Of a DNA stretch of 64,000 bases, positions 1-64,000 are shown in pieces. The stretch's first letter is position 1; every line of letters starts with the position of its first letter. Origin of the DNA: Gemmatimonadaceae bacterium. Lineage in GTDB: Bacteria > Gemmatimonadota > Gemmatimonadetes > Gemmatimonadales > Gemmatimonadaceae. The notes below the pieces were generated by a model. That model did no database searches. It had not been told where the DNA came from and worked only from the letters and a program-made list of their open reading frames with translations. The stretch is taken from assembly GCA_013817305.1 (NCBI GenBank), contig JACDCY010000003.1, positions 1 to 64,000 on the forward strand, read 5' to 3'. The position numbers and the translations under genes are program-made.

Positions 1-438
1 ACGGGCGCGCGGCTGCTCGACCGCGCTCACCACATCGTGCTTCCGCTGGCGACGCTCGTACTCGTAGCGGGCGCCGCAGTCGCGAGGTATCAGCGTGCTG
101 CGCTGCTCGACGTTCTCCCGCGCGACTATATAAGGTCCGCGCGCGCCAAGGGCGTCGCCGAGCGCGACGTAGTCGGCCGGCACGCGCTGAGGAATTCGCT
201 CACCCCCGCGATCACGCTGCTGGGGACAAGCCTTCCAGCGCTCGTGGGCGGCGTGGTGTTCGTGGAGAAAGTGTTCGCGTGGCCGGGCATGGGGCTCGTG
301 GCCGTGGACGCGGTTTCTTCGCGCGATTACCCGCTCGTGCTGGCGGTGGTCATCGTCGGAACGCTCGTAGTAGCCGCGGGGAATCTCGTCGCCGACATCC
401 TGTATCTCGCGGCGGATCCGAGGCTGCGCGATGCGTAA
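1..438 (+). CDS. Dipeptide/oligopeptide ABC transporter permease, DppB/OppB type (5' end cut off)
   Basis: Inner-membrane permease subunit of a peptide-type ABC importer. Only the last 145 residues are visible; the reading frame is open from base 1, so the gene begins before the window. The visible part holds the BPD_transp_1 cytoplasmic coupling loop (RSARAKGVAERDVVGRHALRNS, where the EAA-like helix contacts the ATPases), followed by the typical FVEKVFAWPGMG segment and the last two membrane spans. The stop codon overlaps the start of the next permease by 8 bp, so the two are translationally coupled. The substrate-binding protein is not in view and is probably upstream. Dipeptide, oligopeptide and nickel systems cannot be told apart here. 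Confidence 0.9.
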   Translation, partial: TGARLLDRAHHIVLPLATLVLVAGAAVARYQRAALLDVLPRDYIRSARAKGVAERDVVGRHALRNSLTPAITLLGTSLPALVGGVVFVEKVFAWPGMGLVAVDAVSSRDYPLVLAVVIVGTLVVAAGNLVADILYLAADPRLRDA

Positions 439-1282
439 CCGCGCGACGGTGGCCACCTTTTTCCGGAGCCGGCCGGGCATGACGCTCGCCGCCGCCAGCC
501 TGGTCGTGATCATCGCGACCGCCATCGCCGCTCCGCTGCTCGCGCCATACGACCCGGTCGCGCAGCCGGACATCGTCGGAGGAAACATCACCGCGCCGTC
601 CGCCGCGCACCCGCTGGGAACGGACCAGTTCAGCCGCGACGTGCTCAGCAGGCTCCTGTTCGGCGCCCGCGTCTCGCTCCTCGTCGGAATTTTCGCGACC
701 GTGGTCACGGTCACCGTGGGAACCGCGTACGGCCTGGCCGCGGGGTACTCGGGCGGCATCGTGGACGAAGTGATGATGCGGCTCGTGGACGCGTTCATGT
801 CGATTCCGCGGGTGCTGCTAGTCCTGGCGCTAGTCGCCCTCTGGGGACAGATGTCTACTACAGGCCTGATACTTCTGCTGGGGCTCACCGGCTGGTTCCA
901 GCTCAGCCGCCTCGTGAGGGCGGAAGTGCTCGGCGCCCGGCAGACGGACTACGTGGCCTCCGCCCGGGCGCTGGGCGCGCACGACTTTCGCATCGCGTTC
1001 CGGCATGTCCTGCCCAATGTGCTGCCGCCGATTATCGTATTCGCAACGATCGGCCTCGGAAACGTCATCGTGCTCGAAGCCGGGCTATCCTATCTCGGCT
1101 TCGGGATCCAGCCGCCGGCGCCAAGCTGGGGGAACATGATTCGCGACGGCTCCGAGCTGATGACTGCGGCGTGGTGGGTCTCCCTCTTTCCTGGACTTGC
1201 GATCGTGACGACGGTGATGGCGGTGAACGCACTGGGCGAGAGCCTGCGACGGTCGCTCGGCCGCTCGGAGAGCCGCGCATGA
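431..1282 (+). CDS. Dipeptide/oligopeptide ABC transporter permease, DppC/OppC type
   Basis: Second inner-membrane permease of the peptide ABC importer, 283 residues, the usual family length. It begins with an OppC_N-like segment (first membrane span around residues 15-40), then HPLGTDQFSRDVLSRLLFGARVS, the hallmark of DppC/OppC proteins ahead of the BPD_transp_1 core. The coupling loop reads SARALGAHDFRIAFRHVLPN, and the terminal part contains LSYLGFGIQPPAPSWGNM, again typical. The ATG at 431 lies inside the end of the upstream permease gene, and its own TGA overlaps the ATG of the following ATPase gene. The five genes from here to the POT transporter are all overlapped and presumably one mRNA. 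Confidence 0.95.
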   Translation: MRNRATVATFFRSRPGMTLAAASLVVIIATAIAAPLLAPYDPVAQPDIVGGNITAPSAAHPLGTDQFSRDVLSRLLFGARVSLLVGIFATVVTVTVGTAYGLAAGYSGGIVDEVMMRLVDAFMSIPRVLLVLALVALWGQMSTTGLILLLGLTGWFQLSRLVRAEVLGARQTDYVASARALGAHDFRIAFRHVLPNVLPPIIVFATIGLGNVIVLEAGLSYLGFGIQPPAPSWGNMIRDGSELMTAAWWVSLFPGLAIVTTVMAVNALGESLRRSLGRSESRA

Positions 1283-2309
1283 GCGCCCCCCTGCTCACCG
1301 TCAAAGACCTGCGCACGTATTTCTATCCCGGCGGCGGCAAGGTGGCCCGCTCGGTGGATGGCGTGTCCTTCCATATAAATGAGGGAGAGACCGTCGGGAT
1401 CGTCGGCGAGTCCGGCTGCGGAAAATCCGTGACTGCTCTTTCCATCATGCGGTTGATCCGCGCTCCCGGCCGCGTCGAGGCGGGCAGCAAGATCGAGTTC
1501 GACGGGAAGGATCTCGTCACTCTCGACGACGATTCCATGCGACGGATCCGCGGCAACCGGATCGCGATGATCTTTCAGGAGCCGATGTCGGCGCTCAATC
1601 CCGTGTTCTCGGTTGGAGACCAGATCGCCGAGGTCGCCCGGATCCACGCGGGCGCGTCACGCCGCGACGCCTGGAAGAAAGCCGTCGAGATGCTGGCGCT
1701 CACGGGCATTCCCGCTCCCGACCAGCGGGCGAAGCAGTACCCGCACCAGCTCTCGGGGGGAATGCGGCAGCGCGTGCTGATAGCGATGGCGCTCGTGATG
1801 AACCCGGCGCTCATCATTGCGGACGAGCCGACCACCGCGCTCGACGTCACCATCCAGGCGCAGATTCTGGAGCTGCTGCGCGACGTGCAGCAGAAGTTCG
1901 GCACCGCCGTTCTGCTCATCACGCATGACCTCGGAGTGATCGCGGAGATGACGAAGCGCGTCATCGTGATGTACGGCGGCGAGGTCGTGGAAGAAACGTC
2001 GACGCCGGACCTTTTTACATCGGCGCACCATCCCTACTCCGAAGGCCTGCTGCACGCGATGCCGCGCGTGGGAGACAAGCGCGAGCGACTGAACGTGATT
2101 CCCGGAACGGTGCCGCCTCCGACCGCGTGGCCCAGCGGCTGCCGCTTCCGCGACCGGTGCAAGTATTCCTGGGAGCGCACCGAGCACGAACATCCGCCGC
2201 TGTACGAGATCGGGCCTGGACACGTGAGCCGCTGTCATCTGGCCGACGAGCCCGAACGCAGGAAAGACCCGCACAAGCCGCTCGTCGCGCGCAGGAGCAT
2301 CGACGCCTC

Positions 2310-2313
<4 letters not shown>
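1279..2313 (+). CDS. Peptide ABC transporter ATP-binding protein, DppD/OppD type
   Basis: Cytoplasmic ATPase powering peptide import, 344 residues. Walker [14 protein letters not shown]-loop, signature [15 protein letters not shown], Walker [13 protein letters not shown] and the switch histidine in LLITHDLG are all intact. The C-terminal oligopeptide/dipeptide extension carries the cysteine cluster CRFRDRC...C that in this family is associated with an iron-sulfur cluster or structural role. The frame is open further upstream, but the ATG at 1279 overlaps the TGA of the permease as ATGA, which together with homology to the family N-terminus ([11 protein letters not shown]) fixes the start. Confidence 0.95.
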
Positions 2314-3430
<1,117 letters not shown>

Positions 3431-3434
<4 letters not shown>

Positions 3435-5041
3435 GCACGCCGAACGACCCGAACCGATCCGTCTTCGAGCAGCCGCAAGCCGCAACGGTAGCCCATGACG
3501 AGATGCCGCCCGGAATGAACGCTGCCGGCGACCGCAGCTTCTTCGGTCATCCGAAAGGCCTGTCGACGCTCTTCTTCACCGAGATGTGGGAGCGCTTCTC
3601 CTTCTACGGACTGCGCCCGCTTCTAGTCCTGTTCATGACCGCCGCCCTGATGGACGGCGGCTTTGGCTTTGACCGTAGCCAGGCGTCGGCGATCGTCGGC
3701 ATCTACGCAGCATGCGTCTATCTCGCCTCGCTCCCCGGCGGATGGATCGCCGACCGGCTTATCGGCCTGCGCAAGGCGATCCTGTACGGCGCGGTGCTCA
3801 TCTCGCTCGGACACATGTCGGTGGGCTTGTCCGCCTTCATGGGAAGCAGGGTTCCCTTCTTCCTCGGCCTCGTGCTGATCGTGCTCGGCACCGGCCTGCT
3901 CAAGCCGAACATCTCCGCGATCGTCGGCGACCTGTACCCGGAAGGCGGCGCCCGACGCGACGCAGGTTTCTCGATCTTTTACATGGGCATCAACATCGGT
4001 GCCTTCTTCGGACAGCTCATCACGGGTATCCTGGGCGAGTCGGTCGGCTGGCACTTTGGCTTCGGCGCCGCCGGCGTCGGCATGCTGCTCGGTCTCATAA
4101 TCTTCGTCACCCGCTCGCAGAAAACACTCGGCACGCTCGGCCTGGAGCCGACGCGCCATCCCGATCCCGCGATCCAGGCGAAGCAGGAGAAGTTCGGTAA
4201 GCTGGCGGTTGGCACAGGCCTCGCCGCACTGCTGATCGTCATCGTGCTCGCCGCGACCGGAGGGCTCGAGCTCAACCCGCAGGGAATCGCGGCGAACATG
4301 ACGTACGTGCTCGTCGGAACGGCGGCCATGTATTTCCTCTATCTCTTCGCGCTGGGCGGACTCACCACCGACGAGAAGAAGCGCGTGGGAGTCATAGCCG
4401 TTCTCTTCATCTTTGCGGCGATCTTCTGGTCAGCGTTCGAGCAGGCTCCGACGTCGCTGAATCTGTTCGCGCGCGATTTCACGGATCGCATGGTCGGCGG
4501 ATTCGAAGTGCCGGCCACCTGGTTCCAGTCGGTCAACTCGTTCTTCGTGATCCTGCTCGCGCCGCTGTTCGCGATCATGTGGATCTCCATGGGAAAGCGC
4601 GGCAAGGATCCATCCAGCCCGATCAAGTTCGCGTTCGGCCTTTTCTTCGCCGGACTCGGATTCCTGATGATGATCGTCGCCGCCAACCAGGTAGTCGCGA
4701 GCGGTGGAATCGCGAAGGTGTCTCCGTGGTGGCTCGTCGGCAGCTACTTCTTTCAGACCGTCGGTGAGCTGGCACTCAGCCCCGTCGGCCTGAGCTCGAT
4801 GACCAAGCTCGCGCCGCGGAAGTTCGCCGGACAGATGATGGGCGTCTGGTTCCTGGCGTCAGCCGTAGGAAACCTCATCGGCGGACGAGTCGGCGGACAT
4901 GTTGATCCCGAAAAGCTTGAGCAGATGCCGATACTCTTCTCGCGCACGGCGTGGTCGCTGCTCATTGCCGCGGCGATCCTGGCGCTGCTCTCGGTCCCCA
5001 TCAAGCGCATGATGCGCGAGAGCTCGGCGGCTAAGCACTAG
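3431..5041 (+). CDS. POT/PTR2-family proton-dependent peptide transporter
   Basis: Major-facilitator inner-membrane symporter that imports di- and tripeptides with protons, 536 residues and around 12-14 hydrophobic segments. The POT proton-coupling motif ExxERFxxYG is seen as [10 protein letters not shown] near residue 50, and the second PTR2 signature corresponds to [20 protein letters not shown] near residue 180. A hydrophilic stretch of about 35 residues precedes the first membrane span. The GTG start overlaps the TGA of the DppF-like gene by 4 bp (GTGA), so an ATP-driven and a proton-driven peptide importer are made from one coupled transcript. The gene is followed directly by a very long hairpin. 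Confidence 0.94.
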
Positions 5042-5046
5042 CCCGT

Positions 5047-5144
5047 GATGATCTTGTAGTAGCTGTCCTCGTCGGGAGCTACGCGACCGAGCCGAGCTCG
5101 GTCGCTAAGACGCTCCCTGTGAGGACAGCTACTACAAGATCATC
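5047..5144. terminator. 98-nt perfect-stem hairpin between convergent genes
   Basis: Arms 5047-5070 and 5121-5144 are exact 24-bp reverse complements. Inside them 5074-5079 pairs with 5112-5117, and 5083-5092 pairs with 5096-5105 around a 3-nt loop, so nearly the whole element can fold on itself. It starts 5 bp after the POT stop and faces the end of a minus-strand gene, a natural place for a bidirectional terminator. There is no adjacent T-run, and the stem is far longer than a normal terminator. The central segment shares words with the hairpin at 52417-52493. Confidence 0.7.
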
Positions 5145-5215
5145 CAGTCGTTCGTGCGAAGCGCCTCACTGCGGACGGGAGCGTCCGGCCGACGAGGGTA
5201 CCACGGTGCAATCGG

Positions 5216-5233
5216 CCGTAGCTGAGGCTACGG
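5216..5233 (-). terminator. Small hairpin after the Omp85-like gene
   Basis: CCGTAGC and GCTACGG form a 7-bp stem around TGAG, 6 bp past the stop of the minus-strand Omp85-like gene. It lacks a U-run, so it may only protect the mRNA end. Confidence 0.35.
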
Positions 5234-5239
5234 GCCCGG

Positions 5240-6982
5240 TCAGGGCCAGTTGAACACGCTCGCGGGCCGGCTGCGCTCTCGAGCCCTGTGCAGATCGTTC
5301 GGTTCCTTCCAGAAAGTCCGGCCGAAGTCACGTACGGTCAAGCGCAATTCGGGGCGCCGCTTGCCGTCGGGGTTTATCGGATACGCCAGGTCGAGCCGCG
5401 CGAGCCGTCGGGACCGGGGAGGACTCGCTACCAACAGACCGACGCCGGCGCTGTAGCGAACTGGCGTGTCGACGCCGAAGGGCGAGTCTCCCGCCCAGAT
5501 CTTGCCGGCGTCGGCGAAGCCCGCGATGCCGATGGTCGCGTATTTGCGAAACCTGCCCCACACATATTTGTCTTCCGCGCGGAGCACCACCCGCCGGGCG
5601 CCCCCCGTCTGCGAATTCCGGAATCCGCGCAAACCGCCCTCGCGCGACGCGAACGTCAGCTGGTACGGCACGCGCGATCGCCAGCCTCCCGTCCATTCGA
5701 GACTCGTCGTCGCCGTGTGCCGGGAGAACGGCCTCGCGAACAGCGCGAACCGGCCGCTGGACAGCACGCTGTTCCAGTTGTCTTCGTCCCCCTTCCTGCG
5801 GCCCTCTACATTCAGCTCCAGCGCCCCGAACACGGAGGGCGAGCCCACTCCGGCGTACGCGCTGGCCGACGCGAAGAAATCCTGGTCGCTCTTGCTGTCG
5901 AGAAACTCGAATCCCCTCCCCAGCAGGAAACCGAGCTGCAGACCCTTGCGCACATCCTGCCTGGCATCGAGCGCGTCGAAGCCGACGACTTCCATGAAGT
6001 TGATCACGCGTGCGCCCAAGAGCGCGTTGATTCGCGCCTGGCGCTGCTCGGTGTATCGCCCGATCAACGCGGTGGACGTGTCGGCCACCAGCTCCCCATC
6101 CACGATACGAACCGGCGCGTCCCCCGGCATCACGCGCTCCTTCGTAAGCGACCCGCCTGCGAGCAGGAACCTGCCGACGGGGCCGAGGCGAGCCACGCCG
6201 CCTAGCTCCGCGTACTCCCGGTCGACCGCGATGTGCACCTGATCCGCGTCCGGCCGTCGAAAGCGCGTGTACGTGTCGACCTCGCCAGCGCCCACGCGCC
6301 AAGCAAACCGCTGCAGATCCGTGAGAAACGGGTGACTCGCATCGACCAGCCACTCCTTGCCTAGCTGCTGCCTGCCCGCCTCGATGGACAGCTGGTACGG
6401 TCGTCCAAAAAACTGGTAGTCGGTGACGCGCACCGAATACGAATCACGAAACTCACGCCCGTCCTCCCACCGGAGCGCGGCGTGCAGCCCGCGCCCGAAC
6501 AGGTTTCGGTTGCCGAACTTCGCCGAGCGGATGAACGGCGATGAAGCCGACACGGATCCGCCGATGATGAGCGAGATTTCGTCGATCGTGGTGACGACGA
6601 CTATCACCCCGCCCTGTCCGTCGCTTACAGACGCCACCGTCGCTTCGGAGATGAACGGCTGTGCCCGAAGTATTCGCTCGGATTCGGCGCGCCGAAGCTC
6701 GTCGCAACCCTCGCCGATGTGTAGCGCGATGTAGCGCCGCACGACTTCCGGCTTCGTTGTCTCGTGCATCTTCCTCGCAACCCTGCCCGTCCGCGCGATG
6801 ACGCCGGTTTCGGAGCCTTGGAACGGTGGCCGGGTATCGATCTCTATCGCGTTGATGATCTGCCCCGCGCACGGCACGGCTTCGCGCACCGGGATCTGGG
6901 CGCCGGCGACTCCCGCGGCAAGGGGTAGCAACCAGATGACGCGCGCCATGCGCATCGGGGGTCGCGCGGGAGGAAGACTCAT
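5240..6982 (-). CDS. Omp85-superfamily outer membrane protein with short periplasmic part (BamA/TamA-like)
   Basis: Predicted outer-membrane beta-barrel of the Omp85 superfamily, 580 residues. An N-terminal signal peptide (hydrophobic VIWLLPLAAGVAGAQ) is followed by roughly one POTRA-like domain (about residues 45-130) and then a beta-rich barrel. The diagnostic loop-6 motif is visible as GGLRGFRNSQTGG (the RGF core of the VRGF/Y signature), followed by a strand containing EDKYVWG. Far too short for BamA, which has five POTRA domains, so an accessory assembly or haem/lipid-associated member is likelier. The start could be ATG 6982 or the internal methionine codon about nine residues later, which gives a tidier signal peptide. 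A polar tail of about 25 residues follows the last aromatic-ended strand. Confidence 0.72.
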   Translation of the reverse strand: MSLPPARPPMRMARVIWLLPLAAGVAGAQIPVREAVPCAGQIINAIEIDTRPPFQGSETGVIARTGRVARKMHETTKPEVVRRYIALHIGEGCDELRRAESERILRAQPFISEATVASVSDGQGGVIVVVTTIDEISLIIGGSVSASSPFIRSAKFGNRNLFGRGLHAALRWEDGREFRDSYSVRVTDYQFFGRPYQLSIEAGRQQLGKEWLVDASHPFLTDLQRFAWRVGAGEVDTYTRFRRPDADQVHIAVDREYAELGGVARLGPVGRFLLAGGSLTKERVMPGDAPVRIVDGELVADTSTALIGRYTEQRQARINALLGARVINFMEVVGFDALDARQDVRKGLQLGFLLGRGFEFLDSKSDQDFFASASAYAGVGSPSVFGALELNVEGRRKGDEDNWNSVLSSGRFALFARPFSRHTATTSLEWTGGWRSRVPYQLTFASREGGLRGFRNSQTGGARRVVLRAEDKYVWGRFRKYATIGIAGFADAGKIWAGDSPFGVDTPVRYSAGVGLLVASPPRSRRLARLDLAYPINPDGKRRPELRLTVRDFGRTFWKEPNDLHRARERSRPASVFNWP

Positions 6983-7077
6983 GCGTACGATATACTAGGC
7001 CGGGCGGACATCGAACAGTCCGGATCGCCTGCATGTGGGACGCGCAGTCTCACGCAACGGTACCAGGGAGATGCGCT

Positions 7078-7806
7078 TTGTACACGAGTCCAGTCGTCGC
7101 GGTCACGGCAACCATCCGGGAAGAAGACCATCCCCGCCGCGTTCGACTGAACGCGGCCTATATCACGGCCCTTGAGAACGCAGGGCTCGTACCGCTCGTG
7201 ATTCCTCCGCTCTCAGACCCCGCCGCGGCCGAAACGATTCTCGCCGGCGTCGATGGACTCGTACTGACCGGCGGCGAGGACGTCGCGCCGGCGTATTTCG
7301 GCGAGCAGCAGCACCCGAAGCTGGGAACCGTCCACGAGGCGCGCGACGCCACCGAGATCGCGCTCATCTCCGCCGCGCGGCGGCTGCGCATGCCGCTGCT
7401 CGCGATCTGCAGAGGGATCCAGGTGCTCAACGTCGAGTGTGGCGGCAGCCTCATTCAGGACATCGCAGCACAGAGGCCGGGAGCGCTGGAGCACAACGCA
7501 CGCGGCTCACGCACCGAATCGGTGCACGGTGTAGTGATCGATACCGATTCGATACTCGGACTCGCGTTCGGCGCCACGGCGATCGATGTGAACTCGCTAC
7601 ATCATCAGGCGATCGACCGCCTGGGAGAGGGCCTCCGCGTGACAGCCACGTCACCGGATGGCATCGTCGAAGGAGTGGAGAGCACGGACGATTGGTGGGT
7701 GCTCGCCGTGCAATGGCATCCGGAGGAAATGGACCGGTGCGCGCATCAGGGCGCGGAGCCTGGACCGCTCTTCAAGGCTTTTGCGGAAGCGGTGCGAGCG
7801 TACTGA
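7078..7806 (+). CDS. Class I glutamine amidotransferase-like peptidase C26 (gamma-glutamyl-GABA hydrolase type)
   Basis: Cytoplasmic hydrolase of the PuuD-like C26 family, which cleaves gamma-glutamyl amide bonds, for example in polyamine breakdown. The nucleophile elbow is LLAICRGIQVLN, with the catalytic cysteine in CRG. The His/Glu pair lies in AVQWHPEEM near the C-terminus. The oxyanion-region motif LTGGEDVAP is also present. I chose TTG 7078 because AGGGAG lies about 8 nt upstream and the protein then starts at the conserved first strand (SPVVAVTAT). An ATG at 7033 is in frame but has no ribosome-binding site. Divergent from the Omp85-like gene; substrate not deducible. Confidence 0.85.
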   Translation: MYTSPVVAVTATIREEDHPRRVRLNAAYITALENAGLVPLVIPPLSDPAAAETILAGVDGLVLTGGEDVAPAYFGEQQHPKLGTVHEARDATEIALISAARRLRMPLLAICRGIQVLNVECGGSLIQDIAAQRPGALEHNARGSRTESVHGVVIDTDSILGLAFGATAIDVNSLHHQAIDRLGEGLRVTATSPDGIVEGVESTDDWWVLAVQWHPEEMDRCAHQGAEPGPLFKAFAEAVRAY

Positions 7807-7841
7807 TCCCCTGACAGGCGCTGCTTCTGCGGCAGGCGCAG

Positions 7842-8945
7842 TCAGCCGTCACCGCCCAGCACGCGTCGGTACACGCCCAACGTTAGATCAGCCGTACGCT
7901 CGACGGAGAAATGCTTTGCTCGATCCCGCGCGCCGGCGGACAAGCGCGCGGTGAGAGCCGGATCCTTGAGAATCGACGCCACATCCGACCCGAGCTTCGC
8001 CGCGTCCCCAACCCCGCTCAGCAAACCCGATGTGCCTCCTTCCAGAACTTCCGGTATCCCCCCGCCCGAAGTCGCTGCGATAGGCTTCCCCATCGACATC
8101 GCGTCCAGCAACACCGTGCCTAACCCCTCTTCCTTGGAGCTCAGCGTCACGACGTCCGCCACCGCGAGCAGCGAATCGGCGTCCTGGCGATAGCCGGCCA
8201 CGATAAGAGTCCCCGCCAATCCCAGCCGCGCAGCCTCGGATTCGACCGCGCTGCGCAAGGGTCCGTCGCCGACCAGCAGCGCCTGCACGCCGGGGATCTC
8301 GTCGCGCACTGCAGCGATCGCCCGGACGAAGGTCAACGGGTCCTTGTGACCGACAAGCTGTGAGACTTGTACGACCAGGGGCGAGCCACGGGGGACGCCA
8401 AGCTCCGCGAGCGTCTCCGGCTTCGCGGGCGAAAACTCCCTGCCAAGGTCGACGCCGCTCGGGATGATCGTAATTCTATCTTCCGGGATCCCGCTCGCGA
8501 CCATGGCCCTCGCGACGGCCTGGGAGATTGCGATGATCGCGGCCGCACGCCCGTATATCCAGCGCGACCCGAAGTTCGACCGGAGCTTGAAGTCGACTCG
8601 GCGGGTCACCACGGTCCTGGCATCAGTTCCAATCGTAGCCAGGGCGGCAAGCGCTACGGCGTGGCCGGTGTGCGCGTGCACGATCTGCACGCGCCGCCGC
8701 AGCAGCGCCGCGCGCAGTGCGAAGACCGCGACAGGATCGAACTCGAAGCGCGGCGAACAGGGCTCGACTGCAAGGCCGGCCTGCGACGCGCGCTGGATAA
8801 ACGGCTCGCCAGGGCGCCCGGCGGCCATTGAAAGGTGCCCGCGACGCGCGAGCGCCTCAGCTAGCCAGAGCGCCTGCCGCTCGCCGCCGCGCCAGCCCCG
8901 CTCCGTATCCAGGTGCAGGACCGAGAGCACCGGAGCTTCCGTCAC
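7842..8945 (-). CDS. Glycosyltransferase family 4 (GT-B fold)
   Basis: Retaining-type GT-B glycosyltransferase, 367 residues, probably transferring a nucleotide sugar in envelope glycan synthesis. The N-terminal acceptor domain begins VLSVLHLDTERGWRGGERQALWLAEAL, with the glycine-rich GG motif. The C-terminal donor domain has VVQVSQLVGHKDPLTFVRAI, LLVGDGPLR and the E-x7-E-like donor site SSKEEGLGTVLLDAMSMGKP. The start is GTG 8945. It is divergently arranged with a GT-A glycosyltransferase across about 135 bp, suggesting a small envelope-sugar locus. Acceptor and donor cannot be told from sequence. Confidence 0.9.
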   Translation of the reverse strand: MTEAPVLSVLHLDTERGWRGGERQALWLAEALARRGHLSMAAGRPGEPFIQRASQAGLAVEPCSPRFEFDPVAVFALRAALLRRRVQIVHAHTGHAVALAALATIGTDARTVVTRRVDFKLRSNFGSRWIYGRAAAIIAISQAVARAMVASGIPEDRITIIPSGVDLGREFSPAKPETLAELGVPRGSPLVVQVSQLVGHKDPLTFVRAIAAVRDEIPGVQALLVGDGPLRSAVESEAARLGLAGTLIVAGYRQDADSLLAVADVVTLSSKEEGLGTVLLDAMSMGKPIAATSGGGIPEVLEGGTSGLLSGVGDAAKLGSDVASILKDPALTARLSAGARDRAKHFSVERTADLTLGVYRRVLGGDG

Positions 8946-9080
8946 GCGGCCCGGAGCCCGCTGGCGCGGTCAGACTGCCTGAAGTCGGGTAACCCGGGGG
9001 TTCTTCGCGTCATAAGTCGGTTAAGGAATTCGGTAAGATGCCGCATAGCGACCGCGAGCGTCTGGCACGGGGACCGCACG

Positions 9081-9935
9081 GTGGAGCTTCAGGTCACAAA
9101 AAGGGTATACGAGGCAGACGGTCCGGCATATCTTGTCCCCACGTCAGTTTACTCTCTGGAGCTGCTGAGAACTGTGCTCTATATCTGCATCCCGACCTAC
9201 AACGAGGCGCCAACGATCGGCGTTCTGCTCTGGCGCATCAGAGCGGTTTTTCAGGAGTACCCTAAGGAGTACGAGATCCTGGTGTACGACGACGCCAGCA
9301 CCGACTCGACGGCCGCCACCCTCGAGCCGTACAAGGAAGTTCTGCCGCTTTCCGTGATAAAAGGCGACGCCCGGGCCGGCTATGGCCACGCCGTCGAGGC
9401 GTGCTTCCGACAGGTCGTCCGTCGCACCCGGTATCCCAGGCGCGACGCCATGATCGTCATGCAGGCCGATTTCACCGACCTTCCGGAACAGATCCCGGAG
9501 CTCGTGCGACGGTTCGAGGGCGGCGCGGACGTAGTCGTAGCGGACCGTTCCGGATCCGCCGGCCTGCCCAAACCGGTGCGCAGGCTACGGCAGCTGTCGT
9601 CGGTGCTGACGAGGAGGTTTACGGGGCTGACCGGTGTCGGGGATCCGTTCTGCGGCTTCCGGCTTTACAGAGTGTCCGTTATCAAGGACCTGCTCGCCGC
9701 GCGCGGAAATGCCGGGTTGGCCCCCGCCGCGGGCCTCGGCGCGAATCTGCAGCTGCTGCTGTCGGTCGCGCGGCATGCGCGACGGGTCGAGAGCGTGCCG
9801 CTCCCCGTGAGCTATGACATTCGCGTTCGCGAGAGCAGAGTGCGCCCCGTCGGCGACGCCATGGATCTGTACAAATTCGCGCTACGGAACTGGAAGGCGC
9901 CCGTGCCCGCGACTCCCGCGAGGGCCGCCCGATGA
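9081..9935 (+). CDS. Glycosyltransferase family 2 (polyprenyl-phosphate sugar transferase-like)
   Basis: GT-A fold glycosyltransferase of about 284 residues. Conserved N-terminal strand VLYICIPTYNEAPTIG, nucleotide-binding ILVYDDASTDST, and acceptor-side ADFTDLP (DxD-like, QADFTD) resemble dolichol/undecaprenyl-phosphate mannosyl- or glucosyltransferases. No C-terminal membrane spans are seen. The frame is open back to 8913, inside the divergent gene; GTG 9081 or GTG 9174 are plausible starts, and I take 9081 because the region between has coding-like composition and a weak GGGGA upstream. It overlaps the DUF3108 gene by 4 bp (ATGA). Confidence 0.85.
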   Translation: MELQVTKRVYEADGPAYLVPTSVYSLELLRTVLYICIPTYNEAPTIGVLLWRIRAVFQEYPKEYEILVYDDASTDSTAATLEPYKEVLPLSVIKGDARAGYGHAVEACFRQVVRRTRYPRRDAMIVMQADFTDLPEQIPELVRRFEGGADVVVADRSGSAGLPKPVRRLRQLSSVLTRRFTGLTGVGDPFCGFRLYRVSVIKDLLAARGNAGLAPAAGLGANLQLLLSVARHARRVESVPLPVSYDIRVRESRVRPVGDAMDLYKFALRNWKAPVPATPARAAR

Positions 9936-10660
9936 TCGCCGCCGTCACGCTCGCCATTCTCACCGGGCTGAGCCAGGCCCCCGCGCCATCCGGAGCGAAT
10001 CACCCGTTCGGCGTAGGCGAGAAGCTCACCTTCGATGTGCGGTTCGGCCCTCTGAAAGTGGGCACGAGCACGATGGAGGTGCGCGAGATCAGCCACATCC
10101 GCGGCCGCGCCGCGTACAAGACGTACTTCAGAGTCCAGGGCGGAACGTTTTTCTACAAGGTGGACGACGTTCTGCAGAGCTGGATCGACACCGAGACGCT
10201 GTCCTCGCTGCGGTTCGTGCAGTCGCTGGAGGAAGGATCGCGTCAGCGCGAGCGACACTTCGAGATCTACCCGGACCGCTCGGTTTTCGTGGAAGTGACC
10301 AAGAGCCCGGCGGAGCTCCCCTCCGTCGCGCGACCTCTCGACGACGCGTCGTTTCTCTACTTCATCAGGACGATTCCGCTGGAGATGGGACAGACGTACG
10401 AGTTCAACCGGTACTTCAGGCCGGACCGCAATCCCGTAAAGGTCAGAGTGATGCGGCGGGAAAGGATCGTGGTGCCCGCGGGGACGTTCAACGCGATCGT
10501 CGTTCGCCCAACGATCAAGACCAAGGGAATCTTCGCCGAAGACGGAGAGGCCGAGCTCTGGCTGTCCGATGACGAGCGCCGGATGGTGCTTCAGTTGAAG
10601 ACGAAGGTGTCGTTTGGGACTTTGAACCTGTTCCTGCGGTCCTACACGCCAGCGAGATAG
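9932..10660 (+). CDS. Exported DUF3108-family protein
   Basis: Predicted periplasmic protein of 242 residues with a signal peptide (AAVTLAILTGLSQAPAP) and a beta-rich DUF3108 domain beginning FGVGEKLTFDVRFGPLKVGTSTMEV. This LTYDVRFG...VGT opening is what identifies the family. Typical later features such as the DxxLQSWIDTETL and PLEMGQTYEF stretches are present. The function of DUF3108 proteins is not established; many are near envelope genes. It is translationally coupled to the GT2 gene by ATGA overlap, which suggests a shared role in envelope carbohydrate work. Followed by a strong hairpin. Confidence 0.85.
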   Translation: MIAAVTLAILTGLSQAPAPSGANHPFGVGEKLTFDVRFGPLKVGTSTMEVREISHIRGRAAYKTYFRVQGGTFFYKVDDVLQSWIDTETLSSLRFVQSLEEGSRQRERHFEIYPDRSVFVEVTKSPAELPSVARPLDDASFLYFIRTIPLEMGQTYEFNRYFRPDRNPVKVRVMRRERIVVPAGTFNAIVVRPTIKTKGIFAEDGEAELWLSDDERRMVLQLKTKVSFGTLNLFLRSYTPAR

Positions 10661-10662
10661 TC

Positions 10663-10716
10663 ATCGGTGATCAGTGATCAGGGAGAATCGCAACCCCTCT
10701 GATCACTGATCACTGA
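10663..10716. terminator. Hairpin built of TGATCAG heptamers between convergent genes
   Basis: The arms 10663-10681 and 10698-10716 pair over about 19 bp with one G/T difference. Each arm is made of the 7-nt word TGATCAG in tandem. It sits between the stop of the DUF3108 gene and the stop of the small minus-strand gene, so it can terminate both. The same word is used again at 18045-18107. Confidence 0.6.
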
Positions 10717-10719
10717 TAG

Positions 10720-10953
10720 CTAGTACGTGCTCACCCGTGTCTCCGACCACCGGTCGCGCAGACGCCTGGCAGTTCCCGGGCTGACCACGCGAATCGCGAG
10801 ATACGCCACGGCTCCCACAACGGCGACCTTGATCGCCATTCCAACCAGCCAGAACGCAACTCCGAGCAGCCCGCCGAAGATTTTGAATACCAGGCCGAGC
10901 GCGAAGAGCCCGAGCATGGCAAAGAGGCCGGTCATGAGAATGGTGCGTATCAT
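10720..10953 (-). CDS. Small hypothetical membrane protein
   Basis: A 77-residue protein with two long hydrophobic segments (about residues 3-28 and 33-60, including VAFWLVGMAIKVAVVGAVAYLAI) and a short basic tail (TARRLRDRWSETR). Topology would place the tail in the cytoplasm. I recognise no family. The ORF has a sensible start (ATG at 10953, preceded on its own strand by GGAGAACCT at a normal distance), its composition matches its neighbours, and it is bracketed by a terminator-like hairpin, so I consider it real. Role unknown. Confidence 0.6.
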   Translation of the reverse strand: MIRTILMTGLFAMLGLFALGLVFKIFGGLLGVAFWLVGMAIKVAVVGAVAYLAIRVVSPGTARRLRDRWSETRVSTY

Positions 10954-10969
10954 AGGTTCTCCAAATGCT

Positions 10970-11004
10970 GTTGGCTGTCGGCTATTAGCTGTCGGCTAAT
11001 CAGT
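10970..11004. repeat. Five degenerate 7-nt units (GTTGGCT/GTCGGCT/ATTAGCT/GTCGGCT/AATCAGT)
   Basis: Five consecutive units with an exact 7-nt period fill the gap between the small membrane protein gene and thiO. They belong to the heptamer-period family discussed in the findings. Confidence 0.6.
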
Positions 11005-11040
11005 CCTCCAGCTCGTCACAGTTAATACGAAGCGCCTCTC

Positions 11041-11046
11041 GGAGGG
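11041..11046 (+). promoter_or_regulatory. Shine-Dalgarno site GGAGGG that points to an ATC start
   Basis: GGAGGG ends 6 nt before ATC 11053. An in-frame stop (TAA 11023-11025) lies just upstream and no ATG, GTG or TTG occurs between it and the FAD-binding motif, so this site decides the start of thiO. Confidence 0.65.
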
Positions 11047-11052
11047 TTTCAA

Positions 11053-12114
11053 ATCGCAGACGTCATAGTCGTCGGCGCGGGCCTGATAGGCAAGGCCTGC
11101 GCGGCCGCGATCGCCGACCGCGGTGCCAGCGTCCTCCTGCTCGAGCACGCGAGCCCCGGCGAGGCGTCCAGCGCGTCCGCGGGCATGCTCGCTCCGTCCG
11201 TCGAGCGCGCCGATGGAACGGCGCACACGCTCGGAGTCGCTGCAAGAGATCGTTATCCGGCATACATCGAATGGCTGTCGGACCGGACGGGGGTCAGCGT
11301 TCCCCTCAACCGGCTCGGCGTGCTGCAGGTGGCACTTTCACCGGCTGGCGTGAAAGGGCTAGGGCGCAGCGCCAATCCCGGCACGCAATGGCTCGACCGC
11401 GCCGAGCTGACGGATCTGGAGCCGTCGCTTTCACACGCGCTCGGCGCTCTCTATTCCCCGGACGACGGGTGCGTGGACAACGTGCGGTTGCTCCACGCAC
11501 TCGACGTCCTGTTGTCGCAGTCGCCGCGCGTTCGGCGCGTCGCCGCCCGGGTCACCGCGATCGATGCGACGCAGAATTCCGCCGGCGCGACGGATAGTGG
11601 CGGCGCGCGCTACGACGCAGGTCACATTGTAGTCGCGGCGGGCGCGTGGTCGGGGCAGATCGAGGGAGCTCGCTTCGCTCGGGCAGTTCTGCCCGTGCGC
11701 GGCCAACTGGTGTCGTACGCGGCCGCACCTTGCCGGCACACGCTGTATGGGCCCCGCGGATACCTGGTTCCCCGTGGAGGAAGCGCGATAGCCGGAAGCA
11801 CGATGGAGCAGGTGGGCTTCTCGGCCGGGACGACGCCCGACGGAATCGCCAGAGTTCGCACTGCGGGCGAAGAGATCTGCCCCGGGCTCGCGGGTGCTCC
11901 GCCGCTCGCTGCCTGGGCCGGACTTCGCCCTGTAACTCCAGACCTCCTCCCACTCCTGGGGACCGATCCCGAGCTTCGCCGCGTTGTATACGCCACAGGC
12001 CACTCGCGAAACGGCGTCCTCCTAGCGCCTCTAACCGCCGATATCGTCTGCGATCTGATTTTTGAGGCCGTCCTAAATTTGAATATCTCGCAATACCGTC
12101 CCGACCGGTTCTGA
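11053..12114 (+). CDS. thiO: Glycine oxidase ThiO-like FAD-dependent oxidoreductase, apparent ATC start
   Basis: FAD-dependent D-amino-acid/glycine oxidase family, 353 residues. In thiamine synthesis ThiO makes the dehydroglycine used for the thiazole ring. The dinucleotide-binding motif VIVVGAGLIGKACAAAI is at the very N-terminus and LLLEHASPG gives the ribose-binding acidic residue. The C-terminal GLRPVTPDLLPLLG and TGHSRNGVLLAP match the family. The first ATG in frame (11185) would delete the whole FAD motif. The only fitting start is ATC 11053, 6 nt after GGAGGG, reading ADVIVVGAG from codon 2, exactly the family N-terminus. ATC is a rare accepted start; a sequencing error or point mutation of ATG is the alternative. 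No other thi gene is in view. Confidence 0.82.
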   Translation: MADVIVVGAGLIGKACAAAIADRGASVLLLEHASPGEASSASAGMLAPSVERADGTAHTLGVAARDRYPAYIEWLSDRTGVSVPLNRLGVLQVALSPAGVKGLGRSANPGTQWLDRAELTDLEPSLSHALGALYSPDDGCVDNVRLLHALDVLLSQSPRVRRVAARVTAIDATQNSAGATDSGGARYDAGHIVVAAGAWSGQIEGARFARAVLPVRGQLVSYAAAPCRHTLYGPRGYLVPRGGSAIAGSTMEQVGFSAGTTPDGIARVRTAGEEICPGLAGAPPLAAWAGLRPVTPDLLPLLGTDPELRRVVYATGHSRNGVLLAPLTADIVCDLIFEAVLNLNISQYRPDRF

Positions 12115-12131
12115 CATACATTCACAAAATC

Positions 12132-13073
12132 ATGCCGGTTGCAGAGGTCGGGGATGAGAGCGTGAATCAACCGCTCTACCAGATTCTGGGACGCCACAGG
12201 TCGGAGGCGCTGCCGGACCGCAAGCCGTCGTGGCTCAAGGTCCGCGCGCCGGGCGGGGCCAACTACCTCAAGCTGCGACAGATGATGCGGGAGCTCGATC
12301 TCCACAGCGTCTGCGAAGAGGCGCACTGCCCCAACGTTGGCGAGTGCTGGGAGCACGGCACGGCGACCTTCATGATCCTGGGCGATACCTGCACGCGGAA
12401 CTGCGCGTACTGCGCGGTGAAGCACGGGCGCCCGCCGGCCTACGACATTGCGGAGCCGTCCCGCGTCGCCGAAGCGATCGCGCGGATGGAGCTGAGGCAC
12501 GCCGTCATTACGTCCGTCGACCGCGATGACCTGCCCGATTTCGGCGCGTACATCTTCGCCGAGACCATCAGGCAGATCCATGCGCGTCTTCCCGACTGCT
12601 CCGTGGAGGTCCTCGTCCCTGACTTCCAGGGCAAAGAAGCGAGCATCCGCATGGTGCTCGACGCCGGCCCCGAGATCTACAATCACAACACCGAGACCGT
12701 GCCCCGATTGTACAAGCGCTGCCGGCCGGGCGGACGGTACGAGCGGGTGCTGAGCATTTTTCGCCTCGCCAAGCAGATCGCGCCACACATCCCCACGAAG
12801 ACGGGGATCATCCTCGGCATGGGCGAGACGATCGAGGAAGTGAAGCAGACGATGTCCGAGCTGCGCGCTGTTGACGTGGACATCCTTACGCTCGGCCAGT
12901 ACCTGCGCCCGTCCAACTCGCACATCGCGCTCGACCGGTATGTGAAACCGGAGGAGTTCCGCGATCTGTACGAAGCGGGGATGGCGATGGGCTTTCGTCA
13001 TGTTGAATCGGGGCCGCTGGTGCGCTCGAGCTATCACGCGTGGGAGCAGGTGCAGTCGGCGGGGGTGGCATGA
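12132..13073 (+). CDS. lipA: Lipoyl synthase
   Basis: Radical SAM enzyme that inserts two sulfurs into protein-bound octanoyl groups to make lipoyl cofactors, 313 residues. Both iron-sulfur clusters are fully specified: auxiliary cluster cysteines C61, C66, C72 (CEEAHCPNVGEC) and the radical-SAM CxxxCxxC at C87, C91, C94 (CTRNCAYC). The C-terminal RSSY motif, whose serine ligates the auxiliary cluster in known LipA structures, is present as VRSSYHAW. ATG 12132 lacks a clear ribosome-binding site; GTG 12162 is an alternative. It opens an island with the pyruvate dehydrogenase genes, whose E2 it modifies, and lipB. Confidence 0.97.
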   Translation: MPVAEVGDESVNQPLYQILGRHRSEALPDRKPSWLKVRAPGGANYLKLRQMMRELDLHSVCEEAHCPNVGECWEHGTATFMILGDTCTRNCAYCAVKHGRPPAYDIAEPSRVAEAIARMELRHAVITSVDRDDLPDFGAYIFAETIRQIHARLPDCSVEVLVPDFQGKEASIRMVLDAGPEIYNHNTETVPRLYKRCRPGGRYERVLSIFRLAKQIAPHIPTKTGIILGMGETIEEVKQTMSELRAVDVDILTLGQYLRPSNSHIALDRYVKPEEFRDLYEAGMAMGFRHVESGPLVRSSYHAWEQVQSAGVA

Positions 13074-13170
13074 GGCGGTTTGTGGATTGTGGTTTTGTGG
13101 ATTGTGGTTTCTGGTTTGCGCAGCCCAACCAAAATCGAGTTCCGCAAACCACAAACCAGAAACCAGAAAC
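13074..13170. repeat. Inverted heptamer repeat (TGTGGTT / CCAGAAA) between lipA and pdhA
   Basis: Left arm 13074-13120 is made of 7-nt units (GGCGGTT, TGTGGAT, TGTGGTT, TGTGGAT, TGTGGTT, TCTGGTT) with a single 1-nt slip at 13095. Right arm 13142-13169 has CCGCAAA, CCACAAA, CCAGAAA, CCAGAAA. The arms pair best at 13112-13120 with 13143-13151 and extend with mismatches. It is AT-richer than its surroundings. It could end the lipA message or protect the pdh message. Confidence 0.6.
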
Positions 13171-13176
13171 CTTCTA

Positions 13177-14172
13177 ATGGCAAAGAAGCCTGCCCGATCA
13201 CCATCCAGGAGCGACGCAGAGTTGAACCGCGCGCTCCTCCGCTCGATGCTGCTGCAGCGCCGGTTCGAGGAGCGTTCCGCCGAAGCGTATGCGCTTGGCA
13301 AGATCGGCGGATTCTGCCACCTGTACATCGGTCAGGAAGCGATCAGCGCCGGGGCACTATCGGTGCTCCGGCCGGACGATTACGTCGTGACTGCGTACAG
13401 GGATCATGGCCTCGCGCTCGCGAGGGGGATGACGGCGCGCGCTGTGATGGCCGAGCTGTTCGGGCGGCGTGACGGGTGCGCGGGCGGCAAGGGTGGCTCC
13501 ATGCACCTGTTCGACTCCAAGCTGAACTTCCTCGGCGGGCACGGCATCGTCGGCGCTCACATTCCGCTGGCCGCCGGCGTCGCATTTGCCATCAAGTACC
13601 GCGGCGGCGACCAGGTTTGCCTCTGCTTCTTCGGCGAAGCGGCGGTCAACATAGGCGCATTCCACGAGGCCCTGAACATGGCCGGGCTGTGGAAGCTTCC
13701 GGCCGTGTTCATCATCGAGAACAACCGGTACGGCATGGGAACCGCGGTGTCACGCGCGATGGCGAACGAAGACGTCACCGTCCGCGCGGCGACGTACAAC
13801 ATTCCGGGCGAATCGCTCGACGCGCAGGATGTGTTCGCCGTGCGGGACGCGATTTCCCGCGCCGTCGAGCGCGCGCGCTCGAATAAAACGCCGACGCTGC
13901 TCGAGATGCGCACGTACCGGTTCATGGGGCATTCGATGTCCGACGCCGTGAGCGGAACCTACCGGACAAAGGCCGAGCTCGAGGAAGAGATGCGCCGGGA
14001 CCCGATCATACTTCTGAAGACGCACATGACCGGCGCCGGAGAGATCGACGACGACGCCTACGCCAAGCTGGACGACGAGATCAAGGCGGAAGTTCAGGAC
14101 TCCTGGGATTTCGCCGACGCGAGCCCGGAGCCGGAGTTGGAGGAGTTGTATGCGAATGTGGTGGTGGAATAG
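13177..14172 (+). CDS. pdhA: Pyruvate dehydrogenase E1 component, alpha subunit
   Basis: Thiamine-diphosphate-dependent decarboxylase subunit, 331 residues, in the alpha2beta2 E1 of the pyruvate dehydrogenase complex. Family blocks: LQRRFEERSAEAYALGKIGGFCHLYIGQEA, YRDHG, GKGGSMHLFD, GIVGAHIPLAAGVA. The ThDP/Mg motif normally GDG...NN is here GEA (G153-E154-A155) followed by IIENNRYGMGT, so the first half deviates. The start is ATG 13177; the frame is open further upstream only through the intergenic repeat, which would add a non-conserved leader. Stop overlaps pdhB by 1 bp. Confidence 0.95.
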   Translation: MAKKPARSPSRSDAELNRALLRSMLLQRRFEERSAEAYALGKIGGFCHLYIGQEAISAGALSVLRPDDYVVTAYRDHGLALARGMTARAVMAELFGRRDGCAGGKGGSMHLFDSKLNFLGGHGIVGAHIPLAAGVAFAIKYRGGDQVCLCFFGEAAVNIGAFHEALNMAGLWKLPAVFIIENNRYGMGTAVSRAMANEDVTVRAATYNIPGESLDAQDVFAVRDAISRAVERARSNKTPTLLEMRTYRFMGHSMSDAVSGTYRTKAELEEEMRRDPIILLKTHMTGAGEIDDDAYAKLDDEIKAEVQDSWDFADASPEPELEELYANVVVE

Positions 14173-15155
14173 TGGCCATCGTCACCTTCCGCGACGCGCT
14201 CAACCAGGCTCTTCGTGAAGAGATGCAGAACGACGATCGCGTCTTCCTGATGGGCGAGGAGGTCGCGGAGTACAACGGCGCGTACAAGGTATCTCGCGGG
14301 CTGCTCGACGAATTCGGTCCGATGCGCGTCGTGGACACGCCGATCGCCGAGCTCGGCTTCGCCGGGATCGGTGTCGGAGCCGCGATGGTGGGCCTGCGCC
14401 CGGTGATCGAGTTCATGACGTGGAATTTCGCGCTGCTCGCGATCGATCAGGTCGTCAACGCCGCCGCGAAGATGCTGTACATGTCCAACGGCCAGTTCAG
14501 GATGCCCATGGTCTTCCGCGGCCCGAACGGCGCTGCGCTGCAGCTTTCGGCGCAGCACTCGCAGGCGTGGGAGAGCTGGCTCGCGCACATCCCCGGGCTC
14601 AAGGTCGTCACCCCGGCGACGCCGTACGACGCCAAGGGATTGCTCAAGAGCGCCATCAGGGACGACAACCCCGTCGTGTTCCTCGAGGGCGAGATGCTGT
14701 ACAACACCAAGGGCGAGGTGCCCGAGGGTGAAGAAATTCTCATCCCGCTCGGCAAGGCGGAGCGGAAGCGCGAGGGCGAGCACTGCTCGATCATCGCGCA
14801 CGGCAAGACCGTCCTGATCGCCATCCAGGTTGCGGACGCGCTCGCCAAGGAAGGGATCCGCATCGACGTGATCGACCTGCGCACCGTACGCCCCATGGAT
14901 GTCGACGCGATCGCGGAGTCGGTGAAGAAGACGAACCGCGCGGTGGTCGTCGAAGAGGGCTGGGAGGTGTGCGGAATCGGCGCGCAGGTGGTGGACTATA
15001 TCCAGCGCGAGTGCTTCGACTACCTGGACGCGCCGGTTCTCCGCGTGCACCAGGCCGACGTGCCCATGCCGTACGCCAGGAATCTGGAGAGAGCGGCGAA
15101 GCCTGACGCGCAGAAGGTGACCGCCGCGGTGCGCAAAGTCCTGTACCAAGAGTGA
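14172..15155 (+). CDS. pdhB: Pyruvate dehydrogenase E1 component, beta subunit
   Basis: Partner of PdhA, 327 residues, contributing the ThDP-activating glutamate and pyrimidine site. Visible family blocks: TFRDALNQALREEM at the N-terminus, MGEEVAEYNGAYKVSRGL (the conserved glutamates), DTPIAELGFAGIGVGAAM, and PFTRPMDVDAI-like TVRPMDVDAIAESVKKT followed by VVVEEGWEVCGIGAQV. The GTG start at 14172 shares its G with the pdhA stop codon, giving tight 1:1 coupling of the two E1 chains. No gaps or frame damage. Confidence 0.97.
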   Translation: MAIVTFRDALNQALREEMQNDDRVFLMGEEVAEYNGAYKVSRGLLDEFGPMRVVDTPIAELGFAGIGVGAAMVGLRPVIEFMTWNFALLAIDQVVNAAAKMLYMSNGQFRMPMVFRGPNGAALQLSAQHSQAWESWLAHIPGLKVVTPATPYDAKGLLKSAIRDDNPVVFLEGEMLYNTKGEVPEGEEILIPLGKAERKREGEHCSIIAHGKTVLIAIQVADALAKEGIRIDVIDLRTVRPMDVDAIAESVKKTNRAVVVEEGWEVCGIGAQVVDYIQRECFDYLDAPVLRVHQADVPMPYARNLERAAKPDAQKVTAAVRKVLYQE

Positions 15156-15161
15156 TCGGCC

Positions 15162-16610
<1,449 letters not shown>

Positions 16611-16634
16611 GCCAACAGCCAACAACCAACAGCT
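16611..16634. repeat. Three 7-nt units (GCCAACA, GCCAACA, ACCAACA) between pdhC and lpdA
   Basis: The complete 24-bp spacer from the pdhC stop to the lpdA ATG is heptamer repeat plus GCT. It leaves no recognisable Shine-Dalgarno sequence for lpdA. Confidence 0.6.
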
Positions 16635-18038
16635 ATGTCTTCTTTCGACGTGATCTTCATCGGCGGCGGGCCCGCCGGCTATGTCGGCGCGATCCGTTGC
16701 GCGCAGCTCGGATTGTCCGTCGCCGTGGTCGAGCGCGAAGCGCTCGGCGGGACGTGCGTGCTCTGGGGCTGCATTCCAGCCAAGGCGCTGCTGGAGGCAG
16801 CCGCGCTCGCTAACCGCGTGCGCCACGCCGGCGAGTTCGGCGTGCAGGTCGGTGACGTGAAGTTCGATTACGGCGTCGCCATGAAGCGCTCGCGCGCGGT
16901 CAGCAGCCAGAACTCGAAAGGCGTGGAGTTCCTGTTCAAGAAGAACAAGGTTACGCACATCAAGGGCACGGCAAAGCTCGCCGGAAAGAACGCGGTCTCC
17001 GTGAAGACCGCCGACGGCAAGGACGAAAAGCACGAAGCGAAGAAAGGGATCGTCGTCTCCACCGGGTCGCGCGTGAAGGGTCTCCCGCAGGCCGGGCTCG
17101 AGCTGAACAAGACAACCGTGATCTCGTCGGACGAGGCGCTCATTCTCGAGCAGGCCCCGAAGACGATGGCCATCGTCGGCGCGGGCGCCGTGGGCTGCGA
17201 GTTCGCCGACGTGTTCAACGCCTTCGGCACCGCGGTCACGCTCATCGACGTCGCGCCGGTGATCCTCCCGCTCGAAGACGCCGACTGCTCGGCAGAGCTC
17301 GCGAAGGCGTTCAAGAAGCGCAAGATCGACGTGATCACCGGCGCGAAGATCTCGAACGTGAAGGTCGGGAAGAGCTCGGTGAAGATGACCGTCGATGCCG
17401 GAGGCAAGAAGCAGGATCTGGAAGTCGAGAGAGTCCTCGTCGCCGCCGGCCGCGCGCCGAACATCGACGAGATCGGGCTCAAGGAGGCTGGAGTGCAGCT
17501 CTCCGACAAGGGCTTCGTCAAGGTCAACGAGAGGATGGAAACGAGCGTGAAGGGCATCTACGCCATCGGAGATGTGGCCGGGCCGCCGATGCTGGCGCAC
17601 AAAGGATCGCGCGAAGGAGTGGTGCTCGCCGAAGTGCTAGCCGGCCACAAGACGCACGGGATCAACTACGACAACATCCCGAACGCGACCTACTGCCATC
17701 CGGAGGTCGCGTCGATCGGTCTCACGGAGCAACAGTGCATGGAGAAGAAACTGGACTACAAAGTCGGCCGCTTCCCCTTCTCCGCCAACGGCCGCGCGCG
17801 CACGTCGGGCGAGACCGACGGCTTCGTGAAGATCATCCGGGATGCGAAGTACGGGGAGATCCTGGGCGCGCACATCATCGGCGCGCACGCGACGGAGCTG
17901 ATTCACGAGCTTGCAGTCGCCAGGGAGAACGAATTCACGGTGGAAGAAGTGGATCTCGCCATCCACGCGCATCCCACGCTGGCGGAGGCCGTCGCGGAGG
18001 CGGCGCTTGATTCGCTCGGCAGGGTAATACATGCGTAG
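16635..18038 (+). CDS. lpdA: Dihydrolipoyl dehydrogenase (E3)
   Basis: Flavoprotein that reoxidises dihydrolipoamide and reduces NAD+, 467 residues. FAD site VIFIGGGPAGYVGAIRCAQ at the N-terminus; redox disulfide in GGTCVLWGCIPAKALL (the usual second half is GCIPSK, here Ser is Ala); NAD site MAIVGAGAVGCEFADVF; second FAD segment YAIGDVAGPPMLAHKGSREG; catalytic His-Glu pair in AIHAHPTLAEAVAEAA. The inter-domain region is rich in lysine (for example FLFKKNKVTHIKGTAKLAGKN). It completes the set E1-E2-E3. Confidence 0.97.
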   Translation: MSSFDVIFIGGGPAGYVGAIRCAQLGLSVAVVEREALGGTCVLWGCIPAKALLEAAALANRVRHAGEFGVQVGDVKFDYGVAMKRSRAVSSQNSKGVEFLFKKNKVTHIKGTAKLAGKNAVSVKTADGKDEKHEAKKGIVVSTGSRVKGLPQAGLELNKTTVISSDEALILEQAPKTMAIVGAGAVGCEFADVFNAFGTAVTLIDVAPVILPLEDADCSAELAKAFKKRKIDVITGAKISNVKVGKSSVKMTVDAGGKKQDLEVERVLVAAGRAPNIDEIGLKEAGVQLSDKGFVKVNERMETSVKGIYAIGDVAGPPMLAHKGSREGVVLAEVLAGHKTHGINYDNIPNATYCHPEVASIGLTEQQCMEKKLDYKVGRFPFSANGRARTSGETDGFVKIIRDAKYGEILGAHIIGAHATELIHELAVARENEFTVEEVDLAIHAHPTLAEAVAEAALDSLGRVIHA

Positions 18039-18044
18039 CGCAAT

Positions 18045-18107
18045 GTGATCAGTGATCAGTGAGGGCTGGCAACGCCGTTTTGCAGTTCTGATCACTGATC
18101 ACTGATC
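18045..18107. terminator. Second TGATCAG heptamer hairpin, between lpdA and lipB
   Basis: Arms 18047-18062 and 18092-18107 are perfect 16-bp complements, each a tandem of TGATCAG, separated by a 29-nt loop. It lies between two genes on the same strand and is almost the same element as 10663-10716. Confidence 0.6.
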
Positions 18108-18114
18108 GCTTTAT

Positions 18115-18825
18115 ATGCCTTCCCCCCAGCTCTGGGTCGTATCGCTCGGCACCGTCCCCTACGCCGACGCACTCGAACTGCAGCGCTCGGTTGCCGCGCA
18201 GCGAATCTCGGGGGAGGTATCGGAAGATGTTTTGCTCCTCATGGAGCACCCGCCGGTGGTCACCCTTGGCCGCTCCACCAGGAACGCCAACCTCACCGCT
18301 TCCCCCGAGCTGCTGAAGGCGCGGGGCGTAGAGCTTTTCGAGGTCGAGCGCGGAGGCGACGTCACCTTTCACGGCCCGGGACAGCTGGTGGGATACCCGA
18401 TCATCGATCTCAAGCGCCACAAGGAGGACCTGCACTGGTATCTGCGCACCGTGGAGCAGGCGCTGATAGACACGCTGGAGGCGCTTGGAATCGCCGCTGG
18501 ACGCAACACCGGCTACACCGGCGTCTGGACCGGAGGAAAAAAAATCGCGTCCATCGGCGTGCATGCGCGTGACTGGGTCACGTGGCACGGCTTCGCGCTC
18601 AACGTCACGACCGATCTCTCGTACTTCGACTTGATGGTTCCCTGCGGGATCCCGGACGTCACGATGACATCCGTCGCGCGCGAGCTGAGCCCGTCCTCGA
18701 TGACGGTCTCGAAAGTGGGCGACGTAGCCGCGAGAGCGTTTGCCCGGCTCCTGTCGCTGGAGCCCGTATATTTCGACGAGTGGCCGACACACCCCGCACC
18801 TACCAACCGCGCGCGCGAGCGGTAG
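18115..18825 (+). CDS. lipB: Octanoyl-[acyl-carrier-protein]:protein octanoyltransferase
   Basis: Cytoplasmic transferase that moves octanoyl from ACP to lipoyl-domain lysines, the step before LipA, 236 residues. Conserved blocks: MEHPPVVTLGRSTR, ERGGDVTFHGPGQLVGYPI, the lysine block GGKKIASIGVHARDWVTWHG and the catalytic-cysteine block PCGIPDVTMTS. The C-terminal 15 codons overlap the GTG start of the downstream helicase gene in another frame. With lipA upstream, the island encodes the full endogenous lipoylation pathway around its target E2. Confidence 0.95.
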   Translation: MPSPQLWVVSLGTVPYADALELQRSVAAQRISGEVSEDVLLLMEHPPVVTLGRSTRNANLTASPELLKARGVELFEVERGGDVTFHGPGQLVGYPIIDLKRHKEDLHWYLRTVEQALIDTLEALGIAAGRNTGYTGVWTGGKKIASIGVHARDWVTWHGFALNVTTDLSYFDLMVPCGIPDVTMTSVARELSPSSMTVSKVGDVAARAFARLLSLEPVYFDEWPTHPAPTNRARER

Positions 18826-20855
18826 ACACCGAACCCGGCGGCGGAGAGCTCGCTGCCGACCTGAACCCCGCCCAGGCGGCCGCGGGCACGCACGGCGACG
18901 GCCCACTCCTGATCATCGCCGGCGCTGGCACCGGCAAGACCCGGACTCTCGTCTATCGCGTCGCCCATCTCATCGAGCGCGGGATTCGCCCAGAGCGGAT
19001 TCTGCTGCTGACCTTCACGCGCCGCGCTTCGCAGGAGATGCTGTCGCGCGCCGAGCGGCTTGCGGGCGGCAGCAGCAGAAGCGTGCACGGCGGAACGTTC
19101 CACGCTACGGGTCACCGTCTGCTCCGCCGGTTCGGCGAAGGCGCCGGGATCCCCAAGGATTTCAGCATCATGGACCAGGGAGACTCCGAGGACCTGATGC
19201 AGCTCTCCCGCGCGCAGCTCGGCTACGCCAAGGGCGCGAAGCGATTCCCGAAGAAGGAAACGCTGCAGTACGTGTACTCGCGGCACATAAACACCGGGTT
19301 CGAGGTGAAGGACATCATCCGCGATGAGTATCCGCAGTTCACGGATTACATCGACGATTTCCGGCGGATCTACGGAGACTACACGAAGCGGAAGCACGAG
19401 CGGAATCTCGTGGACTACGACGACCTGCTGCTATTCTGGGCCGGTCTGCTCGAGGAAGCGCCCGCGCTCGCCGACCGCATCACCGCGATGTACGACCACC
19501 TCTTGGTCGACGAGTACCAGGACACGAACGCGCTGCAGGCGCGAATCCTCCGCGGCATGTGCCGCACGCATTCCAACATCACGGTGGTGGGAGACGACGC
19601 CCAGAGCATCTACTCCTTCCGCGGCGCGAACTTCCGCAACATTCTCGATTTCCCCACCCAATTCCCGGGCACGACGATAGTGCCCCTGGAGCAGAACTAT
19701 CGCTCCACCCCGGAGATCCTCGACGTCACCAACGAGCTGATCTCGCGCGCGCAGGAGCGTTTCACGAAGCAGCTCTGGACCGAGCGCGCGGTAGGAGAGA
19801 AGCCGTGGCTCGTGGCGGCGCGCGACGAGCAGCAGCAGACGACGTTCGTAGTGGACCGGATTCTGGAGCTGCACGAGGAAGGCATGGCGCTGCGCGACAT
19901 GGCGGTCCTCTTTCGCGCGGGCTACATGTCGGCGGATCTCGAGATCGAGCTCACCAACAGGAAGATCCCCTTCGAGAAATGGGGCGGGATCAAGTTCCTC
20001 GAGACGGCTCACGTCAAGGACGTGCTCGCATTCCTGCGGATTCTTGAGAACCCGCGCGACGAGGTGAGCTGGTACCGGATACTCCAACTGCTCCCGGGCA
20101 TCGGCGAAGCCACTGCGCGTGCGGCCATCGACGCGATGGCGGCCCTGGCCTGGGAGTCGGGCGCCTTCGGCCGGTACACGCCCCCCGCGCGTGCCCGTGC
20201 GGCCCACACGGCGCTCGTGGCGCTGCTGGACAGGCTACGGACACACGAGAGCGTGGATGCCGGATCGGTGAGCGTTGAGATTGCGGGCGTGCGGTCCCTG
20301 TATGATGCGATCCTCAAGGAGCGGTACGATCGTGCGGAGCCGCGCTTGGCCGACCTCGACCAGCTGCAAGTCATCGCGGCCGGGTATCCCGACCGGGAAA
20401 CCTTCCTCTCGGCGTTGGCGCTCGAGCCCCCGCAGGCCACCCAGGACCTCGTGGGTGACCGCTCGCGCAGCGAGGACGACTACCTCGTGCTCAGCACAGC
20501 GCACTCCGCCAAGGGAAAGGAATGGGAGGCGGTATTCGTCATATGGGCCCTGGACGGGTGGTTCCCTTCCTCCCGCTCACTGTCCGACCCGGACCAGTTG
20601 GAGGAGGAGCGGCGCCTCCTGTACGTGGCGATGACGCGAGCGCGGGACCACCTCGCGGTGACGTACCCGCTGAACAGCTACGGCTCACGAATGGGCTCGG
20701 ATTACTTCGTAGCTCAGCTCTCACGGTTCATCGACGCGGGCGTGCGGGAGAAAATGGAGCGCGTTACCCTGGCTGCTCCGCCGGCCGAAAGCGTTCCGGC
20801 AGTGCAGCTACCGGCTGTGGACCTGCGTGCTCTGCTGCGGGGGAGATTCGGTTAG
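18780..20855 (+). CDS. UvrD/PcrA/Rep-like superfamily 1 DNA helicase
   Basis: ATP-dependent 3'-5' DNA helicase, 691 residues. Motifs in order: Q/NPAQ, Walker A GAGTGKTRT, Ia TFTRRASQEM, Ib HGGTFHATGHRLL, II VDEYQDTNALQ, III VGDDAQSIYSFRGA, IV LEQNYRS, V STAHSAKGKEWEAVF, VI LYVAMTRARDHL. It lacks UvrD's long C-terminal extension. The frame is open back to 18582, inside lipB; GTG 18780 is the only start giving the normal N-terminus, which makes a 46-bp overlap with lipB. Repair or replication restart are likely roles; which paralogue it is cannot be decided. Confidence 0.93.
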   Translation: MADTPRTYQPRARAVDTEPGGGELAADLNPAQAAAGTHGDGPLLIIAGAGTGKTRTLVYRVAHLIERGIRPERILLLTFTRRASQEMLSRAERLAGGSSRSVHGGTFHATGHRLLRRFGEGAGIPKDFSIMDQGDSEDLMQLSRAQLGYAKGAKRFPKKETLQYVYSRHINTGFEVKDIIRDEYPQFTDYIDDFRRIYGDYTKRKHERNLVDYDDLLLFWAGLLEEAPALADRITAMYDHLLVDEYQDTNALQARILRGMCRTHSNITVVGDDAQSIYSFRGANFRNILDFPTQFPGTTIVPLEQNYRSTPEILDVTNELISRAQERFTKQLWTERAVGEKPWLVAARDEQQQTTFVVDRILELHEEGMALRDMAVLFRAGYMSADLEIELTNRKIPFEKWGGIKFLETAHVKDVLAFLRILENPRDEVSWYRILQLLPGIGEATARAAIDAMAALAWESGAFGRYTPPARARAAHTALVALLDRLRTHESVDAGSVSVEIAGVRSLYDAILKERYDRAEPRLADLDQLQVIAAGYPDRETFLSALALEPPQATQDLVGDRSRSEDDYLVLSTAHSAKGKEWEAVFVIWALDGWFPSSRSLSDPDQLEEERRLLYVAMTRARDHLAVTYPLNSYGSRMGSDYFVAQLSRFIDAGVREKMERVTLAAPPAESVPAVQLPAVDLRALLRGRFG

Positions 20856-20874
20856 GTCAGGCCCGTAACGAAAA

Positions 20875-20905
20875 TCGGGGGACACCGATAACCGGCATCC
20901 CCCGA
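20875..20905 (-). terminator. Rho-independent terminator of the first SusC/SusD operon
   Basis: TCGGGGGA and TCCCCCGA form an 8-bp stem with a 15-nt loop. Read on the minus strand it is followed by four U residues, 36 bp past the SusD stop. It may also serve the convergent helicase gene. Confidence 0.7.
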
Positions 20906-20940
20906 CTTCCGATCTCAATTCTGAGCAGTAATACTGAGCC

Positions 20941-22434
20941 TTAATTCTGGTCCGTTTTGCAGGCGCTCCGTACGAACGACGGGTTGTTCTCCTCGTCGAA
21001 CGGAACCGGATAGTTGACGTCGGTTCCGAACGTGGCACCCCTGAAATGAGGGCCTGTCGGCCACACCGAGCTGGAAGCCAGTCCGTAGTTACGAACCAGC
21101 CGGCGCAGGTCTCCCTGCCTGTGACCCGTGTTGTACATCCAGAACGCGCGCTCACGGAAGATCATGTCGCGACGCCCGGCGGTCGTGCCCGGATCCGTGA
21201 GGGGGTCCAGCGTCGGAATGCCGATCACCGGGAACGTCTGCTTTGCCCGCGGATACAGAATCGTAAGACGAGCGGACGTGTTTGCACGCAGGTCGTTGAG
21301 CCTCGCCATCATCGTCACGAAATCCCCGGCCTGGAACGCGGCCTCGGCCTCGATCAGACGGGCTTCGACGCCCGACGCAACCGGAACATCAGCTTCGAAA
21401 TCCGGATAGTTGTTGTTCATCCAGCAGCGGACGGACGATGTGAAGCAGTTCGGGCGGTTCCTGTGCGGAATCCGCGGGTCCTCGGCGCCACGGAAGGGAA
21501 GTCCTTCCGCGCCGGGGGCTGTGGTAGGCGGCGCAGCCGTGCCGCTCGTGGGAGCATCCGGACGGCTGGTTCCCGTCGGACTATCCGCTCCTTCCAGGTT
21601 AGAGATGCCATAACGGCCGTTGGACTGCAACGAGAAGACAGGATTGTTCTCGTCTGACGTGTTGGGCGAGTGCTCGATGAAGAAGACGAACGTCGTCGGG
21701 ACCGCCGCCACGGCGGCCGCAGCTTCCGCGTACCGCCCAAGGTTCAGCAGCGCCCGGCCCTTGCCGACCGCCGCAAGCCGGTTCGCCGAGCTGCGGGCAA
21801 GAGCCTCGTTGAACCGTACCACGGCCGTATCGTTCATCTGATTCGTGCTGAGCGGAGCCCCGAACTCGATCAGACCGGGATCGAGCGGACCGGTATCGGG
21901 AATGCGGCTGAACGGCACCGCACCGCACCACCCCTCGCTGAACGTTACGTAAGTGTAGCCCTCGATCGTGCGGAGCTGCGCCTGCGTACCCGCGTCGGCG
22001 GTAGCCGTCGCCGGGGTGCTGAATTGCTCGACGACCGCGAACGCGCGGCGCGAGTTCAGCCGGGCCTGGTGCAGCCGGGTGTAGGCGGCGTCAGAAATGT
22101 TGCCCAGTACCGGAGGCTGCAGCCTCCGCTCGTCAGCCCCCTGGCGCGTGGTGAAAGTGTCGCCGTAGTACCACTCGTCCGTGATCACGGCCGACGCGGA
22201 CAGGAAGGCGTCGCCGCCGAATCCGCTGTAGCCACCGCCGAACTGGCGCAAGGCGCCATTGACCAGCGCCGGCACTGCCGCCAGACCGGTCAGGTCTTCC
22301 GGCCGCAAACGCTCCGGATCCGTCACGGCCACGATCTCGTCGGTGTTGCACGCGGCAAGAGGCAATGCCATCACCGCCACGATAGCCAACCTGGGAAGGG
22401 CCCGTAGGCCCCTCCCTCTATAGTAAAGATTCAT
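20941..22434 (-). CDS. SusD/RagB-family outer membrane nutrient-binding lipoprotein (locus 1)
   Basis: Surface lipoprotein that captures a nutrient over the SusC channel, 497 residues. Signal peptide with lipobox MALPLAAC and lipidated C29. The rest is SusD-like: TPR-type helices in the N-terminal half (for example AYTRLHQARLNSRRAFAVVEQF, ALLNLGRYAEAAAAVAAV) and, near the C-terminus, the family block DMIFRERAFWMYNTGHRQGDLRRLVRNY. The frame is open beyond ATG 22434, but that extension overlaps susC and lacks the lipobox context. It follows SusC by 17 bp. Substrate unknown; in Bacteroidota such pairs import glycans or peptides. Confidence 0.92.
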   Translation of the reverse strand: MNLYYRGRGLRALPRLAIVAVMALPLAACNTDEIVAVTDPERLRPEDLTGLAAVPALVNGALRQFGGGYSGFGGDAFLSASAVITDEWYYGDTFTTRQGADERRLQPPVLGNISDAAYTRLHQARLNSRRAFAVVEQFSTPATATADAGTQAQLRTIEGYTYVTFSEGWCGAVPFSRIPDTGPLDPGLIEFGAPLSTNQMNDTAVVRFNEALARSSANRLAAVGKGRALLNLGRYAEAAAAVAAVPTTFVFFIEHSPNTSDENNPVFSLQSNGRYGISNLEGADSPTGTSRPDAPTSGTAAPPTTAPGAEGLPFRGAEDPRIPHRNRPNCFTSSVRCWMNNNYPDFEADVPVASGVEARLIEAEAAFQAGDFVTMMARLNDLRANTSARLTILYPRAKQTFPVIGIPTLDPLTDPGTTAGRRDMIFRERAFWMYNTGHRQGDLRRLVRNYGLASSSVWPTGPHFRGATFGTDVNYPVPFDEENNPSFVRSACKTDQN

Positions 22435-22451
22435 TTTTATAATCTCTGATG

Positions 22452-25400
22452 TTAAAGTCTGAAGTCGAACCGGAGCGTGAACGTGCGCACGGGCGGCTGC
22501 GTATTGAACTCGCCCTGCGTGAAGTTCGTACCGCCGCCGGTCTCGTTGATCTCGGGGTCGAGGCCGGTGTAATCCGTCCAGGTCCCGAGGTTGCGTCCGG
22601 CGAACGACAGCGCCGCGCCTCTCAGCGCGCCGATACGGTTGGAGACAGCTTCCGGCACGCCTACGCGCAGCGAGAGCTCTCTCCACTTCACGAACGTGGC
22701 GTCCTCGATGTAGCCGAACGGGGTCGCGCCCATGAAGCGCGCGCCGATGAACGCAGCCTGACTCTCCAACGAAGCGTCGGGATTCGACAGGGCCCCGCAC
22801 TGGCCGTACACCGGATTCGCGTCCAGCGTCGTGCAGCGGAATCGCTCGGTGTAGTTCAACTGCTTATGCCCGGCACGGCGCTCGAACAACGTCGAGATCG
22901 TGACGTTGCGGACGAGCGTGAGCGCGAGGTTCAATCCCTGCGTATTCGTCGGAAGGCTCGGTCCGACGTACGCGATCGTCAGCGTGTCTATGCCACCCGT
23001 AGCGTTGCGTACGCGAAGGAACTTGGACGTATCCACAGTGACTTCCAAGCGCGACAGCTTGCCGTCGCCGTTCGCATCGTTGAACTTGATCGGAGCCGCG
23101 AAAAACGCGCCCGTCGGGAAGCCTTCCCGGTGAGCCTGGGCGCCGCGGTTGAACTGGATCGGGGCGATGCCCTCTCCCAGCTCGTCGATCCTGTTGCGAA
23201 GCGTCGTAGCCGTCAACCGGATATCGAAACCGACTCGCTCGGTGTTCAGCGCGTTGACGTTGAGGCCGAACTCCGTGCCCCAGTTCTTCACGCTTCCGAG
23301 GTTCTGGAAGACCGTGCCCGTTAGGCCCGACGAGGGCGCAAGGTTACGCGAAACAAGCGCGTCCTGGGACTCCCGGGTGAAGACAGTGACCTCCGTCGAG
23401 ATCCGGCCGTCGAAGAAGCCGGCGTCGAAGCCGCCCTCCAACTCCGTAGTGCGCTCGACCTTGAGCCCCTGGTTACCCGTGCTCGTCAGAACGAGCGCCG
23501 GGCTCTCCGCGCCGCCCAATTGGATCGCGCGCGAGCTGAAGAAGGTCTCGGCGTCGCCAAAACCGGGACGCTGCCCGGCCTGGCCCCAACCGGCTCTCAG
23601 CCTGAGCTCGCTGATCAAGCCGATACGCGGGAAGAACGATTCGCGCGATACCAGCCACGAAGCGTTGGCGGAAGGATAGTAAGCCAGGCCGGACACGTCC
23701 CGGACCAGGCCGCTGTTGTTGTCGGCGCGAACGCTCGCCGACAGGAAGAGGCGATCCGCGATGGCAAGCTCCTGCCGTCCGAATCCACCAACAGTCTTCA
23801 GATCCGAAAACGCTTCATCGACCGCGAACTCACGCGTCGTCGAGCCGCAGGAACCTGTACCCGCGGGAACGCCGACGCCGTAACAATCAACGTTCTCGAA
23901 CAGGGCCCGCTCGTACGCGCCACCGAGAGTGGTCGTGGTGATCAGCGACTGCATCGGCTGGAACTTCGCCGAAGCGGAGGCGTTCGAAGTCCACAGGTAG
24001 TTGTTGGACCTGGTCGCGCTCCGGTTGCCAGCCGTAAAGGACGACGCGATTGGCAGCACGTTCGGATCGAGCGACAGCCGGTCGAACCGGCCGAAGTAAT
24101 CGAGTCCGACGTTTCCGTTGACGCGCAGCCAGGACAGCGGGGTGTAGTTCCCGTTGGTCCCGACGACGAATCTGTCGAGCGTCTGGTCCGTCTTGTACTT
24201 CCGCTGGTCGGCCGTATTGAATCCGAAATACGACGCATTTCTGGCACCCGCAACGCCAACCGTGTCGGACTCCATCCCCGGGATGTACTGCGACGGTCCG
24301 AGGAAGGCGTTGATGAGCGGGGAGAAAATGCTGTTGTCATTCGATATCCGCTGGGTCTCGCTGCGGATGTACGTACCCGTGACGGCCCCGCTCAGCTTGC
24401 TCCCGAAGCGGGCGTTCAGGTTGGTCCGGAGGCTGGTGCGCTTCACGTCGTTGGGCCGAAGTACGCCCAGCTCCTTGTCGCGATCGCCGGAGACGAAGTA
24501 CGTCACCATGTCCGAGCCGCCGGACACGTTGATGCCGGTCTTGGCGCGTGAACCGGTCTGGTACGGCGTGGTCCGTGAATCTTCGAACTGGTCGAAGCTC
24601 TCCAGTACATCCTGTCTGCAAGTGCCCAAAGCACGGGTGTAGTTCGGGCAGATCGTGTAGGCCGTGAGCCCCCACCTCGTGATGTTCAGCAGGCCGTCCG
24701 TGAGATGCGTGGGCTGCGTCGGGTCGTTTGCCTGGAGCGCCGCGTAGTTGTGGGGGTACGGGCTCTCGTCTTTGAAGCTCGACCCTTCCACGTACATGCG
24801 CCACTGCGGCGCGCCCGCCTGGCCGCGCTTGGTGGTGATCAGAATGACACCGTTGCTGGCCACGCTGCCGTACAAGGCCGCAGCGGCCGGACCCTTCAGG
24901 ATGTCGATGTTCTCGATCTCCTCGGGGTTGATGTCGTTCAGGCGCGAGTAGTCCTGCCCGCCGAGGGAGTAGCCGCCCGAGGAGTTCGACGCGCGGACTC
25001 CATCAATGAAGATGAGCGGCTCGTTGGACAGCGACAGGCTGTTGGCTCCGCGAATCCGGATCCGCTGGCCGCCGCCGGAAGTACCGGTCGCGCTCTGGAG
25101 CTGCACTCCGGCCACGCGGCCCTGGAGCACGTCCGCCAGCTTCGTGATCGGTCCCTTCTGCAGCGTGCTGACGTTGATCTGTCCCACGTTGGTTCCGATC
25201 TCTACGCGGCGCTCCTGCGCGCCGGTGACGGCGCTCACCACGACTTCCTGCAGGGTCAGCGCCGACTCGGTCATGACGAAATTCACCGAAGCGGTCGCTC
25301 CTGCGCCTACCGCCACGCGCTCGGACATCGGCGCATAGCCGACGCGGCGGGCGCGAACTTCATACGTACCTGCGGGAACGCCGCGGATCGTAAACCGGCC

Positions 25401-25583
25401 TTCGCGGTCGGTCATCGAACCACGCTGCGTGCCTGCTACTTGCACCTGCACTTCGGGCAGCGGCCGCCCGCTCGCGCGGTCGGTGACTACGCCGGCGATC
25501 GTGCCATCGTCCTGGGCAGCGAGCCCGGCCGGCAGTAGCGCTACGGCGAACGCCGCCAATAGGACTCTCACTAGTCTGGTCAT
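22452..25583 (-). CDS. SusC/RagA-family TonB-linked outer membrane receptor (locus 1)
   Basis: Outer-membrane TonB-dependent channel, 1043 residues. Signal peptide ending GLAAQDD; carboxypeptidase-regulatory-like domain (about 25-105; GRPLPEVQVQVAGTQ...GTYEVRARRVGYAP); plug domain with EPLIFIDGVRAS and ending SNGVILITTKRG; then a 22-strand-type barrel ending FTLRFDFRL with a terminal aromatic/leucine strand. ATG 25583 has a strong ribosome-binding site (GGTGGAGAAGAG) and gives the signal peptide at residue 1; a longer frame upstream does not. Paired with SusD downstream. Asn/Ser-rich loops suggest surface exposure. Confidence 0.95.
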   Translation of the reverse strand: MTRLVRVLLAAFAVALLPAGLAAQDDGTIAGVVTDRASGRPLPEVQVQVAGTQRGSMTDREGRFTIRGVPAGTYEVRARRVGYAPMSERVAVGAGATASVNFVMTESALTLQEVVVSAVTGAQERRVEIGTNVGQINVSTLQKGPITKLADVLQGRVAGVQLQSATGTSGGGQRIRIRGANSLSLSNEPLIFIDGVRASNSSGGYSLGGQDYSRLNDINPEEIENIDILKGPAAAALYGSVASNGVILITTKRGQAGAPQWRMYVEGSSFKDESPYPHNYAALQANDPTQPTHLTDGLLNITRWGLTAYTICPNYTRALGTCRQDVLESFDQFEDSRTTPYQTGSRAKTGINVSGGSDMVTYFVSGDRDKELGVLRPNDVKRTSLRTNLNARFGSKLSGAVTGTYIRSETQRISNDNSIFSPLINAFLGPSQYIPGMESDTVGVAGARNASYFGFNTADQRKYKTDQTLDRFVVGTNGNYTPLSWLRVNGNVGLDYFGRFDRLSLDPNVLPIASSFTAGNRSATRSNNYLWTSNASASAKFQPMQSLITTTTLGGAYERALFENVDCYGVGVPAGTGSCGSTTREFAVDEAFSDLKTVGGFGRQELAIADRLFLSASVRADNNSGLVRDVSGLAYYPSANASWLVSRESFFPRIGLISELRLRAGWGQAGQRPGFGDAETFFSSRAIQLGGAESPALVLTSTGNQGLKVERTTELEGGFDAGFFDGRISTEVTVFTRESQDALVSRNLAPSSGLTGTVFQNLGSVKNWGTEFGLNVNALNTERVGFDIRLTATTLRNRIDELGEGIAPIQFNRGAQAHREGFPTGAFFAAPIKFNDANGDGKLSRLEVTVDTSKFLRVRNATGGIDTLTIAYVGPSLPTNTQGLNLALTLVRNVTISTLFERRAGHKQLNYTERFRCTTLDANPVYGQCGALSNPDASLESQAAFIGARFMGATPFGYIEDATFVKWRELSLRVGVPEAVSNRIGALRGAALSFAGRNLGTWTDYTGLDPEINETGGGTNFTQGEFNTQPPVRTFTLRFDFRL

Positions 25584-25852
25584 ACTCTTCTCCACCTCTC
25601 TGTCATACGTGACCGAAATGCCCAATGCGACGTGCAAAGCACACGTAAAAACGCGTGCCTCACTGTCGTTTGGGAGGGTACTACGAGTTTGCTGCGGGGA
25701 TCTCTGCTACTACTGCGGGACCTGCGAACAACAAAGACAATTTTTCCGTCAGGTCAGGGCCTCCTGCGGTTGGGGGATGATTTAAGGTACTGCCAGGCCA
25801 CAAGAACGTCTAGTCAATATTTTAAATTTTTGTTTACCTCTGGGCCGGACCC
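25584..25852 (-). other. AT-rich leader before susC locus 1
   Basis: 269 bp without a gene. The segment 25815-25841 is clearly AT-rich against the local background and probably contains the promoter of the minus-strand susC, but I could not place -35/-10 boxes with good spacing. No terminator-like hairpin is seen after the upstream plug-only gene. Confidence 0.3.
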
Positions 25853-26998
25853 TCATTTGAGGTCCGACAACACTTCCCGCCGGGGGCCGAAATCGACCCG
25901 CTGCCGCACGAACTGGCGTACAGGCCTCCCATCCTTCATCGCAGGGACGAAGACGGATTCTTGGATTGCCCTCGCGACCGCCGTGCCCAGGAGGCGGTGG
26001 CTCGTAGAGACGACCGTGAACGTCTCGGGCTCGACTTTCCCCGACGTGTCAACTACGAACTCGGCGGTCAGAGAGCCGCTGATCGTATTGGCGTGAAGCT
26101 CGGGCGGGTAGGCTGTTCGAAGTCGCTCCGGGCTAAGAAGCTCGGCGCGCTGGTCCACCTGGTCGGCGGTGTACACCGCCATCGAGCTCACGAGCCTCTC
26201 GAGATCAACGCTCGACCGCTTCGGCGCGCTCGGCCCTTCGGTATCCCGCCCGCGGGACCAAAGCATGATCGATCCGCAGGACGAACGGCGGTTCTGGGCG
26301 GTGTATTCAATCGGAGTGTTCGAGGCACCGAGATACAACTCCACACCGTGCAACGTGTGTAGCGGGAAAGCATCCAGATCTACGTCACCGATCGGCATCG
26401 CTACACCGTCGATCCAGACCAGCGGTGGGCAGTTGTTCCTGTTCCGCATCCGCACGACGCTTCCCCCGCTCATAACCGGCCAGCGTCTCACTCCGGGGCT
26501 GGCCGCGAGGAGCTGGCTCAGCGAGCGGGACTCGTCGACTTCGATGTCCGCACGTGTGATGAATTGACCGGTGCCCCTCTGCTCCAGTCGTTGATAATAG
26601 CCCGCAAGCCGGCCGGTGTACCGCATGCGCGTCCGCTGCACGGTGACCTGATCCAGCATGGCTGGGAGTATGGCGAGCACAATGCGCACGCGCTCCGGCG
26701 TAACCCCGCTGGCTATGTTCACGAATGCACTGGCGGGAGCGTAGCCAAGTCGTCTTGCCGCGATGTCCACGCCGCCCGGCTGCAAGCCGATGAACCGGAA
26801 CTCGCCGCGCTCGTCACTTCGGGTTTCGTGACCCGTGCCGGGGGTCGATACCAGCGCACCATATATGGGGAGGCCTTCCGAGTCCGTCACGACGCCGTTG
26901 ATCGCGGCGGTACCCTGCGCGCCTACCGATCCTGCGGCAAACAACGCCGTGGCGAGGAACGCAAACAATACCGGGTTGAAGCGCCCCCGCGAGGTCAT
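25853..26998 (-). CDS. Plug-only protein B: carboxypeptidase-regulatory domain, TonB-receptor-plug-like domain and TonB C-terminal domain
   Basis: Exported protein of 381 residues without a barrel. Signal peptide (FAFLATALFAAGSVGAQ), a carboxypeptidase-regulatory-like domain (about 30-110; GVVTDSEGLPIYGALV...GGVDIAARRLGYAP), a segment resembling a TonB-receptor plug (SLSQLLAASPGV, CPPLVWIDGVAM, SCGSIMLWSRG) and a C-terminal TonB_C domain (about 300-375; GSLTAEFVVDTSGKVEPETF...VFVPAMKDGRPV). The plug ends where a receptor would begin its barrel. Cysteines flank the IDG strand and the final IMLW strand. Tandem paralogue of protein A, whose stop it overlaps by 4 bp. Function unknown. Confidence 0.85.
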   Translation of the reverse strand: MTSRGRFNPVLFAFLATALFAAGSVGAQGTAAINGVVTDSEGLPIYGALVSTPGTGHETRSDERGEFRFIGLQPGGVDIAARRLGYAPASAFVNIASGVTPERVRIVLAILPAMLDQVTVQRTRMRYTGRLAGYYQRLEQRGTGQFITRADIEVDESRSLSQLLAASPGVRRWPVMSGGSVVRMRNRNNCPPLVWIDGVAMPIGDVDLDAFPLHTLHGVELYLGASNTPIEYTAQNRRSSCGSIMLWSRGRDTEGPSAPKRSSVDLERLVSSMAVYTADQVDQRAELLSPERLRTAYPPELHANTISGSLTAEFVVDTSGKVEPETFTVVSTSHRLLGTAVARAIQESVFVPAMKDGRPVRQFVRQRVDFGPRREVLSDLK

Positions 26999-28146
26999 TT
27001 GTTGCTCGCCCCGACCTGCGGCGGACCGAAGTCGAACTTCTGGCGCACGAACTGCCGCACGGGCTTGCCGTCCTTGAGCGCGGGAGTGAAGGTCGATTCT
27101 CCGATCGCCCTGGGGACGGCTGTCGCCAGGAGCCGATGCGTGGTAGAGACGACCGTAAACGTCCCAGGCTCGACCTTGCCTGTCGCGTCTACCACGAATT
27201 CCGCGGTTATGGAGCCGCTGATCTTGCTCGCATGCAGTTCGGGCGGGTAGGCGGCCTGCAGCTTCTCCCTGTTCTGCAGCTCGGCGCGCTGGTCCACCTG
27301 TTCGGCCGTGTATACCGACATCGAGCTTACGAGCCTCTCCAGATCGACGATCGAGCGCCTGGGCGTGGTCGGGCCCTCCGTATCGCGTCCGCGGGACCAG
27401 AGCATTATCGACCCGCAGGACGAGCGGTTGTTCTGGGCGGTGTGTTCAATCGGCGCGTTCGAGCCACCGAGATACAACTCCACACCGTGCAACGTGTTTA
27501 GCGGGAAAGCATCCAGATCTACCTCGCCCGCCGGCATCGGGACTCCATCTATCCAGACCAGTGGCCGGCACGCCCTGCCTCGCATGCGAACCGCGCCGCC
27601 GCCGCTGCGCAGCGCCACCCTGTTGATTCCCGGGCTGCGAGAGAGAAGCTGGCTCAGCGATCGGGACTCGTCCCTTTCGATGTCCGCTCGCGTGATGAAC
27701 TGGCCGCCGGATCTCTGATCGAGCCGCTGATAGTATCCGGCGAGCCTGCCAGTGTACGACATGCGCGTCCGCTGGACCGTGACCTGATCGAGCAGCGCGG
27801 GAAGGGCGGTGAGCACGATCCGCACGCGCTCCGGTGTGACGCCACTCGCGAGGTTCACGACCACACTCGTGGGGGCGAAACCGAGACGTCGCACCGCGAT
27901 GTCTACTCCGCCCGCCTGCAAGCCGACGAACCGAAATTCGCCGCGCTCGTCGCTCCGCGTCTCATGACCGGTGCCGGGGAGCGCTACGAGCGCACCGTAT
28001 ATGGGGAGACCTTCCGGATCGGTAATTACCCCGTTGATCGCAACGGTGCCCTGCGCGCCTGCGGACGCGACGACAAGGGAAATGGTCAATAAAGACGAAA
28101 ACAGTAGCGACCTACGGCCAAGCCGCGATCTCCCTGGCGCTGTCAT
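26995..28146 (-). CDS. Plug-only protein A: paralogue of protein B with TonB C-terminal domain
   Basis: Same order of domains as the next gene, 383 residues: signal peptide (SLLFSSLLTISLVVASAGAQ), carboxypeptidase-regulatory-like domain, plug-like domain (SLSQLLSRSPGI, CRPLVWIDGVPM, SCGSIMLWSRG) and TonB_C (GSITAEFVVDATGKVEPGTF). The two proteins align end to end without large gaps and are mostly identical by eye, so this is a tandem duplication. ATG 28146 has AAGGAGG at ideal spacing; a longer frame adds about 23 residues without support. The stop overlaps the ATG of protein B (ATGA). First gene of the A-B-SusC-SusD row. Confidence 0.85.
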   Translation of the reverse strand: MTAPGRSRLGRRSLLFSSLLTISLVVASAGAQGTVAINGVITDPEGLPIYGALVALPGTGHETRSDERGEFRFVGLQAGGVDIAVRRLGFAPTSVVVNLASGVTPERVRIVLTALPALLDQVTVQRTRMSYTGRLAGYYQRLDQRSGGQFITRADIERDESRSLSQLLSRSPGINRVALRSGGGAVRMRGRACRPLVWIDGVPMPAGEVDLDAFPLNTLHGVELYLGGSNAPIEHTAQNNRSSCGSIMLWSRGRDTEGPTTPRRSIVDLERLVSSMSVYTAEQVDQRAELQNREKLQAAYPPELHASKISGSITAEFVVDATGKVEPGTFTVVSTTHRLLATAVPRAIGESTFTPALKDGKPVRQFVRQKFDFGPPQVGASNK

Positions 28147-28326
28147 CCCAGCCTCCTTGGCCACCGCAAAAAAAACGAAGCGTCGCATACTGTGAGGCCC
28201 CGAAAAGGCCCCCAAACAAAAGATTTGTGTCCCCTATCCCGCAAGTTATGGCCGGCCCGCCGGGACGCAACAGCCGACCGCGCTGCTGCTCTATTGAGCC
28301 AAACGGTCGCCAGGCGGGGATGGAGC

Positions 28327-29394
28327 TTAATCCGGCCCCCGAGGCTGGCCGGTCGCACCCAGCCATTCACGAATCGCGCGGAATGGGTCGTCCCGCGAGC
28401 TCTCCGCCAGCCGGATGACCCGGGCTATCGCCGCCTGGAGGTTCCGGTCCTCGAGCCAGTAGACCTCGTCGAACAGAGCCAGCTCCTTCGCGTACACCAC
28501 CCGGGCCAGCACGTACGCATTGTTCAGCGGAACGCGCTCGGCGTATCGGGGCCCGATCGTCCGCAGGGTCGGGCCCACGCTGTCGATGAGCGCGCGCCTC
28601 GCCCGCGCGTACACCGTGTCGCGCGCGAGCAGCCGCAGGGCCCGGTTACCGGGGTGCGCTGAGAACGTCGAGTCGAGCGAGCGTGACAGAGACGCCCAGA
28701 ACGCGCTGAGAATCTTCTGGTCGCGCCACCCTGCATCGGCCATCGCCGCGACCTCGACGGAGCCGCGTGTCCGGAAGAAATGCTCCGCGCCCCGCGCGCC
28801 GACGAAACTCGCGAACGATTCGTTGAACACGGCCTGGCCCTTGGGGAAGTACGTGCTGTGCGTAATCTCGTGGATGACCGTGTTCGCCAGGTCGAGAGAG
28901 TCGTGCCTGAGCGTGGTGCTCAGCAGCGGATCCTCGAACCAGCCAAGGGTGCTGAATGCGTCGGAAGTCCGCAGATAAGTGTCGTACCCTTTGGCTTCCA
29001 ATTCTCTGAGCGCCTTCATCGCATCGGACAGATCGAAGAAGCCGCGGTAAGGGAGACGCCCAACCACGGGATACCGCCAGCTGTACCCTGCCAGCGAATC
29101 GCGTCGCGCCGCGCTCAGCACCAGGACCAGCGTGTCGCGGCCGATGTCGGAGAAGGTTGTGAAGCTCGCCCCGGGATTCAGCCCGAGTGAGTCGGCGGCA
29201 AATTGTCGTGCGGCAAGCACAAGCCTGAGCTTGGCCTTCACGGAGTCGGCGACCGCCGGATCGTTCACCAGCTCCCGGATCGGACGGCGCGCGGCCAGAA
29301 TCCGCGCTTCCTCGACCGCCGCGCGGGCAAGGTAGCAGCCCTGGCTGGTGATCAGCATGGCCAGAGTAGCGAGAATCCGTGCGGGGTGATGCAT
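28327..29394 (-). CDS. Putative aminopeptidase lipoprotein (PF10023-like, HExxH)
   Basis: Predicted zinc-dependent aminopeptidase, 355 residues, anchored by a lipobox (ITSQGC, C20). The metal site is VIHEITHSTYF (HExxH) followed by the downstream glutamate in NESFASFVG. The blocks SWRYPVVGRLPYRGFFD and TSDAFSTLGWFEDPLLS are typical of this family. ATG 29394 places the signal peptide at the N-terminus; an ATG six codons earlier is also in frame, and neither has a clear ribosome-binding site. It is divergent from dnaE. Peptide degradation would fit with the peptide transporters elsewhere in the window, but no physical link shows this. Confidence 0.82.
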   Translation of the reverse strand: MHHPARILATLAMLITSQGCYLARAAVEEARILAARRPIRELVNDPAVADSVKAKLRLVLAARQFAADSLGLNPGASFTTFSDIGRDTLVLVLSAARRDSLAGYSWRYPVVGRLPYRGFFDLSDAMKALRELEAKGYDTYLRTSDAFSTLGWFEDPLLSTTLRHDSLDLANTVIHEITHSTYFPKGQAVFNESFASFVGARGAEHFFRTRGSVEVAAMADAGWRDQKILSAFWASLSRSLDSTFSAHPGNRALRLLARDTVYARARRALIDSVGPTLRTIGPRYAERVPLNNAYVLARVVYAKELALFDEVYWLEDRNLQAAIARVIRLAESSRDDPFRAIREWLGATGQPRGPD

Positions 29395-29520
29395 GGGTAC
29401 AAACTGCCACATAGAACGGCCAAGCCGGTAGCTGTCAGCCGGAAGCTGCCGGCCGCGGGCTTTTGAACGCGTTCCATGTAGCAGTTAAGAACCGATGCCC
29501 CGCCGGAGCTAGATTAAAGT

Positions 29521-32500
29521 GTGTCCTTCGTTCATCTCCACTGTCATTCGGAATACTCCCTTCTCGACGGCGCTAACCGGATAAGCGACCTGATTTCACG
29601 GGCGCTTGAGTTCGAGCAGCCGGCGCTCGCGATCACGGATCACGGCAACCTGCACGGGGCCTGGGAGTTTCAGGAGCAGGCCCGAAAGGCGGGCCTCAAG
29701 CCGATCATCGGCATGGAAGCCTACGTCGCCCCGGGCGACCGGCGGCTCAAGGCGCGCACCGACCTCCGATCCAAGCCCTACTACCACCTCGTTCTTCTCG
29801 CACGCGACGCCGCCGGCTACAGGAACCTGATCAAGCTTTCGTCGCTGGCGTACACCGAGGGATTTTATGCCAAGCCACGCGTGGACCGCGAGCTGCTGGC
29901 CAAGTACAGCGAGGGGATCGTCGTCTCGTCGGCGTGCATGGCCGGCGAGGTGGCCGTCGCGCTCCTCAACGACGATTACGACGCGGCCCGCGAAGCCGCA
30001 TCGTGGTACGCCGAAGTCTTTCGCGACCGGTATTACCTCGAAGTTCAGGCGCACGACAGCCCCAACCAGGGCGCGCTCAACGAGCGCGTCTTCAAGCTCG
30101 CCGGCGAGCTGAGTCTGCCGGTCATCGCGACCAACGACTCGCACTTCCTCAAGCGCGAGGATCACGACGCCCACGACGTGCTGCTCTGCATCGGACTCGG
30201 CAAGGAGCGCGCTGAGCCCGACCGGATGCATTACGACGAAGGACTCTACTTCAAGAGCGCGGACGAAGTTTCCGCACGATTCCCGACCCGCCCCGACGTG
30301 CTCGAGAACACGCTGCGGATCGCCGAAGAATCGTCGATCTCGTTTTCCAAGAAATACCAGGTCCCCTCGTTTCCGCTCCCGCCGGGCGTGGAATCGGAGA
30401 ACGACCTGCTGATCCGGCTCGCCACCGAGGGCGCACGCGAGCGGTACGCCCCCGGCGCGGGCAGCGATGCGGCGCTGCCGCCGGAAGTGCGGGAGCGGCT
30501 CGACTACGAGCTGGGCGTGATCACGAGCACCGGCTACGCCGGCTACTTCCTCATCGTATACGACTTCATCAAGGCGGCGCGCGACCGCGGAATCCCGGTG
30601 GGACCGGGGCGCGGATCCGCGGCCGGATCGCTGGTCGCTTACTCGCTCAAGATCACCGACGTGTGCCCACTGAAGTTCGACCTGCTCTTCGAGCGCTTCC
30701 TGAACCCGGAGCGCGTGTCGATGCCGGACATCGACGTGGACTTCTGCTTCGAGCGCCGGGGAGAGGTGATCGAGTACGTCCGCCAGAAGTACGGTCGCGA
30801 TTCGGTCGGGCAGATCATCACCTTCGGAACGCTCAAGTCCCGCGCGGCGGTAAAAGATGTTGGCCGCGCGCTCGGCTTCACGCCGAAGGAGACGGACGAT
30901 CTGGCGAAGCTGATCCCCAACGCGCCCAATTTCTCGCTCACCGTCCGCGAAGCGATGGAGCGCGTCCCCGAGGTGAAGCTGCTGTACGCCGACGCGCGCG
31001 ACGACACGAAGGAAGCGCGCGCGCGGAAGGGGCGGTACCGCGAGCTGCTCGAATATGCCGTGAAGCTCGAGGGTTTATCTCGTCATGCGGGTGTGCACGC
31101 CGCGGGCGTGGTGATCGCACCCGGCCCGCTGGACGAATATGTCCCCGTATGCACGACAGCATCGAAGGGCGCGGCCGGACTGGCGTCCGACGATGACACC
31201 ATCGTCGTTACGCAGTACGACATGAACGCGCTCGAGAAGGCCGGGATGCTGAAGATGGACTTTCTCGGCCTTACGACGCTCACCGTGATCGACGACACGC
31301 TCAAGTCCATACGCGCGCGAACGGGGTCGGCGCCGGACCTCGCGACGCTGCCGCTGGACGACGCGGAGACGTACCGGATGCTGCGCAGCGGACGCACCGC
31401 CGGCGTGTTTCAGTTCGAATCGCCGCTCGCCACGGACATGGTTCGCAGCATGCGCTGCGACCGGTTCGACGATCTCGTCGCTTCCAACGCGCTGATGCGC
31501 CCGGGCCCGCTCGACGCCGGGATGCATAAGGTCTACTGCCGGCGCAAGCGGGGCGAAGAGCCGGTCACGTACAGGCTGCCGGAGCTGCGCGACATCCTCG
31601 AGCCCACGTACGGTGTAATCACCTATCAGGAGCAGGTGATGCGCATCGCGCAGACGCTCGCGGGCATCTCGCTCGCGGAAGCGGACGTCCTGCGCAAGGC
31701 GGTCGGCAAGAAGGACGCGGGGCTGATCCGCGAGGAGCTCGGGAAGTTCGTCGAGCGCGCCGTCGCGCGCGGCTACGATCGCGCCGTCATCGAGGAGATC
31801 TCCGGCCAGCTCGAGACCTTCGGGCGGTACGGCTTCAACAAGTCGCACTCGGTCGCGTACTCGGTCATCGGCTACCACACCGCGTGGCTCAAGACCCACT
31901 TCCCGGCGGAGTTCATGGCCGCGCTGCTATCGTCGCAGATCGGCGACACCGACAGCGTGGTCAAGTACATCGCGGAGGCGCGCGACATGCGCCTCGACGT
32001 GCTCCCCCCCGACGTGAACGAGTCCGGCTACAAGTTCACCGTCATCGGCGAGCGCAAGATCCGCTTCGGGCTGGGCGCGGTACGCAACGTCGGCCACACG
32101 GCGATCGACTCGATCATCGCGGCCCGCGGGGAGCAGCCGTTCGAGTCGCTGTACGATCTGTGCGAGCGGGTAGACCTCCGGGTGTGCAACAAGCGCGTCT
32201 TCGAGGCGCTCACGCTGGCGGGGGCGCTGGACTCCCTCGGTGCGCATCGCGCCCAGCTGTTCACGGGACTCGACGCCGCGATTCGGGAAGGCTCGCTGCA
32301 CCAGGATGACAGGAAGACCGGCCAGGCCTCACTCTTCGGCGGCCCCGCCGAGAACGAGCAGGACGACGTTCGCGCTCCGCGGCAGCTTCCGGCCGTCGCC
32401 GTGTGGACCGAAAGCGAGCGGCTCACTCGCGAGAAGGAGATTCTCGGGTTTTACATCTCCGGCCATCCGCTCGACCCGTTCCGCGCCGAAGCCGAACTGT

Positions 32501-33063
32501 TCGCGACTCACACCGTATCGAACCTCGGCACGTGGGCGCCGGACCAGATGTCACTGTGCGTGGTCGTGACTTCCGTGAAAAAGCAGATGAGCAAGCGCAC
32601 GGGTAACGAGTTCGCGCGGCTGGTGATCGAGGATTTCTCCGGTTCCGCCGAGGTGATGGTGTTCCCGGAGAAGTGGGCGTCGCTCGCCACACAGCTACGG
32701 ACGGACATCCCCGTGCTGTTGCGCGGAGCGTACGCCCGCCGCGATCAGACCGCCGACAATCCGCTCTTCGTTGTGGAATCGGTAAAGCCGATGACCGAGT
32801 TCCGGGCCGACGGCCAGGTGGCCGTGGCATTGGAGCTGACGCTCGGCCAGCACGCCACGCCGTCGCTGGCAGACGAACTGCGCGAGCTCATCAGTCATCA
32901 CCCCGGCTCGGCGCCTCTCGAGATCCGGTGGAGCGACGGCAACGGCGAGCGCGCCGCCTTCAGATCGCGCACGTTCACCGTGTCCGCCGACGGTCCGGCG
33001 ATCACCGATCTCCGCGCGCTGGTCGGAAGCGACCGCGTGAAAGTGGTGAGGCCCAGCGCATGA
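29521..33063 (+). CDS. dnaE: DNA polymerase III alpha subunit
   Basis: Replicative polymerase catalytic subunit, 1180 residues, standard DnaE length. The N-terminal PHP domain starts with HLHCHSEYSLLDG and has LHGAWEFQEQARKAGLKPIIGMEAYV. The polymerase core carries the catalytic aspartates in MPDIDVDFCFERR. The fingers include GPGRGSAAGSLVAYSL and the later FNKSHSVAYSVIGYHTAWLK. A helix-hairpin-helix and an OB domain (AEVMVFPEKWASL) follow. The GTG start at 29521 leads straight into the PHP domain. It ends in an ATGA overlap with accA, an arrangement known in other bacteria where dnaE and accA are neighbours. Confidence 0.98.
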   Translation: MSFVHLHCHSEYSLLDGANRISDLISRALEFEQPALAITDHGNLHGAWEFQEQARKAGLKPIIGMEAYVAPGDRRLKARTDLRSKPYYHLVLLARDAAGYRNLIKLSSLAYTEGFYAKPRVDRELLAKYSEGIVVSSACMAGEVAVALLNDDYDAAREAASWYAEVFRDRYYLEVQAHDSPNQGALNERVFKLAGELSLPVIATNDSHFLKREDHDAHDVLLCIGLGKERAEPDRMHYDEGLYFKSADEVSARFPTRPDVLENTLRIAEESSISFSKKYQVPSFPLPPGVESENDLLIRLATEGARERYAPGAGSDAALPPEVRERLDYELGVITSTGYAGYFLIVYDFIKAARDRGIPVGPGRGSAAGSLVAYSLKITDVCPLKFDLLFERFLNPERVSMPDIDVDFCFERRGEVIEYVRQKYGRDSVGQIITFGTLKSRAAVKDVGRALGFTPKETDDLAKLIPNAPNFSLTVREAMERVPEVKLLYADARDDTKEARARKGRYRELLEYAVKLEGLSRHAGVHAAGVVIAPGPLDEYVPVCTTASKGAAGLASDDDTIVVTQYDMNALEKAGMLKMDFLGLTTLTVIDDTLKSIRARTGSAPDLATLPLDDAETYRMLRSGRTAGVFQFESPLATDMVRSMRCDRFDDLVASNALMRPGPLDAGMHKVYCRRKRGEEPVTYRLPELRDILEPTYGVITYQEQVMRIAQTLAGISLAEADVLRKAVGKKDAGLIREELGKFVERAVARGYDRAVIEEISGQLETFGRYGFNKSHSVAYSVIGYHTAWLKTHFPAEFMAALLSSQIGDTDSVVKYIAEARDMRLDVLPPDVNESGYKFTVIGERKIRFGLGAVRNVGHTAIDSIIAARGEQPFESLYDLCERVDLRVCNKRVFEALTLAGALDSLGAHRAQLFTGLDAAIREGSLHQDDRKTGQASLFGGPAENEQDDVRAPRQLPAVAVWTESERLTREKEILGFYISGHPLDPFRAEAELFATHTVSNLGTWAPDQMSLCVVVTSVKKQMSKRTGNEFARLVIEDFSGSAEVMVFPEKWASLATQLRTDIPVLLRGAYARRDQTADNPLFVVESVKPMTEFRADGQVAVALELTLGQHATPSLADELRELISHHPGSAPLEIRWSDGNGERAAFRSRTFTVSADGPAITDLRALVGSDRVKVVRPSA

Positions 33064-34028
33064 CGGCAGGCGTAACGCTGGAATTCGAGAAGCCCCTCGC
33101 CGAGCTCGAGCGGCGCATCGAGGACCTTCGCACGGCGGGAGACGGCGAGGTCAACGTCGGCACGGAGATAGCCACGCTCGAGAAGGAGCTCGGCGAGCTG
33201 CGCGCGGAAGTGTATCGCAAGCTCACGCCGATCCAGCGCGTGCAGGTGGCGCGGAGCAGCAGGCGGCCGTTCACCGAGGATTACATCCGGCTCGCGTTCA
33301 CGGATTTCATCGAGCTCCACGGCGATCGCGCGTTTCGCGACGACGCCGCCATCGTGGGAGGGTGGGCGCGGCTCGACGGCGAGACGGTGATGATCATCGG
33401 ACACCAGCGCGGGCGGGACACCAAAGAGAATCTGAAGCGCAACTTCGGCATGCCGCATCCCGAGGGTTATCGCAAGGCGCTGCGACTGATGAAGCTCGCC
33501 GAGAAGTTCCACGTTCCGGTGCTCACCTTCGTGGACACTCCCGGTGCCTGGGCGGGACTCGGCGCCGAGGAGCGCGGCCAGTCGGAGGCGATCGCGCGCA
33601 ACCTGCTCGAGATGAGCCAGCTCACGGTGCCGATCGTCGCGACCATCATCGGCGAAGGCGGCTCCGGCGGCGCGCTAGCGCTCGCCGTCGCTGACCGTGT
33701 GCTGATGCTGGAGAACGCCGTTTATTCCGTGATCACCGTCGAAGGCTGCGCGGCGATTCTGTGGAAAGCCGACGGAAAGAACCAGGAGCTGCGCGACCGC
33801 GCGGCGTCGGCGCTGAGAATCACGGCGCCGGATCTGCTACCGCTCAAGGTGATAGACGAGATCATTCCCGAGCCGCCAGGCGGCGCCCACGCCAACCACG
33901 AGGCGATGGCCACAACGCTGCAGGAGACTCTGTGCCGGCATCTGGAAGAGCTGCGCAAGTACCGGCCGGAGAAGCTCGTGCGCCGCCGAAGGCAAAAATT
34001 CCTGCGGATCGGGCAGTGGACCGAATAA
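33060..34028 (+). CDS. accA: Acetyl-CoA carboxylase carboxyltransferase subunit alpha
   Basis: Alpha subunit of the carboxyltransferase that makes malonyl-CoA for fatty acid synthesis, 322 residues. Typical start LEFEKPLAELERRIEDL, a coiled N-terminal segment, then FTDFIELHGDRAFRDDAAIVGG, GRDTKENLKRNFGMPHPEGYRKALRLM, FVDTPGAWAGLGAEERGQ and IGEGGSGGALALAVADRV. No zinc finger, as expected, since that is on AccD, which is not in this window. The ATG overlaps the dnaE stop by 4 bp. The frame is open upstream inside dnaE, but homology fixes this start. Confidence 0.98.
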   Translation: MTAGVTLEFEKPLAELERRIEDLRTAGDGEVNVGTEIATLEKELGELRAEVYRKLTPIQRVQVARSSRRPFTEDYIRLAFTDFIELHGDRAFRDDAAIVGGWARLDGETVMIIGHQRGRDTKENLKRNFGMPHPEGYRKALRLMKLAEKFHVPVLTFVDTPGAWAGLGAEERGQSEAIARNLLEMSQLTVPIVATIIGEGGSGGALALAVADRVLMLENAVYSVITVEGCAAILWKADGKNQELRDRAASALRITAPDLLPLKVIDEIIPEPPGGAHANHEAMATTLQETLCRHLEELRKYRPEKLVRRRRQKFLRIGQWTE

Positions 34029-34057
34029 GCGGCCAGCGACGAGCGCTTAAGGGCTGA

Positions 34058-34528
34058 TCACTGCCCCGGTCCCCGGTTCGGCGGACGAGGCACACCGCTG
34101 CCGCTGCCTCTTATCACCTGCTGGGCGCCGAAAGCTATGGCGGCGCCGGTCACGGCGAACAGCGCGGTCTTTCCACGATCCAGGCGCCGTTCGTAAATAC
34201 GGGCAACTGCGCCTCGCGGGATCGCCACCCGGTCGCCCTTCCAGAACTGCTCTTCTCCCGTGCGCCGCGTTGTCGCGATCATCGCGAGAGCGATCGTGTC
34301 GGCCGTCCACGCCAGCGGGCGACCGCGGGCTGATATGATGGCGGCCCCCAGGACCCCACCCAACTGCTCGGCGCCGGCGTCCGTAAACTCCAAAACTACC
34401 TGTGACTCACCGGACGGTGTCTCCCCAGCGACCGGAACCAGCTTGTAGCAGGCGGCGAACAGCAGGGCCGCGGCGGCCGCTGCCGATCCGAAGGAACGGG
34501 ATAGTGTGCGCATGCCCATTAAGTTCAC
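34058..34528 (-). CDS. Hypothetical lipoprotein
   Basis: 156 residues (151 if the methionine codon at 34513 is used). Signal peptide with an alanine-rich core and lipobox LLFAAC, then a small beta-rich domain (QVVLEFTDAGAEQL, AWTADTIALAMIA, GDRVAIPRGAVARIYERRLDRGKT) and one hydrophobic segment (ALFAVTGAAIAFGAQQVI) before a Pro/Gly-rich tail. The IPRGAVARIYERR pattern looks like a short strand-turn-strand module seen in exported proteins of unknown function. I recognise no named family. It stands alone between accA (convergent) and the second susC/susD operon. Confidence 0.6.
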   Translation of the reverse strand: MNLMGMRTLSRSFGSAAAAAALLFAACYKLVPVAGETPSGESQVVLEFTDAGAEQLGGVLGAAIISARGRPLAWTADTIALAMIATTRRTGEEQFWKGDRVAIPRGAVARIYERRLDRGKTALFAVTGAAIAFGAQQVIRGSGSGVPRPPNRGPGQ

Positions 34529-34558
34529 TGTCGGAGCGCCGCCGAGCCAGCCCCAAAA

Positions 34559-34592
34559 ACAGAACGACCCGGCTTCCGCCGGGTCGTTCTGT
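34559..34592 (-). terminator. Rho-independent terminator of the second SusC/SusD operon
   Basis: A perfect 15-bp stem (34559-34573 with 34578-34592) with a TTCC loop. On the minus strand it is followed by a run of U residues (complement of CCCCAAAAAC), 16 bp beyond the SusD stop. Confidence 0.88.
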
Positions 34593-34608
34593 CATTGCCC
34601 GAAAGCCG

Positions 34609-35985
34609 TCAGGGGCAGGCGTTCGGATCGTTCTGGTTTCTCGCCGGTTGAGCGGACGGTTCCGGAATGTTCGGATTCGCGTTTCTCTCCACGAGCGGAT
34701 ACAGCAGGCGCGAGGGGATCGCCGTGCGCCCTGGAGCTGGCGTCAAGCGAGGCTCGCAGTTCCTCTTCCAGTAATTCCACACCTCGATGTTCTGGAACAT
34801 CGTGATCCACTGCTCCACCGCTATCTCGCGCAGCGTGACCGTTGCGACCGGCAGACGCCCGGTAGCGGTGCGGACCGCGTTGAGCGCGGTGAGTGCTTCC
34901 GCCGTATTGCCGGCCCGGAAAGCGGTTTCGGCAATGATCAGCTGGGTCTCGGCCCACGTCACGACCGGCTGACGGAAATCCCCGTCGTAGTTCGGCCCGC
35001 CGTAGCGCGAAGCGCTCAGGAAAGCCGCGCTCTGGTTGCCTTCACCAGGCGCCGACCCAACGTCGCTGTCAAAGTACGCGGCGCACCACTCTTCCCCGCT
35101 CGCACAGTCGTCCAGCACCCGCGGGTCCCCGCGGTTGGACATCGTATCAATGAGCGTCGCGCTGCCCCTGAGGTACGAGTCACGCTCGATCAGCATGAAC
35201 TGATACCAGATATTCAGCTCCGAGCCGGCCGTTCCATGATAGAACGTGAAATCGTTCGCAGGCGTGCTGATTCCCTGCTTCGCGGCGGCGTTGGCCGCAG
35301 CATACGCAGTGGCGCCGCGGACTTCGGCCGTCGCCAGGTGATAACGGGCCTTGAGCGTCCACGCCGCCTGACGCCAAGCTGTCATGTCGCCGCTGTAAAT
35401 GAGATCCTGCGCGCCGGGGGCCGCGCCTGTCGCGGTGCCGGCACTGGTAATGCCAGCGCTGAGCAGAGTCTGCAGCGCGTCGTACACTGCAAACTGCTTG
35501 TCCAGCACGGGTGGCGTACCGTCGTTCTTCAGCGCCGCCGAATACGGCAGGTCACCCCATACGCCAGCGGCCGTACCGACGGACAGCGCTTCCATGATCT
35601 TGGAGATTCCAACCCATCGCGGCGATGCCTGCTTCGTAGCCAGCTCCGCCATCAGGCGCAGGTCCTTGATCCCGCCACGCGCGAAGATGAAACCCCACTC
35701 AGGCGAGTTGTCGTCCTCCGATACCGAATAAATATCGTAGGAGTTGTACTGCCGGTCGGTTCCCGCACACTGCTGCATCCACATGCACACGGTCCGGGCG
35801 ACGTTGCCTTCCTGTACCAACGCCTGGGCCGAGTGAATCGCGACGAAATATTGTCCCGGGCTGAGCGCCTGGGTCTGAATGTTCGGATCCTCATCCAGCT
35901 TGGCGCCGGAGAGCTCGAACGAATTGCAGGAGATGAGCGCGAAACTCGCCGCCGCTCCCAGCAACCCTCTGAATGTTCTATGCAT
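34609..35985 (-). CDS. SusD/RagB-family outer membrane lipoprotein (locus 2)
   Basis: Surface nutrient-binding partner of the upstream SusC, 458 residues. Lipobox ALISC with lipidated C20. Helical repeats appear in the N-terminal half (SAQALVQEGNVARTVCMWMQQC, RLMAELATKQASPRWVGISKIMEAL), while the C-terminal half has the SusD block TAEALTALNAVRTATGRLPV and REIAVEQWITMFQNIEVWNYWKRNC. It is not closely similar to the locus-1 SusD by eye, so the two loci probably take up different substrates. Starts 14 bp after susC and is followed by a clear terminator. Confidence 0.92.
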   Translation of the reverse strand: MHRTFRGLLGAAASFALISCNSFELSGAKLDEDPNIQTQALSPGQYFVAIHSAQALVQEGNVARTVCMWMQQCAGTDRQYNSYDIYSVSEDDNSPEWGFIFARGGIKDLRLMAELATKQASPRWVGISKIMEALSVGTAAGVWGDLPYSAALKNDGTPPVLDKQFAVYDALQTLLSAGITSAGTATGAAPGAQDLIYSGDMTAWRQAAWTLKARYHLATAEVRGATAYAAANAAAKQGISTPANDFTFYHGTAGSELNIWYQFMLIERDSYLRGSATLIDTMSNRGDPRVLDDCASGEEWCAAYFDSDVGSAPGEGNQSAAFLSASRYGGPNYDGDFRQPVVTWAETQLIIAETAFRAGNTAEALTALNAVRTATGRLPVATVTLREIAVEQWITMFQNIEVWNYWKRNCEPRLTPAPGRTAIPSRLLYPLVERNANPNIPEPSAQPARNQNDPNACP

Positions 35986-35999
35986 TGATTGGGTCTCCG

Positions 36000-38900
36000 T
36001 CAGCGGCTGAGACCGATCGAAAACACAATCGACCGGGTCTGCGGGTTATTGAAGTAGTCGACTCCGCGGTTCGCGACCTCGGCGCCGCCCAGGTTGGTCT
36101 CCGGGTCGATGCCGGTGTAATCGGTCCACGTCCTGAGGTTGCGTCCGGCGAGGCGCAGGTCGATCGCGCTCAGGCCCAGGCCACGGAAAATCGCGGGGTT
36201 GCTGAGCGTGTAGCCCACCGAGATCTCACGCAGCTTGACGAAGCTCGCGTCCTCGAAGAACTGCTGGGAAACGGCGCCGAAGCCGGAGCCGAGTCCTTGG
36301 TACCAGGACTGGTCGATCTTGACGGTGGTGCCCACTCCGGGTCCGCCGACCGCGCCCGAGCAGTTCGGGCAAGCAGGCATGTAGTTCGTTCCGAACTTGA
36401 CATCGACGTTCCGGAACTCGGTGTCCTTGTGCGTGCCGAAGTTATATAGCGCGCCCTTCGTTCCATTCCAGATGTCGCCGCCCTGCTTTATGTCCACAAG
36501 GGCGGTGAGCGTCAGCTTGCGAAGCAGCGTAAAGCCGGTACGAACGCTGCCGGTCCAATCGGCATTCGGATCACCGAGGATGCGGTTCGTCGGATCCTCG
36601 ACCGGGAAACCGTTCGTGTCGAGGAACAGCGCTCCCTTCGGCGCGCTGCCGCAGAGGGCGTCAACTTCCCGCCCGTCTTCGGTCCGCAAGCCGCGGCCGC
36701 AACGGACGAAGTCCTGCCCTCTCAGGATCGGAAGTGCAGAGCCCTCGAACGCGCTGCCGGCAGCGCCGGTGAACGACCCCGCCGCACCCTGGACATCGAT
36801 GAACTCGGCGCCCGCGAGATCCAGAACCTCGTTGCGGTTTCTACCGAAATTGAAGCCGAGGTCCCAGGCGAAATTGGGACGTGTGATCGGGCGGACGTTG
36901 AGGGATACCTCTACGCCCTTGTTGCTAATCTTGGCCGCGTTCGCAGCCTGCTGCAGATAGCCCGTACCCGCCGGTGAAATCGGCAGGAACAGAATGACGT
37001 CCTCGGAACGCGAGTTATACCAGGTGAAGCTCAGATCCGCGAGGTTGCGGAAGAGTCCCACGTCGAAACCGGCCTCGAGCTCCTTGGAGCGCTCGGGACC
37101 GAGGTTCGGCTGCGGCGCCGTGATGCTGCTCGCCAAACCACCCTGACCAGCCTGGCTCGTGCTCAGGCCGAAGAAGCTCAGCCACCCGTCATAGAACGAT
37201 CCCGTCGCCAGGCCGCTGATAGTAGCGTAGACCGGCGGCTCCTGCCCCGCTTCGCCGTACGCCACTCTGAGCTTCCCGCTCGGAATCAGGCCGCCCATGC
37301 CGAAACGATCGCCGAAGTTCCATGCAGCGCTCACCTTCGGGAACCAGTGCCGCTGCTTGCTCTTGCCGAACGTGGAGAAGCCGTCATTCCGCAACGAGCC
37401 CGTAAGGAAGACCTGGTTCCACAGATCGACGGTCGTCTGCGCAAAGTACGACTGCGCGTGAATCAGGGACTCGAATTCGTCGGTCGTGAGGTTCGTCGCG
37501 ATCGTGTTGTCGAGCTGGAACGGCTCCGGTGCCACGAGCGTTCCGCCCTGCGCGAAGAATTGCTTGAACCGGCGGCTGTTGAGGTTCTGGCCGAGGGTCA
37601 AGGTTCCAGCCAGCCACGGATTGAACGTACGCGTTCCCGTCAGCAGCAGGTTGTGATCGATGTTCAGGTTGGTGAACGTCACACGATTGACGCGGCCCGA
37701 GCCGCCCGGATCGCTGGCGGTCAGGGGAAAGCCTTCCAGGCGCTCGTCGGCGTAGTAATCGGCGCCCATCGTCCACCGCGCCGTAAGCCAATCGATCGGA
37801 GTGTATTCCGCATTAATGTTTCCAAACGTGCGGCCGACTTCACCAGTGTTGCGGAAGTCGTTGACCACGAAGAACGGGTTGTCGTAGCCACGCGCTCTGG
37901 TCTGCGACGTTCCCGTCGGATTCGGATAGCGGTAGGACCGGTGCAATCCGAACAGGGTGTCGCGGAACATCGCGTTGTTGAACTCGGGCGGGGTGCGAAG
38001 ACCGCCAAGGAGCAGGCCGCTGATGTTGGATCCCTTCTGAATGAAGGCGCCACGCGAGTCCACAAATGCCACGTTGCCGCCGACGTTAAGCCTATCGGTC
38101 ACGCGATGCGAGCCCTTCAAGCGGACCGAGGTGCGGTCGTAAAAGTTGTTCGGGCCGATGATGATGCCCTTCTGGTCCAGGCGCTCGGCGGAGATGTAGA
38201 AGAGAGTACGCTCGTTGCCGCCGGAGATGCTGATCACATTGTCCACCGTCGAGCCCGTGCGGAACAGCTCTCCGAAGTGGTCGTACGTAGCCAGGCCGGC
38301 CGGAATCGCGGGGCCATAGCTACCACCCGTGAGCGTGCCGCAGCCGAGCGACGTGCAGCGGAAGCTGCCGACGCCGTTGACCCGGTACTGGATCGGCGTG
38401 AGGCCGCCCGATCCGTGCGCGAACGACCGCTGAAGCGGATAGTCGCTGTTGACTTCGTCCGTGGAGATGGTCGAGCGGAAGGAGTAGCGGGTGGGGCCTG
38501 GACGGCCGCTCTTGGTGGTGATGAGGATCACGCCCTGACCGGCGCGCGCTCCGTAAATGGCCGCGGCCGCAGCGCCCTTGAGGATCTCGATGTTCTCGAT
38601 GTCCGCCGGATTGATATCGGCCGCGCGATTGGGCGCCGCCGTGCTGGCCGTGGACGAGCCGGTCGCGATGGTCGAATTGTCGATCGGCTGGCCGTCGACG
38701 ACAAACAGCGGCTGGCCGCTGTTGTTGAAGCTGCGTCCGCCGCGAATGCGGATGTAGGACGACGCGCCCGCCTCACCCGAAGCCGAGCTCACTTCAACGT
38801 TCGGCGCCTTGCCCGCGAGCGCATTGACGACGTTCGACTCATTACTGCGCTGGATCTGCGTCGAATCGACGGTGCTGCGAACGTGGCCGAGCTTCTCGAC

Positions 38901-39275
38901 CTGCGTCGTCGTGCCCGCGCCGGTGACTACCACTTCGCCGAGGCGGAGGGGATTGAGGCCGAGCACGAAGTTCTGCACGATGGTGCCTGGGCTCAGCGTA
39001 ATACGCGCAGAGCTGGCACTGTAGCCGATGCGGCGACTGGTAATCGTCACCGACTGGCCACTCACCATGCCGCCGGGTACGGCGAACGAGTACGAGCCGG
39101 ACTCATTGGTGGTCGATCCGACGTTCAGGCCCTCGATGAACACCGCGGCACCGGGGATGGCGTTGCCGCCTTGCGTGGTGACCCGGCCCGAGACCGTCGC
39201 CTGCTGCGCCAGCAGCATGGCCGGCGTCAGCGCGGTGACTAACAGTGAGATCACGAACTTGCGGACGGATTTCAT
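36000..39275 (-). CDS. SusC/RagA-family TonB-linked outer membrane receptor (locus 2)
   Basis: TonB-dependent channel of 1091 residues. Signal peptide (VISLLVTALTPAMLLAQQ), carboxypeptidase-regulatory-like domain (about 25-110; GGNAIPGAAVFIEGLNVGST), plug domain (VVTGAGTTTQVEKLGHVRST, GQPLFVVDGQPIDN, GQGVILITTKSG) and beta-barrel ending TRSIVFSIGLSR. ATG 39275 has AGGAGGAG just upstream. The TonB-box-like segment near residues 110-125 (GEVVVTGAG) is normal. Together with SusD it should import a specific oligomer; nothing here shows which. Confidence 0.95.
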   Translation of the reverse strand: MKSVRKFVISLLVTALTPAMLLAQQATVSGRVTTQGGNAIPGAAVFIEGLNVGSTTNESGSYSFAVPGGMVSGQSVTITSRRIGYSASSARITLSPGTIVQNFVLGLNPLRLGEVVVTGAGTTTQVEKLGHVRSTVDSTQIQRSNESNVVNALAGKAPNVEVSSASGEAGASSYIRIRGGRSFNNSGQPLFVVDGQPIDNSTIATGSSTASTAAPNRAADINPADIENIEILKGAAAAAIYGARAGQGVILITTKSGRPGPTRYSFRSTISTDEVNSDYPLQRSFAHGSGGLTPIQYRVNGVGSFRCTSLGCGTLTGGSYGPAIPAGLATYDHFGELFRTGSTVDNVISISGGNERTLFYISAERLDQKGIIIGPNNFYDRTSVRLKGSHRVTDRLNVGGNVAFVDSRGAFIQKGSNISGLLLGGLRTPPEFNNAMFRDTLFGLHRSYRYPNPTGTSQTRARGYDNPFFVVNDFRNTGEVGRTFGNINAEYTPIDWLTARWTMGADYYADERLEGFPLTASDPGGSGRVNRVTFTNLNIDHNLLLTGTRTFNPWLAGTLTLGQNLNSRRFKQFFAQGGTLVAPEPFQLDNTIATNLTTDEFESLIHAQSYFAQTTVDLWNQVFLTGSLRNDGFSTFGKSKQRHWFPKVSAAWNFGDRFGMGGLIPSGKLRVAYGEAGQEPPVYATISGLATGSFYDGWLSFFGLSTSQAGQGGLASSITAPQPNLGPERSKELEAGFDVGLFRNLADLSFTWYNSRSEDVILFLPISPAGTGYLQQAANAAKISNKGVEVSLNVRPITRPNFAWDLGFNFGRNRNEVLDLAGAEFIDVQGAAGSFTGAAGSAFEGSALPILRGQDFVRCGRGLRTEDGREVDALCGSAPKGALFLDTNGFPVEDPTNRILGDPNADWTGSVRTGFTLLRKLTLTALVDIKQGGDIWNGTKGALYNFGTHKDTEFRNVDVKFGTNYMPACPNCSGAVGGPGVGTTVKIDQSWYQGLGSGFGAVSQQFFEDASFVKLREISVGYTLSNPAIFRGLGLSAIDLRLAGRNLRTWTDYTGIDPETNLGGAEVANRGVDYFNNPQTRSIVFSIGLSR

Positions 39276-39485
39276 AAACTCCTCCTGGGACCGCTATGGG
39301 TTAACTGCTTGGCTTTGCTGCAACTGCGGCAGGCGGCGGTCCACCGGGTTCGCCTGCGTCACAAAACTGCCGGACACCTACGCCTGAGGGCTGGGTGGTC
39401 CAGAAGTGCGCCAATAATAGGATGCGGTTGATGATGGCACCAGAGCGACATTCGAGGAAAAGGTGCCCGCATTCGCTACAGATGT

Positions 39486-40577
39486 TTATCGCGGCAGCTC
39501 GTGCGCCCGGTACCGCGTCCAGATAACGACCACTCCACAACGCGAGCGCCGGCCGAGAAACTGCGGCGGAATCTCGCTGGCCTTGTACACCTCGATCGCC
39601 TCGATCTGGTCGGGGGCCATGTCCCGATCTATGCCCAGCGATGTGGGCGTGTACTCGTGGCCGTTGACGTAATAATCGAGGCTGCAGCCGATGGCGCCGC
39701 CACTCGCGCGGGTGCTCGAGGGAGTGGTCTGGTGCCCCCACCGGGTCATCACGGTGTGCACTTGTATCCCCCCGACGGAGCGGAGCACGTCGGTCAGCGT
39801 CTGCGGTCGCATCCGGTCCAGCGCTGCGCGATCGAAAAAAGCGCCCGTGCCGCGACGACGACGCTCGCTAAATCCGCTCGTCATCTCGAACGCGCCCGGA
39901 CGCGCTGCCACGGTCACGTCCCGCAGCACGGCGGCGATCGGCTCCAGAATCAGATCCAGCACCGGCGGAGAGGGTCCGGCGGCGACCTGAAGGGTTCTCG
40001 GCCGGTACCCGAGCCGGCGCACGACAAGGCTCACGGCTCCTGCCTGGGGGACTGCCAGCTCGAATCGCCCCGCATCGTCGGACAAGCCCGCCGGCCCTTC
40101 GCCCACGCTGATCCGCGCACTCGGAATCGGTGCGCCACCGCTATCGCGAACGACGCCCTGCACGAACGCCGGGCGCGCCCGCGCAGGAAGCGTTGGCGCC
40201 GGCTCCAGGGGAAGCGTCACGGCGCCCGTGTTCCTCCCTGGAGGAACGGTGACGACCGCCACCGTACTGCCGCCCAGGGTCGCCCGGAACGTTATGGAAG
40301 ATTTTCTCGGAAGCGCGCAGAACCGGTACTCCCCGACGGCGTTCGCCACGACGCTGGCGGTGCGGACTTGATCGATGAGCGAGTTCCCGGAAACACGCCA
40401 ATCGGTCCAGGCGGCGCTGATTTCTGCGCCGGGTACCCGCGCGCCGGAAATGTCGCGGACTACGCCGTGGACCGAACGGCTGTCGCCGGCGGGGGCATTG
40501 CCGGTGCACAGTTGCGCCGCCGGCGAGGTGCCCGGCGCCAGGCATGCCAACACGAACATGGGCACAACGACTCTCAA
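39486..40577 (-). CDS. Plug-only protein C: two carboxypeptidase-regulatory domains and a plug-like domain
   Basis: Exported 363-residue protein without a barrel. Signal peptide (VVVPMFVLACLAPGTSPAAQ), a first regulatory-like domain (GVVRDISGARVPGAEISAAW), a second (GVVRDSGGAPIPSARISVGE...RRLGYRPRTLQVA), then a plug-like part (QTLTDVLRSVGGI, CSLDYYVNGHEYTP, CGVVVIWTR) that stops after the last plug strand. It lacks the TonB_C domain of proteins A and B. I prefer TTG 40577 with GAAGGAT about 8 nt upstream, because this puts the signal peptide first; an ATG at 40778 would add 67 poorly signal-like residues and overlap ricT. Lies directly upstream of the second susC. Confidence 0.78.
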   Translation of the reverse strand: MRVVVPMFVLACLAPGTSPAAQLCTGNAPAGDSRSVHGVVRDISGARVPGAEISAAWTDWRVSGNSLIDQVRTASVVANAVGEYRFCALPRKSSITFRATLGGSTVAVVTVPPGRNTGAVTLPLEPAPTLPARARPAFVQGVVRDSGGAPIPSARISVGEGPAGLSDDAGRFELAVPQAGAVSLVVRRLGYRPRTLQVAAGPSPPVLDLILEPIAAVLRDVTVAARPGAFEMTSGFSERRRRGTGAFFDRAALDRMRPQTLTDVLRSVGGIQVHTVMTRWGHQTTPSSTRASGGAIGCSLDYYVNGHEYTPTSLGIDRDMAPDQIEAIEVYKASEIPPQFLGRRSRCGVVVIWTRYRAHELPR

Positions 40578-40665
40578 TGGGGCATCCTTCGTTGACTGCT
40601 TCCTTACTACCTTGGGTAGGCGCCGTCCGCGTGTCAAGTAATCGCAAGGCCGCAAAGTGTTACTT

Positions 40666-41832
40666 ATGACCCCTACGCAACCCGGACTTCCGGGCAGCGC
40701 ATTCTCAACCCGACTGTCCCGGTCCATGGCCGATCTGATCGAAGTCGCTTTCGTCGGTAATCGCAAGGAGTTCTTCACCTGGGATGGCCCCGAGCTGCCC
40801 GCAGTGAAGGCTCCCGTAATCGTCGACGCCGACCGCGGCGAGGATTTCGGCTATGTGCACGCCGTCGGCGAGCTGGCCGAGAAGCGGAGTCGCGGGTGCG
40901 CGCATGGCTGCGGCCACTCCGCCGGGACCAGCGAGCCCGCCACGCCGGCCCGCCGCGCGCTGCGGATCGCGAGCGACGCCGACGTGCGGCAAGCAGGCAG
41001 CATGAAAAAGCTGAGCGCGGACGCGCGCAGGCAGGCAGCGGAAAAGGTGAAGGGTGCCGGGCTGCAGATGAAGATCTCCGACGCGGAATGGCAGTGGGAC
41101 CGGCGCAAGCTGACACTGTACTTCACCGCGGAGAAACGCGTCGATTTCCGCAATTTGGTGCGCGACCTCGCGGCGCTGTTCAAGACGAGGATCGAGCTGA
41201 AGCAGATCGGCGTTCGCGACGAGGCGAAGCGTCTTGACGGGATCGGTCGCTGCGGCCGCCAGTATTGCTCGGCGTCGTGGCTGCCGGAGCTGCGGCCGGT
41301 CAATCTCGGCGTGGCCAAAGATCAGCGACTCTCGCTCAATCCCTCCCAGATCTCCGGTGCGTGCGGCCGCCTGATGTGCTGTCTCAGGTACGAGCACGAG
41401 ATGTATGTCACGGCGCGGAAGCGGTTCCCCAAGGAAGGTCGCACGTTCACGACGCCCAAGGGTGAGGAGAAGGTTATCGCCAACGACATCTTCCAGGAGC
41501 GCGTCACTTTGCGCGCCGTAGAGGGCGAGCTAAGAGTGCTCAGTCTGGCGGAGTTCGCGCGGGAGACTGGTTTCGTGTCGGCCGCTCCCTCGGTTGTGAG
41601 CGAGTCCGTCGCCGACGCCGCCGCCGGGGCCGCGGACGACCTCGCGCTCGTGGAAGAGCTGATAGCAGAAGAGTCCGGCGGCACGGAGCCCGTTGCTCCG
41701 GCGGACGTTCCCGAGACGGGATCGCTCTTCCCGGCGGCTTCCGCCGAGGAGCAGGCCCAGGGCGCTGCCCGCCGGCGGCGGCGCGGACGCCGCGGCGGGC
41801 GCAAGAATCGTGGCCCCAAGCAAGGCGACTGA
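40666..41832 (+). CDS. ricT: PSP1-domain protein, RicT/YaaT family
   Basis: Cytoplasmic regulator, 388 residues. RicT is part of the iron-sulfur RicA/F/T complex that controls mRNA processing in Bacillus. The PSP1 domain runs from about residue 110 to 250 (MKISDAEWQWDRRKLTLYFTAEKRVDFRNLVRDLAALF). Cysteines matching the cluster region are in CAHGCGH, RCGRQYCSASWL and CGRLMCCLRYEHEMY. The C-terminus is extended by a Lys/Arg/Gly-rich tail (RRRRGRRGGRKNRG). The N-terminus could also begin at ATG 40726 (ADLIEVAFVGNRKEFF). It is followed 2 bp later by metG; ricT and metS also lie in one region in Bacillus. Partners RicA and RicF are not in the window. Confidence 0.88.
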   Translation: MTPTQPGLPGSAFSTRLSRSMADLIEVAFVGNRKEFFTWDGPELPAVKAPVIVDADRGEDFGYVHAVGELAEKRSRGCAHGCGHSAGTSEPATPARRALRIASDADVRQAGSMKKLSADARRQAAEKVKGAGLQMKISDAEWQWDRRKLTLYFTAEKRVDFRNLVRDLAALFKTRIELKQIGVRDEAKRLDGIGRCGRQYCSASWLPELRPVNLGVAKDQRLSLNPSQISGACGRLMCCLRYEHEMYVTARKRFPKEGRTFTTPKGEEKVIANDIFQERVTLRAVEGELRVLSLAEFARETGFVSAAPSVVSESVADAAAGAADDLALVEELIAEESGGTEPVAPADVPETGSLFPAASAEEQAQGAARRRRRGRRGGRKNRGPKQGD

Positions 41833-41834
41833 GC

Positions 41835-43397
41835 TTGGCCAACTTCTACATCACGACAGCGATCGACTACGCCAACGGTGACCCGCATCACGGTCACGCG
41901 TTCGAGAAGATCGGCGCAGACGTTATCGCGCGGTACCACCGCATGCGCGGTGACGACGTCCACTTCCTGATCGGGATGGACGAGCACGGTCAGAAAGTCG
42001 CGCAGGCGGCCGCCGACCGCGGCGTCCCTCCGCAAGCCTTCGTGGACGAGATCGTCGCCAAGTTCGTCGGGATGTGGCGCCGGCTCGAGATCTCGCACGA
42101 CCAGTTCATCCGGACAACCGACGATGCCCACCGGAAGGGAGTGCGCGCGCTGATCAATCGGATCAACGAAAACAACCCTGATGATTTCTACGAGAAGAGC
42201 TACGAAGGGTGGTATTGCGTGGGATGCGAGCTGTTCAAGCGCGACAACGAGATCGTCGCAGGGCGGTGCGTGGACCACCGCACCCGCGAGCTCGAATGGA
42301 CCGAGGAGCGAAACTGGTTTTTCCGCCTCACTCGCTACTCCGATTTCCTCAAGCGCCTGCTCGACGAGCGGCGCGAGTTCCTCCAGCCCGAGACGAGATG
42401 GAACGAGATCCGATCGCTGCTGGAGCAGGGCCTGGAAGACATATCGATCTCCCGCGCGCGTCTGAGCTGGGCGATCCCCTTCCCGCTGCAATCCGCCGAT
42501 CCCGCGGCCGCCGAGCAGGGCACGTGGGTTTGGTTCGACGCTCTGCCGAATTATCTCACGGCGACGGGGTACCCCGACCCGAAGTATCGCGAGCGCTGGC
42601 CGGCGCAGCTGCACGTGGTGGGCAAAGACATCACGAGACTGCACGCCGTGGTGTGGCCGGCCATGCTGCAGGCGGCGCAGCTGGCGCTGCCGGAGCGCGT
42701 CTGGGCTCACGGCTTCGTACTACTCGGCGGCGAGCGGTTCAGTAAATCCTCGGGCGTGCGGCTCGATCTCGACGAGGCGATCGATCGCTACGGGCCCGAT
42801 GCGCTGCGCTATTACCTGATGCGGGAGATCCCATTCGATGCCGACGGCTCCTTCTCCTGGGAGCGCTTCGAGGATCGGTACAACGCCGAGCTGGCCAACG
42901 CGTTCGGAAACCTCGCGAGCCGCACAGTGGCGATGGTCGAGAAGTACTGCGAGGGCGTGGTGCCTGCGGGCGCGCCAAACGACGTTGACGCCGCCGACGC
43001 CCTGGATTACGCGGCGTACCACACGGCCATGGCCGGCGAGCGCGGATACCTGCTGCACGAAGGGCTCAAGAGCATTTGGGCGACCGTCGCGCGCGGCAAT
43101 GAGTTCGTGGACAGGCAAGCGCCGTGGAAGCTGGCCAAGGATCCGGCAAAGAGCGACGAGCTCGCTGGCGTGCTGGCCTCGCTCATCCGGCAGCTGGCGC
43201 GGCATGCGGTGCATGTCGCGCCTTTCATGCCCGGCAAAGCACAGGAGCTGTGGAACTCCCTCGGAGCTCCCGGCAAGGTAGAGGCGGTGCGATTCGCCGA
43301 CGTGGAGCGAATCGACCCCACCGGGTGGCGGGTGGCAAAGGGCCCGCCGCTGTTCCCGAAGGAGCTCAGCGGCGAGGCCCGAACTTTACCTGCTTAA
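41835..43397 (+). CDS. metG: Methionyl-tRNA synthetase
   Basis: Class I synthetase that charges tRNA-Met, 520 residues, the compact form without the C-terminal tRNA-binding dimerisation domain. The HIGH motif appears as PHHGH near residue 20, and the KMSKS motif as ERFSKSSG around residue 300. A cysteine pair (YCVGC) and a lone Cys (AGRCVDH) occupy the place of the zinc knuckle. The anticodon-binding helices include NAFGNLASRTVAM. The TTG start at 41835 opens straight into ANFYITTAIDYANG. Its stop codon lies in a TTAA tetranucleotide that is also the stop of the opposite lemA gene. Confidence 0.96.
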   Translation: MANFYITTAIDYANGDPHHGHAFEKIGADVIARYHRMRGDDVHFLIGMDEHGQKVAQAAADRGVPPQAFVDEIVAKFVGMWRRLEISHDQFIRTTDDAHRKGVRALINRINENNPDDFYEKSYEGWYCVGCELFKRDNEIVAGRCVDHRTRELEWTEERNWFFRLTRYSDFLKRLLDERREFLQPETRWNEIRSLLEQGLEDISISRARLSWAIPFPLQSADPAAAEQGTWVWFDALPNYLTATGYPDPKYRERWPAQLHVVGKDITRLHAVVWPAMLQAAQLALPERVWAHGFVLLGGERFSKSSGVRLDLDEAIDRYGPDALRYYLMREIPFDADGSFSWERFEDRYNAELANAFGNLASRTVAMVEKYCEGVVPAGAPNDVDAADALDYAAYHTAMAGERGYLLHEGLKSIWATVARGNEFVDRQAPWKLAKDPAKSDELAGVLASLIRQLARHAVHVAPFMPGKAQELWNSLGAPGKVEAVRFADVERIDPTGWRVAKGPPLFPKELSGEARTLPA

Positions 43398-43963
43398 GGT
43401 CGCGTGAAATCCACTTGCGGGGGCGTTTCCGCCGCTCCGGGTGCGTTGAAGTATTCGCGCGGCTTCGCGCCCGTGACCATCGCCGTCAACTTCTGCGGCA
43501 GCGTACGGATATACGCGTTGTACTGGTTCACCGCCGCGTTGTAATCCGTCCGGGCTACCGCGATCCGGTTCTCCGTGCCGGCGAGCTCGTCCTGCAGCCG
43601 AAGGAAGTTTTGGTCCGACTTGAGCTGCGGATATGCCTCCACCGTCACTAGGAGCCGGCCAAGTGCACCGGTGAGCTGCGCGTTCGCGGCTGCAGCCTCG
43701 CCGGGGTCGCCCGACTGGATCGCGCTGAGCAGCCCCGAGCGGGCGCGCGCGACTTCAATGAAGATCGTCTCTTCCTGCTTGGCATAGCCCTTGACCGTGG
43801 CGACGAGATTCGGCACCAGATCTGCGCGGCGCTGGAGCTGAACGTCGATCTGCTGCTTGGCCTGGGCGGCCTGCTCGTCGTACCGCTGGATGGTGTTGTA
43901 GCCGCAGCCCGAGAGAAGTACCGGGATCGCTACTACCAGATAGAGTTTCGAGAAGCCGCTCAT
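43394..43963 (-). CDS. lemA: LemA-family protein (lipoprotein form)
   Basis: 189 residues, membrane-anchored with a helical domain facing the periplasm or cell surface. The lipobox VLLSGC (C20) replaces the plain N-terminal membrane span of many LemA proteins. Family blocks: YNTIQRYDEQAAQAKQQIDVQLQRRADLVPNLVATVKGY (heptad-like helix), VTVEAYPQLKSDQNFLRLQDELAGTENRIAVAR and YNAYIRTLPQKL. Function of LemA is unknown. It is commonly found next to TPM-domain proteins; here a TPM gene lies two genes upstream on the same strand. Confidence 0.93.
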   Translation of the reverse strand: MSGFSKLYLVVAIPVLLSGCGYNTIQRYDEQAAQAKQQIDVQLQRRADLVPNLVATVKGYAKQEETIFIEVARARSGLLSAIQSGDPGEAAAANAQLTGALGRLLVTVEAYPQLKSDQNFLRLQDELAGTENRIAVARTDYNAAVNQYNAYIRTLPQKLTAMVTGAKPREYFNAPGAAETPPQVDFTRP

Positions 43964-44050
43964 CGGGGTTTCCGGTTGAGAGTTGTGGTGGGACGGTACT
44001 GCGTGCGGCGTGCAGGACAATACGTGAAATACTGGCAGTTTGTGACGTTC

Positions 44051-44758
44051 TCAGGCACGCGCGAACCTGTCCAGGTGATGCGCCAGGTGCTCGACCGCCA
44101 GCAGATAATCCCCGAGTGCCTTGGGCGCCTCTCCCGCGCGGAGCTTGGTCTGGCCACGAACGTGCCTGACCACCCGCAGGAGCGCTTCGGCGTCGAAGCC
44201 CGAGCGGTCCGCGACCATCCGGCTAAGCGCCTCATAATCGGTCGGCGGAGTGTCGCCATGCAGTCGCACGACCGCGCGGAGGAGTATCATCAGCTTGCTG
44301 AGGCTGCGCTCCAGTATCTCGAGCTGCGCGCGCGAATCGGCGCTGGCGCCGAAGACCGATTGGCGGAGATGCAGGAGCTTGCCCATCGCCTCCTGCTCTA
44401 CCTGCAAGCGGAGATGCTCCCGCGATACGGTGATGCCGGCGAAGACGTCGTCGCCGAACAGGACGCGGTTTCGTTCCAGGATGTCGGAGTACTCCATGGG
44501 AAACACGTCCGCCGACGAGCGCCACTCGCGCTCGGTAAAGATCATCGGCGGGGGGTTGCCTCCGGACATCCAGGCTTTGGTCACCGAAGCCGCCGCCCGC
44601 AGCGTCTCGAGCGGCAGCTCGTCCACAACAACCAGCACGTTGGAGTCAGATCGCCGGGGAATGTGCTCGCCGGCGACCGTCGAGCCGTACAACACGACCG
44701 CGCGAAGGGCCGGGCCGTAGGCCGCGCGGAGCTGGGTGACGAGCTGGTCGAGGGACAT
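44051..44758 (-). CDS. Nucleotidyltransferase-like protein of unknown role
   Basis: 235 residues. The N-terminus looks like a minimal polymerase-beta-type nucleotidyltransferase domain: VVLYGSTVAGEH, then SDSNVLVVVDEL in place of the usual SDxD pattern, so the second metal-binding aspartate is Asn. The C-terminal half is all-helical (ERSLSKLMILLRAVVRLHG...LLAVEHLAHHLDRFA), resembling HEPN-like or substrate-binding helical domains, without a clear RxxxxH motif. An upstream TTG adds two residues. It lies between the TPM and LemA genes. A catalytic role is doubtful given the Asn change. Confidence 0.6.
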   Translation of the reverse strand: MSLDQLVTQLRAAYGPALRAVVLYGSTVAGEHIPRRSDSNVLVVVDELPLETLRAAASVTKAWMSGGNPPPMIFTEREWRSSADVFPMEYSDILERNRVLFGDDVFAGITVSREHLRLQVEQEAMGKLLHLRQSVFGASADSRAQLEILERSLSKLMILLRAVVRLHGDTPPTDYEALSRMVADRSGFDAEALLRVVRHVRGQTKLRAGEAPKALGDYLLAVEHLAHHLDRFARA

Positions 44759-44765
44759 TGCCAAA

Positions 44766-44849
44766 AGTTATCAGGTATCAGGTATCAGCTATTAGAAGGG
44801 AAACTCCGGGCGCGTAGTTCTCTGATACCTGATGCCTGATACCTGAAAA
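44766..44849. repeat. Inverted heptamer repeat (AGGTATC / CTGATAC)
   Basis: Left arm 44766-44793 has units AGTTATC, AGGTATC, AGGTATC, AGCTATT; right arm 44822-44849 has CTGATAC, CTGATGC, CTGATAC, CTGAAAA, the reverse complement apart from single changes. It fills the gap between the TPM-domain gene and the nucleotidyltransferase-like gene. Confidence 0.65.
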
Positions 44850-44860
44850 CTTTCCCATTA

Positions 44861-45709
44861 TCACCAGCTGGATCCGCCGCCGCCGCCACCGAACCCGCCT
44901 CCTCCTCCGAACCCACCAAAGCCGCCGCCACCGCCGAATCCGCCGCCGCTCCCCCAACCCCCGCCGCGGCCCGTGGGAAGGAATATCGGCACCGGCAGCC
45001 AGCCTCCGCCGCCACGACCCCCGCGTCCTCCGCGCCCACGCCGGCTCATGCGACTAATGATGATTATCAGCATCACCATGAAGATGATATTGCCGATCGG
45101 GAAGGGCTCATCCCTCTGCGCGCGGCGCGCCGCAACGGCGGGCGGTGCGATGGCCGTGTCGATGGCGAACCCGAACTCGGCGGCAAATCTCTGCGCCACC
45201 GCGAAGGTGATCGTCTCGATCGCGCCGCCGTACTCCCGCGCGGCGAACAGCGGCGTCGCGGACCTGCAGATGTCACCGGCGGTCGCGTCGGTGATGAATC
45301 CTTCCGAGCCCGTGCCAGTTTCTATCCGGCACCGGCCGCGGCCATCCGCGCTGGTTTCCTTCGGCACTACCAGAATCACTACGCCCGCATTGCGGGTCGG
45401 ATCGCCGGGATCCCCGATCTTCCCCACCCGCCACTCGCGCCCGATCCGCAGCGCTATCTCGGTGACGTCCCGGTCACCGATGTCCGGAAGGGTTACGACG
45501 GCGATCTCGCCGCGTGATTTGGTCCGTACGTCCTCCGCGATCCTCGCGATCCTCGCTTCCTGCGTGGCGGGGATGACATTCGCGAAATCGTTGACGAGTC
45601 CGGCCGGGGCCGGTAGCTGCGCGCCCTGCAGCAGCGTGGCAAGAAATTGAAAGAAAAGGGACAAGAAGCGCTGTTGGCTGTGGCTATTGGCGTCGGTCAA
45701 GCGGAACAT
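44861..45709 (-). CDS. TPM-domain protein (YgcG-like) with glycine-rich tail
   Basis: About 282 residues. A signal-type hydrophobic N-terminus (FLSLFFQFLATLLQGAQ) is followed by a TPM domain (about 30-165; GLVNDFANVIPATQEARIARIAEDVRTKSRGEIAVVTLPDIG...NAGVVILVVPKE). One membrane segment follows (NIIFMVMLIIIISR), then a basic RGGRGGRGGG stretch and a low-complexity tail of Gly/Phe repeats ending GGGGGGSSW. Such tails occur in YgcG-type proteins. ATG 45709 is chosen; a longer frame would run into the divergent gene's start. Some TPM proteins are thought to act in photosystem or envelope maintenance; here function is unknown. Confidence 0.85.
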   Translation of the reverse strand: MFRLTDANSHSQQRFLSLFFQFLATLLQGAQLPAPAGLVNDFANVIPATQEARIARIAEDVRTKSRGEIAVVTLPDIGDRDVTEIALRIGREWRVGKIGDPGDPTRNAGVVILVVPKETSADGRGRCRIETGTGSEGFITDATAGDICRSATPLFAAREYGGAIETITFAVAQRFAAEFGFAIDTAIAPPAVAARRAQRDEPFPIGNIIFMVMLIIIISRMSRRGRGGRGGRGGGGWLPVPIFLPTGRGGGWGSGGGFGGGGGFGGFGGGGGFGGGGGGSSW

Positions 45710-45751
45710 AGGGGATTGACCACCGCTACGTACCTGCCGACGTTTACTTCT

Positions 45752-46435
45752 GTGAATACACATTTCGCGGCACCAGCTCTCGTGATCGCGACCGTGATCG
45801 TCGCCATCTCCTGCACGCGCTCACCCGAGCCGTCGAAGCCCGCCGTCACGGCGACGCCGGCGTCCGCGCCCCGCTCGGCGCGCGCGGACTCCCTGCGAAT
45901 ACTCGCCGACCGCAGCAGGATCGAGGGTGACTCCGCCGCGCCGGTATGGATCATCGACGTCAGCGATTTCCAGTGCCCGTACTGCGCGGAATGGCAGCGC
46001 AACACCCATGAGGCGCTGCGCGCCGAGTTCGTGCGGACCGGTAAGGCGAAGCTGGCATTCGTCAACTTTCCCCTGGAGCAGCATCGCCATGCCATCCCGG
46101 CGGCGCGCGCCGCGATGTGCGCCGGAGTTCAGGGACGATTCTGGCCCGTGCATGACGCGATTTTCGAGACGCAGACGCGCTGGGCGGACGCGACCGACGC
46201 AACTCCGATCTTCGAGTCCATCGCCCGCACGGCGGGGGTACGACTTGCCGATTGGAAGGAGTGCGTTGCTTCCGGAGTGATGGATCCTTTGATCCAGGCC
46301 GACCGCGATCGCGCGACGGCGGCGGGCGTGCGCTCAACGCCGACATTCATCATCGGCCGGCAGATCGTCAGCGGCGCAGCGCCCATCGAGGAGTTCCGTC
46401 GCCTCATCAACCTCGCATCAGTGCCCCAGCCGTAA
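45752..46435 (+). CDS. DsbA-family thioredoxin-fold lipoprotein
   Basis: Envelope thiol-disulfide oxidoreductase, 227 residues. Lipobox VAISC (C21) then a Pro/Ala/Ser-rich spacer and a DsbA-like domain. The redox motif is FQCPYCAEW (CPYC) and the cis-proline is in GVRSTPTFIIG. The insert is helical. GTG 45752 gives a normal signal peptide; a frame open from 45647 overlaps the divergent TPM gene's start. Only 4 bp separate it from waaA. Extra cysteines (MCAGVQG, WKECVASG) could form a second disulfide. Likely role: disulfide bond formation in exported proteins. Confidence 0.88.
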   Translation: MNTHFAAPALVIATVIVAISCTRSPEPSKPAVTATPASAPRSARADSLRILADRSRIEGDSAAPVWIIDVSDFQCPYCAEWQRNTHEALRAEFVRTGKAKLAFVNFPLEQHRHAIPAARAAMCAGVQGRFWPVHDAIFETQTRWADATDATPIFESIARTAGVRLADWKECVASGVMDPLIQADRDRATAAGVRSTPTFIIGRQIVSGAAPIEEFRRLINLASVPQP

Positions 46436-46439
46436 AGCC

Positions 46440-47732
46440 ATGAACCGTGCGGCACGGCTGCTGTACGGTGCCGCGGGACAGCTGAGCCGGGTCGCGCCGG
46501 TGCTTGCGCCGCCCGGCGCGTCGCGCATTTCGGTCGCGCTCCGCGCGCGGCGCGGACTGACGGAGCGGTTCAACGAGTGGGCCCGGCGATCGCGCGACCG
46601 GTCGAGACCTCTGCTGTGGATCCATGCGTCGTCCGTCGGCGAAGCGCTGCAGGCGAAGCCGGTCGCTGCTCTCGTGCGCGCGAGGCGGCCCGACGTCCAG
46701 ATCGTGTATACGTTTTTCTCCCCCAGCGGGCGCCAGCTCGCGGGAAAGATCGACGCGGACTACGTGGACTATCTCCCGTTTGACAACACCGCGGACATGG
46801 ACGCCGTGCTGAACGCGCTGCGCCCGACGGCGCTCGTGTTCAGCAAGCTGGACGTGTGGCCGGTGCTGGTCGAGCGCGCCAAGCTCCGGGGCGTCGCGCT
46901 GGCGCTCGTCAGCGGCGTCCTCCCCACTAACTCCCGGCGGCTGGCCGGCCTCGGCGGCGCGCTCGCGCGCGACGCGTACCTGGCGCTCGACGCAATTGGT
47001 GCGGTTGCAGCCGAAGACGCCGATGCTTTCGCTGCGGCTGGCATTCCCCGCGCCCGAATCGACGTGACCGGCGACACGAGCTTCGACCAGGTGATCGCGC
47101 GCGCCAGGACCGCGCGGGGCTCTGCCCTTGTCGAAGGCTTGTCGTCGTCACGCTTTACCCTCGTGGCCGGATCGACCTGGCCGAACGACCACCGACTGAT
47201 CTTTCCCGCCTGGGATCGCATCAGGAAATCCGGAATCGATGGCCGGCTCATCATCGCTCCGCACGACCTGACCGAGCGGCATATGGGAGCGATCGAGGCG
47301 TGGGCGCGCCCGTCGTACTCGCTCGCTCGACTGAGCGAGCCGGGCGCGCGCAGCGCCGATATCGTGATAGTGGACCGATACGGCGTGCTGGGCGATCTCT
47401 ACGCGACAGCCGATGTCGCGTACGTGGGCGGAGGCCTGCACCGGGCCGGGTTGCATTCCGTCATCGAGCCCGCGTCGTTCGGGGTGCCGGTTATTTACGG
47501 CGGCACGCACGCGCGAAGGCGCGACGCCGACGTGCTGCGCGCGGCCGGAGCGGCGCTGGCAATCGACAGCGTGGATTCCCTCGAACGCGCAGTTAGCGGC
47601 TGGCACCCCGCCGACAAAAGAAAAACCGCGGGCGCAGGCGCGCTCGCGGTCGTGAGACGGGAGGCAGGCGCCTCGGAGAGGAGCTACGCGCTCTTGATGG
47701 CACTCATGTCGGGGCCCAGCTTGGGGGCATGA
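46440..47732 (+). CDS. waaA: 3-deoxy-D-manno-octulosonic acid (Kdo) transferase
   Basis: Inner-membrane-associated GT-B enzyme that adds Kdo to lipid A precursor, 430 residues, so the cell makes LPS. Conserved: catalytic glutamate in IHASSVGEALQA, the strand-loop VYTFFSPSGRQL, the block ALVFSKLDVWPVLVERA (commonly TELWP), VTGDTSFDQV, LVAGSTWPNDH and the donor-site GGGLHRAGLHSVIEPASFGVPVIYG. The last 16 codons overlap the end of the opposite EAL gene, and a terminator for that gene is embedded in this one. It is 4 bp after the DsbA-like gene. Confidence 0.95.
   Translation: MNRAARLLYGAAGQLSRVAPVLAPPGASRISVALRARRGLTERFNEWARRSRDRSRPLLWIHASSVGEALQAKPVAALVRARRPDVQIVYTFFSPSGRQLAGKIDADYVDYLPFDNTADMDAVLNALRPTALVFSKLDVWPVLVERAKLRGVALALVSGVLPTNSRRLAGLGGALARDAYLALDAIGAVAAEDADAFAAAGIPRARIDVTGDTSFDQVIARARTARGSALVEGLSSSRFTLVAGSTWPNDHRLIFPAWDRIRKSGIDGRLIIAPHDLTERHMGAIEAWARPSYSLARLSEPGARSADIVIVDRYGVLGDLYATADVAYVGGGLHRAGLHSVIEPASFGVPVIYGGTHARRRDADVLRAAGAALAIDSVDSLERAVSGWHPADKRKTAGAGALAVVRREAGASERSYALLMALMSGPSLGA
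47614..47650 (-). terminator. Terminator of the EAL gene lying inside waaA coding sequence
   Basis: 47625-47635 and 47640-47650 form an 11-bp stem with a 4-nt loop (one C-A mismatch in the minus-strand RNA). Read on the minus strand it is followed by UUUUUCUUUUG. It is 34 bp beyond the EAL stop and simultaneously encodes part of WaaA (around DKRKTAGAGALAVV). Confidence 0.75.
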
Positions 47733-49009
47733 TTTGCGGGGCCTTGCAGCACCTGGATCGGCAGGTGCTCCGGGGTGAGGCTCGGCACTCCGGCGGGGTG
47801 CAGGAAGAACCCCTGCACCAGATGCACGCCGAGTTCTTTCAATATCGCCAGCTCTTCCGCGCGCTCCACGCCCTCGGCGATGACCTGCGCGCCCTGATCG
47901 TTCGCGAATCCGATCATCGTCTCGACCAGGTTCTGCTTGATGAAATTCTCGTCGATGCAGTTGATGAGCGAGATGTCAAGCTTGATGAAGTCGGGTTCGA
48001 GGTTCGCGATGGATCCCAGCCCCGCGTATCCGCTGCCCGCGTCGTCCACGGCGAATCTGAATCCCGCGTCCCTGAACGCCTGCAGCCGGTTCCGGAACTT
48101 CGGATAATCCTTGATCGCGGTTCTCTCCGTGATCTCGATCACCACGCGGGTCGGGTCTGGTGCATCCAGCTCCTCCGGGCTGAAGGTCGGATCCGCGAAA
48201 TCGCCTGGATCCACATTCAGAAATAGCAGCTCCCCGTTGTCGAACCGGCCGTGCATTCCCTCGATCGCACGGGACCGACAGATGCGGCTCAGCTCCCAGA
48301 GGAGATCGCCCCGGGCCGCCACCTCGAACATGACTTCGGGGCTGCGCATGCTGCGCATCACCCCGCGCGCGAGAGCCTCGTACCCGAACACCTCGCCCGT
48401 CTCCGCTACGACTATCGGGTGGTAGTCGACGTACACTCCCCGCGTCCGGATGCTCTCGCGCAGGTCTTCCAGCTTCTTCACGGTCTCGCGGGCCTCGACG
48501 CTCTGCGAGGCAAGCACCGCCTGGCGCACGCCACGGTATATCTGGCGCTCGAGCCGGAATTTGGGATTCACCATCACGTGAGAGCGGCCGGCGTAAATGT
48601 CGAAGAGCGACGCGATGTCCTCTCCGTGCGCCGCTTCGATCCGCTCGGAGACGTGCTTCTGGAGCCCGCTGATGATCTCCGTGATCTGCTCGTCGCCGGC
48701 GGCCTCGAAGCCCGGCTCCGGAATGTGAAAGAAGACGAAGTCGTCGTCGTGCGCATAGCGGACCATCACCCGCGAAGACCGGAGGGGACTGTCGTGGAGG
48801 TACGCGCGCACCGCAGCCGCGGTCGTCGCCAGCACCGCGTCGAGCTTCTCCCAGCCGTATATCTCCTCGATCTTGGAGTAGCGGCTGAAGTTGAAGTAAA
48901 GGATCAGGAGCTCGCCTCGCTCCACGATCACCCGTCGCATGCTCTCGACGGCCGCCTGCAGAGTCGGGAGCCCGGTTACACCATCATAAAGAAGGTGCTC
49001 GTGCTCCAC
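47684..49009 (-). CDS. Cyclic-di-GMP phosphodiesterase: degenerate GGDEF plus EAL domain
   Basis: 441 residues, cytoplasmic. The N-terminal half (about 1-150) folds like GGDEF, with DGVTGLPTLQAAVE at its start, but the signature site reads AHDDDF (residues 86-91), so it should not make cyclic-di-GMP. The EAL domain (about 190-430) has EALAR (E211), LNVDP, EITER, DDAGSGYAGL, FIKLDISLI and the later IAEGVE and VQGFF, so phosphodiesterase catalysis looks intact. GTG start 1 bp after the receiver gene's stop. Its end overlaps the waaA end by 49 bp. Confidence 0.9.
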   Translation of the reverse strand: MEHEHLLYDGVTGLPTLQAAVESMRRVIVERGELLILYFNFSRYSKIEEIYGWEKLDAVLATTAAAVRAYLHDSPLRSSRVMVRYAHDDDFVFFHIPEPGFEAAGDEQITEIISGLQKHVSERIEAAHGEDIASLFDIYAGRSHVMVNPKFRLERQIYRGVRQAVLASQSVEARETVKKLEDLRESIRTRGVYVDYHPIVVAETGEVFGYEALARGVMRSMRSPEVMFEVAARGDLLWELSRICRSRAIEGMHGRFDNGELLFLNVDPGDFADPTFSPEELDAPDPTRVVIEITERTAIKDYPKFRNRLQAFRDAGFRFAVDDAGSGYAGLGSIANLEPDFIKLDISLINCIDENFIKQNLVETMIGFANDQGAQVIAEGVERAEELAILKELGVHLVQGFFLHPAGVPSLTPEHLPIQVLQGPANHAPKLGPDMSAIKSA

Positions 49010-49010
49010 G

Positions 49011-49409
49011 CTATCGCACCGGCGTCAGCATGCGGGCGTTTCGTTCCACGGTGTCGGCGAGCTTCGAAAGCTCGAATGGCTTCTCCACGAAATCGTCCGC
49101 GCCCGTCTGAATGGCCTGCCGCTTGTTGGTCCAGTCGTGAAGGGCCGTGACCATTATGACCCGGACCGGCCGCGCTGCGTCGGGATTCTGCTTCATCTCA
49201 CGACAGACCTCCCACCCGTCCCTTCCCGGCATCATTACGTCGAGAAGAACTATCGAAGGGCGGTCGCGCTCGAATATCTCGAGGGCCTCCTCGCCACCGT
49301 AGGCAACGGTTATGGGGTAGCCGCGTGCCTCAAGATAGTCGCGAATGATATTCGCGTTGTCGTGGTTGTCGTCTACTACGAGAACGTGGGGAAGCGCTGT
49401 TTTGGTCAT
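49011..49409 (-). CDS. Single-domain response regulator (receiver)
   Basis: 132 residues, a CheY-like receiver with no output domain. Phosphorylation site D57 in LLDVMMPGRDG, acidic pair D13/D14 in VLVVDDN, the switch threonine in MVTALHD and the lysine in VEKPFEL. ATG 49409 chosen; a longer frame adds residues unlike a receiver. It is directly followed by the EAL gene, so an unseen histidine kinase may control cyclic-di-GMP breakdown through this protein. Confidence 0.92.
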   Translation of the reverse strand: MTKTALPHVLVVDDNHDNANIIRDYLEARGYPITVAYGGEEALEIFERDRPSIVLLDVMMPGRDGWEVCREMKQNPDAARPVRVIMVTALHDWTNKRQAIQTGADDFVEKPFELSKLADTVERNARMLTPVR

Positions 49410-49578
49410 TTTATGGGTGCACCCCTGCAGAAGGGGAAGGGGCAAGATGCAAGCCATTCAGGGCCTGAGCGTGCCTAATCCAGCGCTAAGAGCGTCCTAC
49501 TTGCTGACACAAAGCCGGTGCTGCAACGTAGGGCTAGCTTATACATCTGTAGTCTGACCTTCTTGGAGCCAAGACCAC

Positions 49579-52395
49579 ATGCATCGGTTTCTCCCGTCCG
49601 TCGGGCGCGCGACCATTACGTCGCTCGCCCTGTCACTCGTCGCCCTGCTGCCGCTGGAGTCCGTAGCGCAGACGCGACCCGCTACCCGTCCCGCTGCGCG
49701 ACCGGCGACCGCGGCCCGGCCTCAGGCGCGGCTCGTTACCACTGTTGAAGGAATCTCCGAGTACGTCCTTTCCAACGGATTGAGAGTGCTCCTGGTCCCC
49801 GACCAGTCGAAGCCTACGATCACGGTCAACATCACTTACCTCGTCGGATCGCGGCACGAGGGCTATGGCGAGTCCGGCATGGCGCACCTGCTCGAGCACC
49901 TCGTGTTCAAGGGCACGCCCAGGCACCCCAACATCCCGCAGGAGCTGACCGAGCATGGCTCGCGGCCGAATGGGACGACGTGGTACGACCGCACCAATTA
50001 TTTCGAGACCGTTCCCGCAACCGACGTCAATCTGGATTGGGCACTCGATCTCGAAGCAGACCGCATGGTGAACAGCTTTATCGCCAAGAAGGACCTGGAG
50101 AGCGAGTTCACCGTCGTGCGAAATGAGTTCGAGGGCGGAGAGAACAGCCCGTTCGGCGTCACGCTCCAGAGGACGATGTCGACCGCTTACATCTGGCATG
50201 GCTACGGCCGCTCCACGATCGGAAGCCGGTCCGACCTCGAGAACGTGCCGATCGAGCGGTTGCAGGCTTTTTATAGGAAGTACTACCAGCCCGACAACTC
50301 GGTTCTCGTCGTCGCCGGGAAGTTCGACCCGACCAAGACCCTGCGCCTGATCGAAACGAAGTTCGGCGGAATTCCGAAGCCGGTCCGGTCGCTAGCGAAC
50401 GGCAATCTGCTGTACCCGACGTATACGGCCGAGCCCGTGCAGGACGGTGAGCGTGAGGTGACAGTTCGCCGGGTCGGCGACCTCCAGCTGATACTCGCGG
50501 CGTACCATGTGCCCGCAGGCTCTCACCCGGATTTCGCCGCCGTTGAAGTACTGGGCTCGGTGCTCGGCGACAACCCGTCGGGCAGGCTGTACAAGGCGCT
50601 CGTGGACGCCAAGCTCGCGGCCAGCGTGGGCGCATTCGCGTTCCAGCTGAAAGAGCCGGGACTGCTCTTCAATTACGCGCAGCTCCGCACGGACCAGAGC
50701 CGTGACTCGGCCCGCTACGCCTTGACGTGGTCGCTCGACAACCTGGCTTCGCACCCGTTCACCGCCGAGGAAGTCACTCGCGCGAAGACGGATCTGCTCA
50801 GGGACGTTGAGCTGCTGCTCAACAACTCCGAGCGCGTGGGCGGCGAGCTCACCGAATGGGCGGCGATGGGTGACTGGCGCCTGCTGTTCCTGCACAGAGA
50901 CCGGATCGAGAAGGTCACTCCGGCCGACGTGCAACGGGTTGCGGCTGCCTATCTAAAGCCCGCCAACAGAACGATCGGCATGTTCCAGCCGACGCCGACG
51001 CCCGACCGCGCGACGATCCCGGCGGTTACGGACATCGCGGCGCTCATTGGCGACTACAAAGGTAGAGCCGCTGTCGCCGAAGGCGAGACATTCGATCCCT
51101 CGCCGAGCAACATCGATTCGAGGGTCACTCACTTCCGCCTGGCCAACGGCGCCGAAGTCACGCTGCTCCCGAAAGACACGCGCGGCGACCGGGTAGTGGC
51201 GCAGATTCTCCTGAGACAGGGCACGGAAGCGTCGCTGATGAACAAGTCGACGACTGCCTCGCTCGCCGTCGCGATGCTTTCGCGCGGCACCACCAGTCTC
51301 ACGCGCGAGCAGGTGCAGGATTCGCTCAGCAAGCTGAAGGCGAATGTCAACATCCTAGGCAGCGGCAATAACGTGATTGCCCGGATCGAAACCACCCGGC
51401 CGAATCTTCTGCCGACTCTCGATCTCGTCGCGCAGCAGCTCCGCTCACCCCGCTTCGACGCGGGCGAGTTCGCCAAGCTCAAGCAGGAAAGGCTCGCCGG
51501 GATCGAAGCCGGGAAGTCGGAGCCCAACGTGCTGGCTTCGATCGCGCTCAATAGGCTGTTGAATCCGGTAGCGCCTGGCCACCTTCTTTACGCGGCGTCG
51601 CCCGACGAGAGCATCGGGTACATCAACGCCGCGACGCTCGAAGAGGTCCGCCGCTTTCACGCCGAGTACCTGGGCGCAAGCCACGCCGACCTCGCGGTCG
51701 TCGGGGACTTCGACCCGGCGGAAACGCGCGACGCTCTGACGACGCTCTTTGGAAGCTGGAACAGCCCGCAGCCGTTCAGCAGGCTGGTGCGAGTGTACAG
51801 GGCAACGGATTCGGCCAGCACGTCGATTCTGACTCCCGACAAGGCGCAGGCGATCTACCTGTCCGCGCAGACGATCCAGCTCAGCGATGCTGATCCCGAC
51901 TACCCGGCGATGTTGCTGGCGAACTACATGATGGGCGGCGGGTTCCTCAACTCCCGGCTAGCTACCCGACTGCGGCAGCGCGACGGACTAAGCTACGGCG
52001 TCGGCTCGGGCTTGTCCGCGCAGGCGTTGGACCAATACGCGATTTTCCAGGGCTTCGCCATCTACGCGCCCCAGAACGCGGACCGCGTGGTGACGGCGTT
52101 CCGGGAAGAGCTCGACCGTGCGGTGAGCGACGGGTTCACGCAGGCCGAGGTGGGCGCGGCCAAGGCCGGTTACGTGCAGTCGCGGTCGCAGGCGCGGGCA
52201 AACGATTCCGAGCTGCTCGGCATGCTCGTGGACCGCAGATTCGCAGGCAGGACGATGACGTACGACGCGAAGCTCGACTCTGATCTGGCCGCGCTTACCG
52301 CGGCGCAGGTCAACGCGGCGATCCGGAAGTACCTCGACCCGAGCAAGATGATCGTGGTTCGCGCTGGAGACTGGAACAAGGCCGCGACGCCGTAG
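49579..52395 (+). CDS. M16-family zinc peptidase, two fused M16 units, exported
   Basis: Predicted periplasmic metallopeptidase, 938 residues. Signal peptide (ITSLALSLVALLPLESVAQ), then a first M16 unit with the inverted zinc motif HLLEH (H103, E106, H107) and the downstream glutamate in DWALDLEADRM. M16 inactive-domain blocks follow. The second unit (from about residue 500) has the matching inactive architecture (YMMGGGFLNSRLATRLRQRDGLSYGVGSG) but no HxxEH. This is the long, single-chain form of an active/inactive pair otherwise made as two proteins. Divergent from the receiver gene, with a hairpin after the stop. Confidence 0.93.
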   Translation: MHRFLPSVGRATITSLALSLVALLPLESVAQTRPATRPAARPATAARPQARLVTTVEGISEYVLSNGLRVLLVPDQSKPTITVNITYLVGSRHEGYGESGMAHLLEHLVFKGTPRHPNIPQELTEHGSRPNGTTWYDRTNYFETVPATDVNLDWALDLEADRMVNSFIAKKDLESEFTVVRNEFEGGENSPFGVTLQRTMSTAYIWHGYGRSTIGSRSDLENVPIERLQAFYRKYYQPDNSVLVVAGKFDPTKTLRLIETKFGGIPKPVRSLANGNLLYPTYTAEPVQDGEREVTVRRVGDLQLILAAYHVPAGSHPDFAAVEVLGSVLGDNPSGRLYKALVDAKLAASVGAFAFQLKEPGLLFNYAQLRTDQSRDSARYALTWSLDNLASHPFTAEEVTRAKTDLLRDVELLLNNSERVGGELTEWAAMGDWRLLFLHRDRIEKVTPADVQRVAAAYLKPANRTIGMFQPTPTPDRATIPAVTDIAALIGDYKGRAAVAEGETFDPSPSNIDSRVTHFRLANGAEVTLLPKDTRGDRVVAQILLRQGTEASLMNKSTTASLAVAMLSRGTTSLTREQVQDSLSKLKANVNILGSGNNVIARIETTRPNLLPTLDLVAQQLRSPRFDAGEFAKLKQERLAGIEAGKSEPNVLASIALNRLLNPVAPGHLLYAASPDESIGYINAATLEEVRRFHAEYLGASHADLAVVGDFDPAETRDALTTLFGSWNSPQPFSRLVRVYRATDSASTSILTPDKAQAIYLSAQTIQLSDADPDYPAMLLANYMMGGGFLNSRLATRLRQRDGLSYGVGSGLSAQALDQYAIFQGFAIYAPQNADRVVTAFREELDRAVSDGFTQAEVGAAKAGYVQSRSQARANDSELLGMLVDRRFAGRTMTYDAKLDSDLAALTAAQVNAAIRKYLDPSKMIVVRAGDWNKAATP

Positions 52396-52416
52396 CACGT
52401 CGACCGGGTTCCGCTG

Positions 52417-52493
52417 AAAAACGAGAAGGGGTGGGTTTGCTGGGGCTACGCTTCGCTAAGACGCCCCTGCAAACCAACCCCTTCTCGTTTTTT
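52417..52493. terminator. Long A/T-flanked hairpin between the M16 peptidase gene and atpC
   Basis: Arms 52417-52445 and 52465-52493 pair over about 29 bp with two mismatches, starting with A5 and ending in T6, a classical bidirectional rho-independent terminator at the ends of convergent genes. The tip repeats the words GCTACGC and CGCTAAGACGC also found in the centre of the hairpin at 5047-5144. Confidence 0.9.
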
Positions 52494-52558
52494 CATCAGC
52501 TTCCATCCGAAGCCAACCGCGCGCGTCGTTCAGCGTCTCGGTGCTCGCCTCGCGCTTA

Positions 52559-52813
52559 CTACAGTGCGGTGGCTTTTTCCGTGACGACGCGGACGTTGTT
52601 GTCCTCGACCTGAAGAAATCCGCCGTCAACCGTGAACCGCTTCCCGCCCGAGCTCGCGCCCTCGAGCCGTAGCTCGCCGTTGCCGAGCAGCGTCACCATC
52701 GGCGCGTGGCCGGTGAGTATGCCCAGCGAGCCGTCGAACGCGGGCGCGACGACCGAGGTCGCCTCACCTTCGAACAGCAGGGCCTCCGGGGAGATGACCG
52801 AGACTTTTAACAT
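52559..52813 (-). CDS. atpC: ATP synthase F1 epsilon subunit, short form
   Basis: 84 residues, only the N-terminal beta-sandwich that sits on the central stalk (LKVSVISPEALLFEGEATSVVAPAFDGSLGILTGHAPMVTLL, then DGGFLQVEDNNVRVVTE). The usual C-terminal helical pair, which inhibits ATP hydrolysis in many bacteria, is missing: common epsilon proteins have about 130-140 residues. It ends with a stop 120 bp from the hairpin, so truncation by frameshift is not indicated. Last gene of the atpAGDC row. Confidence 0.93.
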   Translation of the reverse strand: MLKVSVISPEALLFEGEATSVVAPAFDGSLGILTGHAPMVTLLGNGELRLEGASSGGKRFTVDGGFLQVEDNNVRVVTEKATAL

Positions 52814-52822
52814 CTGCGTCCG

Positions 52823-54280
<1,458 letters not shown>

Positions 54281-55156
54281 TTATCCCTGTAAGCCCGCGG
54301 CACCGCCGACGATCTCGGCGATCTCCTGGGTGATCTGCGCCTGACGGGCGCGGTTGAATGTCCTGCGTAGTCCGTTGATCATCTCGCTCGCGTTCTCGGT
54401 GGCGTTCTTCATCGCCGTCCGGCGCGCGCCCTGCTCGCCCGCGTTCGACTCCGCCAGCGCGCGGTACACCGTGTTGCGCACGTACAGCGGGAGCAGCTCG
54501 CCGAGTATGGCTTCCGCGGATGGATACAGTAGATAGTCGCGCTGCATTCCCTGTTCCGCGCCCTCCCGGGACGGCGGCTGCACCGGCAGCACCTGCTCCG
54601 AGACGGGCGGCGTCGACATCGCCGAATTGAACTTGGCGTACACGACGTACACCGCGTCCAGGCGCCCGGCCGCGAAATCATCCATCACCACATCGGAGAG
54701 CGATGCCGCATCCGCTGAAGTCGGCTTGTCCGTGATGTCCGTGCGGCTCGTCTTCACTTCGCGGCCGATGTACTTGAAGTAGCCGAGTCCCTTTCGCCCG
54801 ACCACGTGCAACTCGGTCTCGGTGCCCGCGCCTTCCAGGCGGGTGATGAGACCGCGCGCTTCCTTGATCAGGTTCGCGTTGAAGCCGCCGGCCAGTCCGC
54901 GATTCGAGGTCACGAGCAAAATCGCCGCGCGCTTGACGGTCTCCGGTTGCCTGAGCAGCGGGAATCTGTCCGCGACGTCGGACGAGTACACGCTCGAGAT
55001 GACCTCGCGCAGCACCAGCGCGTACGGCCGCGCGGCGTGCACGCGATCCTGGGCGCGCTTCATCTTGGACGTCGCGACCATCTCCATCGTGCGCGTGATC
55101 TTGCGCGTGTTCTCGACGGATTTGATCCGGCCCTTTAGCTCGCGGCCCTTAGCCAC
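54281..55156 (-). CDS. atpG: ATP synthase F1 gamma subunit
   Basis: Rotor shaft of F1, 291 residues, standard length. Family ends are clear: KGRELKGRIKSVENTRKITRTMEMVATSKMKRAQD at the N-terminus and MKNATENASEMINGLRRTFNRARQAQITQEIAEIVGGA at the C-terminus, the two helices that form the coiled coil. It lies between atpA and atpD as in most F-type operons. Confidence 0.98.
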   Translation of the reverse strand: MAKGRELKGRIKSVENTRKITRTMEMVATSKMKRAQDRVHAARPYALVLREVISSVYSSDVADRFPLLRQPETVKRAAILLVTSNRGLAGGFNANLIKEARGLITRLEGAGTETELHVVGRKGLGYFKYIGREVKTSRTDITDKPTSADAASLSDVVMDDFAAGRLDAVYVVYAKFNSAMSTPPVSEQVLPVQPPSREGAEQGMQRDYLLYPSAEAILGELLPLYVRNTVYRALAESNAGEQGARRTAMKNATENASEMINGLRRTFNRARQAQITQEIAEIVGGAAGLQG

Positions 55157-55191
55157 GGAGAACTGTTCCTGGATTACGGAGAACGGTCGAG

Positions 55192-56775
<1,584 letters not shown>

Positions 56776-56923
56776 GACGGTTTTGATCTGGGTGGTCGAA
56801 GCCGGGCCGTAATCGGGCGATCGGCAGGGTGTCGGAGGGCTTGTGAAAAATATCACAAGCTCAAGGGTGATTCAAGTTGCCTGCAATGGGGGGCTAGTGG
56901 GGTCAATTCCGCTGACAGTTGCT

Positions 56924-57109
56924 CCGATTGCGGATTGAGGACTGTGCGGCCTCAGGACTAACGGCCATCGAGGATCGGCGATTCAGTGAGGACTGCGGAG
57001 AGAGGCATGACACCCGTCCCTCTTACCCTGTGTTCCGCCCATCCTCAGTTCTCACTCAATCGCCGATCCTCGATGGCCGTTGGTCCTGAGGCCGCAAAGT
57101 CCTCAATCC
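56924..57109. repeat. Large imperfect palindrome with heptamer edge, upstream of atpA
   Basis: The 366-bp gap 56776-57141 holds this element. Arms 56932-56983 and 57058-57109 are reverse complements with two differences in 52 bp, and pairing continues inward for about 19 bp more with three differences. The left edge 56924-56951 has 7-nt units CCGATTG, CGGATTG, AGGACTG, TGCGGCC. It separates the SpoIID-like gene from atpA on the same strand; the remaining 56776-56923 is probably the atpA promoter and leader, with no boxes I can call. Confidence 0.65.
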
Positions 57110-57141
57110 GAAGTCGCCAACAAGTGGTTCAACCCATAACC

Positions 57142-58497
57142 CTAATAAGCCCGAATGAGCTCTACGCCCGTATAGTAGTGCGCCAAAATCTCCGGGAATT
57201 CCTTCCCCGCTCGCGCCATCAGCACCGCCCCGACCTGCGCCATCCCCGTCCCGTGGCCGAATCCGCCACCGTAAACCCGGAACGACCCGGGAACCGGCGC
57301 TCCTCCCTGGATCACCGGCTCCACGAAAAACAGCGTGCTGGGAAGGTTCACGAAAGCCCCCGCGGGGTTCACGTATTTCAGGGCCTGGCGAATCACCCCC
57401 ATCGACGCCGGGAAAGATCCTGAATCGGTGACGAATTCGAGCGAGATGATCCGGCCGGACGGACCACGCTGCAGGACCTTCAGCTCTCGCACGAGCCCGA
57501 CGTTGCGCTTGGCGAAAGTCGAGATCATCGAGCTCAGCTCCTGGGGCGTCCACTCCACTACCCACCGATGGTATCGCGGGCGGTCGGGATCGAACGGCGT
57601 CGGCGGCTTTCTGAAATCCGTTATGTAGGGCGCCGTCTTGAACGCCTCCAGGCTCGCGACAAACGTCGGCCCCGCCGTTGGCGGCATGTCCGGCACCCCG
57701 CGCATGTAAGCAACCGGATTCTCGGCGAACGATTCTTCGTTGTCCCCGGTGTGCCCCCCGGAGGTAGACGAATACCGCGCGAGGATCAGCTTCCCGTCCC
57801 GGCGCGCTACCAGCCCGCGCGTTGCATCGACGGCGGCGGTAGAAACGGGGTGGTGAGCAGCGACACCTCCGTACACCTGATCGTCGACCGTGGCCCGCAG
57901 ATCGTAACCGTCCGCTGCCCTGCGCCCCAGATACGCCACGGTGTACGTGCGCGCGGCGATCGCCTGAACTTTCTGCGCTTCGACTTCGGGGAACACGTTC
58001 GGGCCAAGCTCCCGGGGCACCACGCCGTACAGATACTGCTCGATTAGAACCGCATTGATTCCGGCCAGAGATCCGGCTGAATTCCGCCGGACCTCGGCAG
58101 TACCCATGTACGGCTGGCCATTGATCGTGACTGCGGGGCTCGTCGTGGAGGCGACGCACACCGGACCCACGGACTCGATCGACGATCCCCCGATGCGAAC
58201 GCGATAGCCCGCGGAACTGCCGGATCCGGCGCTCGTCACTACCGCCGCTCCATTCGATCCCGGGCCGAGAATGCGACCGGTCGCACATTCCGAAACGACG
58301 AAGCTTCCCGAACCACCGATCGCGACGCTGTCCGCGGCTTGGACGACGCCTATCCGCACCAATGCAGCCCCGCTGGGCTGCGGCTCCGGCTGCGGCTGCG
58401 GCGACGGATCGGGGAAGGGCGCGACGGGGCCTCGCGGCGAGCACGCGGCCGCTCCCAGCAGGAAAGCGAGAGCGATACAGCGGGGGATACGAACCAT
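57142..58497 (-). CDS. SpoIID/LytB-domain lipoprotein
   Basis: Exported protein with a SpoIID-like domain, 451 residues; SpoIID proteins are lytic transglycosylases acting on peptidoglycan. Lipobox GAAAC (C19), a Pro/Gln spacer (PDPSPQPQPEPQPSG), a beta-rich middle part, then the SpoIID core (about 170-300): INAVLIEQYLYGVVPRELG, PEVEAQKVQAIAARTYTVAYLGRR, VDDQVYGG and YSSTSGGHTGDNEESF. The C-terminus has VYGGGFGHGTGMAQVGA, the typical glycine/histidine block. ATG 58497 has AGGAG at ideal spacing; a longer frame lacks this. Not sporulation evidence, as many non-sporulating bacteria have it. Confidence 0.9.
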   Translation of the reverse strand: MVRIPRCIALAFLLGAAACSPRGPVAPFPDPSPQPQPEPQPSGAALVRIGVVQAADSVAIGGSGSFVVSECATGRILGPGSNGAAVVTSAGSGSSAGYRVRIGGSSIESVGPVCVASTTSPAVTINGQPYMGTAEVRRNSAGSLAGINAVLIEQYLYGVVPRELGPNVFPEVEAQKVQAIAARTYTVAYLGRRAADGYDLRATVDDQVYGGVAAHHPVSTAAVDATRGLVARRDGKLILARYSSTSGGHTGDNEESFAENPVAYMRGVPDMPPTAGPTFVASLEAFKTAPYITDFRKPPTPFDPDRPRYHRWVVEWTPQELSSMISTFAKRNVGLVRELKVLQRGPSGRIISLEFVTDSGSFPASMGVIRQALKYVNPAGAFVNLPSTLFFVEPVIQGGAPVPGSFRVYGGGFGHGTGMAQVGAVLMARAGKEFPEILAHYYTGVELIRAY

Positions 58498-58585
58498 CGA
58501 GCGGCTCCTCATGGTGGCGGCTGGAAAGGGTGCGGCGGCGGGTTTTTGATCACGCATACGGCACGGTCCGTACCGACTGTAGAAA

Positions 58586-59038
58586 ATGGCAACAGGCGTC
58601 AAGGATCTGAAGCTCTGGCAGGAAGCCGTTGCGCTCGCCGGCGACGTTCTGCGCGCCGCGCGCCAGCATGCCCGGAAGGAGCTGCCATGGTTCATGGACG
58701 AGCTGGCCGCGTCCGCCATTTCGGTGGCGACCAGCGTCGCCGACGGCTACAGCCGCGGCGACGCGCTGGATCAGCAGCGGGTGTTCGAGCAGGCGCGCCG
58801 GTCGCTCGTGGGGTTCGAGACCCATCTCGCCGTCGCGAAGCAAGCCGGCGCGCTGGCGCCGGATGCCTTGGCCGGTCTCGCGTCGCGCGCGGCGACGGTC
58901 AGCAGATTGCTGGCGGGCTTCCTGACCTTCATCGAGCGGCAGAAGGCCGCGGAGGTCGACGAAGGCTCCCGACGCATCTCACCGGCGGCTGCGACCTCGC
59001 CCCTGCGAAAAACGCTCGACGAGATCTACTGTGCGTAG
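58586..59038 (+). CDS. Four-helix-bundle protein (23S rRNA intervening-sequence protein family)
   Basis: 150 residues. The family opening DLKLWQEAVALAGDVLRAA is followed by helices containing MDELAASAISVATSVADGYSRGDALDQQRVFEQARRSLVGFETHL, the pattern of the S23/four-helix-bundle family, originally found in intervening sequences of 23S rRNA genes. Here it stands alone, with no rRNA in the window. Biochemical role unknown; a tRNA- or rRNA-binding scaffold has been suggested for relatives. Its last 60 bp overlap the end of the convergent AraC-like gene. Confidence 0.88.
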   Translation: MATGVKDLKLWQEAVALAGDVLRAARQHARKELPWFMDELAASAISVATSVADGYSRGDALDQQRVFEQARRSLVGFETHLAVAKQAGALAPDALAGLASRAATVSRLLAGFLTFIERQKAAEVDEGSRRISPAAATSPLRKTLDEIYCA

Positions 59039-59776
59039 CCGGGACAGCGAAGCCGGCCGGGTGCCGACGATGCGCTGGGATGTGCTCGACAGGTGGGACG
59101 ACGAAGCGAAGCCCAGGACCGCGGCCACGTCGCGCACGTCGTAACCGGGATTCTTCGCGAGCTCCGCGGCCGCGATCAGGCGGACGAGATCGATGACGCG
59201 CTTGAGGTTGGGCGCGCCGGCGGTCGAGAACACGCGGCTGAGATGCTCCCGGCTCAGCCCGACAGCGTCCGCGATGTCGCCGGTCCGGACCGGACGCCCC
59301 GCCTGGCCAACGATGATCCGCCAGACGGCGTGCTGCCGCTCGTCGCTCAGGCCGATCGGCGGCGGCGGATTCGAGAGCGCCGCCGAGAACCTGGCGGTGA
59401 ACGTTCTAGGCTGCACGAGCTCGCGGGCGACGGAATCATCCACCCCCTCCACCAGGACGTCCGCAAACTCCAGTGCCGCGGCCCGCGCGAGCGCCGGCCC
59501 GTCGGCGGAGCGCAATGGGAGTAGCCCGAAAAAGGGCGCGCTCGGATACTCGAGCGCGAGCCCGGCAAGCTTCCAGAGGTCATCGGCAGGCGACGCGAGA
59601 TCGACGATCGCGGCATCGACCAGGTTGAGGCGAAACGCATTCTCCATTTCGCCAGCAGTTCGAGCCACCAGTATCCGCGTGCGCCGCTTGGGAAATGCCG
59701 ACCGCACGAAGGCCCGCGCCCTGTCGCGAACAGCGTGCACTACGACGGTGGGAGCCAGCGTCGCGGCAACTAGCAT
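58979..59776 (-). CDS. AraC-like transcriptional regulator with receiver-like N-terminus
   Basis: 265 residues. C-terminal AraC-type double helix-turn-helix (about 165-250): IADAVGLSREHLSRVFSTAGAPNLKRVIDLVRLIAAAELAKNPGYDVRDVAAVLGFASSSHLSST. The N-terminal 130 residues look like a pseudo-receiver (VDAAIVDLASPADDLWKL in the place of the phospho-site strand) with the usual acidic pair missing. The ATG overlaps the stop of the MlaF-like gene as TGATG. It may regulate lipid transport or stress genes; targets unknown. Confidence 0.85.
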   Translation of the reverse strand: MLVAATLAPTVVVHAVRDRARAFVRSAFPKRRTRILVARTAGEMENAFRLNLVDAAIVDLASPADDLWKLAGLALEYPSAPFFGLLPLRSADGPALARAAALEFADVLVEGVDDSVARELVQPRTFTARFSAALSNPPPPIGLSDERQHAVWRIIVGQAGRPVRTGDIADAVGLSREHLSRVFSTAGAPNLKRVIDLVRLIAAAELAKNPGYDVRDVAAVLGFASSSHLSSTSQRIVGTRPASLSRLRTVDLVERFSQGRGRSRR

Positions 59777-60528
59777 CACACGCCCAGCCCAGCCGCGTCG
59801 GGAGCTGGCCTGCCCTCGATGAACTGCCGGACGATGGGATCCGCGCTCTGCTGGATCTGCTCGACGGTGCCGACTTGGCGAATCCGTCCCTCGTACAGCA
59901 TCGCGATCCGCGAGCCCACCGCGTACGCGCTCTTCATGTCGTGCGTGATGACGATGCTCGTGACGGCGAGGCGCTCGCGCAGCCGGATCATGAGCTGGTC
60001 GATGACCGACGCCGTCACGGGATCGAGCCCCGTCGTAGGCTCGTCATACAGCATGTACTTCGGCCGTCGCGCGATCGCCCGCGCGATTCCGACCCGCTTC
60101 CGCATGCCGCCGCTCAGCTCGGCCGGATACCTGTCCTCGATGTTGAGCAGGTCGACGAGCGCGAGCGCCTCGCTCACCCGGCTTTTCATTTCGGCGCCCG
60201 ACAGATGGCTGAGCTTCTTCAGTCCCATCGCGACGTTCTGCGCGACGGTCAGCGAGTCGAACAATGCCGCGAACTGGAAGACGTAGCCGATGTGGGCGCG
60301 CAGATCGTACACCTCCCGGCGGGACAGCTCCGGAACCTCCTGCCCGTCCACAAACACGGTACCCTCGTCCGGCTCGAGCAGCCCGACGATGTGCTTGATC
60401 GCGACTGATTTCCCGGTGCCGGACCCGCCGATTACCACCATCGTCTCGCCCTCGGACACGTCGAGCGAGAATCCCCGCAGGACGTGCTTGTTGCCGAAAG
60501 ATTTGTGGACGTTATCGAGGCGGATCAA
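59776..60528 (-). CDS. ABC transporter ATPase, MlaF/Ttg2A-like (phospholipid transport)
   Basis: 250 residues. MlaF is the ATPase of the Mla phospholipid transport system at the inner membrane. Walker A GGSGTGKSVAIKHIVG, QFAALFDSLTVAQNVAMG, signature LSGGMRKRVGIARAI, Walker B YMLYDEPTTGLDPVT and the MlaF-like tail MLYEGRIRQVGT...IVRQFIEGR. There is no MlaE, MlaD or MlaB gene next to it; the gene upstream is divergent and the one downstream is the AraC-like regulator. So either the partners are elsewhere or the ATPase is shared. Confidence 0.92.
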   Translation of the reverse strand: MIRLDNVHKSFGNKHVLRGFSLDVSEGETMVVIGGSGTGKSVAIKHIVGLLEPDEGTVFVDGQEVPELSRREVYDLRAHIGYVFQFAALFDSLTVAQNVAMGLKKLSHLSGAEMKSRVSEALALVDLLNIEDRYPAELSGGMRKRVGIARAIARRPKYMLYDEPTTGLDPVTASVIDQLMIRLRERLAVTSIVITHDMKSAYAVGSRIAMLYEGRIRQVGTVEQIQQSADPIVRQFIEGRPAPDAAGLGV

Positions 60529-60539
60529 TGCGAGGGACT

Positions 60540-60560
60540 AGGTATTAGTTATTAGGCAAA
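60540..60560. repeat. Three 7-nt units (AGGTATT, AGTTATT, AGGCAAA)
   Basis: Just upstream of the mlaF-like start, AT-rich compared with the surroundings. Part of the heptamer-period family. Confidence 0.5.
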
Positions 60561-60735
60561 TAGTGACATCACAAAAGGTGTGTCCGGGGCGGCGGTGCTG
60601 CTACTGGTACGGCGGTCAGGTGGCTCGATCAGCGCTGGACCCCGCGCGAGGACCGCCCCGACGGGCTGGGCGGCTTGCCAGTTTACCGGCCACGCGCGAG
60701 CGTAAACATCCTGTTCGCACGGGCCGACTTTTCGC

Positions 60736-60782
60736 AGGGGAAAGCCGAGCCAACGATTGCCTCTGGGCCGCAAAAGCGCGGC
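60736..60782 (+). promoter_or_regulatory. Structured leader upstream of the subtilase gene
   Basis: Two adjoining hairpins: 60745-60753 with 60757-60766 around CGA (one mismatch and a one-base bulge), and GCCGC 60767-60771 with GCGGC 60778-60782. The words CAGGGGAAAGCC and GGGCCGCAAAAGC loosely recall the core of class-I cyclic-di-GMP riboswitches, but the GNRA loop is missing, so I do not assign it. The rest of 60561-60813 holds no gene I can support. Confidence 0.3.
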
Positions 60783-60813
60783 AGAAGCCAAACTCTCAAT
60801 CGGAGAAATCAAG

Positions 60814-62454
60814 TTGCGACATCATTACTCGCCAGTGAGCGTAGGCGTGCGCGTTGCGACGCTCATCCTGTCAGTTGCGTTGCTCGCCGCAGCGTGTAGC
60901 GACACCATCCATCGCGACGTTCTCGCCCCCACCAGTCCCGCACGTTCGGAGAGCGGCAGCGGCGTATCGCTGATCACCTACACCTCGATGCCGACCGATG
61001 CGCAGGTCGCGCGCGTCACGTCACTCGGCGGAACCGTGGTGTATCGCTACGCCAATTTTCCGATCGTGGCTGCGAGCCTGCCCCTGGGCTCGGAGACACT
61101 TATCGCGGCTGATCCTGCAGTTGTCGCCGTCGAGCTCGATGGCGCGCAGTATGAGCTGTACGGCAGCAAACAGGTCATGGATTATGGCGTCAGGCACATC
61201 GACGCACCTGGCGCATGGGCACAGGGATTCGCCGGCCAGAATGTAAAGATCGGCATCTTCGACACCGGCATCGATCTCGAGCACCCGGACCTTGTGGTGC
61301 ACGGGGGCGTCGACGTCAGCGGCACCGGGTCGCTCGACGACTGCCACGGGCACGGAACGCACGTGGCTGGAATCGCGGCCGCGACGAACAACGGCAACCA
61401 TACTGTTGGGGTCGCACCTAAGGCACAGCTGTACGCCATGCGTTTTTTCAACTGCGCCGGAGTGTCGGCAGGGACCGCGGCGATGATCGCCGGACTCGAT
61501 TGGGCCGTGAGCAATGGCATGGACGTCGTGAACATGTCGTTCGGCGGCGTCATCGGTGGAGTCGTGGCGAGCCCGCTTCCTACGGGTTTTCCGACCACCG
61601 CCGCATCGACCGCGTTCCAGCGCACCTACGACGCGGGCGTCGTTCTCATCGCCGCGTCGGGCAACAGCAGCACGCCGTACGTCAGCTATCCCGCAGCTTT
61701 CCCGGGAGTGGTGGCGGTGGGCGCGACGGATGACAAGGATATGATCGCGAGCTTCTCACAGACCGGGACTGACCAGGAGGTCACTGCCCCGGGTGTGAGT
61801 ATCTATGCGTCGTACCCTGTCGGAAAAGGCACCAGCACGTCCTTGTTCGTGCCGAGCGACGGCAATCGGGAAGTCGATGCTATTGGATTCGCGTTCTCGG
61901 GAATGACCGCCGCCCGGGGAATCACGGCTTCGGCCGTATACGCCGGGTTCGGGACAGCCGCCGACTATGCCGCCGCCAATTGCCCAGGCAAGATCGCGGT
62001 CGTTTCGCGCGGCGGACCGACGTTCGCGCAGAAGGCGCAATTCGCGATGGACGCGGGATGCGCCGCAGTGATCATTCATAACGTGTTACCCGGACAGCAC
62101 ATCGGCGGCACCCTCGGCGCCGACACGTCGGCCGGGGGAAAGCCCTGGATTCCGGTGCTGGACGTCACTTTGGAGGACGGGCTCTACCTCCGCGACCGAA
62201 TCCAGGCGGGTCCGACGACCCTTACCGCAATTAACGCCGCAGGGAACCTGACGACGTTGAGCGGCACGTCGATGGCTTCGCCGCACGCGGCCGGGGTCGC
62301 AGCTCTCATCCTCAGCAAGAACCCGAGCCTCACTCCTGCGCAGGTGCGGTCCATACTCGCGGCCAGCTCGGTCGACCTGGGTACGCCGGGATGGGATCCA
62401 GTATTCGGTCACGGCCGTATTAACGCCCGAAAGGCAGTAGCGCAGACCCCTTAG
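60814..62454 (+). CDS. Secreted subtilisin-like serine protease with PA domain, lipoprotein
   Basis: 546 residues, family S8. Lipobox LLAAAC (C28), inhibitor-I9-like propeptide (about 50-125; GVSLITYTSMPTDAQVARVTSLGGTVVYRYANFP), then the catalytic triad: D150 (IFDTGIDLEHPDL), H180 (HGHGTHVAGIAAA), S486 (SGTSMASPHAAGVAAL). A PA domain is inserted between the His and Ser parts (about 370-470; CPGKIAVVSRGG...MDAGCAAVIIHN). TTG 60814 has GGAGA 7 nt upstream and leads directly into the signal peptide; the longer frame to 60757 does not. Divergent from mlaF, followed by a strong terminator. Confidence 0.92.
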   Translation: MRHHYSPVSVGVRVATLILSVALLAAACSDTIHRDVLAPTSPARSESGSGVSLITYTSMPTDAQVARVTSLGGTVVYRYANFPIVAASLPLGSETLIAADPAVVAVELDGAQYELYGSKQVMDYGVRHIDAPGAWAQGFAGQNVKIGIFDTGIDLEHPDLVVHGGVDVSGTGSLDDCHGHGTHVAGIAAATNNGNHTVGVAPKAQLYAMRFFNCAGVSAGTAAMIAGLDWAVSNGMDVVNMSFGGVIGGVVASPLPTGFPTTAASTAFQRTYDAGVVLIAASGNSSTPYVSYPAAFPGVVAVGATDDKDMIASFSQTGTDQEVTAPGVSIYASYPVGKGTSTSLFVPSDGNREVDAIGFAFSGMTAARGITASAVYAGFGTAADYAAANCPGKIAVVSRGGPTFAQKAQFAMDAGCAAVIIHNVLPGQHIGGTLGADTSAGGKPWIPVLDVTLEDGLYLRDRIQAGPTTLTAINAAGNLTTLSGTSMASPHAAGVAALILSKNPSLTPAQVRSILAASSVDLGTPGWDPVFGHGRINARKAVAQTP

Positions 62455-62471
62455 CCACACCGGCGACGGGC

Positions 62472-62516
62472 GAATAAAGAAAGGGCGAGCATTTTCTGCT
62501 CGCCCTTTCTTTATTC
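62472..62516. terminator. Perfect 20-bp bidirectional terminator
   Basis: 62472-62491 and 62497-62516 pair perfectly with a 5-nt loop. The outer ends are A/T-rich (GAATAAAGAAAG and its complement), giving a U-rich tail in both directions. Located between the convergent subtilase and sigma-factor genes. Confidence 0.92.
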
Positions 62517-62563
62517 ATCTGCCTCTAATTCTCAATGCTTAACACGTAAAACCTCGAAGGCAG

Positions 62564-63451
62564 CTAAGCAGCAAAGCTCCCTAGCGCCCGACCAACTTCT
62601 CCCTCGCGCAGCCGCTTCAGCGCGCGATCACGCAGCTGCCGCACCCGCTCGCGGGTAACGCCGAGCATCGATCCGATCTCTTCGAGCGTGTGCTCACGCC
62701 CGCCCTCGAGGCCGAAGTAAAGGCGCAGCACCTTCGCGTCCCGGGGGGGAAGCGTCGAGAGGGCCGCCTCGATCTCGTCGTTGAGGAAGCGGCTCATCGC
62801 CTCTTCCTCGGTGTCGGGCATCTCGTCCGCCACAAAGCGCTCGATCAGCGAGCGATCGCCTTCCGGATCCATCGGTGCGTCGAGCCGCACGTCGCCGGTG
62901 TTCAGGGCGGCGAGCGACTGCACCACATCCACGGACAAGCCGGTCAGCTGAGCCAGCTCGTTGGGCGTGGGCTCGCGCCGCATCTTCTGACGCAGGATCT
63001 CCGACGCCTTGATAATGCGCGAGAGATCCGCCGTGCGGTTGAGGGGCACGCGAACCGTCCGTCCCTGGCGCGCCAGCGACGACAGGATGGCCTGCCGGAT
63101 CCACCAGACCGCATACGAAATGAACTTCACGCCCTGGTCTGGATCGAACTTCCGGGCAGCAGTCAGCAGCCCGACGTTGCCCTCGCCGATCAGGTCGATC
63201 AGCGGAAGGCCACGGTTCTGATACTTCTTCGCCACGGAGATGACGAAGCGCAGGTTCCGCTTCACCAGCTCCTGGAGAGCATCCTGGTCTCCCGCGCGGA
63301 TCAGGCGCGCGAGATCGAGCTCCTCAGTCCCCTTCAGGAGGGGATAAGTGCTCACTTCGTATAGATACTGGTCGAGGATGTCCCTGTCCGGCTCGGTGGT
63401 CCCGATGCCTGCCGGTGTGGTAGTCCTGCGACGCCGCTTCACTTCCGCCAT
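62564..63451 (-). CDS. RNA polymerase sigma factor, RpoD/RpoS-like short form
   Basis: 295 residues. Region 1.2 (DQYLYEVSTYPLL), region 2 (LIDLIGEGNVGLLTAARKFDPDQGVKFISYAVWWIRQAILSSLA, containing the -10-recognition helix), region 3 (PTPNELAQLTGLSVDVVQSL) and region 4 with the helix-turn-helix (TLEEIGSMLGVTRERVRQLRDRALKRLR). It lacks the acidic region 1.1 and the large non-conserved insert of E. coli RpoD, so it is either the compact principal sigma or a group-2 sigma. ATG 63451 is preceded by GAGGAATTATTCGAA. Confidence 0.93.
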   Translation of the reverse strand: MAEVKRRRRTTTPAGIGTTEPDRDILDQYLYEVSTYPLLKGTEELDLARLIRAGDQDALQELVKRNLRFVISVAKKYQNRGLPLIDLIGEGNVGLLTAARKFDPDQGVKFISYAVWWIRQAILSSLARQGRTVRVPLNRTADLSRIIKASEILRQKMRREPTPNELAQLTGLSVDVVQSLAALNTGDVRLDAPMDPEGDRSLIERFVADEMPDTEEEAMSRFLNDEIEAALSTLPPRDAKVLRLYFGLEGGREHTLEEIGSMLGVTRERVRQLRDRALKRLREGEVGRALGSFAA

Positions 63452-63656
63452 TTCGAATAATTCCTCGGATAGACTGCTCGGGGAGGTTTTTCCGCCCCGC
63501 GATTAAATCTGCAAAACTCTGAACCCGTCCGTAACTCCAGCCCCCGCTGCCGCAACTACTGCACCCACTCGGCGCTCGAACCAGAACCGTTCGTTTTCGG
63601 GCGTTATCAAACGGGTGCAAAATACCTGCCGGAGCGATTCCCGCTAGCCCCCTTCG

Positions 63657-63685
63657 TTGACTTCTTTACTACGTACGAATATCGT
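63657..63685 (+). promoter_or_regulatory. Sigma-70-type promoter for the tRNA genes
   Basis: TTGACT (63657-63662), a 17-nt spacer, then TATCGT (63680-63685). It is oriented toward tRNA-Ala, 53 bp before it. The rest of 63452-63738 holds the sigma gene leader on the other strand; nothing else is recognisable. Confidence 0.6.
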
Positions 63686-63738
63686 TCAAGGTTCCCAAAC
63701 GAACGTCAGTTAACGACTTACGTGCGGGGCGGCCGCTG

Positions 63739-63811
<73 letters not shown>

Positions 63812-63857
63812 TTTTTTTGGCCGCGGCCGTTGTATGTTAGGAAGCAGGTCGAGCGTT

Positions 63858-63930
63858 GCGGGAATAGCTCAGTTGGTAGAGCACAACCTTGCCAAGGTTG
63901 GGGTCGCGGGTTCGAGTCCCGTTTCCCGCT
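63858..63930 (+). tRNA. tRNA-Gly, anticodon GCC
   Basis: Acceptor GCGGGAA/TTCCCGC, D-arm GCTC...GAGC, anticodon stem CAACC/GGTTG with GCC at 63891-63893, T-arm GCGGG-TTCGAGT-CCCGT, discriminator T as usual for bacterial tRNA-Gly. CCA is not encoded. 46 bp after tRNA-Ala and probably co-transcribed. Confidence 0.98.
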
Positions 63931-63939
63931 CTAAGAAAC

Positions 63940-63960
63940 GGTTCGTGGTTTGTGGTTTTG
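63940..63960. repeat. Three 7-nt units (GGTTCGT, GGTTTGT, GGTTTTG)
   Basis: Directly after tRNA-Gly. The word is close to that of the repeat between lipA and pdhA (TGTGGTT in another phase). Confidence 0.5.
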
Positions 63961-63964
63961 GGGG

Positions 63965-63990
63965 ACGGCCGCCTGCCGGGCGGCCGTTTC
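63965..63990 (+). terminator. GC-rich hairpin after the tRNA genes
   Basis: ACGGCCGCC and GGCGGCCGT pair over 9 bp around TGCCG, followed by TTTC. It is suited to end the tRNA transcript. Confidence 0.75.
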
Positions 63991-64000
63991 TGTCGATGGC

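Follow-up and report, generated by a model that had tools for sequence, protein, structure and literature searches.

Two neighbouring genes, A and B, in a 64,000-nucleotide stretch of a Gemmatimonadaceae contig (the whole of the DNA analysed here, referred to below as the window) encode exported proteins that carry a receptor plug and a TonB tail on a single chain. In transport of this kind across the outer membrane, energy passes through a contact in which plug and TonB tail face each other. We find that A and B represent a branch with TonB tails within a family of barrel-less plugs that spans the phylum and is probably stapled by a disulfide, a relationship that the initial annotation of this DNA had missed. 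The combination that it had pointed out is itself real and conserved: a phyletic search for the domain order regulatory-like/plug/TonB_C recovered the same fused architecture in many genomes, with 44 genes at 41 loci, a recurrence that argues against a chance arrangement.

The locus comprises four minus-strand genes, which run B, A, SusC and then a SusD-like gene. The positions first given for A and B proved exact (the ATG of B at 28146, the stop of A at 25853), and a full-length SusC lies directly downstream. The features of the locus are as follows.

26998..28146, minus strand: protein B (383 aa), comprising a signal peptide, an NTE/CarboxypepD_reg-like domain, a Ton-box-like linker, a plug with Cys194/Cys244 and a TonB C-terminal domain (Pfam, AlphaFold2 model, Foldseek, alignment A1)
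27808..28053, minus strand: NTE/CarboxypepD_reg-like beta-sandwich, B residues 32-113 (PF13620, 3.3e-13; Foldseek matches to carboxypeptidase D and the SusC NTE 9hfj)
27772..27804, minus strand: Ton-box-like LLDQVTVQRTR, B residues about 115-125 (V-x-V pattern; segment largely predicted to be disordered)
27394..27756, minus strand: plug domain with no barrel after it, B residues 131-251 (PF07715, 7.8e-12; Foldseek match to CirA)
27565..27567, minus strand: codon of Cys194, first of a co-varying cysteine pair
27415..27417, minus strand: codon of Cys244, second of the co-varying cysteine pair
27019..27276, minus strand: TonB C-terminal domain, B residues 291-376, with beta-3 VRQFVRQKFDF (PF03544, 6e-9; Foldseek match to 6i97_D; group comparison)
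25853..26998, minus strand: protein A (381 aa), tandem paralogue of B with the same architecture
22452..25637, minus strand: complete SusC/RagA-type TonB-dependent receptor with its own NTE, TonB box and plug (TIGR04056, 7e-136)
20941..22440, minus strand: SusD-like lipoprotein partner (PF07980, 2.3e-3, a weak Pfam match; TPR matches)

The TGA of B overlaps the ATG of A in an ATGA, and the two proteins are 76% identical (dN 0.17, dS 0.87, dN/dS 0.19, with a dN/dS of 0.24 to the orthologue at locus L074); both copies are under purifying selection. Since some 270 bases separate A from the probable start of SusC, co-transcription of A and B with SusC stays putative. The Pfam score of the SusD-like gene is below the cut-off, and its place after SusC is also kept in L074 and L076. 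The tandem arrangement noted at the outset is real in the window but local, and was rejected as a conserved feature, as orthologous loci have one copy: the nearest of them run aminopeptidase, one fused gene, susC and susD in that order. The genome also encodes ordinary TonBs with proline-rich linkers, one of them beside ExbB/ExbD, so that a Ton system exists that could be modulated.

Counting Pfam matches that score above the gathering threshold, we identified all three domains in A (CarboxypepD_reg 4.1e-13; Plug 2.0e-7, 31.9 versus 23.9 bits; TonB_C 7.4e-10, 39.6 versus 24.6 bits) and in B (CarboxypepD_reg 3.3e-13; Plug 7.8e-12; TonB_C 6.0e-9). The NCBIfam model of the TonB family C-terminus, TIGR01352, fell below its cut-off, narrowly in A (26.7 versus 27.1) and at 20.7 in B. 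An AlphaFold2 model of B alone, generated with 31 homologues in the alignment, has a mean pLDDT of 80.8 and folded domains at residues about 34-111, 136-251 and 269-373, joined by linkers at 118-130 (pLDDT < 50) and 260-266 that are predicted to be disordered; the pTM of 0.40 leaves the mutual placement of the three domains undefined. Foldseek matched the N-terminal domain to the transthyretin-like domain of carboxypeptidase D and the SusC NTE 9hfj, the plug to those of CirA and BtuB (CirA rmsd 2.6 over 116 columns), and the tail to the TonB C-terminal domain 6i97_D of the FoxA-TonB complex (rmsd 1.5 A, 91 columns, TM to target 0.87), and a profile search of the PDB agreed with these identities. 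The proposed order of regulatory-like domain, plug and TonB_C is thus borne out, both by Pfam and by the predicted folds, with a plug fold in the middle segment (PF07715; CirA/BtuB) and a TonB_C fold at the C-terminus (PF03544; 6i97_D).

No outer-membrane beta-barrel was detected by Pfam in A or B, or in the model of B, the chain ending after the plug and TonB_C, and a hydropathy scan makes a membrane segment in either mature protein unlikely, in keeping with what the initial annotation had stated. The hydrophobic N-terminus, which is the sole hydrophobic segment of each protein, resembles a cleavable signal peptide (AGA-QG, VGA-QG); a lipobox-like string occurs in 3 of 44 homologue N-termini, for which start sites are uncertain. 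The proline-rich, periplasm-spanning linker is absent from A and B, and NTE and plug fill its place.

We searched 298 genomes of the phylum, in which full-length matches (NTE, plug and TonB_C) were found solely in family f1, very probably the Gemmatimonadaceae of the phylum Gemmatimonadota, and shorter matches ending with the plug were found phylum-wide. A denser search of 59 f1 genomes placed full-length members in at least about 32 of them, among the matches listed. At E 1e-55 neither the 51 f2 genomes nor the 35 f7 genomes searched gave a fused protein, as compared with scores below 1e-67 for the f1 full-length matches listed. A contig scan reaching close relatives only gave no more than two weak NTE-like matches, and within the scope of these searches a wide spread across phyla was rejected. 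A tblastn match in a plasmid collection fell on a 1,106,233-base plasmid of Gemmatirosa kalamazoonensis.

We aligned 44 fused proteins with 32 plug-only proteins and 23 receptors. In the tree of NTE and plug, all 44 fused proteins fall into a single clade (100/97, 100% of bootstraps) and the 23 receptors into a clade of their own (100/100), with plug-only proteins in between. In the tree of TonB_C alone, the fused tails also form one clade (88/94, 82% of bootstraps, from few columns), apart from a group of TonBs and M56-like proteins. Because the N-terminal half and the tail each form one clade, the combination would have been fixed once and then kept, and the simplest history suggested by the sequences is that a free plug and a TonB tail were joined once within this family, and that the fused gene was then duplicated and passed on vertically.

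The plug-only relatives are complete proteins, sometimes encoded in tandem, with an export signal, one or two NTE-like domains and a plug that ends at CGxIxIWTR; A and B share the features of such barrel-less CarboxypepD_reg-plug proteins (export signal, NTE, the ending CGxIxxW[ST]R, the cysteine pair and no barrel). As judged from the alignment, 68 of the 76 barrel-less plugs have both cysteines and the other 8 have neither, with no case of a single one (0/76), and none of the 23 receptors has both; across alignment A2 (24 sequences) both are invariant. Such an all-or-none pattern is the one expected of a disulfide, and we infer that Cys194 and Cys244 form a predicted disulfide that would let the plug fold outside a barrel. 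The pair sits in the C-terminal part of the plug, past a stretch of about 50 residues following the Ton box, which is the first to unfold when BtuB is placed under force (PMC5413942). Since the isolated FepA plug has been reported to be unfolded, according to a review (PMC11658791), a staple of this kind would make sense for a free plug. The fused members that seem to have lost the two cysteines together are those at L083, L084, L090 (both), L097, L107 and L112 (both).

The window contains a third barrel-less plug, at 39489-40778 on the minus strand, which the initial annotation had also passed over. It has two NTE-like domains and a plug with the cysteine pair, has no TonB_C, and lies directly upstream of the window's second SusC/SusD pair (36000-39275, 34609-35985); its AlphaFold2 model has a pLDDT of 70.3, with the C-terminal part well predicted. 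Runs of two to three tandem plug-only proteins are found elsewhere in the phylum (L151:4997-7512, L160:4834-6549, L108:10995-13963).

In the FhuA-TonB complex, the receptor's TonB box is paired with beta-3 of the TonB C-terminal domain (PMC11658791). The fused tails have a beta-3 pattern of VrQlVqlPFxF, as compared with VkQLVQqPFvF in the family's own TonBs, and their beta-3 profile overlap with these TonBs is 0.65, against 0.25 for a lipoprotein-like TonB_C group in which the pattern is lost. The strand is also kept in M56-like TonB_C proteins, which implies that its retention is not specific to transport. On the receptor-like side of the chain, between NTE and plug, the 44 fused members retain a V-x-V Ton-box-like pattern, which aligns with the TonB box of SusC. 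In the SusC Bt1763 the box VDEVVV is essential and is placed after the NTE; box and NTE both matter for growth on levan, and a role for the NTE in choosing among TonBs has been suggested (PMC7782687). Docking of the Ton-box-like segment on the tail in cis was not seen in the AlphaFold2 model of B, in which the linker has a pLDDT < 50 and the pTM is 0.40.

TonB_C domains also end large proteins at L136, L166, L171-L173, L176, L163 and L164, several of which have starts resembling (putatively) M56/BlaR-type peptidases, with one ORF at L163 carrying two TonB_C domains. Small lipoprotein-like proteins (about 150-180 aa) with a divergent TonB_C and no beta-3 pattern are encoded at L118, L120, L121, L127, L130, L132 and L133. 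In Bacteroidota, M56/BlaR-like proteins may join TonB_C and plug domains.

SusC/SusD genes adjoin 18 of the 44 fused genes (15 of 41 loci), on the same strand, with the fused gene mostly just upstream of susC and sometimes after susD; three more fused/SusC pairs were identified from coordinates (G048:C79, G040:C52, and G039:C1 near 1.087 Mb). By our own arithmetic from about 15 SusC per genome, chance adjacency would be roughly 0.8% per gene (<1%). Adjacency is present throughout the orthologous group made up of L074, L075, L076 and the window, and as a label it changes five times on the tree. Distances between these neighbours track the distances between their SusC partners (Mantel r 0.72, 0/5000 permutations), a signal that shared vertical descent could give and to which it contributes. 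As read from these gene neighbourhoods, adjacency to SusC appears far above chance and partner-specific. No adjacent SusC was found for 26 of the 44 sampled members, which have mixed, heterogeneous surroundings; with so many orphans, a strict dependence on SusC was rejected.

In one genome (G126, L090:6200-13291) the order fused gene, susC, susD, fused gene lies between alanine dehydrogenase and MreB, and in another (G028, L107:9388-10560) a single fused gene lies between alanine dehydrogenase and the following gene; the comparison suggests that the SusCD pair may have been lost and one fused gene retained. In another branch, fused genes lie between susC and a gene for a GDSL-lipase/TPR protein (L105:4571-5761, L106:6408-7568, L102:9501-10730), assigned by Pfam in L102 and L106, with dnaE close by in L105 and L106, as in the window.

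What these proteins do can be proposed more tentatively. We favour, with less than even confidence, a role for A and B as a periplasmic adaptor or competitor at the contact between TonB and SusC. They would be soluble periplasmic accessory proteins of TonB-dependent transport, each uniting the whole periplasm-facing half of SusC (NTE, Ton-box-like motif and plug) with a TonB C-terminal domain. The tail would add a Ton box to its sheet as an extra strand, with the box of the adjoining SusC as its first target, and a real TonB could in turn hold the Ton-box-like motif of A or B; A and B might in this way tune, by buffering or relaying, the access of energised TonB to SusC, with the NTE perhaps conferring specificity. 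The net effect may be inhibition or relay, which look alike in sequence. The retained beta-3, the retained V-x-V pattern and the SusC neighbourhood support the hypothesis, raised in the initial annotation, that such proteins bridge, compete or gate; the 26 of 44 members with no adjacent SusC, together with the presence of TonB_C in M56-like and lipoprotein-like proteins, argue against a mandatory role with SusC.

The main rival, which we regard as somewhat unlikely, holds that the modules have been taken over as general binding domains in the periplasm (for example in peptidoglycan or protein scaffolding), outside Ton energy transfer, the SusC neighbourhood being incidental or regulatory. It is kept alive by the orphan members with their heterogeneous neighbours and by the promiscuity of TonB_C here, in M56-like and small lipoprotein-like proteins, and it finds a parallel in the TonB-like SjdR of Anabaena, for which a peptidoglycan role has been proposed (PMC8597729). 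However, the fused tail retains the edge that binds Ton boxes, which the lipoprotein-like group has lost, and a SusC adjacency far in excess of chance and specific to the partner also speaks against this rival. Improbable, in our judgement, is a role as a spare or decoy plug, entering or capping the SusC barrel from the periplasm to gate it and using the TonB tail as a handle: a complete plug fold beside SusC, in the NTE-box-plug order of SusC itself, would suit this role, but the adjoining SusC has an intact plug of its own, the tree separates free plugs from those of SusC, a SusC neighbour is missing for many members, and the probable disulfide would resist the remodelling needed for gating (compare PMC5413942). 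We think it very improbable that the proteins assemble with one another, the Ton-box-like motif of one copy binding the TonB tail of the next (B-A-B...) to build a chain or lattice in the periplasm; a single polypeptide does carry a conserved donor motif and a conserved acceptor strand, and the window has tandem, translationally overlapping paralogues, but most loci have one copy and no cis contact is predicted. That A and B are decayed receptor remnants or annotation artefacts, as a plug with no barrel might lead one to think, is scarcely credible and, as truncated receptors, refuted, given the low dN/dS values, a plug that ends at the conserved CGxIxxWSR motif, and 44 intact relatives in one separate clade with paired cysteines.

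A broader reading, which we consider rather unlikely, is that Gemmatimonadota possess a separate layer of TonB-dependent transport, in which free disulfide-stapled plugs with a Ton box, one branch of them carrying a TonB receptor-binding domain, make up a network in the periplasm that relays energised TonB to SusCD transporters or competes for it. A conserved family of free plugs, probably stapled by cysteines and in one branch joined to the TonB tail, would demonstrate that a plug can exist without a barrel around it, and would provide a natural tool for asking how few TonBs serve many receptors. For annotation, many proteins of the phylum labelled 'TonB-dependent receptor plug' or 'carboxypeptidase regulatory-like' should be read as complete proteins and not as receptor fragments.

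We found no papers on barrel-less plugs or plug-TonB_C fusions in the open-access literature; TonB_C and receptor domains are already known together from the MxcH model, and it is the barrel-less fusion itself for which we found no precedent. In MxcH-type receptors (NF038079), whose first 90 positions are matched by the tails of A and B, TonB_C stands in front of a full receptor, whereas in A and B it stands behind the plug and there is no barrel. With SusC/RagA receptors (TIGR04056) A and B share the order of NTE (PF13715/PF13620), Ton-box-like motif and plug, but they lack the barrel, form a separate clade and have an added TonB tail, and the cysteine pair of free plugs is missing from the receptors. 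With TonB energy transducers (PF03544) they share the C-terminal fold and beta-3, their closest domains being TonBs and TonB-like domains of the same bacterial family; unlike TonB, they have no evident retained N-terminal anchor or proline-rich spacer, and a signal peptide is followed by NTE and plug. With the barrel-less CarboxypepD_reg-plug proteins of Gemmatimonadota they have in common the export signal, NTE, plug ending (CGxIxIWTR) and cysteine pair, to which the branch of A and B, limited to family f1, adds TonB_C.
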